Assembly (NCBI GenBank): GCA_025454315.1
Contig: JALOOP010000127.1
Span: forward strand, 1-40,547
Length of the DNA stretch: 40,547 nt
Direction: 5' to 3'
Source: Oculatellaceae cyanobacterium Prado106
GTDB taxonomy: Bacteria; Cyanobacteriota; Cyanobacteriia; Elainellales; Elainellaceae
The notes under the pieces: generated by a model
Databases searched by the model: none
Told to the model about the DNA's origin: nothing
Seen by the model: the letters and a program-made list of their open reading frames with translations, nothing else
Shown here: positions 1 to 40,547 of the stretch, piece by piece
Numbering within the stretch: position 1 is the first letter of the stretch
How the letters are laid out: every line of letters starts with the position of its first letter
Translations under genes and position numbers: made by a program

Positions 1-129
1 AGGCACTTTTCAGCCCAGAGAACTGAGCAAATGAGGCTAAATTAGCCTGTTCAAGTGGCTGAAACCCGCATTCTCTCGTTACCCCCCTGAACGGTTACGA
101 ACAGCAGAGGATGAATTCAAGCTAAGAAC

Positions 130-176
130 AACAAATGAGGGACACTACCGCATGGGTAGCATCCCTCATTTGTTTT
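130..176 (+). terminator. Intrinsic terminator, GAGGGACACTA family
   Basis: A perfect 13-bp stem (130-142 with 162-174) is followed by TTTT. The loop contains a second stem, CTACC/GGTAG. The inner part, GAGGGACACTA ... AGCATCCCTC, is also found in the terminator at 21738-21782. It most likely ends a + strand gene lying left of the window. Confidence 0.7.
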
Positions 177-214
177 AGATTCTGTGTTTTAGATTCTGCG
201 TTTTAGATTCTGCT
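173..214. repeat. Three 14-base tandem units
   Basis: Three consecutive 14-base units (173-186, 187-200, 201-214), each TTTTAGATTCTG plus two variable bases, begin in the T-run of the terminator. This belongs to the class of degenerate microduplications with a period near 14 bases found throughout the window. Confidence 0.85.
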
Positions 215-284
215 TGTCTGGGAATCTGCCAAAGGTTGTCCCAGAAGATATTCAAGAAGAGAATTCAAGAAGAGAGCAAATGTT

Positions 285-1103
285 TTATTTCTCTTCGACG
301 AGGCGGACTTTTTTGGCCAGTCCAACCAGTTGCAGCAAACGAATCGTCATCCAGGTCATGTCGATTTCCCACCATTGCATACCGTGACGGGCAGAGTATT
401 GATGGGCATGGTGGTTGTTGTGCCAGCCTTCACCGTAGGCCAGGATGCCGACCCACCAGCAGTTAGTGGAGCGATCGGGCGACTCATAAGTGCGGTAGCC
501 AAACTTGTGGGTGGCGCTATTGACTAGCCAGGTGATGTGATAGACCAGCACCAACCGGAAGAAAACGCCCCAGAGGACAAAACTCCAGCCGCCAATCAAA
601 AAGAGGACACCTGCAAAGACCACCTGGAGCGGCAAAAAGTATTTGTCCAAGAACTGATAGAACGGATCATCCGCAATGTCCTTGGTGAAGCGGGGAATTT
701 CGGCTTCTGCGGGAACTTCATGGAGCAACCAGCCCATGTGGCTCCACCAAAACCCCTTGCTGGAGTCATGATGATCGACATCTTGATCTGAGAAGAGGTG
801 ATGGTGCCGATGCAGCCCGACCCACCAGATGGGACCTCCCTGCATGGAGAGGCTACCAAAGAAAACCAGCAGATATTCTAGCCATTTGGGGGTTTGAAAA
901 CTGCGGTGGGTGACGAGCCGATGCCACCCTAGGGTAATGCCCAAGCCCCCCGTCACCCAATGGAGAAACAGAGCCAAGCCTAACCCCTTCCAGCTAAAGT
1001 TTCCAGGGAGGACAGCAAAGACTGCCCCGATATGAATCGCAATCATGAAAATGATCACTCCCCAATCCAGGGAGATCTTTGTCGAAGGCGCTGTAGTCGT
1101 CAT
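285..1103 (-). CDS. desC: Acyl-lipid/acyl-CoA delta-9-type fatty acid desaturase
   Basis: A 272-residue integral membrane di-iron desaturase. It should introduce the first double bond, probably at delta-9, into membrane-lipid acyl chains. The three histidine boxes are all present: HRLVTH at 61-66, HRHHH at 98-102 and HNNHH at 228-232. They are separated by hydrophobic segments as in DesC/SCD-type enzymes. There is no cytochrome b5 domain, so the electron donor should be ferredoxin, as in other cyanobacterial acyl-lipid desaturases. The ATG at 1103 gives a normal N-terminus and length. The gene stands alone and converges with whatever lies left of the window. The family is certain. The delta-9 position is inferred from overall similarity to DesC rather than DesA or DesB. 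Confidence 0.9.
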   Translation of the reverse strand: MTTTAPSTKISLDWGVIIFMIAIHIGAVFAVLPGNFSWKGLGLALFLHWVTGGLGITLGWHRLVTHRSFQTPKWLEYLLVFFGSLSMQGGPIWWVGLHRHHHLFSDQDVDHHDSSKGFWWSHMGWLLHEVPAEAEIPRFTKDIADDPFYQFLDKYFLPLQVVFAGVLFLIGGWSFVLWGVFFRLVLVYHITWLVNSATHKFGYRTYESPDRSTNCWWVGILAYGEGWHNNHHAHQYSARHGMQWWEIDMTWMTIRLLQLVGLAKKVRLVEEK

Positions 1104-1235
1104 GCAGTAATCTCAGTAAAATGTAAAGCCCATGTAGGTTGTAAAGTCTTTTGTGACTTTCAGTCCGATGGGACTCTGTGCAGTCCTCTGTGATTGTAGA
1201 GTCCTTTATGGCTGTAAGGCTATCGATGACTGACA

Positions 1236-1291
1236 GTTTTGAACTGGTAGTTTTGAACTGGTAGTTTTGGACTGACAGTTTTAACTTTTGA
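1236..1291. repeat. Four 14-base degenerate tandem units
   Basis: The units are at 1236-1249 and 1250-1263 (identical), 1264-1277 and 1278-1291, all starting GTTTT. They lie in the 336-base divergent gap between the desaturase and the PLP enzyme. The rest of that gap shows no other gene or clear promoter that I can support. Confidence 0.85.
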
Positions 1292-1439
1292 CTAATTGTT
1301 TTTAGCAATTGAGACTGGGCGTTGCTTTATCCCCCATCCCCATCTCTAACTGAAAGTTTTGAGATAGCCCTTCATCTCATTTTGGGGACATGAGTGAAAG
1401 AAAAGACCCGGAAGGAATTCGCAGTAGGATAACCACCCA

Positions 1440-2672
1440 ATGAGTAGCATCGAGCAGATCCAGCAAGCAGAGCTAGCACTATCTCAGATTTTTTCTGGTA
1501 TTGACGCGCAGGTCAAGCAAAATCTTCGGCGGGTGCTGGCCGCATTTCGTCAGTTTCAGGTTGGCGTTCATCATTTTACTGGGGTCACGGGCTACGGCCA
1601 TGATGATTTGGGTAGAGAAATCCTGGATCAGGTTTTTGCCCAAGTTATGGGCGCAGAAGCAGCAGCCGTGCGGGTTCAGTTCGTCTCCGGGACTCATGCG
1701 ATCGCCGCTGCCCTCTACGGCGTTCTCCGTCCAGGGGATGAATTATTGGCCGTTGCTGGCGCACCCTATGACACCCTGGAAGAAGTGATTGGCCTCCGGG
1801 GTGAGGGACAGGGTTCGCTCCAGGATTTTGGCATCCGCTATCGCCAACTGGAATTAACCCCAGATGGAGAAATCGATTGGTCGGCCTTAGCTAGTGCTGT
1901 GCGAGCGGAAACGCGGATGGTCTTGATTCAGCGGTCTTGTGGATATTCTTGGCGATCGAGTTTGGCGATCGCCGACCTTGAAAAAATTGTGTATCTGGTC
2001 AAACAGCAAAACCCCAACACCGTTTGCTTTGTCGATAACTGCTACGGCGAATTCGTTGAAGACCGCGAACCGCCAGCCGTTGGAGCCGATTTGATTGCAG
2101 GTTCGCTGATCAAAAATCCGGGCGGGACGATTGTTCAGGCGGGGGGCTATGTTGCGGGACGAGCCGATTTGGTGGAAGCGGCGGCCTGTCGGCTGACCGC
2201 TCCTGGGATTGGCAGTGCAGGTGGCGCAACCTTTGACCAAAATCGGCTGTTATTCCAGGGCTTGTTCCTGGCTCCGCAGATGGTGGGGGAAGCGATTAAA
2301 GGCAATCACTTAACAGCCTATGTTTTTGAACAACTGGGCTATCCGGTGAATCCGCTGCCGATGGCTCCCCGGCGCGATGTCATCCAGGCGATTAAGCTGG
2401 GTTCCCCAGAGAAAGTTATTGTCTTTTGCCACGCGATTCAGCAGCATTCGCCCATCGGTTCCTATCTCAGCCCCGTTCCCGCCCATATGCCTGGTTACGA
2501 AAGCCAGTTGGTCATGGCAGGCGGCACCTTCATCGACGGCAGCACCTCCGAGTTTTCTGCTGACGGGCCGCTGCGGGAACCCTATGTCGTGTTTTGTCAG
2601 GGTGGCACTCACTGGACCCATGTGGCGATCGCCCTAGAAGCCGTTCTGGAAGCATTTGGCAAACTCAGCTAG
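1440..2672 (+). CDS. Methionine gamma-lyase family PLP protein (aluminium resistance-like)
   Basis: A 410-residue fold-type I PLP enzyme of the Met_gamma_lyase / 'cystathionine beta-lyase family involved in aluminium resistance' group. The cofactor lysine is most likely K225 in SLIKNPGG. Other family signatures are FTGVTGYGHDD (46-56), FVSGTHAI (81-88) and FVDNCYGEF (197-205); the aspartate in the last should bind the pyridinium nitrogen. Full-length members are about 400-430 residues, so this one is intact. The in vivo substrate is not settled, and the aluminium link comes only from the name of a plant-derived homologue. An AGGAT sequence precedes the ATG at 1440. It is monocistronic, with a 240-base gap downstream that shows nothing clear. 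Confidence 0.88.
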   Translation: MSSIEQIQQAELALSQIFSGIDAQVKQNLRRVLAAFRQFQVGVHHFTGVTGYGHDDLGREILDQVFAQVMGAEAAAVRVQFVSGTHAIAAALYGVLRPGDELLAVAGAPYDTLEEVIGLRGEGQGSLQDFGIRYRQLELTPDGEIDWSALASAVRAETRMVLIQRSCGYSWRSSLAIADLEKIVYLVKQQNPNTVCFVDNCYGEFVEDREPPAVGADLIAGSLIKNPGGTIVQAGGYVAGRADLVEAAACRLTAPGIGSAGGATFDQNRLLFQGLFLAPQMVGEAIKGNHLTAYVFEQLGYPVNPLPMAPRRDVIQAIKLGSPEKVIVFCHAIQQHSPIGSYLSPVPAHMPGYESQLVMAGGTFIDGSTSEFSADGPLREPYVVFCQGGTHWTHVAIALEAVLEAFGKLS

Positions 2673-2911
2673 GCGTGGTCAAGATACAGCGTCGCAAAAA
2701 TAATTTCAAAAATCAAACGGGAACGCGATGGGGAGCCAATATCTGGCAAAACCTGGAGATATGGGGAACACTCAATCAGGGTTTTCCTGAATGCCCACTG
2801 GATTTGGACTGTGACTGGAGCGATTCCTAACTCTCTGGTGTCGGAGCCGAATGGTTCAAAATCCAAAGTTTCCCGGCATCACTTCCCCATCTACCGTTGC
2901 TGCGATCGCCC

Positions 2912-3733
2912 ATGTCTTCAAACGATGCCAAAACCTGGTACGACCAGGCCAATCAACTATTTCAATCCGGACGATATGAAGGTGCCTTAGCGCACTTTGA
3001 CAAACTGCTGGCCATTCAGCCCCGCCATTTCCAAGCCTGGGGCTGGCGAGGCTGTACATTGTATGAATTGGGCTTTCATGCAGAGGCGATCGAGAGTTTT
3101 GAGCAAGCGATCCAGCTTAAACCCAAGTATGCGCTGGCATGGCATGGACTCGGCACCGCACAGGCAAAACTGGGCAAACCCGATGAAGCGATCGCCAGTT
3201 TCACCAAAGCCCTAAAAATTGACCCCAACGATGCCAAAGCCTGGTACAACAAGGGTCATACCCTCCTTTCCCTGAGCCGTGCCCAAGAAGCCGTCCCCTG
3301 CTTTGCCAAAGCCACCCAACTCAACCCCAACCACTACCGCAGTTGGTTCAACCATGCAGTTGCCCTAGCCGCTCTCCGTCGCTACAAAGAAGCCCTGGCC
3401 AGCCTGGGCGTGACGCTATCGCTGAAGCCAACCTGTGACTATGCCTGGAGCTATAAGGGCATGGTGCTAGCTAAGCTGAATCGGCATGAGGAGGCGATCG
3501 CCAGCTTTGAAAAATCCCTCCAGTGCAAATCCGACAACCCCAACGCCTGGTACGGCAAAGCCTGCTCCCACGCCCTACAGCGCCACATCGAACAAGCCGT
3601 CAAATATCTCGATCGCGCCTTCCTCCTCAGCCCCTACCTCTACCCGATCATGGCGCAAACTGACCCTTGCTTCGATCGCATCCGCGACTCCGAAGCGTTC
3701 AGGAGCCTGATTGAGAAGGCTGGTGGCGGGTAG
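2912..3733 (+). CDS. Tetratricopeptide repeat (TPR) protein
   Basis: A 273-residue protein made almost wholly of TPR helical hairpins, about seven in tandem. Typical positions are visible as W/G/Y and A...A...P spacing (for example AWYNKGHTLLSLSRAQEAV, AWSYKGMVLAKLNRHEEAI). The unit length is 34 residues. TPRs mediate protein-protein interaction, and no catalytic domain, signal peptide or membrane segment is attached, so the partner is unknown. I start at ATG 2912; an in-frame TTG five codons upstream (2897) is a less likely alternative. The last 40 residues diverge from the TPR pattern and may cap the solenoid. A GGATGGGT array begins right at the stop codon. Confidence 0.85.
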   Translation: MSSNDAKTWYDQANQLFQSGRYEGALAHFDKLLAIQPRHFQAWGWRGCTLYELGFHAEAIESFEQAIQLKPKYALAWHGLGTAQAKLGKPDEAIASFTKALKIDPNDAKAWYNKGHTLLSLSRAQEAVPCFAKATQLNPNHYRSWFNHAVALAALRRYKEALASLGVTLSLKPTCDYAWSYKGMVLAKLNRHEEAIASFEKSLQCKSDNPNAWYGKACSHALQRHIEQAVKYLDRAFLLSPYLYPIMAQTDPCFDRIRDSEAFRSLIEKAGGG

Positions 3734-3764
3734 ATGGGTGGATGGGTGGATGGGTGGATGGGTG
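3731..3764. repeat. GGATGGGT array (left half of an inverted pair)
   Basis: Four units of GGATGGGT or GGGTGGAT, starting at the TPR gene stop codon. The complementary array lies at 4100-4168. Between them (3776-3955) is a strongly pyrimidine-rich tract on the + strand. No credible gene lies in the 529-base gap. Confidence 0.9.
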
Positions 3765-4099
3765 AATTCAGGAGGGACTTTTCTTTGCTAACGACCTTTT
3801 CTTCTCTTGACCTTCCTTTCTTTTCCGCTTTCCTTTCTCTTTTCTGATTTAATTTTTTCTGGTTTACCTTTTTAATTTCTTCTGCTTTACCTTCATTTTT
3901 CTGCTTTATCTTCTTTTTTTGCTCTCCCTCCCTCCCTTGTGGTGGTTCTTTTTGTAGATAGGCAAAAAGTTTGGATGTGAAGCAATAAAGGGGTAGAAAG
4001 GGAAGTTTATTTTTGTAATCGATCCTGTCGTCCATCAAAACATGAAGGTCAAACTTTGATCCGATTGATTAGACGTAGCAACATTTTCCGCATAAAAGC

Positions 4100-4168
4100 A
4101 CCCATCCACTCATCCACCCATCCACTCATCCATCCATCCACCCATCCACCTATCCACTCCCTCCCCAC
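4100..4168. repeat. ACCCATCC array (right half of an inverted pair)
   Basis: About eight degenerate units of CCCATCCA/CTCATCCA, the reverse complement of the array at 3731-3764. The pair could form a stem about 34 bp long around a loop of roughly 335 bases. Confidence 0.9.
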
Positions 4169-4262
4169 TGCTCCCAAAAAATTGGCAGCGAAAACCAACA
4201 CAGATCACTCACGGAATATCGGTTAATCTCATAAAATAGGGTACTGCAAGATTTAAGAATTC

Positions 4263-5333
4263 ATGACTTTATTGCCTCCCCCAGCTGACGATCTCCAATC
4301 CCTACAGACCGAGATCAAGGAACTTTTCACACAACTGCCGACGATGAAGCATGGTGAGCTAATCCAGCAAGCCATGATGACCCTCATCCGCATGGCCGAG
4401 GTTGAGGCCGATCGCCTCGACTGGAAAATTCTCAACGCCTCCCTCCAGGACATGGAGCGTGCCTTCCGGGTGTTCTATCCCTATCGCCATGTCCGCAAAA
4501 TTGCCATCTTTGGCTCCGCTCGAATCAAGCCCGACACAGCCGAGTACCGCATGGCGCTTGACTTTGCCCAGTGCGTTACTCAGCAGGGGTTCATGGTGAT
4601 TACCGGGGGCGGCCCTGGCATCATGCAGGCGGGGAACGAGGGCGCGGGCATTGACAAATCTTTTGGCCTCAACATCCAACTGCCCTTTGAGCAAGGCTCC
4701 AATCCCTTCATTGAGGGCGACCCCAAACTGGTCAACTTCAAGTACTTTTTCACTCGTAAGCTCTTCTTTTTACGGGAAAGCGATGCCCTGGCTCTCTTCC
4801 CTGGTGGCTTTGGCACCCAGGATGAAGCCTTTGAGTGTCTGACGCTGATGCAAACGGGCAAAGCTGACCTGATGCCGCTGGTTCTGGTTGACCCACCCGG
4901 TGGCAGCTACTGGAAAAGCTGGGAAGCCTATCAGCGCGACCATCTGCTCAAAGCTGGCCTGATCAGTGCTGATGACCTGCATCTGTACACCATTACCGAT
5001 CGCCTCGACGAAGCCTGCAACGCCATCTCCAGCTTCTACCGCAATTTTCACTCCAGCCGTTACGTGGGCGAAGATCTAGTGATTCGGCTCAACTTTGACC
5101 TCTCCGATGAGCAGGTCGAATCCCTCAACCAATCCTATAGTCGTCTCCTGATCGACGGCCAAATCCGCAAAGCCAAAGCCTTCCCCCAAGAACTCGGCAG
5201 CGAAACCGCCCATCTGCCCCGACTGGCGCTGCACTTTAACCAGCGCGACTTTGGCCTGCTCTACCAAATGATCCGTGAAATCAACAGCCTCGATGTGGTT
5301 GCTCCTGAGATGACGCATCCTGAACAGAAGTGA
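4263..5333 (+). CDS. LOG family protein (Rossmann-fold nucleotide-binding, TIGR00730-like)
   Basis: A 356-residue protein whose central part (about 80-265) is the LOG / 'lysine decarboxylase-like' Rossmann domain. Signatures are FGSAR (83-87), GGGPGIM (115-121) and PGGFGTQDE (180-188), the last carrying the catalytic Arg/Glu-type loop of phosphoribohydrolases. LOG enzymes release cytokinin-type bases from nucleoside 5'-monophosphates. Many bacterial members act as general nucleotide 5'-phosphate ribohydrolases, so the substrate is left open. It is much longer than plain LOG proteins (about 190 residues): there is an N-terminal helical part (1-75) and a C-terminal domain (about 266-356) of unknown role. 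ATG 4263 is the natural start. A long GGGGAAA array follows the stop. Confidence 0.85.
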   Translation: MTLLPPPADDLQSLQTEIKELFTQLPTMKHGELIQQAMMTLIRMAEVEADRLDWKILNASLQDMERAFRVFYPYRHVRKIAIFGSARIKPDTAEYRMALDFAQCVTQQGFMVITGGGPGIMQAGNEGAGIDKSFGLNIQLPFEQGSNPFIEGDPKLVNFKYFFTRKLFFLRESDALALFPGGFGTQDEAFECLTLMQTGKADLMPLVLVDPPGGSYWKSWEAYQRDHLLKAGLISADDLHLYTITDRLDEACNAISSFYRNFHSSRYVGEDLVIRLNFDLSDEQVESLNQSYSRLLIDGQIRKAKAFPQELGSETAHLPRLALHFNQRDFGLLYQMIREINSLDVVAPEMTHPEQK

Positions 5334-5368
5334 TGGCGTGATGAGTTAACCGCAGAGACGTGTGGGAG

Positions 5369-5463
5369 AGAGGGGGAAAGGGGAAAGGGGAAAGGGAAAG
5401 GGCGAAAGGGGAAAGGGAAAAGGGGAAAGGGGAAAGGGAAAAGGGGAAAGGGGAAAGGGGAAA
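5369..5463. repeat. GGGGAAA heptanucleotide array
   Basis: About thirteen imperfect GGGGAAA units, with GGGAAAA and GGGCGAAA variants, 36 bases after the LOG gene. This is the STRR type of short tandem repeat described in cyanobacteria. A fragment of the CGCAGAGACG repeat sits just upstream (5348-5360). A CCCCACT array follows at 5530-5580. Confidence 0.92.
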
Positions 5464-5529
5464 CCCTGATGGGGGCAGGGAGTTCTTCAAGGATTAGTCA
5501 ATGGCAACCCACAAAATAGTCCCTGCATC

Positions 5530-5580
5530 TCCCCACTCCCCACTCCCCACTCCCCACTCCCTACCCCCCACTCCCTTCCC
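5530..5580. repeat. CCCCACT heptanucleotide array
   Basis: About seven CCCCACT units (GGGGAGT on the other strand), directly abutting the terminator of the 70-residue gene. It faces the GGGGAAA array at 5369-5463, but the two are only partly complementary. Confidence 0.9.
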
Positions 5581-5612
5581 AAAAAAATACGCCATTCCCA
5601 GAGAGAATGGCG
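5581..5612 (-). terminator. Intrinsic terminator of the 70-residue gene
   Basis: Read on the - strand, an 8-bp stem (CGCCATTC/GAATGGCG) with a short loop is followed by TATTTTTTT. It lies 56 bases beyond the stop of the - strand gene at 5669-5881. Confidence 0.85.
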
Positions 5613-5668
5613 CGATTTCCACGCAAAACTTTGAATGGTTCTAGAACTTTCTAGAGGGTAAGACTAGA

Positions 5669-5881
5669 TTAGTCATCGACGAGTTGCAAGCGTCCGATTT
5701 GGAGGTAGTCGAATGCTCGGTTGATGAGGCGGCGCTCTTCGTCGGTCATTTGGGGGTCGGAGAGGATGGCTGAGGTGAGGTGGATATGGTCTTGACGGCT
5801 CATCTGTCCGGTGGCCAGAATTTGCTCAACGGTGGGTCTAATCATCTTGAGACGGGTTTTATGTTGAGCTAACCGCACCAT
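5669..5881 (-). CDS. Small conserved-looking hypothetical protein (70 aa)
   Basis: A 70-residue soluble, mostly helical protein with no motif I recognise. The charged C-terminal half, containing MTDEERRLINRAFDYLQIG, looks like a folded helical hairpin. It is a real gene by several signs: GGAG lies 8 bases before the ATG at 5881, codon use is normal, and a strong intrinsic terminator follows. No function can be assigned. The start could also be the internal Met13, but the ribosome binding site favours 5881. Confidence 0.75.
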   Translation of the reverse strand: MVRLAQHKTRLKMIRPTVEQILATGQMSRQDHIHLTSAILSDPQMTDEERRLINRAFDYLQIGRLQLVDD

Positions 5882-6183
5882 AACATCACTCCTGAATAGG
5901 ACTTTTTAGAATAAGCACAAAATCGATCGCCAGACAGATTTCAACCTCTCACCCGTGATGCCTCCCATTCGATTGAGCCTCATCTATTCTCAGGGTTATG
6001 GTAGAGAGATGAGCAAAGCAGAGGTGAGGACACTGTGAAGAGTTGATGAAAATTTAGAATCGTTGCGGGTTTCTCGGAGGAAACTTCCCTTAAGAGCCTA
6101 AAACAGGCCAGCTTTGAGCGATTCAGTATTGATTAAAAGGCTATCTTGTCTTTTGCTACATCATCATGGGAGGAATCACGCAA

Positions 6184-6957
6184 ATGCAGATTTATCGGCT
6201 TGCGGTTCTGTCGGACAACTATGTGTTTGTCCTGCATCAGCCTGAGATGGGCATTGCAGCCGTGGTTGATCCGGCGGTTGCTGAACCCGTGCTGCGCTGT
6301 TTAGACCAGCTTGATGCAGAGCTTGTGGCAATTTTTAATACCCATCATCATGGCGATCATGTGGGGGGTAATCTGCAACTGCTGCGACGGTTTCCCCAGG
6401 CGATCGTCTATGGGGGGGCGGGCGATCGCGATCGCATCCCCGGCCAACAAGTCTTTTTAGAAGAGGGCGATCGCGTTCCTTTTGGCCACCACACCGCCCA
6501 AGTTTTGTTCGTCCCTGGCCATACCAAAGCCCATATCGCCTACTATTTTCCGCCCCAATCCCCAGAGGAACCAGGAGAACTGTTCTGCGGCGACACGCTC
6601 TTTGCCGGGGGCTGCGGCAGACTGTTTGAGGGTACGCCTACCCAAATGGTTAATTCGCTGAGCAAAATTCGATCGCTCCCAGATGCCACCCGAGTCTGGT
6701 GCGCCCATGAATATACGCTGAATAATTTGAAGTTTGCGATGACGGTGGATGGAGAGAATGGGGTGTTGCGCGATCGCTTCACCCAAGTTCAGGCTCAACG
6801 GCAGCGCTCAGAGGCCACCATTCCAGCATGGCTTGGAGAAGAAAAGGCGACGAATCCTTTCCTGGGCTGGGATCGGCTAGAACTCCAAACCCGCGTCAAT
6901 AGCCAAGACCCTATCCAGACCTTTGCCCGTCTGAGAGGAATGAAAGACCAATTCTAG
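6184..6957 (+). CDS. gloB: Hydroxyacylglutathione hydrolase (glyoxalase II)
   Basis: A 257-residue metallo-beta-lactamase-fold hydrolase. It splits S-lactoylglutathione to glutathione and D-lactate, the second step of methylglyoxal detoxification, in the cytosol. The binuclear metal site is complete: [10 protein letters not shown] at 53-62, H113 in PGHTKAH, D137 in [16 protein letters not shown], and H175 in [12 protein letters not shown]. The last motif is typical of true GloB rather than other family members. I choose ATG 6184 because GGGAGG ends 10 bases before it; an in-frame ATG at 6166 would place that site inside the gene. It is monocistronic. Downstream (6965-7000) are two copies of TTTGTGTGTAGC. 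Confidence 0.93.
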
Positions 6958-7123
6958 TCGTTCGTGAATCTAATTTGTGTGTAGCTAGTTTGTGTGTAGC
7001 GGCAATGCCGTCACACGCCAATTTATCCCAGCGATCCCTAATCCCCTGTTCCTGAGATTTACAGCAGATTTCATCTGAGTCAGATGCGGAGTGTACCTCT
7101 AAAATTCAACGGTTAAGATTCAA

Positions 7124-7912
7124 CTAAAACTCAACGACGACAGGCGTGTGGTCACTGGGCTTTTCTAAGGATCGGGGGGATCTATCAATCCAGCAGCTTT
7201 TGGCTTCTTCGTAGAGCAGCGGTGAAAGATAGTGGTGGTCAATGCGCCAGCCCAGGTTGCGCCGGAACGCAGCGGCTCGGTAGTCCCACCAGCTGAACTC
7301 ACCGCCGCCGGGATTGAACTTGCGAAAGGCATCGGCTAGACCCAGGTCAAATACTGCCTGTTGCAATGCCTGTCGCTCTGCATTGGTGGCCATGACGCGG
7401 TTTTCTCGTCCGGTCGGATCGTGGATGTCTAGATCTTCGGGGGCAATGTTGAAGTCGCCGCAGACGAGGAGTTTAGGGTGCTGTTCCAGCAGGGTTTTGA
7501 GATATTGGCGCAAAACGCCCAGCCAGCGAAGCTTGTACTCATACTTTTCGCTGCCGACTTCGGAGCCGTTGGGCACGTAGAGATCAATGATGCGAATATC
7601 GCCCAGCATCCCGGTGATGACTCGCTTCTGTTCGTCTAGATCAGCGGTGGTGGCTTCGCCGACGATCGGGGCAAAGCCAATGGTGACATCGGTCAGGGGA
7701 GATTTGCTGAGCAGCGCTACGCCGTTGTAGGCTTTTTGTCCTGAAATATAGAGGTGATAGCCCAGGTCTTCCAGGGGCGATCGCGGAAAGTCCTTGTCCA
7801 CTACCTTCGTTTCCTGAAGGCAGAGCAAATCCACAGAACTCGTTTCTAGCCAACCGACTAAATGATCCAGACGAGTCCGAATGGAGTTGACATTCCAGGT
7901 CGCAATTTTCAT
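7124..7912 (-). CDS. xth: Exodeoxyribonuclease III
   Basis: A 262-residue EEP-fold AP endonuclease / 3'-5' exonuclease for base-excision repair. Visible catalytic motifs are WNVNSIR (6-12), LQETK (E34, metal ligand), CGDFNIAP (the D/N pair) and the C-terminal SDHTPVVV with the catalytic Asp-His. The length matches bacterial XthA. I start at ATG 7912, which gives the canonical MKIATWNVNS; an in-frame upstream ATG at 8020 adds 36 residues unlike the family and would overlap the preceding gene. It lies 41 bases after the CDF transporter on the same strand, so the two are probably cotranscribed. Confidence 0.95.
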   Translation of the reverse strand: MKIATWNVNSIRTRLDHLVGWLETSSVDLLCLQETKVVDKDFPRSPLEDLGYHLYISGQKAYNGVALLSKSPLTDVTIGFAPIVGEATTADLDEQKRVITGMLGDIRIIDLYVPNGSEVGSEKYEYKLRWLGVLRQYLKTLLEQHPKLLVCGDFNIAPEDLDIHDPTGRENRVMATNAERQALQQAVFDLGLADAFRKFNPGGGEFSWWDYRAAAFRRNLGWRIDHHYLSPLLYEEAKSCWIDRSPRSLEKPSDHTPVVVEF

Positions 7913-7953
7913 AGCAGATATGTGGCCAGCATGGCACAGGAGAGAATCGGGCG

Positions 7954-9036
7954 TTAGACCGTTCCAATTTTGCCATGATTTTTGCCCTCCGTCGGGAAAT
8001 CCTGACTCGGTGCCTGACACTGCGGCGCAAATCGGGGTGCTGACGGTGCAGGCTGTCCTGTGAAGGTCAAGGTGGCCTCTGTGTCTTGTCCCAGTTGCAG
8101 TAAGGTGAGGGGCTGCGAAAGGTTGAAGGGCACCGGGGCAACCAGTTGGAGAAAGACTTCCTGGATGCCAAACTTTTGCTGGAGGAAGGTTTGTAGCTGA
8201 GCTAGGAGGCGATCGCGCCCACTCCCTTCTTTGATCGTCACGGTCAACTCTGCCGTCAGGGCTTCCTGGTTGAGCGCAATGCTCCAGACCCGCAGACGAT
8301 CGACCGATTTCACTCCGTCAAAACTCTCTAAATCGCTTTGGATCTGAGCCAGCTCCAAGTGGGCGGGAGCCTTTTCCAGCAGGATGTGCAAGCTTTGTTG
8401 AATCAGCGGGATGGCTCCTAGCAGGATAAAAATTGCGACCGCTAGGCTGATGGCACCATCGGCTCGGTTCCAGTGCAGCGCCCAGACTGCGATCGCCGCC
8501 AACATCACCCCCACCGAGCTAATGGCATCGGCCACCATATGCAGAAAAGCCCCTTGCAGATTCAGGTCATCCTGCCGATGGTCGTGCAGCAGGAAGGCAT
8601 TGAGGCTGTTGACCCCCAGCCCGATCGCCGCAGTCACCAACATGGGCAGGCTCAAGATTTCGGTGGATGGGCTTTGTAGACGGGCGATCGCTTCCCAGGC
8701 AATCAACACCGCCACCAACACCAAGCCCATACCATTCACCAGCGCCGCCAGAATTTCGACGCGACGGTAGCCAAAGGGAGCCTGGGGAGAGGCAGGGAGG
8801 CTAGCAACCCAGGTGGCCAGCAGGGCAATGCCAAGGGCGATCGCATCAGAGAACATATGCCCCGATTCTGCAACCAGTGCCAGACTATGGCTGTTCAACC
8901 CCACCCCCAACTCGGCAGCGGCAAATCCACCAATCAAGATCAGCGCAATCCAAAGCTGGCGGATTTTGCTGGAGGGGAGGGTTTCACCGCAGTCACAGTG
9001 GCCGGGGGAATGGGGATGGAAGTGGAAGTGCATCAT
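7954..9036 (-). CDS. Cation diffusion facilitator (Zn/Cd/Co efflux, CzcD/ZitB-like)
   Basis: A 360-residue CDF metal/proton antiporter with six membrane helices. The two-helix metal site is seen as H60/D64 in ESGHMFSDA and H165/D169 in HMVADAISS; H-D plus H-D sites usually mean Zn (and Cd) selectivity. The N-terminus is His-rich (HFHFHPHSPGHCDC, 3-16), a probable metal buffer. A CDF cytoplasmic domain lies at about 220-310, followed by a proline-rich tail of about 50 residues that is unusual. ATG 9036 has no strong ribosome site. The 5' side carries a 14-15-base repeat array (9058-9219). Likely first gene of a pair with xth. The exact metal is inferred. Confidence 0.9.
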   Translation of the reverse strand: MMHFHFHPHSPGHCDCGETLPSSKIRQLWIALILIGGFAAAELGVGLNSHSLALVAESGHMFSDAIALGIALLATWVASLPASPQAPFGYRRVEILAALVNGMGLVLVAVLIAWEAIARLQSPSTEILSLPMLVTAAIGLGVNSLNAFLLHDHRQDDLNLQGAFLHMVADAISSVGVMLAAIAVWALHWNRADGAISLAVAIFILLGAIPLIQQSLHILLEKAPAHLELAQIQSDLESFDGVKSVDRLRVWSIALNQEALTAELTVTIKEGSGRDRLLAQLQTFLQQKFGIQEVFLQLVAPVPFNLSQPLTLLQLGQDTEATLTFTGQPAPSAPRFAPQCQAPSQDFPTEGKNHGKIGTV

Positions 9037-9057
9037 GCGGATCGGGGTGGAACTGGG

Positions 9058-9219
9058 GTTTGAGAATCTGGAATTGATTGGAACTTTGGAACTTAGGAAA
9101 CCGGAATTTAAGAAACTGAGTTTGAAAAACTGGGTTGGAAAAACTGGACTTGAGAAACTGGAAATTCAGGAAGTGGGGTTTAAGAAACTGGGGTTCAAAA
9201 AACAGGGATTTGAGAGAAG
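9058..9219. repeat. Degenerate 14-15-base tandem array
   Basis: Roughly ten diverged units resembling (A/G)GTTTGAGAAACTGG run through the 5' region of the CDF gene. The best-conserved stretch is 9119-9219. Because the period is near 15, both strands stay open and give repetitive five-residue patterns, but there is no sign of real coding. Nothing else is recognisable in the 303-base gap up to the riboflavin synthase stop. Confidence 0.8.
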
Positions 9220-9339
9220 TTGGCAATAAAGCTGAGCCGTGAACGTTTTGAGGAGAGCATTATCCAATGCTGGAGGGTTGAGGTGGAGGGGATTTCAGGT
9301 GGTTTTCAATGGCTGGACTAGGAAGTTTCAATGGCAGGA

Positions 9340-10053
9340 TTAGAGATAGCCGTGATCTGCGAGAAAACTGGGCGTGATTGCGTCGAGGTCGGGCGATCGC
9401 AGCGTAATCTCTAACTTAGAGACGACGGACTGGTGCTGATCGTTGCCCAACCGCAGAAATTTTTCGACATATTTTCCGAGGACATCGCCCTCTAGATTGA
9501 CCGGGCTTCCGGGCTGGAGGTGCTGAAGATTGGTCTCTGAATAGGTTAGCGGAATCACCGCCACCTTGAACCAACTGCCGGAAGAATTACAGCTTGCCAC
9601 GGTTAAACTAACGCCATTGATGGAGATACTGCCCTTGGGGACAATATAACGAGCAATGCGGCCATCGGGCACCTGAAAGCTCATCTCCCAGGCAATTTCA
9701 GTTTGCACCGAGGATTCCAAATAGCCCGTGCCATCGATATGTCCCGTGACAAAATGGCCGCCGAGTTTGCTGCCCACTCTGAGGGAGGATTCTAGGTTGA
9801 CCTGGATTTCACCGGAACCATCGTTGAGGCTCATTAAAGTTGTCCGGCTCAGGGTTTCGGGGGAAACTGCGGCGACAAAACCATTGTGTGTCATCCGGGT
9901 GACGGTCAAGCAAATGCCATCAACGGCCACGCTATCACCGATTTCCAGGTCTTTGAGGATCGTGTGGGGAGCGGTTGTTCCACAATCGACCTGCACTAGG
10001 CCACTTCCGAGCGGTCGAAGTTTGCCAATGGTTTGGATGAGTCCGGTAAACAT
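9340..10053 (-). CDS. ribE: Riboflavin synthase, alpha chain
   Basis: A 237-residue enzyme that dismutates two 6,7-dimethyl-8-ribityllumazine molecules to riboflavin, the last step of the pathway. It has two lumazine-binding barrels in tandem. The N-terminal MFTGLIQ is diagnostic and forms part of the trimer active site. VDGICLTV, GHFVTGHIDGTG and SISINGVSLTVA mark the first and second barrels. I start at ATG 10053, giving the canonical N-terminus; an in-frame ATG at 10113 adds 20 unmatched residues. It is divergent from fur across a 361-base gap. No FMN riboswitch is apparent in front of it. Confidence 0.95.
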   Translation of the reverse strand: MFTGLIQTIGKLRPLGSGLVQVDCGTTAPHTILKDLEIGDSVAVDGICLTVTRMTHNGFVAAVSPETLSRTTLMSLNDGSGEIQVNLESSLRVGSKLGGHFVTGHIDGTGYLESSVQTEIAWEMSFQVPDGRIARYIVPKGSISINGVSLTVASCNSSGSWFKVAVIPLTYSETNLQHLQPGSPVNLEGDVLGKYVEKFLRLGNDQHQSVVSKLEITLRSPDLDAITPSFLADHGYL

Positions 10054-10313
10054 GGGGGTTGCAGCGCGTTGCAGAAAGAGGTGGGGCGATCGCAGAAACT
10101 GCCAAATCGGCAACTTCCTGCTCTGTTTGATTCTAATCCTTAATCTCGATCGTCGATGGAGTCGATTGGAGGCTATGGCGATCCGAAATATTTTTTAAAG
10201 GGAGAAGCGGGTGCAGCCCTCTCTTCCAAAAATATTTCAAAAATCAAATTGGAACGCTAGATTGGGATCTGCTCTATGGATGGCGATTTGCAAATAGGTA
10301 GCGTTAGGCATGA

Positions 10314-10326
10314 GAGAATTATTCTC
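10314..10326. promoter_or_regulatory. Candidate Fur box in the fur promoter region
   Basis: GAGAATTATTCTC is a perfect 6-1-6 palindrome, close to the AT-rich 7-1-7 Fur box, about 90 bases before the fur start. TTCTCAATAAG, which overlaps its right arm (10322-10332), recurs at 10371-10381, 34 bases before the start. FurA genes are autoregulated in cyanobacteria, so the location fits. The call is inference from pattern and position. Confidence 0.45.
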
Positions 10327-10414
10327 AATAAGGAAGCGCTCTTGCAAATGGTCAGCGAAATTGTGTATCCTTCTCAATAAGAGCATCCTTAATGGGAAAA
10401 GGGGGTATTGGGCG

Positions 10415-10867
10415 ATGTACACCACATCCTCGCTAAAAGCTGAACTGAACGACCGGGGCTGGCGGTTAACACCCCAGCGGGAGACGATTTTGCAGGTTTT
10501 TCAAAACCTTCCAGAGGGCAAGCATCTGAGTGCGGAAGATTTGCATATGCTGCTGGAAGAACAGGGTGAAGTGATCAGTCTATCCACGATTTATCGAAAT
10601 CTGAAGCTGATGTCGCGGATGGGCATTCTGCGTGAGCTAGAGCTAGCAGAAGGCCACAAACACTACGAGATTAACCAACCTTCGCCCCATCATCACCATC
10701 ATCTGATTTGTGTCCGGTGCAATAAAACGATCGAATTTAAGAACGATTCTATTCTCAAGGTGGGTTCCAAAACGGCTGAAAAAGAAGGCTATCATCTGCT
10801 GGATTGTCAACTGACGATCCATGCAGTTTGTCCTACCTGTCAGCGATCGCTCCTCCCAGTTTATTAG
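10415..10867 (+). CDS. fur: Ferric uptake regulator, FurA type
   Basis: A 150-residue winged-helix metalloregulator that represses iron-uptake genes with Fe(II) as corepressor. The DNA-binding part holds LTPQRETIL (18-26) and the recognition helix SLSTIYRNLKLM (55-66). The metal part shows HHHHH (92-96), CVRC (99-102) and CPTC (139-142), the paired CXXC motifs of FurA. The sequence is closest to cyanobacterial FurA rather than Zur or PerR, which lack this exact arrangement. I start at ATG 10415 (MYTTSSLKAEL); an upstream in-frame ATG at 10310 would put the candidate Fur box inside the gene. It is monocistronic and divergent from ribE. Confidence 0.93.
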   Translation: MYTTSSLKAELNDRGWRLTPQRETILQVFQNLPEGKHLSAEDLHMLLEEQGEVISLSTIYRNLKLMSRMGILRELELAEGHKHYEINQPSPHHHHHLICVRCNKTIEFKNDSILKVGSKTAEKEGYHLLDCQLTIHAVCPTCQRSLLPVY

Positions 10868-10869
10868 AC

Positions 10870-10943
10870 CCGGTTTACCAGATCAGGTTTACGAAATTAG
10901 GCTCACGAGATTAGGTTTACAAGATCAGGTTTACAAGATCACC
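10870..10943. repeat. 14-base tandem array after fur
   Basis: Four exact-length 14-base units (10882-10895, 10896-10909, 10910-10923, 10924-10937) resembling ATCAGGTTTACAAG, with partial units on both sides. They start right after the fur stop codon. The rest of the 406-base gap to the KaiB-like gene holds no gene or clear terminator. Confidence 0.88.
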
Positions 10944-11273
10944 TGTTGCAATCAACCGTTAGAACCCATCGTTGAAACACAAATTTTTGAGTATGCTGGG
11001 ATGCAGGGCTTAGCTCTGTATCCCACATTTTTTAGGAATCCCATTCTTAGAAATCTATCCTGAGAAATCCCATCTCAAAATTCGATGTAGAAGTTCTATT
11101 TGGGAAACTTGCATTGCGCGATCGCAGAGTTTTTTAGAGATTTATTCAGGATTGAACATCAAATAACCTGATAATTTTCTACCAAGGTTTACGCCAAAGA
11201 ATGCAGATCCCTCTGTGTCTGGTGCGTCTGGTACGGTTTAGAGGTATTGGATTAGCTGTTTGCTGCTCGTTCC

Positions 11274-12185
11274 TCAGCGATCAAAGCTCTGCGTTGGAGT
11301 TTCTGCCCCTTCTTCAGCGCCTAAAGAGGAGAGGAGTCTGAGAACTGCATTGGGATCTTCAAGTTCGCCGACAATGCGTTTCATCGGGGTTGGCCAGACT
11401 TTGAGGAGCGTGGGTGTTGCTGCGACCTGATCCGCCTCGGCTAAATCAGGGTGTTTAGACACATCAATGACTTTCAGGGTGTAGGGTTGCAGCAAGGCTT
11501 TTTCGAGCAGTTGGTGGAGGTTGCGGAGGATGCGCTCTGTGCCACTGTGATGCCCTGCGACGAATAGCCGCAGCACATAGCCTTGGGTCATTGGGTCGGA
11601 GTCTAGTGATGACCAGGCCGAGGCCGGATTGCCGTTGCTGCTGGCATCCTGCAGCAGAGGTTCAGATTTTTCGTAGCGAATCACCAGGTCATGGTCTTGC
11701 CAGAGTTGGGGAAACTGTGTTCGGTAGGAGTCAATTACAGCTTTGTCGCAGACTTCTTCGATGCCGGGGGTGGGTTGCCAAGTGCTGATGGGTGTGCCAA
11801 ACAAAACATTGAGCAATGCCTGATGGCGCAGCACTAAGGGCGAGGCTTCGGCGAAGGTTTTTAGCTCTTGGGTTTTGGGGTCGAGCCAGCGATCGACCGT
11901 TGCGGTATAGCAAGGCACTAGAAAATGGGGCGGTTCGGGCAGACCCAGCACTTCTTGCATGACGGCGCAAAGCTGGAGATGCCACCGAGCCTGTTTTTGG
12001 GAGTCAATGCAGTACACCAAGTCGCCGCCGGGGGTAAACAGCGCAATGCCTTTGAAGGTTTCGCTGGGTTGTACCGGGGCAACGGATGGACGGATGGATT
12101 GACCGGGAGATGGATAGCCAGAACTCGAAAACATTGGGTGGAGGGCGATCGCGCAAGGGTGGACTCGGGGTCGTTTGCGAGTCAT
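11274..12185 (-). CDS. Protein with C-terminal KaiB-like thioredoxin-fold domain
   Basis: A 303-residue protein whose C-terminal part (about 199-288) closely resembles the clock protein KaiB: YVLRLFVAG, TLKVIDVSKHPDLAEAD, AATPTLLKVWP and MKRIVGEL follow KaiB in order. KaiB itself is about 105 residues and alone. In SasA a KaiB-like domain is N-terminal and fused to a kinase. Here it is C-terminal to about 190 residues of unknown type (FKGIALFTPGGDLVYCIDSQ at 44-63; no kinase, receiver or PAS motif visible) plus a polar linker at 175-198. The most likely role is binding a KaiC- or SasA-like partner or clock output, but this is inference. The start is uncertain: ATG 12185 or 12134, neither with a clear ribosome site. 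There is no kaiA, kaiB or kaiC nearby. Confidence 0.8.
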   Translation of the reverse strand: MTRKRPRVHPCAIALHPMFSSSGYPSPGQSIRPSVAPVQPSETFKGIALFTPGGDLVYCIDSQKQARWHLQLCAVMQEVLGLPEPPHFLVPCYTATVDRWLDPKTQELKTFAEASPLVLRHQALLNVLFGTPISTWQPTPGIEEVCDKAVIDSYRTQFPQLWQDHDLVIRYEKSEPLLQDASSNGNPASAWSSLDSDPMTQGYVLRLFVAGHHSGTERILRNLHQLLEKALLQPYTLKVIDVSKHPDLAEADQVAATPTLLKVWPTPMKRIVGELEDPNAVLRLLSSLGAEEGAETPTQSFDR

Positions 12186-12343
12186 TGGACTCTGAAAATT
12201 GGACTCTGCTAATAGTCTCTGCTAACAGTTCTACCCTATCTGCCCGATAGTGCTGGCAAATCAATAGAAAGGTCATAGATTTTGGAAAAATTCTTCTGAG
12301 GCGATTTCTTGTCGATTTCAAAGCAATAAGCTGGAGTTAATTA

Positions 12344-12465
12344 AACCGCAGAGACGCAGAGACGCAGAGGGATTATGCAGTTCTCTGCCAATTTCAAAGC
12401 AAATAGCAAAAAATGGCAAATAGCTGAAATGGTTTAAACCGCAGAGACGCAGAGACGCAGAGGGA
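12344..12465. repeat. Duplicated AACCGCAGAGACGCAGAG repeat
   Basis: Two copies (12344-12372 and 12437-12465) of a 29-base element made of CGCAGAGA units lie in a larger direct duplication of about 93 bases; both are preceded by ATTTCAAAGCAA. Further copies are at 36415-36443 (same strand) and 24255-24283 (opposite strand). It fills most of the gap between the RTX gene and the KaiB-like gene. Confidence 0.9.
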
Positions 12466-12529
12466 TTTGTTTTCTTGGGTTGGTGTATTGGTGGGAGAAT
12501 ATCAGGTGATTTGAGGTTCAATTCTAAGA

Positions 12530-14044
12530 CTAACTTCCTAAGAGGATATCTGCTGCCAATTCTTCTCCTGCGGTGATCTGGAAGGTGGCGGTTGTTGCTT
12601 GTGGGGAGAGGGCATCGACAAAGCGGGTGAATTTTTTGGCTAGTCCTGGACGGGCATATTCGACTTGGGCAATGAGATCTTGCTCGGGTTGGCCTTGGGC
12701 ATTGTTTACGATCACGGAGAGCGCAAAGCCTGATTTGCGGAGTTGAATGACGTAGGTTTCGGTGGAGGCGAGTTGGATGGTGTCGCGGCTTTGGAGATCG
12801 GTGATTTTGGCAAAGTCGCGTTCTCTTTCTTGGCCACTGGGGGATTTGTAGAAAGATCCGTTGCGGCGATTGCCTAGGATAAAGGTGTCTGCCCCTGAGC
12901 CTCCGGTTAAATCATCTCGCTCTCTGAAGTTGAATCCTTGAGCGACTGCGCCTTGCAGTATATCATTGCCCCGTCCGCCGTTTAATATCTCCGGATTGCC
13001 GCTGATAGAAATTTCAAGGTTGCCGCCCCCGATGAGGCGATCGTTGCCGTCCCGTCCCAGCAGGGTATCTAATCCTTCTTTGCCTTCTAGCAGATTATCC
13101 GCACTGTCTCCCGAGATTTGATCTGCTCGTACTGTCCCGGTGACATCGACAAAGTTTTCAACTGTAAACTGGAGCGTGTCAAATAAATCACTGGAGATGG
13201 ACACCGACTGTGCTTCCAGATCTGCTGTCAGTTGTCCACCCCGAACACTCGCCAGCTTGGACGCATCGATCCGATTGTTCACATCCAGGGGGGCAATAAT
13301 CCGCTCTATCTGCGTAATCTCGTTGCCGCCTCCAGAATCCTGGATAAAACTGACGCCCACCCGGCGCTGCACCGTTGGGTCAAGGTCAGACTGCACCAAG
13401 GTGGGACGAATGGCCAGTTGCAGGGTAATGGGTTCGCTGCCAAAGTAGCGCAAGGTATCGGTTCCATCGCCGCCCTCGATCCGGTCATTGCCCTCGCTAT
13501 CGGTGAACCAATCATCGCCGCCTCTGCCCCAAAGCTGGTTGTTGCTGGAGTTGCCTCGGATGCGATCGCCATTATTCGTCGCCCTCACATCCTGAAAATT
13601 GACCGGATAATAACTCGCTAGTTCTCCAGTCGGCGTCTTCACCACCAGTTGACGCGCACTTTCAAACCCTTCAAACTCGACATCAATGGACGCATCCCCC
13701 GGCAAATCAGTGGCATCAATGATATTGGGGAAATCGGGCTGCGATCGGGTTGCCAGAATCGACTCAATATCCTGAAGCTGATCGACCGCTGCAACTCCCC
13801 CCACGCTCTTCAAAATCTGCTGCTGCCCCACTCGAAAGATTAGGCGCTTGTCAGTGGCTGGAATGTTTGGGTTATCTCCCCAAGTGGTTAAATAATCAGC
13901 GGTATCGCGCCCCGCACCGCCATTGAGACGATCTGATCCGGCTGAGGCTTGTAGGGTATCATCGCCGCCTAGTCCCAGCAATTCGTCATCCTCTGGTGTG
14001 CCAACTAGGATGTCATCTAGATCGGTTCCTTGTACGATCGCCAT
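12530..14044 (-). CDS. RTX-type calcium-binding repeat protein
   Basis: A 504-residue acidic protein with scattered GGxGxDxL nonapeptides of the haemolysin/RTX type: around 24-45 (GLGGDDTL, GGAGRDTA), 173-195 (GRGGDDWF, GGDGTDTL), 320-370 (LLGRDGNDRLIGG, GGRGNDIL) and 378-386 (LTGGSGADTF). These fold into Ca-binding beta rolls. Such proteins usually leave the cell by type I secretion through a C-terminal signal, and no N-terminal signal peptide is seen. The segments between repeats are beta-rich and unlike a known enzyme. Only a few repeats survive per cluster, so this is a small, diverged member. No type I transporter genes are near. ATG 14044 is the likely start. Confidence 0.8.
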   Translation of the reverse strand: MAIVQGTDLDDILVGTPEDDELLGLGGDDTLQASAGSDRLNGGAGRDTADYLTTWGDNPNIPATDKRLIFRVGQQQILKSVGGVAAVDQLQDIESILATRSQPDFPNIIDATDLPGDASIDVEFEGFESARQLVVKTPTGELASYYPVNFQDVRATNNGDRIRGNSSNNQLWGRGGDDWFTDSEGNDRIEGGDGTDTLRYFGSEPITLQLAIRPTLVQSDLDPTVQRRVGVSFIQDSGGGNEITQIERIIAPLDVNNRIDASKLASVRGGQLTADLEAQSVSISSDLFDTLQFTVENFVDVTGTVRADQISGDSADNLLEGKEGLDTLLGRDGNDRLIGGGNLEISISGNPEILNGGRGNDILQGAVAQGFNFRERDDLTGGSGADTFILGNRRNGSFYKSPSGQERERDFAKITDLQSRDTIQLASTETYVIQLRKSGFALSVIVNNAQGQPEQDLIAQVEYARPGLAKKFTRFVDALSPQATTATFQITAGEELAADILLGS

Positions 14045-14567
14045 GCTCTGATGCCCCCGTTGTGATTTGTCAATTGGTTGATATGGGTGAAATTGAGTCT
14101 TTTTATACCGTTATTATGCAGACAAGATGTCGGAATCGAAGACATCAAGATGTAAAATTTTATGCACAGAACAGTTACCGTGTGGGAGATGCAATTGTTG
14201 AAACATTGCGTAACAAATCACGTAGTCCATGAGAATACGAAAAATCTGAATCGGGAATACAAGATCGCCTAGAAAGACATAATATCGATCGCATCTCTTG
14301 AACACCTTGATCACACCATTGCCCCAACTCAGTTCACAGTCTGAATCAGCCTAGGCGATCTCTAGCAAGTACAGCCCATAACGATTTCGAGGATTCTCCC
14401 AGTACAAGCGATCTTTTAAGGAGGAGTTTAGCCTGCCCTCTTTGCCCCTATTTTTGCCCAGATTTGCCCATTGAACTGCGCCCTGCTAGCGACACCCTCG
14501 TTAGCCTCAAGGCAAAATGCAAGAATACCTCGGCAACGGCGTAAAACTGGGATTCCTCATCGGTCAA

Positions 14568-14594
14568 GAAAGGGAAAAGGGAAAAGGCGAAAGG
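14568..14594. repeat. GGGAAAA/GGCGAAA array (left half of inverted pair)
   Basis: About four units. Its complementary C-rich array is at 14719-14772, 124 bases away, upstream of psaK. Confidence 0.88.
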
Positions 14595-14718
14595 AGTTGC
14601 GTTGAGTGGATTCTAGGAAGAGTCTCAAGAGAATTCTCTGATTCCCCCGCCGATTTTACCTGTGGATTCCCGATGGGACAAAGCCAAAGAGCCGTTTCAA
14701 GGAACAGTCCAAGATGTC

Positions 14719-14772
14719 CTTTTCGCCCTTCCCCTTTCCCCTTTCCCCTTTCGCCCTTCCCCCTTCCCCTTC
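14719..14772. repeat. TTTCCCC array (right half of inverted pair)
   Basis: About seven TTTCCCC/TTTCGCCC units, the reverse complement of the array at 14568-14594. It ends some 180 bases before the psaK start. Confidence 0.9.
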
Positions 14773-14953
14773 AAGCTCCTTAACAAAGACGTAAACTATT
14801 TCAACAAAACTCCACTTCGGTTGACACTATCTTTGATAATCCAGGTAGACCTGAGTCACGAAAGGCGTTTCGATGTTTTGCGATCGCCTTCATGACCCAT
14901 TGTTTGATGTCTATATTCGATATCAGTATTTGAAGTATAAAACCTTGACTCAT

Positions 14954-15232
14954 ATGACTTTATTTTCCACTGGATTCCCCGCCCTTCTGGCAACCGCCCA
15001 AACCCCCGAGTGGTCGTTCAGCGTTGCCCTGGTGATGATTCTCTGCAACTTATTTGCGATCGCCATCGGCTACTACGCCATCAAAAACCGAGGCGTCGGC
15101 CCCAAACTCCCCGTCGAAGTCCCCGCCATGTTCACCGGCTTCGGCATTCCCGAACTCCTAGCCACCGCCAGCTTCGGCCATATCCTAGGTGCAGGCATTA
15201 TCTTGGGCTTGGGGAACGCGGGTGTCCTTTAG
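14954..15232 (+). CDS. psaK: Photosystem I reaction centre subunit PsaK
   Basis: A 92-residue thylakoid membrane protein at the edge of photosystem I that binds chlorophyll. It has two membrane helices: about 20-42 ([20 protein letters not shown]) and about 68-90 (a Gly/Ala-rich segment ending [10 protein letters not shown]). The loop with [11 protein letters not shown] is typical of PsaK, and the N-terminus [11 protein letters not shown] matches the short leader of cyanobacterial PsaK. I start at ATG 14954 because the in-frame upstream ATG (14873) adds 27 residues unlike the family. The gene is alone, as psaK usually is in cyanobacteria, and is followed at once by GGGGAGT and GGATGGGT arrays. 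Confidence 0.92.
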
Positions 15233-15235
15233 TTG

Positions 15236-15320
15236 AGGGGAGTGGGGAGTGGGGAGTGGGGAGTGGGGAGTAGGGAGTAGGGGATGGATGGGTGGCAGGA
15301 GGGATGGGTGAGGGGAGAGG
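15236..15320. repeat. GGGGAGT and GGATGGGT arrays (left half of inverted pair)
   Basis: Six GGGGAGT-type units run into GGATGGGT-type units, starting at the psaK stop. The complementary array is at 15390-15487. Together they fill the 315-base gap before the protease gene. Confidence 0.92.
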
Positions 15321-15389
15321 GACAGATTCACACTTAAAGAATTTCCTTCTGTAGAATTTCTTGTGTTGAGAAGAAGGCATCCCTTGAAA

Positions 15390-15487
15390 CACCCATCCAC
15401 CTATCCACCCATCCACCCATCCACCCATCCACCTATCCACCCATCCACCCATCCACCCATCCACCCATCCACCTTTCCACCCTCCCC
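15390..15487. repeat. ACCCATCC array (right half of inverted pair)
   Basis: About twelve near-perfect 8-base units (CACCCATC). It is complementary to the GGATGGGT units at 15284-15310 and ends 60 bases before the protease start. Confidence 0.92.
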
Positions 15488-15547
15488 CGCTCCGGATCTC
15501 CCCATCTTCAGTAGAATTAAAGAGGTCGCACGTTTTTGGCAAAAACC

Positions 15548-16750
15548 ATGAAATCAGGTTGGCAAATTGGCTCTATTTTTGGCATTCCCTTGCACCTTGA
15601 TCCGTCATGGTTTTTTATTCTGGCTTTGTTTACCTTTTCCTACGGCGCAGTTTGGCAGCGAACGCCCTGGGGAGCCGCTGGTGTAGGCTGGATTGCCGGG
15701 TTTATTATGGCATTGCTGCTGTTTGCTTCGGTGCTGCTACACGAACTGGGGCATAGTTTGGTGGCGCGATCGCAAGGTATCCAGGTCAACTCCATCACGC
15801 TCTTTTTGTTTGGCGGCATTGCCTCGATTAATCAAGAATCCAAAACCCCGGCGCAGGCGTTTCAAGTGGCGATCGCCGGCCCTACCGTCAGTTTTTTATT
15901 GTCCATCTTGCTTTGGATCTTGGGGCTGTCCTTTCCCCTCAGCGCCCCGGCTCGCACCGTCCTCACCAGTCTGGCCGAAATTAACCTGGTGCTGGCACTC
16001 TTCAACATGATTCCAGGACTGCCGCTGGATGGCGGACAGGTGCTCAAGGCCGCTGTCTGGAAAGCGACAGGTAGCCGCATCAAGGGCGTTCGCTGGGCGG
16101 CTCGGGTGGGGCAGGCATTGGGTTGGTTTGGTATCATCTTTGGGCTGGGGGCAGCCTTCACGCAGGGGATCAGCTTTTTGTGGATTGCTTTACTGGGCTG
16201 GTTTGGCGTACGAAATGCCAGTGCTTACAGCAGCATCACTGATCTTCAGGAAGCCTTGATGAATCTCAATGCGGGAATGGCTATGACTCGCGATTTCCGG
16301 GTCGTTGATGCCAATATGCTCTTGCAGCAGTTTGCCAACGAGTACCTGCTCAACGAAAACCAATCGCTGATTTACTATGCCTCCTCTGAGGGGCGCTACC
16401 GGGGCATTGTCTCCAGTGACGAACTCCGCGACATTGAGCGCAGTCTGTGGGACAAACAGTCGATTCAGCGCATTGTCCACCCGCTAGACGAAATTCCCTC
16501 TGTGCGGGAAAACACGCCCCTCACCCAGGTGGTTGATCAGCTTGAAGCCCAGTCTCTTCGCAGGATCACGGTTCTCTCTCCTGCAGGAGCCGTTGCGGGG
16601 GTCATTGACCGAGGAGATGTGGTCAAAACCTTAGCACAGAAGCTCAATATCCCCATTCCGGAAGCGGTGATTAAGCGCATCAAGGAGGAAGGGATTTATC
16701 CGCCGGGGTTGCAGCTTCATGCGATCGCCAAATCTGCGATCGATCCCTAG
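15548..16750 (+). CDS. Site-2 protease family M50 zinc metalloprotease with CBS pair
   Basis: A 400-residue membrane protease that cleaves substrates within the membrane plane (regulated intramembrane proteolysis). The zinc motif HELGH (65-69) lies in one helix, and the third ligand, Asp161, in LPLDGGQVL. About six membrane helices fill residues 8-230. The C-terminal third (about 235-385) is a tandem CBS domain ([23 protein letters not shown]), which in this SpoIVFB-like subgroup senses adenine nucleotides. I start at ATG 15548 ([14 protein letters not shown], typical of the family); a TTG four codons upstream is possible. It is monocistronic and converges with sixA, stops 23 bases apart. The substrate is unknown. 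Confidence 0.9.
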
Positions 16751-16773
16751 CTGTCAAATTGAGTTCAATCCGC

Positions 16774-17277
16774 TTAATCCAAAAGAAATCGGGGCGGAGT
16801 CAGCCAAAAAAGATGGCTACTGCCGATCGGATTACCCTCGACGGGCACCTCAATCCCAATTACACCTGCCTTTTTCACCACCAATCGCTGACGCGCTTCG
16901 CCCCAGACCAAGCGTTCTGCCCATTCGCCTAAGTCTGGCTCATGCCCGGTTAGCGCGAGGGTTTGGCCTCCGGTCTGCTGCCAGTTTTGGAACCAGGTTA
17001 GCCATGCCTGTATGTCTCCACCTGGGGCTAGATTGGGCGATCGCTCTAACTGCTGGCTCAGACCTGCCGCTTGCAGAATTTCAGCCGTTTGGTGGGCGCG
17101 TACTAGAGGACTCGTTAAAATCAGATCGAATTTCAATCCCAACTGGCTCAGTCGTTTTGCCACTTGCTTCGTTTTCTTTACGCCTTCTTCGGTCAGCGGA
17201 CGCTCGTCATCATTGGCATAGCTGCCATGTTCCCCTGCAAGCCCATGTCGAATCAGATAGAGTTCTGTAGTTGCCAT
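16774..17277 (-). CDS. sixA: Phosphohistidine phosphatase SixA
   Basis: A 167-residue histidine-phosphatase (phosphoglycerate mutase-like) protein. It removes phosphate from phosphohistidine, classically from histidine kinases or PTS proteins. The RHG motif is at 10-12 with catalytic H11, the LTSPLVRAHQTAEIL segment carries the phosphate-binding Arg60, and the second His (H112) is in LTGHEPDLGEW. Length and motif order fit SixA rather than larger phosphoglycerate mutases. ATG 17277 gives a normal start. Its 5' flank holds two degenerate 14-15-base arrays. Confidence 0.9.
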   Translation of the reverse strand: MATTELYLIRHGLAGEHGSYANDDERPLTEEGVKKTKQVAKRLSQLGLKFDLILTSPLVRAHQTAEILQAAGLSQQLERSPNLAPGGDIQAWLTWFQNWQQTGGQTLALTGHEPDLGEWAERLVWGEARQRLVVKKAGVIGIEVPVEGNPIGSSHLFWLTPPRFLLD

Positions 17278-17310
17278 TGCTCTGAGTCACCCATTGTTTG
17301 TTTTAAGCCA

Positions 17311-17380
17311 TGAAGTTTCAAGCTGTGAAGTTTCAGGCTATGAATTTTCAGGCCATGAATTTAAACCATGAATCAAGCCA
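17311..17380. repeat. Degenerate 12-15-base tandem array
   Basis: Five units resembling TGAAGTTTCAGGCCA, the first three exactly 15 bases, the last two shortened to 13 and 12. It lies in the divergent gap between sixA and the methyltransferase. Confidence 0.8.
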
Positions 17381-17414
17381 TTGATCGAATGATTCATCTC
17401 ATTCGTCTAACAAA

Positions 17415-17517
17415 GTTCGACCAAAACAGTTCGTTCACAACAATTCGCTCGATCAAAACAGTTCGACCAAAACAATTCCTTCAGAACAGTTCATCTGAAA
17501 CAATCTATCTGAAATGA
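17415..17517. repeat. 14-base tandem array GTTCGACCAAAACA
   Basis: Seven units, six of exactly 14 bases and one of 18, resembling GTTCGACCAAAACA. The first and fourth are identical. It is separated by 35 bases from the array at 17311-17380, whose sequence is unrelated. No promoter is recognisable in what remains of the gap. Confidence 0.85.
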
Positions 17518-17633
17518 GAGGCCGAACATACCATATGTCCGAATCAATTGGCGGATCGAATGTCGAATTGAAGTCCTAGACCCCAGTGATAGGCTAAAGT
17601 GATGATTGCGTTGTGTTTGCGGCAAAGAGCTTT

Positions 17634-18422
17634 ATGAAATCCTTACTCTATCGTGGTTGGGTTCGATTCGTCAGCGTCCTGGGAGTGATGCTCCTGGGTT
17701 TTCTGCTGAATCCACTAGGAATGCCTGCGGCTGAGGCGATCGGCATTCCTTCTCCTGGATGGTGGAATCGAAGTGATAGCGGCTATCAGGAGCGATCGCT
17801 CCACAACCCCGATGGTATTGGCAAACTCTACATGGGGCGCGAAATTTCCCAAGTCATGGGACACCGGGGCGCAGGATGGCTTGAGCGCGATAGCCGCAAC
17901 CTGGAAGAACAGCCGGAATTGGCGATCGCTGCCCTCGACCTCAAACCCACCGATGTGGTCGCCGATATTGGCGCAGGCACGGGCTACTTCAGTTTTCGCA
18001 TCAGCCAGCGCGTTCCCGAGGGCAAAGTTCTCGCAGTCGATATCCAACCGGAAATGATCGACATCCTGAACTATCTCAAGCAAGAAAACCAAATTTCTAA
18101 CGTCGAACCTGTCCTAGGCACCCTCACCGATCCCCATCTGCCTAGTAATAGCGTCGATCTAGCCATCATGGTTGATGCATACCATGAATTTGAATATCCC
18201 CGAGAAATGATGGAAGGCATTGTCCAGGCTCTCAAGCCCAATGGGCAGGTCGTCCTCTTGGAATATCGCGGTGAAAATCCCCTAATCCCCATTAAAGCGC
18301 TGCACAAAATGACCCAAAAACAGGTCAAAAAGGAAATGCAAGCCGTTGGCCTCACCTGGCAAGAAACCCAGGATCTTCTGCCCCAACAGCATCTGATGGT
18401 GTTTCGTAAGCCAGCAACCTGA
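17634..18422 (+). CDS. Exported class I SAM-dependent methyltransferase-fold protein
   Basis: A 262-residue protein. After an N-terminal signal peptide (hydrophobic 10-29, cleavage likely after PAAEA at 35) comes YMGREISQVMGHRGAGWLER, then a Methyltransf_11/25-like domain with the SAM-binding motif VADIGAGTGYF (109-119) and acidic loop VDIQPEM. The cofactor motif is intact. What is odd is the signal peptide: SAM is not known to be available in the periplasm or lumen. It could be membrane-anchored with the domain inside, or exported with another role. I start at ATG 17634; a GTG at 17613 is possible. The stop codon lies inside a 17-base triple repeat. Confidence 0.82.
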   Translation: MKSLLYRGWVRFVSVLGVMLLGFLLNPLGMPAAEAIGIPSPGWWNRSDSGYQERSLHNPDGIGKLYMGREISQVMGHRGAGWLERDSRNLEEQPELAIAALDLKPTDVVADIGAGTGYFSFRISQRVPEGKVLAVDIQPEMIDILNYLKQENQISNVEPVLGTLTDPHLPSNSVDLAIMVDAYHEFEYPREMMEGIVQALKPNGQVVLLEYRGENPLIPIKALHKMTQKQVKKEMQAVGLTWQETQDLLPQQHLMVFRKPAT

Positions 18423-18469
18423 TAGGCTAGAAGTCCTGATAGGCTAGAAGTCCTGATAGGCTAAAGATC
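18419..18469. repeat. Three 17-base tandem units
   Basis: CTGATAGGCTAGAAGTC occurs twice exactly (18419-18435, 18436-18452), then once with two changes (18453-18469). The first unit supplies the stop codon of the methyltransferase-like gene. Confidence 0.92.
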
Positions 18470-18521
18470 AGGATTCCAAAAGCGACTCTGAAATTTTGAG
18501 AAAAACTCTGAGAAACACACT

Positions 18522-18749
18522 ATGGCTCATACCATTGTTACCAACACCTGCGAAGGGGTCGCCGATTGTGTCGATGCTTGCCCCGTCGCCTGCATCCACG
18601 AAGGCCCCGGCAAAAACACTAAAGGCACCGACTGGTATTGGATCGATTTCGCCACCTGTATTGACTGTGGCATTTGCATTCAGGTTTGTCCGGTGGAAGG
18701 GGCGATCGTTCCTGAGGAGCGGCCTGAGTTACAGAATACGCCTAGCTAA
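18522..18749 (+). CDS. Bacterial-type 4Fe-4S ferredoxin (two-cluster)
   Basis: A 75-residue two-cluster ferredoxin carrying electrons in the cytosol. Eight cysteines are seen: C10, C16, C20, C24 and C46, C49, C52, C56. The second set (CIDCGICIQVCP) is a standard 4Fe-4S ligand run. The first (CEGVADCVDACPVAC) has the C-x5-C-x3-CP spacing of seven-iron FdxA-like proteins, so that cluster may be 3Fe-4S. ATG 18522 gives the typical MAHTIV start. Its physiological partner is unknown. It is distinct from the plant-type photosynthetic 2Fe-2S ferredoxin. Confidence 0.9.
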   Translation: MAHTIVTNTCEGVADCVDACPVACIHEGPGKNTKGTDWYWIDFATCIDCGICIQVCPVEGAIVPEERPELQNTPS

Positions 18750-18865
18750 GGAGATTATTGGGTACACACGGGAACATCTGAGCGTCCAAGGGAACCCTGC
18801 TCAAGTCGCAATGGGTTTCAGAGCCAGGCTGCGTGCCTCGTTGACCTCGCTGCTCTATCCAGATT

Positions 18866-18915
18866 CAAGGGATTAGTTCTGCCCACTAAGCAAGGGATTA
18901 GTTCTGCCCACTAAG
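18866..18915. repeat. Perfect 25-base tandem duplication
   Basis: The same 25 bases occur at 18866-18890 and 18891-18915, beginning CAAGGGATTAG and ending CCCACTAAG. The 302-base gap between ferredoxin and amidase holds this, a short CCCCACT run (18928-18943) and no gene. Confidence 0.93.
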
Positions 18916-19051
18916 CTGTCAGTCTCCCCTACTCCCCACTCCCCCAAAAAAACGCAATTCACGATAAAATTCTGGACTAATATAAATGATCTAATTCGCC
19001 ATGCCCTCTTGGGTAATTCTTCGGCGATTAGGGGAGCATTGGAAAGGTTCT

Positions 19052-20815
19052 ATGAAGCATCTGGGATTTTGGGGATTGGGGACAGGATTGCTGGTGGGAA
19101 TGGCAGGTGTCGCGGTGGCTCAGACGGAACAACCCTTGAATGTGGTGTATCCGCCCGATGGCCATGAAACCACCGCAGAACAGATCTTTTTGATTGGAAC
19201 AGCGGCTCCCGGCGGCAATGTAACGGTAAACGGTCAGAGAATCGATCGCAGCCCAGCAGGCCATTTCGCTCCCAGTTTTCCGTTACAAATGGGCGAAAAC
19301 ATTTTCAACTTGCGCTCCGGTGACCAACGACTGCGGCTTAAGGTAACGCGCATCTCCGGCGCACCCCCGGCTCCCGTCGGCACCGCTTTCGCCGAAGGTT
19401 CCCTCTCGCCTGCCGTAGACATTGCCCGGTTACCCGGAGAACTAATGTGCTTTGGTGCGATCGCCCCCCCCGAGGCCACTGTCTCCGTCTCCCTCGGAAC
19501 CCAAAATATTGCGCTACTGCCCCAACCCAGCCAGGTCACCCTGCCGCCCAACTCCGCCGTTCTCACCCAGCGCGACCAGCCCACCCCAGCCGCTGCGGCT
19601 CAAACCTATCAAGGCTGCATGACCGCACAACAGCCGGGAGATCTGGGTACGCCCCAGTTTCGCCTAGTCGCCAACGGCCAAACCGTTACCCAAGTCGGCG
19701 CAGGCAAGGTCGAAGTGCTCTCGCCCAACACCGCTCAGGTCGTCGAAGTCACCGCCAACCCCGGCACCGCCCGCACCGGCCCCAGCACCGACTATTCCCG
19801 CATCACGCCGCTTCCCAAGGGCACCCGTGCCTCTGTAACAGGCCGCGAAGGCGAATGGCTGCGGCTCAATTACGGCGGCTGGATTCGCGCCTCCGATACC
19901 CAACCGATCGCCAATGCCATCCCACCGCGATCGCTGATCCGCAGTGCCCGATCGCGCTCCGCCGACGGATGGACGGAGATCCTGTTCCCCCTAGAAGTGC
20001 CCGTTCTCGTGAGTGTGCAGCAGGGCGATCGCAACTTTATCCTCACCCTGTTCAACACCACTGCCCAAACTGACACCATCCGCACCGACGACGACCCGCT
20101 GATTCAACGCCTCGACTGGTCACAGGTTGCACCCGGACAGGTGCAATACTCGTTTCAACTCAAAACCGATCAGCAATGGGGCTATAAACTGCGCTACGAG
20201 GGCACCACGCTGATTCTGTCGCTGCGTCATGCGCCTGAAGTAAGTTCGCGATCGCTCTCCGGCACGCGCATTCTCCTCGACCCCGGTCATGGTGGCCCTG
20301 AAGATCTCGGCGCAAGGGGGCCAACGGGTCTACCCGAAAAGACGGTCACGCTGATTGTCTCGGAGATGTTGCGCGATCGCCTGGAAGCCCAAGGAGCCAC
20401 CGTCCTCATGACCCGTGAAGGAGATATTGATCTCTGGCCAAACGATCGCACTGCCCTAATCAACGAACTCCAGCCCACCTTGGCGCTGAGTCTCCACTAC
20501 AACGCCCTGCCCGATGACGGCGATGCCGTCAACACAGCCGGAGTTAGCACCTTCTGGTACAACACCCAATCCCATGATTTAGCCGTATTTCTGCACAATT
20601 ATCTGGTGGAAAAACTCGATCGCCCTTCCTACGGCGTTTACTGGAACAACCTGGCACTCACCCGCCCCGCCGTTGCCCCCGCCGTTCTCCTGGAGCTAGG
20701 CTTTATGATCAACCCCCAGGAATTCGAGTGGATCGCCGACCCCAAAGCTCAGGAGCAACTGGCCGATACCCTGGCTGAAGGCATTGCCGAATGGATTCAC
20801 CAGAGGGCACGTTAG
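19052..20815 (+). CDS. N-acetylmuramoyl-L-alanine amidase (Amidase_3) with SH3-like domain
   Basis: A 587-residue periplasmic zinc amidase that cuts the bond between muramic acid and the stem peptide; in filamentous cyanobacteria AmiC-type enzymes act in cell separation or septal pores. A signal peptide (1-23, ending VAVAQ) is followed by a beta-sandwich-like part, a bacterial SH3-like domain (about 220-285, VTANPGTARTGPSTDYSRI ... GGWI), an AMIN-like region and the catalytic domain (about 405-585). Zinc and catalytic residues are in LDPGHGG, PEKT, LSLHYN and LLELGFMIN. I start at ATG 19052, with GGAAAGG four bases upstream; ATG 19001 has no such site and would bury the signal peptide. Confidence 0.92.
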   Translation: MKHLGFWGLGTGLLVGMAGVAVAQTEQPLNVVYPPDGHETTAEQIFLIGTAAPGGNVTVNGQRIDRSPAGHFAPSFPLQMGENIFNLRSGDQRLRLKVTRISGAPPAPVGTAFAEGSLSPAVDIARLPGELMCFGAIAPPEATVSVSLGTQNIALLPQPSQVTLPPNSAVLTQRDQPTPAAAAQTYQGCMTAQQPGDLGTPQFRLVANGQTVTQVGAGKVEVLSPNTAQVVEVTANPGTARTGPSTDYSRITPLPKGTRASVTGREGEWLRLNYGGWIRASDTQPIANAIPPRSLIRSARSRSADGWTEILFPLEVPVLVSVQQGDRNFILTLFNTTAQTDTIRTDDDPLIQRLDWSQVAPGQVQYSFQLKTDQQWGYKLRYEGTTLILSLRHAPEVSSRSLSGTRILLDPGHGGPEDLGARGPTGLPEKTVTLIVSEMLRDRLEAQGATVLMTREGDIDLWPNDRTALINELQPTLALSLHYNALPDDGDAVNTAGVSTFWYNTQSHDLAVFLHNYLVEKLDRPSYGVYWNNLALTRPAVAPAVLLELGFMINPQEFEWIADPKAQEQLADTLAEGIAEWIHQRAR

Positions 20816-20890
20816 CGATCGCCAAGCGAAGGTAGAGATCCGAGAATTGAACTTCGGAGTACACGAACCCAGCCAACCAACAAAACTTTC

Positions 20891-20940
20891 AAAAAAGCAC
20901 TGGGGGAGGTTTGCATCATGCAAACCTCCCCCAGTGCTTT
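20891..20940 (-). terminator. Strong bidirectional terminator hairpin
   Basis: A perfect 22-bp stem (20894-20915 with 20919-20940) with the three-base loop TCA. On the - strand it is followed by six T, so it best serves the secreted-protein gene at 20984-21394. On the + strand it can also stop transcription from the amidase. Confidence 0.9.
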
Positions 20941-20983
20941 CATCCAATAATCGTTCAATCAATCTCGAACCATCAATCTCGAA

Positions 20984-21394
20984 TTATTGACCCATTGAAA
21001 AATCAACAACCTTGCCATTGACAAAATTAATGTAAACTTCCCGCATCCCTTGCTCAAACTGGCAAGTCACCAGCACCACCTGAGAATCTCCCGAGTCACT
21101 CACCGTTTCCATTCCCAGTTGTTCTTGCAGTTCCCCATTCGTAGCAATCACATCTTGCCAGGTTTGCTGCAAACTCTCCGAAGAAACATTGGCCGCACTG
21201 CTGTACATCCCTACCGCACCGCTAAAATCCGCCATGTCCAACCGCATCATAAACTCTTCCGCCATCATCGACACATCGCTGACCTGAGCCACCTGCATCG
21301 GAGCCGCAACGATCGCCGAACCCTGAGCCTGAGCAGGCACAGCCCCCAGAATCAGCGCAGCCGGAATCATCAGCGCCACAAAAAACTTCTGCAT
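20984..21394 (-). CDS. Small secreted protein, DUF3887-like
   Basis: A 136-residue exported protein. The signal peptide is clear (MQKFFVALMIPAALILGAVP, cleavage likely after AQA near residue 23). The mature part has an alpha-beta pattern with MAEEFMMRLDMADFSGAVGM and VYINFVNGKVVDFSM, reminiscent of the DUF3887/NTF2-like fold of small secreted domains. There is no catalytic motif and only one cysteine. Function is unknown; periplasmic. ATG 21394 is preceded by GAGG, and a strong terminator follows. A weak but reasonable family guess. Confidence 0.72.
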   Translation of the reverse strand: MQKFFVALMIPAALILGAVPAQAQGSAIVAAPMQVAQVSDVSMMAEEFMMRLDMADFSGAVGMYSSAANVSSESLQQTWQDVIATNGELQEQLGMETVSDSGDSQVVLVTCQFEQGMREVYINFVNGKVVDFSMGQ

Positions 21395-21514
21395 AACATC
21401 TCCTCAGTAGAAAACGGTTAAAATCCTGTGCCAAATCAAACACAAGACTCCCCTATAGTGTGAAGTTTCGCTCGCAAAGGCCATCGGTGAATGTAACCAA
21501 CCTGGGGGAACGGA

Positions 21515-21550
21515 GAGGGGCGAAAGGGGAAAGGGAAAAGGGGAAGGGGA
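21515..21550. repeat. GGGGAAA array (left half of inverted pair)
   Basis: About five GGGGAAA/GGGGCGAAA units. The complement is at 21689-21733, 138 bases away. The 407-base gap holds only these arrays and the prs terminator. Confidence 0.9.
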
Positions 21551-21688
21551 TTTTCTTGAAATGAGTTCAGGTATTTTTAGTGTTCTACTCCCTGACTCAT
21601 TTCATGTCAGAACCAATAGAAGACTCTTGTTGAACCCTACCTTGACCTATTTCCATGGCAAAAACAAGGCCAGTATACTCATTGTTTC

Positions 21689-21733
21689 TCCTTTCCCCTT
21701 TCCCCTTTCCCCTTTCCCCCTTCCCCTTTCGCC
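21689..21733. repeat. TTTCCCC array (right half of inverted pair)
   Basis: Six TTTCCCC units and one TTTCGCC, the reverse complement of 21515-21550, directly abutting the T-run of the prs terminator. Confidence 0.92.
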
Positions 21734-21782
21734 TAAAAAACGCTGAGGGACACTATCTCTCAGAAAGCATCCCTCAGCGTTT
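21734..21782 (-). terminator. Intrinsic terminator of prs, GAGGGACACTA family
   Basis: A perfect 13-bp stem (21738-21750 with 21770-21782), followed on the - strand by TTTTTT. The inner 31 bases share GAGGGACACTA and AGCATCCCTC with the terminator at 130-176, while the outer stem and loop centre differ. It lies 20 bases past the prs stop. Confidence 0.92.
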
Positions 21783-21801
21783 CATGATTCAACGGGTCAA
21801 A

Positions 21802-22794
21802 CTAGCGGAACATGATACTGACTGAGCTATCCTCGTGGATTCGCCAGATGGTTTCACCCAGGAGGTTGGCAACCGAGAGCATTTTGAGCTGGGGGAAATG
21901 CTTTTCTGGAGCCAGCGGAATCGTGTTGGTGACAATCACCTCTTCAAACAAGCCCCCGGCCAAGCGTTCGACGGCAGCACCGGAGAAAACGGCATGGGTA
22001 GCACAGGCATAAACCTGGCTAGCGCCTTCTTTGCGAAGGAGTCTGGCTCCTTCAGAGATGGTGCCAGCGGTGTCAATCATGTCATCGACCAGGACGGCGG
22101 TTTTTCCGGCGACATCGCCGATGACGTTCATCACTTCGGCCACATTGTGGGCTTGGCGACGTTTGTCGATGATGGCTAGGGGCGCGTCATTGAGCTTTTT
22201 GGCGAAAGCTCTGGCACGGGCAACCCCGCCCACATCGGGCGAAACCACCACAATGTCTTCGAGTTGCTTGCTGATCAGGTAGTCGAGCAGCACCGGAGAG
22301 CCGTACACATGGTCAAACGGGATATCGAAATAGCCTTGAATTTGGGCGGAGTGGAGATCCATCGCCAGCACCCGATTGGCTCCAGCCTGGGTGATCAGGT
22401 TGGCCACCAGTTTGGCGGTGATGGACTCCCGTCCGGCAGTTTTGCGATCGGCTCTGGCATAGCCATAGTACGGTAAAACAGCAGTAATCTGACGAGCCGA
22501 AGCACGACGGCAGGCATCGACCATGATCAGCAGTTCCATCAGGTGATCGTTGACGGGACAGGAGGTGGGCTGGATGAGGTAGACATCGCAGCCGCGAATT
22601 GACTCCTGAATTTGGATGTAAATCTCACCATCAGCAAACCGTTTACGCACCATAGGCCCCAAATCCATCCCCAGGTAGCGGGCAACTTCTTGAGACAGCG
22701 GTACATTAGCAGACCCAGAAAACAGCCGAAGGCGACTATTGTCCGCAATCTGTGGCAAAGGAGACGGGAGCGGAAGAGTTGCAGAGCGGATCAC
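21802..22794 (-). CDS. prs: Ribose-phosphate pyrophosphokinase
   Basis: A 330-residue enzyme that makes PRPP from ribose 5-phosphate and ATP, feeding purine, pyrimidine, His, Trp and NAD synthesis. It has the class I PRPP synthase layout with two Rossmann-like halves: LRLFSGSANVPLSQEVARYL at the N-terminus, the ATP/flexible loop around YGYARADRKTAGRESI, VSPDVGGVARA, and the PRPP-binding loop VLVDDMIDTAGTI (about 233-245). The length fits a hexameric bacterial enzyme with a short extra N-terminus. ATG 22794 is the only good start. The gene ends in a strong terminator and is monocistronic. Confidence 0.96.
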   Translation of the reverse strand: MIRSATLPLPSPLPQIADNSRLRLFSGSANVPLSQEVARYLGMDLGPMVRKRFADGEIYIQIQESIRGCDVYLIQPTSCPVNDHLMELLIMVDACRRASARQITAVLPYYGYARADRKTAGRESITAKLVANLITQAGANRVLAMDLHSAQIQGYFDIPFDHVYGSPVLLDYLISKQLEDIVVVSPDVGGVARARAFAKKLNDAPLAIIDKRRQAHNVAEVMNVIGDVAGKTAVLVDDMIDTAGTISEGARLLRKEGASQVYACATHAVFSGAAVERLAGGLFEEVIVTNTIPLAPEKHFPQLKMLSVANLLGETIWRIHEDSSVSIMFR

Positions 22795-23274
22795 AGCATG
22801 TCCTCGACGCTACAAACATCGAAATCTTAACATCAACTGTATGCAATCTACTCCCCGTAATTTTGGTCACATTTTGCATCCCAGATGGGGTCTTGGTGAT
22901 ACAGAGTCCCCACTATCCCTTGAAGACCAATCATGCAGTGGGACAGGAGGTTCACAAAACCTATCGGAAGGAGTAGAGCAGAGGATGTTAACGTTTGCAG
23001 TAGAACGGATATTAAGGGCAAATTAAAGATAAATGACCAAATAGCAGAGCTTTTTGACCGCTAAATTTGTGACACCCCAAATTGATGGCAGCCCAAATTT
23101 GTGGAAGTTCAACTCTGACAAAGAAGTTATCTTCTAGGGTAAATAAGGTTTCGTAAGATACAGACTGAACTTAATAAAATCTAAAGCCTTTCTCCAAAAG
23201 GTGGCAGTGCAACCCCTCATCAAGACGCGCGTAATTCACCACTGTATCGATTCATGCAGAGGAGTCTAGAGGCT

Positions 23275-23318
23275 ATCAGGGATATCTTTCGTGAAATATC
23301 TTTTAAGGAATCCCTGAT
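23275..23318. other. Nested inverted repeat
   Basis: ATCAGGGAT (23275-23283) pairs perfectly with ATCCCTGAT (23310-23318). An alternative inner stem GATAT-c-TTTC/GAAATATC (23281-23300) overlaps it, so two mutually exclusive structures are possible. On the + strand it is followed by a short T-run. Purpose unknown. Confidence 0.5.
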
Positions 23319-23333
23319 CAGGATTTTTAGTTC

Positions 23334-23384
23334 AAAAAAGCCCCAAAAGGAAACGGCATGTTGTGCAATCTCCCTTCAGGGCTT
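23334..23384 (-). terminator. Candidate terminator downstream of psb30
   Basis: On the - strand, a stem of AAGCCC and GGGCTT plus an inner AAGG/CCTT is followed by six T. It lies about 150 bases past the psb30 stop. The stem is short and has an internal loop. Confidence 0.45.
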
Positions 23385-23470
23385 ATAACAAACAAAAATT
23401 TTGTCAGGTTGTTTTGATGATTAAACTTGAAAAGCGATCGCCCCTATCCCTCACCCCTGTCTTTTCCAAA

Positions 23471-23500
23471 GCATGACGGACAGAAGCATGACGGACAGTG
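23471..23500. repeat. 15-base tandem duplication
   Basis: GCATGACGGACAGAA (23471-23485) is repeated with one change at 23486-23500, just downstream of psb30. Confidence 0.85.
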
Positions 23501-23533
23501 GTAGAAGAACCGACGGAACTTGGCCGCAGGGTT

Positions 23534-23665
23534 CTACAGGTCACCGCCGCGAAACGCAAGCAGAAAGATGACGACGGGGCCAGCAATCATAATCATGCTG
23601 ACAAAGGTCAACTGGACGATCGCCTCCCAGTTCACACCGCCTACAACATTTGATAAAAAATCCAT
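23534..23665 (-). CDS. psb30: Photosystem II protein Psb30 (Ycf12)
   Basis: A 43-residue single-helix thylakoid protein that packs near the PsbZ/PsbK side of photosystem II. It shows the family core VNWEAIVQLT and the helix ending IAGPVVIFLLAFRGGDL. The usual length is 33-46 residues. I start at ATG 23665 because GGGAGGAG lies just before it; a longer in-frame start at 23716 adds 17 residues unlike Psb30 and would swallow this ribosome site. It is monocistronic, with no other photosystem II gene adjacent. Confidence 0.9.
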   Translation of the reverse strand: MDFLSNVVGGVNWEAIVQLTFVSMIMIAGPVVIFLLAFRGGDL

Positions 23666-23816
23666 TGCTCCTCCCAGAGTTTGTCCAATGATCTTGATGA
23701 AAAAAGGTATAGACACGAGTCTCTGAAAAGTATTTTACCTGGTAAGCGGACTGGTCTTCTAAACTTTTAAAGCAGACTGAACTGTTCTTTCTAATTTTTC
23801 TAATTTTTTGCTTCCT

Positions 23817-24167
23817 ATGCCCACCTGGAAATGCGTTAAAAATTGCGGAGCCTGCTGCTACCTTGACCCCGAGGAACGCCCCGGCCTAGAACTCTACCTG
23901 ACCGAATCGGAGCTAATGCACTACCTCAGCATGGTCGGCGAGGATGGCTGGTGCATCAACTTTGACCCCGACACCCGCGAATGCCGCATCTACGCCGATC
24001 GCCCCCGTTTCTGCCGCGTCGAACCCGAAACCTTCTCAGACATGTACGGCATCACCCCCGAAGAGTTAGACGAGTTTGCGATCGACTGCTGCCGCGAACA
24101 AATCGAGGGAACTTATGGCGATCGCAGCCTAGAAATGATCCGCTTCAACCAAGCCATAGGACTCTAA
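23817..24167 (+). CDS. YkgJ-like cysteine-cluster protein
   Basis: A 116-residue protein of the YkgJ / CxxCxxCC family of putative zinc- or iron-binding proteins. Conserved cysteines are in CVKNCGACC near the N-terminus, then WCINF, ECRIYADRPRFCR and DCCREQ. The pattern of about eight Cys in four clusters fits metal binding. Function is unknown, and cyanobacteria nearly always carry one. I start at ATG 23817 (MPTWKCVKNCGACC); a TTG three codons upstream is possible. Divergent from psb30 across 150 bases. Confidence 0.87.
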   Translation: MPTWKCVKNCGACCYLDPEERPGLELYLTESELMHYLSMVGEDGWCINFDPDTRECRIYADRPRFCRVEPETFSDMYGITPEELDEFAIDCCREQIEGTYGDRSLEMIRFNQAIGL

Positions 24168-24254
24168 CCCCCAACCCGTACCCAGCCTCAGAAACCCCCA
24201 TCGTTCTTCCCCAAAGCTCCAAACAATAGTCCTTCCTATTCCTCTTCCTTCTTC

Positions 24255-24283
24255 TCTCTCTGCGTCTCTGCGTCTCTGCGGTT
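24255..24283 (-). repeat. Copy of the AACCGCAGAGACGCAGAG repeat
   Basis: Reverse-strand copy of the 29-base element seen at 12344, 12437 and 36415. It lies in the 224-base gap between the Cys-cluster gene and the first half-transporter. Confidence 0.9.
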
Positions 24284-24354
24284 CACACTCAACCCCTTAG
24301 CTGATAGGCTCATTCTCTCAACAACTTGCCATTGTCAAAAAAATGATGAAAAAT

Positions 24355-24386
24355 GAAAGGAATGTGAAAATACCTCATTCCTTTTC
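24355..24386 (+). promoter_or_regulatory. Hairpin abutting the half-transporter start
   Basis: AAAGGAATG (24356-24364) pairs with CATTCCTTT (24376-24384) around an 11-base loop. It ends about 8 bases before the GTG start of the first half-transporter, so as RNA it would cover the place where a ribosome binds. It could equally be a weak terminator of the upstream gene. I do not recognise a yybP-ykoY manganese riboswitch here. Confidence 0.4.
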
Positions 24387-24391
24387 AGACT

Positions 24392-24784
24392 GTGACTATC
24401 TCTCCCCTGTCTGCACCCGTTTCCACCCCCCAACCCGCAGAACCCTCTGCACCTGACCTCACCCCCATCCCCAGCCAACCCCTTTCCTCCAAACCCACCT
24501 GGAAAGAAGAACTGGGCATCTTCGCCTCCACCTTCATCACCATCTTCCTGGCCGAGCTAGGCGACAAAACCCAACTCACCACCCTCTTCATGAGTGCCCA
24601 ATCCGACACACCCTGGATTGTCTTCACGGGCGCAGCTTTAGCCTTGGTCGCAACCAGCCTGGTCGGTGTCCTACTCGGTCGCTGGCTAGCCAAGCACATT
24701 TCCCCCAGAACCCTAGAAATCTCAGCGGGACTGCTGCTGTTGGTAATGTCAGCGCTGCTAGTGGCAGATGTCATCAAGAGCTAA
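24392..24784 (+). CDS. Half-size TMEM165/GDT1 (UPF0016) transporter, first of a pair
   Basis: A 130-residue membrane protein with one copy of the UPF0016 unit instead of two. The signature ELGDKTQ (about residues 55-61) begins the metal-binding helix; three hydrophobic helices follow. About 40 Pro/Ser-rich residues precede it. GDT1 proteins exchange Mn2+ or Ca2+ for protons; one-unit forms must pair to make a full transporter. The second half follows 57 bases downstream. Heteromeric half-size Mn exporters (hemi manganese exchangers) have been described in Anabaena, which supports Mn export from the cytoplasm. The start is a GTG, as no ATG is available upstream of the motif, so the N-terminus is uncertain. 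Confidence 0.85.
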   Translation: MTISPLSAPVSTPQPAEPSAPDLTPIPSQPLSSKPTWKEELGIFASTFITIFLAELGDKTQLTTLFMSAQSDTPWIVFTGAALALVATSLVGVLLGRWLAKHISPRTLEISAGLLLLVMSALLVADVIKS

Positions 24785-24841
24785 TTGTCATCAAGGGCTA
24801 ACCAAAGGAATCACAATCAAGGGATAACCAAGGGAAAGAAC

Positions 24842-25156
24842 ATGGACTGGAATTTGTTGGGCTTAAGTTTTGTGACCGTCTTTATTTCAGAATTGGGCGA
24901 CAAGAGCCAGCTAGCCGCGATCGCCCTCAGTGGCCGCAGTTCCTCCCTCCGCGCCGTCTTCCTAGGCAGCACCGCAGCCCTCATCCTAGCCAGCTTCCTC
25001 GGTGTCCTCCTGGGCGACGGCCTCTCCCAATTCTTTCCCACCCGCTGGGTCAAAATCGCCGCTGCCCTCGGCTTTGCCGTCATGGCCATCCGTCTCCTGT
25101 TCTTCCGAGAAAACGAAGTAGATGAATTGGGGGATGAGGCGATCGCCCCAGAATAA
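24842..25156 (+). CDS. Half-size TMEM165/GDT1 (UPF0016) transporter, second of a pair
   Basis: A 104-residue partner of the preceding gene. The signature ELGDKSQ lies at about 17-23, followed by helices with SLRAVFLGSTAALILASFLG and a C-terminal helix, then an acidic tail (ENEVDELGDEAIAPE). In a full GDT1 protein the two ExGD(K/R)(T/S) motifs face each other to form the metal site, so the two proteins should assemble together. ATG 24842 has AAGGGAAAG just upstream. The linker between the two genes contains degenerate repeats of ATCAAGGGCTAAC. Probably cotranscribed. Confidence 0.87.
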   Translation: MDWNLLGLSFVTVFISELGDKSQLAAIALSGRSSSLRAVFLGSTAALILASFLGVLLGDGLSQFFPTRWVKIAAALGFAVMAIRLLFFRENEVDELGDEAIAPE

Positions 25157-25193
25157 AAATCCTCAGCCCAATTCTTCAGGCTCACGATTAAAT

Positions 25194-25257
25194 AAGGTGT
25201 AATTTTTTGCATGAGAACTGCTGCTACATAGCGCTTCTCCCCAAAAAATTACACCTT
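25194..25257. terminator. Long inverted repeat between convergent genes
   Basis: A 15-bp perfect stem (25194-25208 with 25243-25257, extendable by G25209/C25242) with a 32-base loop. Both arms include a T6/A6 run, so it can act in both directions between the half-transporter pair (+) and the DUF72 gene (-). The rest of the 318-base gap has nothing clear. Confidence 0.65.
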
Positions 25258-25474
25258 GTTTAATTTCTATGCCTTGGTCAAACCCACATGACTCACCCAA
25301 AATTCTTCGTGTCAATCCTCCAAGGAATTATCCAGCGATCGCCCCCCACCCTACCCCTCTCCCCAAAACCCAAAAATTTTAAAAAAGCCGAGCCAACTCC
25401 CGGATCACCGACCTCACGCGAAGGTTTCTACTCAGACTGGCTAGTTGGCAGCTCTCCGCGTTTTAATTCCCCCC

Positions 25475-26347
25475 TTAAAACAAACTCAACTGAGACACCA
25501 CCTCTTCCCCCTCCACCCCATCCCAAGGCAAAGCCGGAACCTCCACCCCCGCTTCCTCCAGCAACCGCTGAAACCGCCGCGCATTATCTGGCGATCGCTC
25601 CTCCACTGGACAATGCACAAAAAAATAAATCTGTTTCCCCTGCCGTAACCAACCCTCCACCCGCTCCACCCATTCCGCCAAAAACCCCTGATTCCGCTCC
25701 ATCTGCGGATGGCTAATATAGCGAATCAAACTAAACTCCGCCGTCAATTCAGGATGCAGCGGCAACCTCGGCTTCTTCCGCTCCGAATGAAGCTGCGGAT
25801 CATCCGGCCCATCATAAATCGGACGAGTATCCAGCAAAACCCGCCCCATCCCCAGTTCAGACAGCAGCCCATTCAACCGCTCCGCATGAGGCTCCTGAAA
25901 CCAAGCCGGATGCCGAACTTCCAGCGCAAGACGCGCCTGATCACGCGGGAAAGCCCGCAGAAACTCAGCCAAATCCGCAAACTGACCCGGACTATAGCTC
26001 GGCGGCAACTGAGCAAACAAAGGCCCCAACCGATCGCCCAACCCCTGCATCTGCTGCAAAAATGCGATCGCCCCTCCCACCTGATCCGCCAACCGTCCCT
26101 GATGGGTCAGCGATCGCGGCAACTTCAAACAAAACTGAAACCCATCGGGCGTTTGGGCTGCCCACCGCTCCACCGTTGCCGCATCCGGAATGGAATAGAA
26201 CGTCGTATTGCCTTCAACCGTGGTAAACCGACGGCTATAAAGCTGCAAAAAATCGGCGGCCTTAGTTCCTTTAGGAAACAGGTTGCCGACCCAATCCTTG
26301 TAAGCCCAAATCGCACAACCCAGGAAAAAATTTGTCAACTGAACCAT
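25475..26347 (-). CDS. DUF72 / YecE family protein
   Basis: A 290-residue TIM-barrel-like protein of the widespread DUF72 family, function unproven. Family marks are FLGCAIWAYKDWVG at the N-terminus, the VEGNTTFYSIP segment (usually 'VEiNsTFY'), FCLKLPRSLTH, and the ARLALEVRHPAWF segment (usually 'EfRhpsW'). Later comes YFFVHCPVEERSPDNAR, matching the family 'yvyfnN...a..NA' end. I choose ATG 26347; in-frame ATGs at 26365 and 26392 are possible. It converges with the half-transporter pair and is divergent from the EamA permease. Confidence 0.88.
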   Translation of the reverse strand: MVQLTNFFLGCAIWAYKDWVGNLFPKGTKAADFLQLYSRRFTTVEGNTTFYSIPDAATVERWAAQTPDGFQFCLKLPRSLTHQGRLADQVGGAIAFLQQMQGLGDRLGPLFAQLPPSYSPGQFADLAEFLRAFPRDQARLALEVRHPAWFQEPHAERLNGLLSELGMGRVLLDTRPIYDGPDDPQLHSERKKPRLPLHPELTAEFSLIRYISHPQMERNQGFLAEWVERVEGWLRQGKQIYFFVHCPVEERSPDNARRFQRLLEEAGVEVPALPWDGVEGEEVVSQLSLF

Positions 26348-26476
26348 CGCAATGCCCACCCTCATGTCAAGATAGCGCTTAGCTAAAATCAATCCCCTTA
26401 GCTAAAGCCGATACCTCCTGACTCTAACAACACTCCAACCCCAAAACCTCTACCCACCACGACTCTCCCCATCACA

Positions 26477-27382
26477 ATGTCCCAATCTCCCGCCCCATCT
26501 CAGAAGACTGCTATCCTTTGTCTGCTCCTACTAGCGCTGATTTGGGGATACAACTGGGTACAAATGAAAGTCGCCGTCCAGTACGCCCCTCCCTTCACCT
26601 TCGCCGCCCTGCGAGTTCTCTTGGGAGCCGTCTGCCTCTTTGCCCTGCTCATTGGCCTGCGAAAACCCATCCTGCCCAAAGAAGTCGTCGGCACCTTCGC
26701 TGTCGGCGTATTGCAAACCGCTGGCGTCTACGGCCTTGCCAACTGGGCCTTGGTCAGCGGCGGCGCAGGCAAAGTATCAGTCTTGGTCTACACCATGCCG
26801 CTCTGGACGCTGTTGTTGGCGGCGATCGTCCTCCACGAACGCATCCAAAAACTCCAATGGATTGCGATCGCCCTCAGCATCACCGGACTCCTCCTCATCC
26901 TCGATCCCAGCAACCTAGGCGGCACCACCTTCAGCAAATTCCTGGCACTCCTGGCCGGACTCTCCTGGGCCGCAGGAGCCATCATTGCCAAAAAACTCCG
27001 CCAAACCATCGAACTCGATCTGCTCTCCTTCACCGCATGGCAAACCCTCTTTGCCGCCCTCCCCCTCGCCCTCATCGCCCTCCTCACCCCCGCCCACCCC
27101 ATCCAATGGACGGCTCCCTTCATCTTCTCGCTCGTCTACAACGTCGTCCCCGGAACTGCGATCGCCACGCTCCTCTGGCTCTACATCCTCCACAACCTCT
27201 CCGCCGGAACCGCAGGTCTAGGCATCCTCCTCAACCCCGTCCTCGCCGTCCTCGCCGCCTGGATTCAACTCGGTGAAAGACCCGGCTTCCTAGAAGCGAT
27301 CGGCATGGGCGTGATTGCGATCGCCCTCCTCCTCAACGCCATCCAAGCCATACAGCCCGTTAAGCCTGTGGAAGAGTCTTGA
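26477..27382 (+). CDS. EamA-type permease (drug/metabolite transporter superfamily)
   Basis: A 301-residue inner-membrane protein with ten hydrophobic helices formed by two EamA repeats (about 10-140 and 155-290). The first repeat opens with LLALIWGYNWVQMKVAVQYA, typical of this family. The second ends with the usual ILLNPVLAVLAAWIQLGERP. It is a metabolite exporter of unknown substrate; the superfamily covers amino acids, nucleotide precursors and others. ATG 26477 sets a normal N-terminus. It follows the divergent DUF72 gene by 130 bases. Confidence 0.9.
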   Translation: MSQSPAPSQKTAILCLLLLALIWGYNWVQMKVAVQYAPPFTFAALRVLLGAVCLFALLIGLRKPILPKEVVGTFAVGVLQTAGVYGLANWALVSGGAGKVSVLVYTMPLWTLLLAAIVLHERIQKLQWIAIALSITGLLLILDPSNLGGTTFSKFLALLAGLSWAAGAIIAKKLRQTIELDLLSFTAWQTLFAALPLALIALLTPAHPIQWTAPFIFSLVYNVVPGTAIATLLWLYILHNLSAGTAGLGILLNPVLAVLAAWIQLGERPGFLEAIGMGVIAIALLLNAIQAIQPVKPVEES

Positions 27383-27387
27383 ATTTA

Positions 27388-27425
27388 GGAGGAAAGGGAA
27401 AAGGGGAAAGGGGAAAGGGGAAAGG
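27388..27425. repeat. GGGGAAA array
   Basis: Five units right after the EamA gene stop. A short CCCCCTTTCC run at 27516-27528 is a weak local partner. The next full C-rich array is at 28611-28652, beyond the GIY-YIG and DUF3349-like genes. Between 27475 and 27515 there are 10-12-base repeats resembling ATCTGTGTTC. Confidence 0.9.
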
Positions 27426-27533
27426 AACAGAATAAAAACCAAGAAGCTCAATTCCTCTACATCTCTGCGATTAGCCTATCTGTATTTATCTGTGTTCATC
27501 TGTGTGCATCTGTGTTCCCCCTTTCCTCTAGAC

Positions 27534-28070
27534 TCACTTCAAATTCAACAACCCCTCCTCCTTCAGCTTAGGGTCAAAACGAATCGCAGTAGTCACACCT
27601 CGCGCCTGCAAAGCAGCGAACACTTCAGCCTCAACTCGACGAGCAACCTGTTTCAGCAATTTAATTTGACCCATTTCATCCGTTGCCGCATAAGCCGTCT
27701 GTTCTTCAGGAGTCATCTTGGCCTTAGCATCGATCGGCTGATTCCACAAAGCCTCATCGACGCCATTACCGATCGGGGTAGTGCCATTCTCTTCAATCCA
27801 GGCGGCACGAATCGTTTCCAGAAGAGTACGGTTGGGGCGATCGCTCACTGCCACCTTCAGCCAATAACAACCCTCCGGTTGTCGCACCAAATGCTGCCTC
27901 AAACTCAAAGAAATATCCCGAGACAACCCCACATACTGCAACACCTGCTGCTGGTCAAAAATCGCATATACCCCCACCTTTTGGTCAAACTGATGCGTCA
28001 CTTCACCCTGACTATCCAAATAAGGCAAGAATTCCAGATCAGCCAACTTAGAAAAATTGGAATCGCTCAT
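27534..28070 (-). CDS. GIY-YIG nuclease-domain protein
   Basis: A 178-residue protein with an N-terminal GIY-YIG domain: GVYAI (33-37) and QYVGLSRD (45-52, with catalytic-type Arg52), then E85 in RTLLETIRAAW. The rest (about 100-178) is a helical charged tail, QIKLLKQVARRVEAEVFAAL, typical of a cyanobacterial subgroup also found in plastids. The GIY-YIG fold cuts DNA, but for this subgroup no substrate is known to me. ATG 28070 fits. It is divergent from the DUF3349-like gene. Confidence 0.85.
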   Translation of the reverse strand: MSDSNFSKLADLEFLPYLDSQGEVTHQFDQKVGVYAIFDQQQVLQYVGLSRDISLSLRQHLVRQPEGCYWLKVAVSDRPNRTLLETIRAAWIEENGTTPIGNGVDEALWNQPIDAKAKMTPEEQTAYAATDEMGQIKLLKQVARRVEAEVFAALQARGVTTAIRFDPKLKEEGLLNLK

Positions 28071-28129
28071 AATCTAAAAACAAAAATATTTATCCTCACT
28101 CACCTTACTCATTAATAGGTAGCTGAATT

Positions 28130-28426
28130 ATGCAGAAAACTACTCCTACCCATCTGGTCAACACTTATAAGTTATTGCAATGCGCCTTTCCTCAAGGTAT
28201 CAGTGAGCAGTTCTACCTACCATTGTTGTCTATTTTATATGGAGAGATGTCTGACCGTAATCTGGCGCAGGTCATTGCTGAGTTTACAGGACGAGAGTAC
28301 CCTGTGGTGTTAAACGATGTGTATCGAGCCGCATCAACACCAACATGCTCACCTGAACTCATTGAGGCTACTCGGCAGAAGTTGATGGGTGGCAACTATG
28401 AGGAATGGTTGGCCAGTGAATCATAG
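28130..28426 (+). CDS. DUF3349-like small protein
   Basis: A 98-residue helical protein. The pattern LLQCAFPQGISEQFYLPLLSIL then MSDRNLAQVIAEF resembles the DUF3349 family (about 100 residues, common in actinobacteria). There is no catalytic motif. Function unknown. The base composition is more AT-rich than its neighbours, and it sits at the edge of a 1.3-kb AT-rich stretch without genes, so transfer is possible. ATG 28130 is the only start. Confidence 0.7.
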   Translation: MQKTTPTHLVNTYKLLQCAFPQGISEQFYLPLLSILYGEMSDRNLAQVIAEFTGREYPVVLNDVYRAASTPTCSPELIEATRQKLMGGNYEEWLASES

Positions 28427-29742
28427 ATATTCCCTAGCAACACAGCCTTATTAAATTCAGTAAGGCGGGTCTGAGTTTCACGAGACAGAACGATGTTAGG
28501 AGCAACAGGAATGGCTCCCCATCCATTGCCTCTTCAGAAAGTCTCTTCAGAAATGCTTCACTGCTCTTTCTCGACATCTTCCAAGGAATCCTCAGAGATC
28601 TCTCAATAACTCCCCCTTTTCCCTTTTCCCTTTTCCCTTTTCCTTTACCCCACCAAACTTACTTATGCCACTTTTTTGAAGCGCAATATTGAGAAAAAAT
28701 AGAGTTTTTGAAGAACGGCAAAGGAAAGGATGAGCAGTATTTCTGTGAGTGGATTGCAATTTTCATCAAGGAATTAGATTTGCTAGATTTTTCTCTAGTG
28801 AGCATTCTTGTTTTCTCGTTATACGGTATACATTTGGAGCAACATCTATCCGATAGATAGATTGCAGGACTCACATGGGCGAAGGATTTAATTCATGCAT
28901 TTTTTTGAGCATTGCAAGAATTAATCAAAAAGAATTATCCAAATACTGAAAAAGAGCTTTTAAGACTATCAATCATTGCTTTGAAGGTTCAATTCCTATT
29001 CCAAAACCTCATTTCTCAACTGAATCTTCGGACGGAAAGCCTATGAAATCCTCCCGAAATTCTTTCGTTTTGAACTTCTGTATCTTAAAAAAAAGACATT
29101 ACCAATTTGTTGCAAGAATGCCTTCCAATCATATGTTAAGCAGATGGGAGCCACTACCTCTCTTGAATTGACTCTCTTGACTTGTGGTGGGCAACACCCC
29201 TCATGGACGAAGTCTGTTGCATTGCGATGGGGGGACAAGTAGTCTGAATTTGGTGGGTAAGGTGGAATGAAGATGATGCGAACAAAGTATTGGGTTATGT
29301 GCAAACCGCGCAAGATTGTAACTGATTGAAGTTCTGATTAAAGAGTTTGGGAATGCATCAGCATGGTTGAGGAGATTGGCAAGTTCGCTCTGCTGCTGAA
29401 AGGCATTTTTAATTTTTACTGACTGAGACTTGAGTTTGGGCTAATCTTTCGGATAAAACTGGATGTAATTGAGGAGGAACCGAAGAGATACTGAGCGATT
29501 TTTTCATTTGAGTTGCTGTTTTTTAACCTGACCCACTCGATGGGCTGGAAAGGATTCATTAAAATGTTGAATTGGGATCGCTGAAGGGATCAAAAATATT
29601 GAATTGAAGTGGATTGTGGGGCTTCTCTATTTATCTTTTAAGTTTCCAAAAGAAGGACTTTGGGGCTATATTCATTTATATGCTTGGGTTAGTTTAACCT
29701 GCATTTTTTATTAGTAGAGGTTTCAAGGAAATTTTGTTAGCA
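28427..29742. other. 1.3-kb AT-rich stretch with no intact gene
   Basis: This is the longest non-coding stretch in the window. It is visibly more AT-rich than the rest and free of GCGATCGC. Short open fragments exist without good starts (for example + strand 28720-28860, and - strand 29041-29313), but none matches a family I know. It also holds one C-rich heptanucleotide array (28611-28652) and a 13-14-base duplication near 28531-28556. Decayed genes or a remnant of a mobile element are plausible; no terminal inverted repeats are seen. Confidence 0.6.
28611..28652. repeat. CCCTTTT array
   Basis: Five CCCTTTT units. No complementary G-rich array lies within 500 bases on either side; the nearest upstream is at 27388-27425. 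Confidence 0.85.
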
Positions 29743-30147
29743 ATGGCTGAAACTGCTCCCACTCCCCTCACAGGCAAGGCACTCTTGCAAAAGGTAAAAG
29801 AACTATCGCATTTACCTCGCCGAGAAAAAGCAAGACACTGTGGTTACTATACCGCTGGGAAGAATAATCAGACTCGCGTCAATTTGGCCGATTTTTTTGA
29901 AGCTTTACTGGAAGCGAAAGGGACAACCCTCAACGTTGAAGGTTCCAAAGATGGGCGCGGGCGCGAACCGACCTATCGGGTGAGTGTCCATAAGAATGGT
30001 CAAATTGTCATTGGTTCAACTTACACCGAAAAGATGGGGTTGAAACCGGGCGATGAGTTTGAAATTCGCTTGGGCTACAAACATATTCATCTCTATCAAT
30101 TGGATGGGGATGAGGATAGAAATGGTCATGGCGAAGATGAGGATTAG
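29743..30147 (+). CDS. AbrB-like transcriptional regulator (cyAbrB)
   Basis: A 134-residue DNA-binding protein of the cyanobacterial AbrB group, which regulates nitrogen/carbon balance, hydrogenase and other genes. The N-terminal half (LTGKALLQKVKELSHLPRRE, then ARHCGYYT) is specific to cyAbrB. The AbrB swapped-hairpin domain is C-terminal (YRVSVHKNGQIVIGSTYTEK, about 83-102, then LKPGDEFEIRL). The C-terminus is acidic. I start at ATG 29743; TTG 29734 is an alternative. cyAbrB has two forms and I cannot say which this is. A strong terminator follows. Confidence 0.9.
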   Translation: MAETAPTPLTGKALLQKVKELSHLPRREKARHCGYYTAGKNNQTRVNLADFFEALLEAKGTTLNVEGSKDGRGREPTYRVSVHKNGQIVIGSTYTEKMGLKPGDEFEIRLGYKHIHLYQLDGDEDRNGHGEDED

Positions 30148-30203
30148 GCTGCGCCTAGCCGATTAGAGGACTCATAAAATTTGGGGCAATTTGCTCTAAA
30201 CTA

Positions 30204-30247
30204 GCCTCCGCAGATTAGAAATTCTAGTTTGCGGAGGCGGATTTTTT
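30204..30247 (+). terminator. Intrinsic terminator of the cyAbrB gene
   Basis: A 9-bp stem (30204-30212 with 30230-30238, GCCTCCGCA/TGCGGAGGC), extended inside by weak AT pairs, is followed by CGGATTTTTT. It ends 13 bases before the next gene's start. Confidence 0.9.
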
Positions 30248-30260
30248 GGAGGGTTGTCCG

Positions 30261-31163
30261 ATGGAGATTGAGAGGTTGTTGACCCAGTTGTTTTCTATTT
30301 TTGTGCAGTTTCTACCCGTTCAGTTCCTACCCGTTCAGTTCCCACTGATTCAATTTCAAGAATTACTTGACGCTAATGCGTTCCTCACGATTGTGAGTTT
30401 TTTTGTGGCTTGGCTGGTTTTGTGGTTGCCGATCGCCCTACCGCTCACCTGGAAACTGAAATGGCGACCGGGTGAGCCGCTGACGATGGCACAGAAACTT
30501 CCCCTGTTGGCCTCTCTCTATTTATTGGCTCCTCTGCTGCTTTGGGGATTTGCAGGGCTTGCTCAGCAGCCTTTTTCGGCCTATGGTTTGCCCTGGAATT
30601 TGGCTGTTCTGGTTTCGGGGGGGAAAGGGCTGTTGTTGGGCGTTTTGGGATTAGGAGTGCTGTTTGCGATCGAACTGACTTGCGGCTGGATGACGGTTCA
30701 GAAACCCCAGGAGCCGATTTTGCCCATGGTTGTTACGACGCTGCTTCTGGGACTGTGGGTTAGCCTGACGGAGGAATTGATTTTTCGAGGGTTTCTTCTA
30801 AATCAGCTTCAGCAGGAGTTGCAGCCCTGGATGGCGGGGGCGATCGCCAGTCTGATTTTCGCGCTCTTGCATCTAGTCTGGGAGGGCAAAGCGAATATTC
30901 CTCAGTTGCCGGGGCTATGGCTGATGGGTATGGTGTTGACCTTGGCGCGGGGGGTGGATGGCGGGAATTTGGGGTTGGCCTGGGGGCTTCATGCGGGGTG
31001 GATTTGGACGATCGCCACTCTCGATACCACTCGAATATTGGTCTATCCCGGCAAGGTTTCTGCCTGGATTACGGGGCTGGATCAAAAGCCGCTGGCTGGG
31101 ATCATGGGCATTTTATTTCTGCTGGGAACCGCAGGCGTTTTGGGGTGGATGTTCTCGGGATAA
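30261..31163 (+). CDS. CPBP family intramembrane glutamic endopeptidase
   Basis: A 300-residue membrane protein of the CPBP (CAAX protease and bacteriocin-processing, Abi) family with about eight helices. Catalytic motif 1 is EELIFRG (about 171-177; Glu pair and Arg). Motif 2 is ALLHLVWEG (His), and the later LGLAWGLHAGW gives the third His. The substrate is unknown. Near the N-terminus three exact 15-base units make QFLPVQFLPVQFPLI, an in-frame microduplication. I start at ATG 30261, with GGAGG 9 bases upstream; the longer frame would start inside the terminator of cyAbrB. Confidence 0.88.
   Translation: MEIERLLTQLFSIFVQFLPVQFLPVQFPLIQFQELLDANAFLTIVSFFVAWLVLWLPIALPLTWKLKWRPGEPLTMAQKLPLLASLYLLAPLLLWGFAGLAQQPFSAYGLPWNLAVLVSGGKGLLLGVLGLGVLFAIELTCGWMTVQKPQEPILPMVVTTLLLGLWVSLTEELIFRGFLLNQLQQELQPWMAGAIASLIFALLHLVWEGKANIPQLPGLWLMGMVLTLARGVDGGNLGLAWGLHAGWIWTIATLDTTRILVYPGKVSAWITGLDQKPLAGIMGILFLLGTAGVLGWMFSG
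30306..30350. repeat. In-frame 15-base triple repeat inside the CPBP gene
   Basis: Three units resembling CAGTTCCTACCCGTT (30306-30320, 30321-30335, 30336-30350) give a five-residue repeat QFLPV/QFLPV/QFPLI near the N-terminus. The next codons (CAATTTCAA) look like a decayed fourth unit. Confidence 0.9.
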
Positions 31164-31186
31164 TCCAGGATGAATCGTTGCAGGGA

Positions 31187-32521
31187 TTAGGGTTTTGTCA
31201 GGGTGATGAGGGTGACTGGGTTGAGGGGGGTGAAGCGGGTGAGGTCGGCGATCGCCACTGATTTGGCAATTTGGGCTTGGAGCAGGTGGTGTTGCCATTG
31301 GGGGTTGGCTTTGAGCCAGCTTAGGGTGAGTGTGAGATGTTCTAGGGTGGCGAGGGCGAGGACGAGGCGACCTTGGGGGGAGAGGACGCGATCGCAGTGT
31401 TCCAGGATGGCTTCGAGGTGGCCGCCGCTGCCGCCCAGGAAGATGCGATCGGGCGGGGGGAGGGTGGCCAGCATTTCGGGGGCGCTGCCGGAGACGGCGA
31501 TCAGGTTGGGAACGGCGAAGCGCTGGCGGTTTTGCTGGATGAGGCTGAATCCGGCGGCGGTTTTTTCGATGGCGTAGATGGTGGAGGTGGGGCAGAGGCG
31601 GGCGATTTCGATGGACACTGAGCCTGTGCCTGCGCCAATGTCCCAGACAATTTGGTGGGGTTGGAGGGCGAGTTCACCCAGCGCCAGGAGGCGGATTTCC
31701 CGCTTGGTCATGAGGCCGGGGCGATCACTGAAACTCAAAAAACTGGCGTCGGGTAATCCCAGGAGCGGCAGGGTTTGCAGGTCGAGGGGCATGTCCTGGA
31801 GGGGCTTTTGGGTTTGGCGTACCAGGATGACGAGGTTGAGGGGGGCGAAGGATTGCTCGGGGAAATGGGCGGGGGAGAAGCATTGGACTTGTTCGGTGTC
31901 GCTGCCCAGGTTTTCGCAGACCCAGAGTTGGTAGAGGGTTGCCAGGTCGAGCGATCGCAATAACTGGGCGATCGCACTGGGGCTATGGGTGGGGTCGGTG
32001 AAGATGGCGAGTTTGGGGGTGCCTTGCTGGAGGGCTTGGGTGAGTTCGTCGAGCGATCGCCCATGAGCGCTAATGACGCGGGCATCGTGCCAGGAGAGTT
32101 TGACACGGCTAAAGGCAAGCTGGACTGAACTGAGGTGGGGGTGGAAGGTGATCAGGTCGGCGGGAAATTCTTCTAATAAAAGACGGCCTAAGCCAAAAAA
32201 GAGGGGGTCGCCGGAGGTAAGGATGCTGACCAGTGGGGTGGCGGACTCAGACTGAGCCAGCCATTGGCGGAGAGTTTGCAGGGTGGTTTGGAGGTTGCCC
32301 AGGGGGAGGCGTTGGCCGGGATGGTGGGGGAAGTAGCTGAGGTGGCGATCGCTGCCCACGAGGAGATGAGAGGCTGCAACCCGTTGTTGGACAAGCGGTG
32401 AGAGTCCTGCGGCTCCCTCTAGGCCAATACCAATGACCTGGATGGGGGTGAGGGCAGGGGAAGGGCAATCTGCGGGAGGATTGTGCAGAGAATGTTCTTC
32501 GGATGAATTCGCTAGAGACAT
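31187..32521 (-). CDS. cobL: Bifunctional precorrin-6Y C5,15-methyltransferase (CbiE/CbiT)
   Basis: A 444-residue cobalamin-pathway enzyme that methylates C5 and C15 of the corrin ring and decarboxylates the C12 acetate. The N-terminal CbiE domain (about 27-240) begins IQVIGIGLEGAAGLSP and has the tetrapyrrole methylase signature LTSGDPLFFGLG. The C-terminal CbiT domain (about 265-440) has the SAM motif WDIGAGTGSVSIEIARL and FLGGSGG. I start at ATG 32521, since the longer frame begins at a TTG; neither has a clear ribosome site. The gene is isolated from other cobalamin genes, and no B12 riboswitch is visible upstream. It converges with the CPBP gene. Confidence 0.93.
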   Translation of the reverse strand: MSLANSSEEHSLHNPPADCPSPALTPIQVIGIGLEGAAGLSPLVQQRVAASHLLVGSDRHLSYFPHHPGQRLPLGNLQTTLQTLRQWLAQSESATPLVSILTSGDPLFFGLGRLLLEEFPADLITFHPHLSSVQLAFSRVKLSWHDARVISAHGRSLDELTQALQQGTPKLAIFTDPTHSPSAIAQLLRSLDLATLYQLWVCENLGSDTEQVQCFSPAHFPEQSFAPLNLVILVRQTQKPLQDMPLDLQTLPLLGLPDASFLSFSDRPGLMTKREIRLLALGELALQPHQIVWDIGAGTGSVSIEIARLCPTSTIYAIEKTAAGFSLIQQNRQRFAVPNLIAVSGSAPEMLATLPPPDRIFLGGSGGHLEAILEHCDRVLSPQGRLVLALATLEHLTLTLSWLKANPQWQHHLLQAQIAKSVAIADLTRFTPLNPVTLITLTKP

Positions 32522-32574
32522 GATGGAGGAATGGGCGGGGTCTTTCAAATCCTACAGGATGGGAGAGGATGGGT

Positions 32575-32606
32575 AGGGAAAAGGGGAAAGGGAAAAGGGG
32601 AAAGGG
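32575..32606. repeat. GGGGAAA array (left half of inverted pair)
   Basis: About four units, 54 bases in front of the cobL start. The complement is at 32690-32767, 83 bases away. The 437-base divergent gap to tatA holds these two arrays and no gene. Confidence 0.92.
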
Positions 32607-32689
32607 TTATCTGTGTATAAGTCTTGGAAGAAATCAAAGAAATTTTTCCTGTTCTCCTATTTGGATCTATTCCCGGAATGCATCCCAGT

Positions 32690-32767
32690 TTTCCCCTTTC
32701 GCCTTTCCCCTTTCGCCTTTCGCCTTTCCCCTTTCCCCTTTCCCCTTTCCCCTTTCCCCTTTCCCCT
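32690..32767. repeat. TTTCCCC array (right half of inverted pair)
   Basis: About eleven TTTCCCC/TTTCGCC units, the longest C-rich array in the window, complementary to 32575-32606. Confidence 0.93.
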
Positions 32768-32958
32768 AACAAGATGGGGGGATTTTGTGTTTGTCTTGTC
32801 GGATTGCTCCTAAACTGAAGAAGCCAGTATACCGATGGGTGGGGTTGAGTGGATGGATTTTGGAGCTTTGGGTTGAAGCGTCATGATCTGGGATTCAAAC
32901 TCTAGAATTCAAAGTGGTATAAGTGGATGGATTCAGCAATGCACAACAGGAGACTTCC

Positions 32959-33136
32959 ATGTTTGGTCTAGGTTGGCCCGAAGTAGGCTTGATTGTATTA
33001 GCCGCCGTGATTATCTTTGGCCCTAAAAAAATCCCTGAACTCGGCAGTGCGCTTGGGAAGACGCTGCGGGGATTTAAGGAGGAGGTCAATAATGCTGACA
33101 ATGACTTGGGGGATGATGAGTTTGATGAACGTTCGT

Positions 33137-33138
<2 letters not shown>
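32959..33138 (+). CDS. tatA: Twin-arginine translocase subunit TatA/TatE
   Basis: A 59-residue component of the Tat pore that exports folded proteins across the thylakoid and plasma membranes. It has the short N-terminal membrane helix LGWPEVGLIVLAAVIIFG, the hinge FGPKKIPEL and the amphipathic helix LGSALGKTLRGFKEEVNNA, then an acidic tail. I start at ATG 32959 with AGGAGA 5 bases before; an ATG at 32923 lacks a site. tatB and tatC are not adjacent. A GGGGAGT array begins at the last base of the stop region. Confidence 0.93.
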
Positions 33139-33190
<52 letters not shown>

Positions 33191-33240
33191 GTTTTGCGCC
33201 TTTGCTTTTGATTTTGGGTTGGAAATGATTTGACATGATT

Positions 33241-33290
33241 AAGAGCCTTGGTAAGAGTTGCACATTGGTGCAGGTCTTGCCAAGGCTCTT
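33241..33290 (+). terminator. Long, nearly perfect hairpin after tatA
   Basis: The outer stem of 11 bp (33241-33251 with 33280-33290) is continued inward by AAGA/TCTT and TGCAC/GTGCA around an ATTG loop. The T-run after it is poor (AGTTTAA), so it may stop transcription weakly or act as a stable 3' end. Confidence 0.6.
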
Positions 33291-33402
33291 AGTTTAATGG
33301 GGGTTTGATAATGTGGTGCGGGGTTTCGGGGGTGGGTTTCTGGGAGGGGAAATTGGGGGCGATCGCTTGCACCGTATGGCTATGGGCTACTGAGTAATGG
33401 GT

Positions 33403-33543
33403 TTAACCGAGGGCGTAGGCGGATTGTAGTGCCCAGTAGATGAGGAAGCCGATCGAGCCGAGAATGAGGATGCCGGAGATGGCTACGGCGGGGATGCTAT
33501 CGGCTTCGTTAAATTTCATAATGCCTCTGTTTTGGTCGGTCAT
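33403..33543 (-). CDS. Small single-helix membrane protein (46 aa)
   Basis: A 46-residue protein read on the - strand. The N-terminus is polar (MTDQNRGIMKFNEADSIP) and one membrane helix follows (AVAISGILILGSIGFLIYWA, about 19-38), ending SAYALG. AAGGAG lies 5-11 bases before the ATG at 33543, codon use is typical, and HIP1-like sites flank it, so it looks real. Size and shape resemble the small subunits of photosystems, the cytochrome b6f complex or NDH-1, but the sequence matches none that I can recall. Function unknown. It is divergent from the SGNH hydrolase gene. Confidence 0.7.
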   Translation of the reverse strand: MTDQNRGIMKFNEADSIPAVAISGILILGSIGFLIYWALQSAYALG

Positions 33544-33585
33544 GGGGTGTTCTCCTTAAATTTGAAGGAATTTAGGGAAAGGTTT

Positions 33586-33617
33586 GTGATCCTGAAAACT
33601 TGTGACCCTGAGAACTG
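33586..33617. repeat. 16-base tandem duplication
   Basis: GTGATCCTGAAAACTT (33586-33601) is followed by GTGACCCTGAGAACTG. A further triplet of AAAGTACA at 33663-33703 lies upstream of the SGNH gene. Confidence 0.7.
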
Positions 33618-33784
33618 CTTTAGAGATGCCCAGTGCAAAACTGGGGGAATCTAAAATTCATAAAAGTACAATTTCAAAAAAGTACAACTTTGCAAAAGTA
33701 CAGGGGGTGCTACGAAAATTCACTTTCAATTTTAGCCACGTCCAGCAAAAAACATGAGTCGGGGAGTACACTTTAAGGATTTCT

Positions 33785-34852
33785 TTGGAAAGGAGCAGGG
33801 ACTCCTCTCCTACGATCGGGGGCAAACTAAAACAGTTATTTTTCCGGGAGTGGCTTGTGCGTGACGTTGTGATGGTTCTGCTGGCAATTGTGACGCTGTT
33901 GGGGGCGATCGTCATCGGTCTAGAAGTAGGGTTGCGATCGCTCTTTGGGTTTGGGAAGCCGTTGCTGTATGTGGCTGATCCCCAGGTGGGGTATCTGTTG
34001 GCTCCGAATCAGAAGACGCGACGGTTTGGCAATCAAATTCTGATTAACCAGTATTCCATGCGAAGTGGGGCGATCGCACCGCAACCGACTCAGGGTACGT
34101 TTCGGGTTTTGCTGTTGGGGGATTCGATCGCCAATGGGGGCTGGTGGACGGATCAGCAGCAAACGATTTCGGCACTGTTGCAAAAGGCACTGCTGAGCGG
34201 ATTACAATCCAGTGACAGGAAAGCCAGCGACAGGAAATCCAGCGACAGGAAATCCAGCGTGACTTCCGAGGTCGAGGTGTTGAATGCTTCGGCGAATTCT
34301 TGGGGGCCGCGCAATGAGTTGGCGTATTTGCAGCGCTTTGGGAGCTTTGGGGCAAAGTGGATTGTGCTGTTGATTAACACGGACGATTTGTTTGCGACGG
34401 CTCCGACTTCAATTCCAGTAGGGCGCGATCGCAACTATCCAGATCATCGTCCAACTTCGGCGATCGTGGAAACCTGGAATCGATATCTGGTCAAACCGAA
34501 GCCGATTCCTGAGTTGGAAGCTTGGCAAAAAGAAGGGGGCGATCGGGTGGGGATTAATCTGGAGGCGATTCGTCAGATTCAAGCCTATGCGACGCAGCAT
34601 CAGACGCGGCTGCTGGTGGTGATGACACCGCTTTTGCGGGAGCTAGGCACGCCCGGTTCGCGGGATTATGAACAAAAGGCACGACAGCGACTGCAAGAGT
34701 TTACGCAACAAAGCAACATTACTTATCTGGATTTGTTGCCAATCTTGAACCAAACGAAGGATGCCAAATCTCTCTATCAAGACCACATCCACTTCAATCC
34801 CAAAGGGAATCAATTCATTACACAAAACCTCTTCAATTTCATCCAACCCTAG
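33785..34852 (+). CDS. Membrane-anchored SGNH/GDSL hydrolase-like protein
   Basis: A 355-residue protein with one N-terminal membrane helix (about 28-48, VVMVLLAIVTLLGAIVIGLE) and an extracytoplasmic SGNH domain. Block I is LLLGDSIANGG (110-119, nucleophile S114), a later Asn is in LNASANSWG, and the catalytic D..H is DHIHFNPKGN (about 333-342). Such proteins deacylate or acylate polysaccharides or lipids; the substrate is unknown. Residues 141-157 (SSDRKASDRKSSDRKSS) come from an in-frame 15-base triple repeat that inserts a charged loop. The start is TTG 33785 with TAAGGA ahead; the first ATG would fall inside the membrane helix. Confidence 0.8.
   Translation: MERSRDSSPTIGGKLKQLFFREWLVRDVVMVLLAIVTLLGAIVIGLEVGLRSLFGFGKPLLYVADPQVGYLLAPNQKTRRFGNQILINQYSMRSGAIAPQPTQGTFRVLLLGDSIANGGWWTDQQQTISALLQKALLSGLQSSDRKASDRKSSDRKSSVTSEVEVLNASANSWGPRNELAYLQRFGSFGAKWIVLLINTDDLFATAPTSIPVGRDRNYPDHRPTSAIVETWNRYLVKPKPIPELEAWQKEGGDRVGINLEAIRQIQAYATQHQTRLLVVMTPLLRELGTPGSRDYEQKARQRLQEFTQQSNITYLDLLPILNQTKDAKSLYQDHIHFNPKGNQFITQNLFNFIQP
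34206..34250. repeat. In-frame 15-base triple repeat inside the SGNH gene
   Basis: Three units resembling AATCCAGCGACAGGA (34206-34220, 34221-34235, 34236-34250) plus a partial fourth add a five-residue repeat (SDRKS) in a surface loop between catalytic blocks. Confidence 0.92.
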
Positions 34853-35066
34853 ACCACGGATCGATCCACCGATGCGTTACGCTCCGCTAACACATCCTAC
34901 GGTTCTACTACAAAATCTCGTTGATGATGACTGTTACAGTTCCATAATTAAGGCGTACTGTTATCGTCTTTTCATCCTACAGTGAAATCTTGTTGGTATT
35001 CATCAATTTACTTCGCTGATCTTCAGTGAACATGAATCGTAGTCGAAGCTTATTTCCTTTGAACGC

Positions 35067-36371
35067 ATGAAATCTGATCCTGTTTCACCCTCAGAGGCTC
35101 AGCCATTGGAGGCTCAGTATTTAGGCATTGATTTTGGTACTTCGGGGGCAAGGGCGATCGCCATTGATGCCAACCAGCAAATTAGAACAGAGGTGCATTT
35201 GCCGTTTCCGGTTCAAGCGCAAGTATCTTTGGCGGAACTTTGGCGAGAGACTTTGTTTCAGCTTTTGGGGGCGATTCCTTGGCGCGATCGCCAACAGATT
35301 CAGGCGATCGCCATCAACGGCACTTCTTCTACGGTTTTGCTGTGTGACGCGCAGGGGAAGGTGTTGGGTGAGCCGATGCTGTACAACGAGGATCGGGCGG
35401 CGTTTGCGTTGCAACGGGTGAGGGCGATCGCGCCGCCGAATCATACGGTGATCAGTGCGACCTCCAGTTTGACGAAGCTGATGGCTTGGGTTGAACAGAG
35501 AGATTTTACGGCAGTCAATCAGCCGATTTATTTTTTGCATCAGGCGGATTGGTTGGGGGCGTTGCTGCATGGGCAATTGGGGATCACGGATTATCACAAT
35601 GTGCTGAAGTTGGGATACGATGTGGGCGCATTGTGCTATCCGGATTGGTTGCAGTCGCTGACGATTCCGTTTCAACTGCCGCAAGTGGTGGCACCGGGGA
35701 CTGCGATCGCCCCGATTCTGCCCCATCTCAGCGAGACTTTTGGGTTTCCGGTGACCTGCGAGATTTGTGCGGGGACGACGGATAGTATTGCGGCGTTTTT
35801 GGCGAGTCAGGTGCAGCAGGCGGGGGAGGCGGTAACTTCTTTGGGGTCTACGCTGGTGCTGAAGTTGTTGAGTCAGACGCGGGTGGATGATGGGCGCTCT
35901 GGGATTTATAGCCATCGTTGGGGCGATCGGTGGCTGGTGGGAGGAGCTTCTAATACGGGTGGGGCGGTGCTGAAGCAGTTTTTTAGCAGTGAGGAATTAG
36001 AAACGCTCAGTGCCCAGATCGATCCCCAGCAGGATAGTGGACTCGATTATTATCCTTTGCTGAAACCGGGGGAACGCTTTCCGATTAATGATCCCAGTTT
36101 GGCTCCTCGGTTGATGCCGCGTCCCGATCGTCCGGTTGATTTTTTGCAGGGTTTGTTGGAGGGGTTGGCGCGGTTTGTGGCGTTGGGGTATCAGCGGTTG
36201 CTGGAGTTGGGGGCGACGCGGTTGAGTCAGGTGTATACGGCGGGTGGGGGGGCGCGGAATGGGGTTTGGGGGGAGATGCGATCGCGCTATTTGGGGGTGC
36301 CTGTTTTGGGGGCGCAGCAGACTGAGGCGGCGTTTGGGAGTGCGCTGTTGGCGATGAAGCGTGGGCTTTGA
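35067..36371 (+). CDS. FGGY-family carbohydrate kinase, probable D-ribulose kinase
   Basis: A 434-residue sugar kinase with two actin-like domains. GIDFGTSGARA (20-30) carries the phosphate-loop Asp22 and Thr25; INGTSSTVLL and LYNEDRA follow. The catalytic base is probably Asp239 in CAGTTDSIAAF. The adenosine motif is TAGGGARNGVW near residue 391. It is shorter than xylulose or glycerol kinases (about 500) and resembles the cyanobacterial/plastid group characterised as D-ribulose kinases (the Synechococcus elongatus protein called SePSK). The likely reaction is D-ribulose to ribulose 5-phosphate, a salvage route into the Calvin cycle. It is monocistronic. Confidence 0.87.
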   Translation: MKSDPVSPSEAQPLEAQYLGIDFGTSGARAIAIDANQQIRTEVHLPFPVQAQVSLAELWRETLFQLLGAIPWRDRQQIQAIAINGTSSTVLLCDAQGKVLGEPMLYNEDRAAFALQRVRAIAPPNHTVISATSSLTKLMAWVEQRDFTAVNQPIYFLHQADWLGALLHGQLGITDYHNVLKLGYDVGALCYPDWLQSLTIPFQLPQVVAPGTAIAPILPHLSETFGFPVTCEICAGTTDSIAAFLASQVQQAGEAVTSLGSTLVLKLLSQTRVDDGRSGIYSHRWGDRWLVGGASNTGGAVLKQFFSSEELETLSAQIDPQQDSGLDYYPLLKPGERFPINDPSLAPRLMPRPDRPVDFLQGLLEGLARFVALGYQRLLELGATRLSQVYTAGGGARNGVWGEMRSRYLGVPVLGAQQTEAAFGSALLAMKRGL

Positions 36372-36723
36372 GATGGGGATGGAGGGTTGGGGATGGGCTG
36401 AGGGGTTGGATTTGAACCGCAGAGACGCAGAGACGCAGAGGGAGGGAGATGTGGGGGAGTTTTTTTACTTGGGAGGAGGGGGGATTTGGGGATGGGGGGG
36501 GGCGATCGCTTAGAATCTAGCGTAGGTATTGGGGGGCTTTTGGCGGTTTTCCTCAAGGATTGGTCGGTTTTTAATACTTAGAGAGCCATGAAATTGCTGC
36601 GGGAATCTTGATGTATCGGTTCTTGCGCTAATGGGCGATCGGCTATCCTCCCTAAAAGGGGATTCCCTTCCGGGGGGCAACTTGACACAATAAAGGAGCA
36701 AACGAGCGAGAGAGCACAAAACC
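36372..36723. other. Gap with one CGCAGAGACG repeat copy
   Basis: It holds the same-strand copy of the 29-base AACCGCAGAGACGCAGAG element (36415-36443) and G-rich sequence with a HIP1 site. No gene is seen. The promoter of the YkvA-like gene should lie near 36620-36700 but cannot be marked reliably. Confidence 0.7.
36415..36443 (+). repeat. Copy of the AACCGCAGAGACGCAGAG repeat
   Basis: Identical over the core to 12344-12372 and 12437-12465 and to the reverse copy at 24255-24283. Confidence 0.92.
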
Positions 36724-37032
36724 ATGAAACTTTTCGGCGCTGAATCCATCTACGACTGGTACCGTCAAATCATTCGCAATCCCAAGTATCGCTGGTGGGT
36801 GATTGTGGGCAGCTTGGCCTATATTCTTAGCCCCTTTGATATTGCACCTGATTTTCTGCCGATCGTGGGACAAATTGATGATGTCCTGATTCTGACCCTG
36901 CTGGTTTCTGAAGTTTCGCAGGTGCTGATCGAGCGGGTCAAAACGATGAAAGGGAATCAATCTGCCCAAGAGGCATCGGTTGAAGATAAAACGGTGAATC
37001 CCGTGGATGTGAATGCGGTTCAGGTTGATTAG
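36724..37032 (+). CDS. YkvA/DUF1232 family membrane protein
   Basis: A 102-residue protein with the DUF1232 core YILSPFDIAPDFLPIVGQIDDV (in the family: YllsPiDliPdfiP.lG..DD), which sits in or on the membrane as two hydrophobic segments (about 25-38 and 55-68). The C-terminal 30 residues are polar. The family is widespread and its function is unknown. ATG 36724 is the first start. An intrinsic terminator lies about 180 bases beyond the stop. Confidence 0.87.
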   Translation: MKLFGAESIYDWYRQIIRNPKYRWWVIVGSLAYILSPFDIAPDFLPIVGQIDDVLILTLLVSEVSQVLIERVKTMKGNQSAQEASVEDKTVNPVDVNAVQVD

Positions 37033-37215
37033 TCGTGTCTTGTGCGTAGGGTGTAACGTAGCAAAACACTCGCTGAGAGCGTTTCACCCTTAAGGTTTTG
37101 AGAACTAGAAATCCTGATGTGCTGGGTTTTGTTGTGAGTCCAGCGAACGGTTCCAAGGATAGGTTTTGGATCGAATTTGGATCAAATTAAGGTTTTGGAT
37201 GAGATAAGGATGATG

Positions 37216-37263
37216 ACGGTTTGGGAAAGTCGCAGGTTGTGCGGCTCTGCCAAACCGTTTTTT
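37216..37263 (+). terminator. Intrinsic terminator
   Basis: ACGGTTTGG (37216-37224) pairs with CCAAACCGT (37250-37258), followed by a run of six T. It is downstream of the YkvA-like gene and 17 bases before the stop of the - strand ABM gene. Confidence 0.85.
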
Positions 37264-37280
37264 GTGGGAACTAGGGACAA

Positions 37281-37631
37281 TTAAGGGGATTCGGCGGAGT
37301 CTGCTTTGCTGGGTGGGTCGATGTTGCAGACCAATTCGTAGAGGCCAGTTGTGGGGGGTGCGGCGAAGAGGGGAGCCATTTTTTTCATGAGTTGTTCGTG
37401 GGTGGCGGTGTGGGTGCCTTCTTCCATGTCGGCGGCATCGTCCCAGAAGATGATGGAAATGCCGCGATCGCTCCCCGGTTCTCGCAATAGAAAGGTTCCT
37501 TGAAAGCCTTCGCCGTAGGTGGCTACAGCCTGCTCATAAAGCTCTTGGGCGGCTTCAAATTTGCCGGACTTAAACTCTCCAATGGCAACATAGGCCACCG
37601 TCCGCTTGAGAAAATCTTGAAATTCTGACAT
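37281..37631 (-). CDS. ABM-fold (dimeric alpha-beta barrel) protein
   Basis: A 116-residue protein of ferredoxin-like beta-alpha-beta pattern, similar to antibiotic-biosynthesis monooxygenase (ABM) domains: FKSGKFEAAQELYEQAVATY, then GFQGTFLLREPG, ISIIFWDDAADME, and a final ELVCNID strand. These small proteins dimerise, and some are heme- or quinone-related monooxygenases. No catalytic Asn/Trp set is evident here, so the activity is open. ATG 37631 is good, with GGAGG ahead (CTCCC on the + strand). Confidence 0.75.
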   Translation of the reverse strand: MSEFQDFLKRTVAYVAIGEFKSGKFEAAQELYEQAVATYGEGFQGTFLLREPGSDRGISIIFWDDAADMEEGTHTATHEQLMKKMAPLFAAPPTTGLYELVCNIDPPSKADSAESP

Positions 37632-37757
37632 GCGTTAATCCTCCCAGATACTCCCAGACTCGCCGATGCAGTCTGACGTAGATTGGCTTAAATTTGGGAT
37701 TTTAGTGTATCTCGGAATGGGCGATCGGGTGGGGGTTCTTTAGGTATTCCTCAGTAT

Positions 37758-37813
37758 TGGGGAGGGGAAGGATTGGAAGGGGAAAGGGGAAGGGGAAAAG
37801 GGGAAAGGGGGGG
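37758..37813. repeat. GGGGAAA array (left half of inverted pair)
   Basis: About seven units, in the 353-base gap between the ABM and phosphoribosyltransferase genes. The complement is at 37942-37985, and the segment between contains 13-base duplications. Confidence 0.92.
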
Positions 37814-37865
37814 CGTTGAATTCATGGGGAAAGGAATCGCAGAGAAGTTCCTATGTTCCCCTCCC

Positions 37866-37904
37866 GGATCAATCTAATGGATCAATCCAGTAAATCAATC
37901 CAGT
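37866..37904. repeat. Three 13-base tandem units
   Basis: GGATCAATCTAAT, GGATCAATCCAGT and AAATCAATCCAGT in tandem, followed by decayed copies to about 37930. They lie inside the bracket formed by the arrays at 37758 and 37942. Confidence 0.88.
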
Positions 37905-37941
37905 GGCTCAATTGGATCAATTCAATGAATCCTTCCAAGAT

Positions 37942-37985
37942 ACCCCTTCCCCTTTCCCCTTTCCCCTTTCGCCCCCCTCCCCCCT
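37942..37985. repeat. TTTCCCC array (right half of inverted pair)
   Basis: About five TTTCCCC units. It reaches the stop of the phosphoribosyltransferase gene, so it would lie in that gene's 3' end. Confidence 0.92.
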
Positions 37986-38635
37986 CAAGAAACCTGAGTC
38001 GTCTGTCGCAGCAACCGCTGCACTTCCCGGTCTGAGGTTTGGGAGAAATCGACGTACCACATGCCGATGGATTGGAGGGGTTCGGGCATCATCAGGCAGA
38101 TGATTTGGTTGACCATTTTGCGGAGGGAGAGGCAGGCGGATTCGGCGGCGACGGGGACGGCGACGAGGATGGCTTTGGGGTTTTGGCGGCGGAGGGTGAC
38201 GATCGCCGCTCTCAGGGTGGAACTGGTGGCGATGCCGTCGTCTACGAGGATGATAGTTTTGCCTTCGACATTAAGGAGGTTGCGATCGCCTCGGTAGGCG
38301 CGATCGCGACGTTCTAGCTCACGTTTTTCGGCGGCAGCGACGCGCATGACGGCTCCGCGTGAGATGTTGAGGGCGCGGATGATCTCGTGGTTGAGTACCA
38401 TGACACCACCGGGGGCGATCGCACCCATGGCCAACTCAGGCTGTCCCGGAACGCCCAATTTTCTCACCAGGCAAATATCCATCGGCAGGTTCAGGGCTTG
38501 GGCAATTTCGTAGGCGATCGGAACGCCGCCTCGAGGCAAGCCGAGAACACAGACATCAGGCTGATTGACATACTCGGTCAACCGGAGTGCCAGAAGTTTT
38601 CCAGCCTCGGTGCGATCGTGAAATCGTTGTTTCAT
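37985..38635 (-). CDS. Phosphoribosyltransferase family protein
   Basis: A 216-residue type I phosphoribosyltransferase-fold protein. The PRPP loop is ILVDDGIATSSTL, with the VLGLPRGGVPIAYEIAQAL segment near the N-terminus and the flexible hood region LVRKLGVPGQPELAMGAI in between. This group ('predicted phosphoribosyltransferase', ComF-like) is often fused to or near esterase-type domains; the base substrate is unknown. I start at ATG 38635, where AGGAGGG lies just before; the longer frame runs through the GGATGGGT array. The stop overlaps the TTTCCCC array. Confidence 0.88.
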   Translation of the reverse strand: MKQRFHDRTEAGKLLALRLTEYVNQPDVCVLGLPRGGVPIAYEIAQALNLPMDICLVRKLGVPGQPELAMGAIAPGGVMVLNHEIIRALNISRGAVMRVAAAEKRELERRDRAYRGDRNLLNVEGKTIILVDDGIATSSTLRAAIVTLRRQNPKAILVAVPVAAESACLSLRKMVNQIICLMMPEPLQSIGMWYVDFSQTSDREVQRLLRQTTQVS

Positions 38636-38672
38636 CGAACTCGCCCTCCTGTGTGAGTGGTTGAGGAGTGGA

Positions 38673-38736
38673 CGGGGAAAGGGGTGGATGATTAGATGGG
38701 TGGATGAGTAGATGGGTGGATGAGTAGATGGGTAAA
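38673..38736. repeat. 16-base array AGTAGATGGGTGGATG
   Basis: About three units of a 16-base higher-order repeat built from GGATGGGT variants, upstream of the phosphoribosyltransferase start. Confidence 0.9.
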
Positions 38737-38994
38737 GATTTCTACTCATCGCTTTATTAACAGATCAGCTTTTTTTCCTGTTTTTCTTGGATTCAGGTTT
38801 TGAGGAATTTTGGGGCAAAGTGGTCTGGATTCACTCCTGTGACATGATCTGGACGCTGATCCGGCAACCTATCAAAACCTCGTAATCACTGTTCTAATTA
38901 CGAGTGCGTAAAATAACCCGACCTATCCTTATTGTTCATCCTAACGCTTCATTCTGGAAAATCGGCTTTTTCTTTCTTTTTCAACAAGAATTTG

Positions 38995-39034
38995 GGAGAG
39001 AGGCGAAAGGCGAAAGGGAAAAGGCGAAAGGGAA
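38995..39034. repeat. GGCGAAA/GGGAAAA array (left half of inverted pair)
   Basis: Five units. The complement is at 39264-39301, 229 bases away. Confidence 0.9.
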
Positions 39035-39263
39035 ATCTTGGACTGCTTTATAAAATTCTCTGGAGCCGAATCGTGAACGGAAACGGTAAACCTGCCGTAA
39101 AGCCTTCCATGATTCAATGTCGTTTTTCAGTGGCATCGAAATATTGCAATTAGGATTAAACCCTTTAGCAGACAGCCGTCTAAATCCACCAACTGTAGGA
39201 GAAGATCGGCGCGTTATTTCGGCGTTATTTCAACGTCTATGTTCCAGTGCTTCTTACAGTGTC

Positions 39264-39301
39264 ACCCTTTCGCCTTTTCCCTTTCCCCTTTCCCCTTCCC
39301 T
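39264..39301. repeat. TTTCCCC array (right half of inverted pair)
   Basis: Five units, the reverse complement of 38995-39034. It ends 88 bases before the SLH gene start. Confidence 0.9.
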
Positions 39302-39389
39302 GAAATAACCCTCATGGGGAAGTGTCTAAACAGAGACTCTTCTTCAAGATAGAAGGAACGATGTCAAGTCACCCAAAGGAATCATCATC

Positions 39390-40229
39390 ATGCCTTCTAC
39401 CGCAACATTAGTGACAAAGCCTGAGCTTCAGTTTGGCGCGCAAGGTGCAGAGGTGAGAGAGTTGCAAACGCTGCTCAATCGCCGACTTCAAAATTTGTAT
39501 CCGGCCATTCCTGTGGATGGAGGGTTTGGTATGGGCACTGAGAATGCTGTGATCGCCTACCAGGAAATGTTTTGTTTGCCGCAAACGGGAATTGCGGGGC
39601 GCTGGACTTGGAACTCGCTGCTGCAAACCAGTCTGGATGACATTGTGGGACATTGGGCGGTTAATTATATTTTGCAGTTGTTTAATGCAGAGGTGGTGGA
39701 TGGGGATGATGTGGGCAAATTTAACCCTGATGCGCCAATTAGTCGGGCGCAGTTTGCGGCGATGTTGGTGAAGGGGTTTGCGCCGCTGCCGTTGGTGCGA
39801 CCGGGGAAGGAGTTTCCGGATGTGCCTCGAAATTTTTGGGGTCATGAGTCGATTCAGACGGCTTATCGGGCTGGGTTGCTGTCGGGTTACGATGATGGCA
39901 CCTTTAAGCCGGGGCTGAGTCTTTTGCGACAGGATGCGGTGATTGCGATCGCCAACCCTCTGGGCAAACCCGCCGCAACTCGGGATTTGAGCCTATATGA
40001 CGATCGCGCTTCAATTAGCGACTACGCGGTAGCTGGGGTAGTGGCGGCGACTTCTCACCGAATTGTGGTGAATTTTCCGGGGCGATCGCTGCTCACCCCC
40101 AAAAAAGCCGCCACCCGTGCAGAAGTCGCGGCTTTTTTAGCACGGGCTAGAACGGTTTACTGGCAGAGCGGCAAGACGCTCAACTTCCGTGTCTCTCGGC
40201 AGCCGATGCCTTCTGCGTTTGTGGTTTAG
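39390..40229 (+). CDS. Peptidoglycan-binding and S-layer homology (SLH) domain protein
   Basis: A 279-residue protein with an N-terminal PG_binding_1 domain (about 12-75: GAQGAEVRELQTLLN, PVDGGFGMGTENAVIAYQ) followed by three SLH motifs (about 82-130, 141-190 and 200-255). Key pieces are IVGHWAVNYI, FNPDAPISRAQFAAMLVK, FPDVPRNFWGHESI and YDDGTFKPG. Both domain types bind cell-wall polymers, so the protein should sit in the wall. Yet no signal peptide is visible at the N-terminus (MPSTATLVTKPELQF). Either export is non-classical or the protein stays inside. ATG 39390 follows AAAGGA by about 11 bases, and no better start exists. Confidence 0.87.
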   Translation: MPSTATLVTKPELQFGAQGAEVRELQTLLNRRLQNLYPAIPVDGGFGMGTENAVIAYQEMFCLPQTGIAGRWTWNSLLQTSLDDIVGHWAVNYILQLFNAEVVDGDDVGKFNPDAPISRAQFAAMLVKGFAPLPLVRPGKEFPDVPRNFWGHESIQTAYRAGLLSGYDDGTFKPGLSLLRQDAVIAIANPLGKPAATRDLSLYDDRASISDYAVAGVVAATSHRIVVNFPGRSLLTPKKAATRAEVAAFLARARTVYWQSGKTLNFRVSRQPMPSAFVV

Positions 40230-40241
40230 CGATCTGGAGTG

Positions 40242-40292
40242 AAGGGCGAAAGGTAAGAAGGCGAAAGGGGAAAGGGGAAGGGGGAAAGGGGG
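40242..40292. repeat. GGGGAAA array (left half of inverted pair)
   Basis: About six units shortly after the SLH gene. The complement is at 40393-40429, 100 bases away. Confidence 0.9.
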
Positions 40293-40392
40293 TTCATGGA
40301 AACAATCTTGGGATTTCGTTGAAAGAATATTGCTGTCAATGTTCTTCAAAATTCTTAGAAATCTCCAAGAACTCTATGGCTCCCTCCGTGCG

Positions 40393-40429
40393 CTCCCTTT
40401 CCCCTTTTCCCTTTCCCCTTTCCCCCTCT
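40393..40429. repeat. TTTCCCC array (right half of inverted pair)
   Basis: Five units, ending 4 bases before the stop of the partial gene at the right edge. Confidence 0.9.
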
Positions 40430-40433
40430 CCGA

Positions 40434-40547
40434 CTAAAGCCCTGCACTAAAACCGAGGGTCATGCCTGCGAGGAGGATGAAGCCGATCCAGACATTTTGC
40501 TGGAAGATTTGGCCGTAGAGTGTGGGTTTGGGGGAGGGTGTGCGGAG
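40434..40547 (-). CDS. 3' end of a small membrane protein (partial)
   Basis: Read on the - strand, an open frame from the window edge to a TAG at 40434 gives 37 residues: a proline-rich stretch, LYGQIFQQNV, then a C-terminal membrane helix WIGFILLAGMTLGFSAGL. The 5' part lies outside the window. It looks like the end of a small membrane protein; I do not recognise the family. Being open to the edge with a plausible helix and normal codon use supports it, but the piece is short. Confidence 0.55.
   Translation of the reverse strand, partial: LRTPSPKPTLYGQIFQQNVWIGFILLAGMTLGFSAGL

Follow-up and report, generated by a model that had tools for sequence, protein, structure and literature searches.

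Elongated KaiB proteins of about 250 aa, in which an N-terminal extension of ~150 aa that is conserved in cyanobacteria precedes the KaiB domain, have been described previously (Schmelling 2017, PMC5520375), and according to the available text of that paper, homologues of the extension were not found outside cyanobacteria. The KaiB domain of these proteins was named KaiB-4 (Wayment-Steele 2023, PMC10808063), and the KaiB-4 domain of T. elongatus vestitus (WP_011056401.1, 8UBH) was found to be monomeric, fold-switched and thioredoxin-like by NMR and SEC-MALS (PMC10808063). The available text of the two papers states no function for elongated KaiB or KaiB-4 and reports no binding data for the family (PMC5520375, PMC10808063).

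We analyzed an elongated kaiB gene, kaiB-4, within a 40,547-nucleotide stretch of DNA from Oculatellaceae cyanobacterium Prado106 (contig JALOOP010000127.1), referred to here as the window. The encoded protein is a member of the known elongated KaiB/KaiB-4 family. An N-terminal extension of ~150 aa that is conserved in cyanobacteria lies before its KaiB domain, and the protein has the architecture of the family, a conserved cyanobacterial N-terminal domain (N-domain) followed by a C-terminal domain that appears KaiB1-like. There is no essential difference from the family, and the PilT2-like gene described below is non-adjacent in the window's genome. A preliminary description of the window had called the protein uncharacterized; this stands for the function, as far as the available text of the family papers goes, but not for the family itself, which has been published. 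The 84 aligned residues of 8UBH match the KaiB-4 of a genome in our set (G064) at 100% identity; in this genome the kaiB-4 gene adjoins a PilT2-like gene. The KaiB domain of the window protein is 56% identical to 8UBH.

The features of the locus are listed in Table 1. Judging from the family alignment, the true start of kaiB-4 may be Met18 (codon 12132-12134), and the first ~43 residues of the window protein are variable in this alignment. The plus strand contains several stops in the same register as the kaiB-4 ORF; the preliminary description had named no strand.

Table 1. Positions of kaiB-4, the parts of its product and neighboring features in the window
Feature	Position	Strand	Description
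kaiB-4 (elongated kaiB)	11274..12185	(-)	single ORF, 303 aa, ATG start
N-terminal domain, residues 44-172	11670..12056	(-)	predicted alpha/beta fold; modeled alone, pLDDT 88.4, pTM 0.83
Linker, residues 173-200	11586..11669	(-)	unconserved; pairwise identity 11.9% (173-198); mostly pLDDT <50
KaiB domain, residues 202-286	11328..11582	(-)	Pfam, PDB matches, model, residue tally
CTCTGCGTCTCTGCG repeat, two overlapping pairs	12347..12462	(-)	just upstream of kaiB-4
CTCTGCGTCTCTGCG repeat, overlapping pairs	24258-24280		
CTCTGCGTCTCTGCG repeat, overlapping pairs	36418-36440		
RTX-type calcium-binding repeat ORF, 504 aa	12530-14044	(-)	upstream of kaiB-4, same strand

The KaiB-like domain that had been claimed for the C-terminus is real (about residues 202-286 of the minus-strand 303-aa ORF, PF07689), and all KaiB motifs quoted in the preliminary description are present in the translation. 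KaiB is the sole Pfam match of the window protein (residues 206-285, E = 2.3e-25, 88.5 bits vs. a gathering cut-off of 27), with no match to a histidine kinase domain. The NCBIfam KaiB models matched with E-values of 6.1e-22 and 2.6e-21 and the SasA kinase model with 1.4e-8, the latter aligned over KaiB-domain residues only and at 34.1 bits vs. a cut-off of 342. The cut-offs for canonical clock KaiB were missed (TIGR02654, 75.5 bits vs. an equivalog cut-off of 145.3; PRK09301, 77.7 vs. 110). The best sequence match in the PDB was 8ubh (E = 1.1e-23); cyanobacterial KaiBs followed at 1e-20 to 1e-18 and the KaiBs of the Rhodobacter type and of Legionella at about 1e-10 to 1e-9. The E-values were 0.001 to 0.002 for SasA and 0.12 to 0.72 for thioredoxins. 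A tree was built from 122 domains, in which KaiB-4 (92 rows, with the KaiB-4 fragment L052 counted as KaiB-4) grouped with KaiB, and SasA was split off by a branch with 100/100 support. KaiB1 rows branch within the KaiB-4 rows; the tree is based on a small number of columns, leaves many forks unresolved and shows no single KaiB-4 clade. Pfam, NCBIfam, PDB E-values and the tree thus agree with the initial assignment of the domain as KaiB-like rather than SasA-like. A fourth KaiB-like match in the window's genome (C454, below the cut-off) was rejected as thioredoxin-like by sequence.

The window protein resembles SasA in that a thioredoxin-like, KaiB-type domain is tethered to another domain, but it differs in the lack of a kinase match, in the C-terminal place of the KaiB-type domain and in its grouping with KaiB in the tree. 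With KaiB1 it shares the KaiB fold family, and the alpha-2 and ATPTL segments are retained in KaiB-4. The difference to KaiB1 lies in the length (~100 aa for KaiB1 vs. 303 aa) and in the altered residues Ile88, Gly89, Asp91 and Lys58.

A thioredoxin-like state of the domain, raised as a condition for KaiC binding in the preliminary description, appears attainable: it has been published for the T. vestitus member (PMC10808063) and is predicted for the window protein. Residues 38-303 were modeled, and the strands and helices of the KaiB part follow one another as in the fold-switched state, with moderate confidence (block pLDDT 58-74). Foldseek of this model returned 8ubh as the top match, with other fold-switched KaiBs among the leading matches. 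In VIA-align, KaiBs (5jwr, Z = 12.7) were tied with a designed thioredoxin (7q3j, Z = 12.2). A placement with generic thioredoxins, the outcome that was to count against the KaiB assignment, is found by Z to the extent of a tie, but sequence E-values side with KaiB. We do not consider the tie decisive, because sequence, not Z, separates KaiB from thioredoxins.

The G89A/D91R mutation pair locks KaiB in its binding state, and Ile88 is among the residues holding the ground-state dimer (PMC6378743, PMC8059507). The window protein carries Arg283, Leu284 and Ser286 at the positions of Ile88, Gly89 and Asp91 of T. elongatus KaiB, and the canonical fold-switching residues Gly89 and Asp91 are therefore absent from it. 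For a wider tally, identical domains were counted once, which gave 91 KaiB-4, 14 KaiB1 and 14 SasA domains; the C454 protein, the KaiB-4 fragment (L052) and two divergent KaiBs (L182) had been removed from the KaiB1 set beforehand. Ile88 and Gly89 were found in 0/91 KaiB-4 domains and Asp91 in 4/91 (T. elongatus numbering); in KaiB1, both Ile88 and Gly89 were present in 14/14 and Asp91 in 13/14. Position 89 of KaiB-4 is occupied by Leu (33), Met (20), Ile (18), Val (13), Thr (3), Ala (3) or Phe (1), and position 88 mostly by Gln (51) or Arg (17). These family-wide losses and the model of the window protein both agree with the fold-switched state published for 8UBH.

The alpha-2 segment and the KaiC B-loop form most of the KaiB-KaiC binding site (PMC6769508). 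Checked as the preliminary description had proposed, the KaiC-facing residues of alpha-2 are kept in at least 90 of the 91 KaiB-4 domains (Pro51 91/91, Ala54 90/91, Glu55 91/91), with Lys58 mostly replaced by Gln (81/91). The lateral pairs for cooperative ring formation are weakened, as Arg23 is Arg or Lys in 62/91 and Lys26 is Lys or Arg in 38/91, and Asp91 of these pairs is mostly lost. Changes on the KaiA/CikA side are uniform (Ala41 to Thr in 88/91, Asn29 to His in 76/91). Judging from these residues, KaiB-4 could bind KaiC at once and less cooperatively, as SasA does, and it would be expected to recruit KaiA or CikA differently from KaiB.

As had been noted from the window, kaiB-4 lies away from kaiABC; kaiB and kaiC of the window's genome are located on another contig (C350). 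The distribution of KaiB-4 was followed in 289 genomes, comprising the window's own and 288 from its class with at least 95% completeness. The N-domain profile alone matched 159/289 genomes, with one match each except in two genomes. KaiC was above the cut-off in 281/289 genomes, and KaiB-4 was present in 158 of these 281. Of the eight genomes below the KaiC cut-off (picked by best E-values), seven were without KaiB-4 and only one, G136, carried it. In G136, kaiB1 and kaiC1 are both missing and SasA is present. Its match to the kai flank of a sister genome stops 423 bp short of a contig end; beyond this point, ~14 kb of the flank are unmatched except for short or repeat-like pieces. Since the kai-flank match ends close to the contig end, we think it most likely that the kai locus of G136 falls into an assembly gap and reject this genome as an example of KaiB-4 without KaiC. 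The co-occurrence with kaiC that had been suggested as a check is thus observed, with no solid case of KaiB-4 without KaiC in the 289 genomes; this set contains few genomes without KaiC, which do not count as independent tests, and no independent pairs are shown for the KaiC contrast. S. elongatus is probably without KaiB-4, as two genomes of family f12 lack it.

The N-domain matches the KaiB domain in conservation, with a mean pairwise identity among 92 proteins of 61.7% (residues 44-172) compared to 62.9% for the KaiB domain and 11.9% for the linker. Residues invariant in 92/92 proteins include Lys45, Trp68, His69, Cys73 and Asp98, and the invariant Lys, Trp-His, Cys and Asp could form a ligand or metal site. 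That no recognized fold precedes the KaiB domain proved correct for Pfam, NCBIfam, PDB, Foldseek and VIA-align, none of which gave a credible match: all Pfam matches were weak (best E = 0.022), Foldseek gave a cofilin-homology domain at best (E = 0.07), and VIA-align, for the families it lists, gave villin/gelsolin at best (Z = 4.5), with Stay-Green and others tied. With an E-value of 0.07 and a Z of 4.5, we claim neither a gelsolin/cofilin homologue nor a new fold. Stathmin matches of the N-domain profile (best E = 0.0017) were dismissed as chance coiled-coil, and no match was found in phages or plasmids at E = 0.01.

A thioredoxin-fold protein unconnected to either KaiC or pili, such as a sensor of redox state or of a ligand that relies on Cys73, Trp68-His69 and Asp98 of the N-domain, would agree with the invariance of Cys73 and with the tie of thioredoxin folds and KaiB by Z. 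We regard this explanation as very improbable, since the sequence E-values favor KaiB for the domain by many orders of magnitude, the KaiB domain of the window protein contains no cysteine and no solid case of KaiB-4 lies outside KaiC genomes.

In 44/55 loci, kaiB-4 directly follows a gene for a PilT-family ATPase on the same strand; this corresponds to at most 42/53 different genomes, as L036/L085 and L049/L093 are the same genomes and other duplicates may remain. The gaps range from -94 to 391 bp, and the overlaps in 5/44 result from mechanical start choice. No other neighboring family occurs in more than 19/55 loci when short reverse-strand ORFs, which we read as shadows of coding genes, are excluded. 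Within the genome set, 118 genomes have both genes among the matches listed. By these matches, kaiB-4 is immediately preceded by a PilT2-like gene in the same orientation within 1.5 kb in 96/118 genomes, spread over 15 families, at a median distance of 51.5 bp to the N-domain match. The genes are apart in 22/118 genomes by these matches, including the window's own, in which the PilT2-like gene is found on contig C286. A gene is termed PilT2-like here if its product matches a single PilT2 protein with an E-value of 1e-90 or lower, and orthology may differ genome by genome.

PilT2 has been described as a second cyanobacterial PilT with a proline-rich N-terminus, and its mutant phenotype is disputed (PMC12288463). 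The ATPases encoded upstream of kaiB-4 carry proline-rich N-termini, and the one tested (L084) belongs to the PilT family (TIGR01420, 458 bits vs. a cut-off of 319). They differ from the PilT adjoining PilB in the window's genome. The upstream ATPase fits the published description of PilT2 (PMC12288463). As a PilT/PilU ATPase it belongs to a protein family separate from KaiB-4 and is a genomic partner only. The preliminary description missed the wide distribution of the family and its usual PilT2-like partner, which points to a pilus output and not only to a competitor within the core clock. No report of a pilT2/kaiB-4 gene pair or of a link between KaiB and PilT2 was found in the openly licensed literature, to which this statement is limited, and neither "elongated" nor "PilT" occurs in the available text of a 2024 Nat Commun paper on two Kai systems (PMC11372060). 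Relative to this literature, the conserved pilT2-kaiB-4 pairing is new here.

Other features near the pair were also observed. An opposite-strand family is found on the upstream side of the pilT2/kaiB-4 pair in 19/55 loci (L083-L122 and named loci), and the tested member (L115) is a UDP-N-acetylglucosamine 2-epimerase, wecB. In the window, the place where most relatives carry the PilT2-like gene is occupied by two pairs of a dispersed repeat, which recurs elsewhere in the window (Table 1) and is not known to have a function. An RTX-type ORF also lies upstream of kaiB-4 here in place of the PilT2-like gene; it scored above the Pfam repeat cut-off and below the curated NCBIfam cut-offs.

Several results argue against a close partnership of KaiB-4 with PilT2. 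A PilT2-like match without KaiB-4 was found in 102 genomes. Conversely, G056 (L046, L193) and G153 (L089) encode an open, full-length KaiB-4 together with PilT1-like and PilB-like genes and gave no PilT2-like match at E = 1e-90; G153 is a single contig, whereas G056 is an incompletely covered draft of 210 contigs, so its PilT2 absence is less sure. KaiB-4 was present in 157/259 genomes with a PilT2-like match vs. 2/30 without (Fisher test, 9.6e-9), a comparison to which we give no weight, as it is confounded by phylogeny because most genomes without a PilT2-like match belong to one small-genome family. Partial distance correlations over 40 genomes, given with bootstrap ranges, showed no co-variation of PilT2 with the N-domain (0.00, -0.14 to 0.15) or with the KaiB domain (0.04, -0.14 to 0.22). 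The corresponding values for KaiC were 0.24 (0.07 to 0.37) for the KaiB domain and 0.13 (-0.03 to 0.30) for the N-domain.

These results bear on two further explanations. KaiB-4 could be a modulator of the core clock only, which competes with KaiB and SasA for the CI sites of KaiC and adjusts the period or the output; the place of its gene beside pilT2 would then be an inherited operon without a physical link. The retained KaiC-facing residues, the fold-switched state, the absence of a solid case outside KaiC genomes, the persistence of KaiB-4 in G056 and G153 and the weak distance correlation of the KaiB domain with KaiC are all in line with such a role. It accounts neither for the second domain, whose conservation equals that of the KaiB domain, nor for the retention of the gene pair across 15 families while other neighbor families stay at or below 19/55 loci, and on balance we find it rather unlikely. 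The opposite case, a regulator of the pilus motor without a clock role, whose KaiB-like domain docks on the PilT2 hexamer (or on PilB/PilT1) instead of KaiC, would suit the conserved gene pair and the uniformly changed KaiA/CikA positions of beta-2. It is at odds with the retained KaiC-facing alpha-2 residues, the lack of a solid case outside KaiC genomes, the two genomes without a PilT2 match and the missing distance co-variation with PilT2, and we judge it to be clearly unlikely.

We tentatively propose that KaiB-4 is a fold-switch-locked KaiB adaptor linking clock phase to the type IV pilus motor, a reading we hold to be possible, if still somewhat short of probable. The KaiB domain, without its ground-state residues, would sit in the thioredoxin-like, KaiC-binding form and would dock on the KaiC CI ring like KaiB and SasA, minus the slow refolding. 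The N-domain, held on the flexible linker, would act on the pilus machinery, most likely on PilT2, the second retraction ATPase, and pilus retraction would thereby depend on clock phase. Alongside the observed architecture, the published fold-switched state of one member, the residue changes, the co-occurrence with KaiC and the gene pair, we infer KaiC binding, a contact of the N-domain with the pilus machinery (PilT2 or another part) and a control of pili by clock phase. The proposal is opposed by the two genomes without a PilT2 match, by the missing distance co-variation with PilT2, by the 22/118 genomes with separate genes, by the 102 genomes with a PilT2-like match but no KaiB-4 and by the probable lack of KaiB-4 in S. 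elongatus, whose pili are linked to the clock. In a more specific form of this proposal, which we consider doubtful, KaiC of the dusk phase would take up the locked KaiB domain, and the N-domain would deliver or withhold PilT2 by contact and not through RpaA-driven transcription.

A 2024 Sci Adv paper reportedly deals with a clock-driven oscillation of pili. S. elongatus produces its pili each day in the morning, and its competence is under clock control (PMC7125226). The present comparison brings together two orphans, the elongated KaiB, for which the available text of the family papers gives no function, and PilT2, whose phenotype is disputed (PMC12288463), which lie side by side in most compared genomes. 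Even a modest reading provides the KaiB-4 family with a genomic context that was not found in any paper of the openly licensed literature. If the proposed adaptor role is true, the Kai oscillator would have a route to surface motility or DNA uptake that is probably absent from S. elongatus, the standard model. The gene pairing in the relatives of the window suggests a testable daily link between the clock and surface pili.
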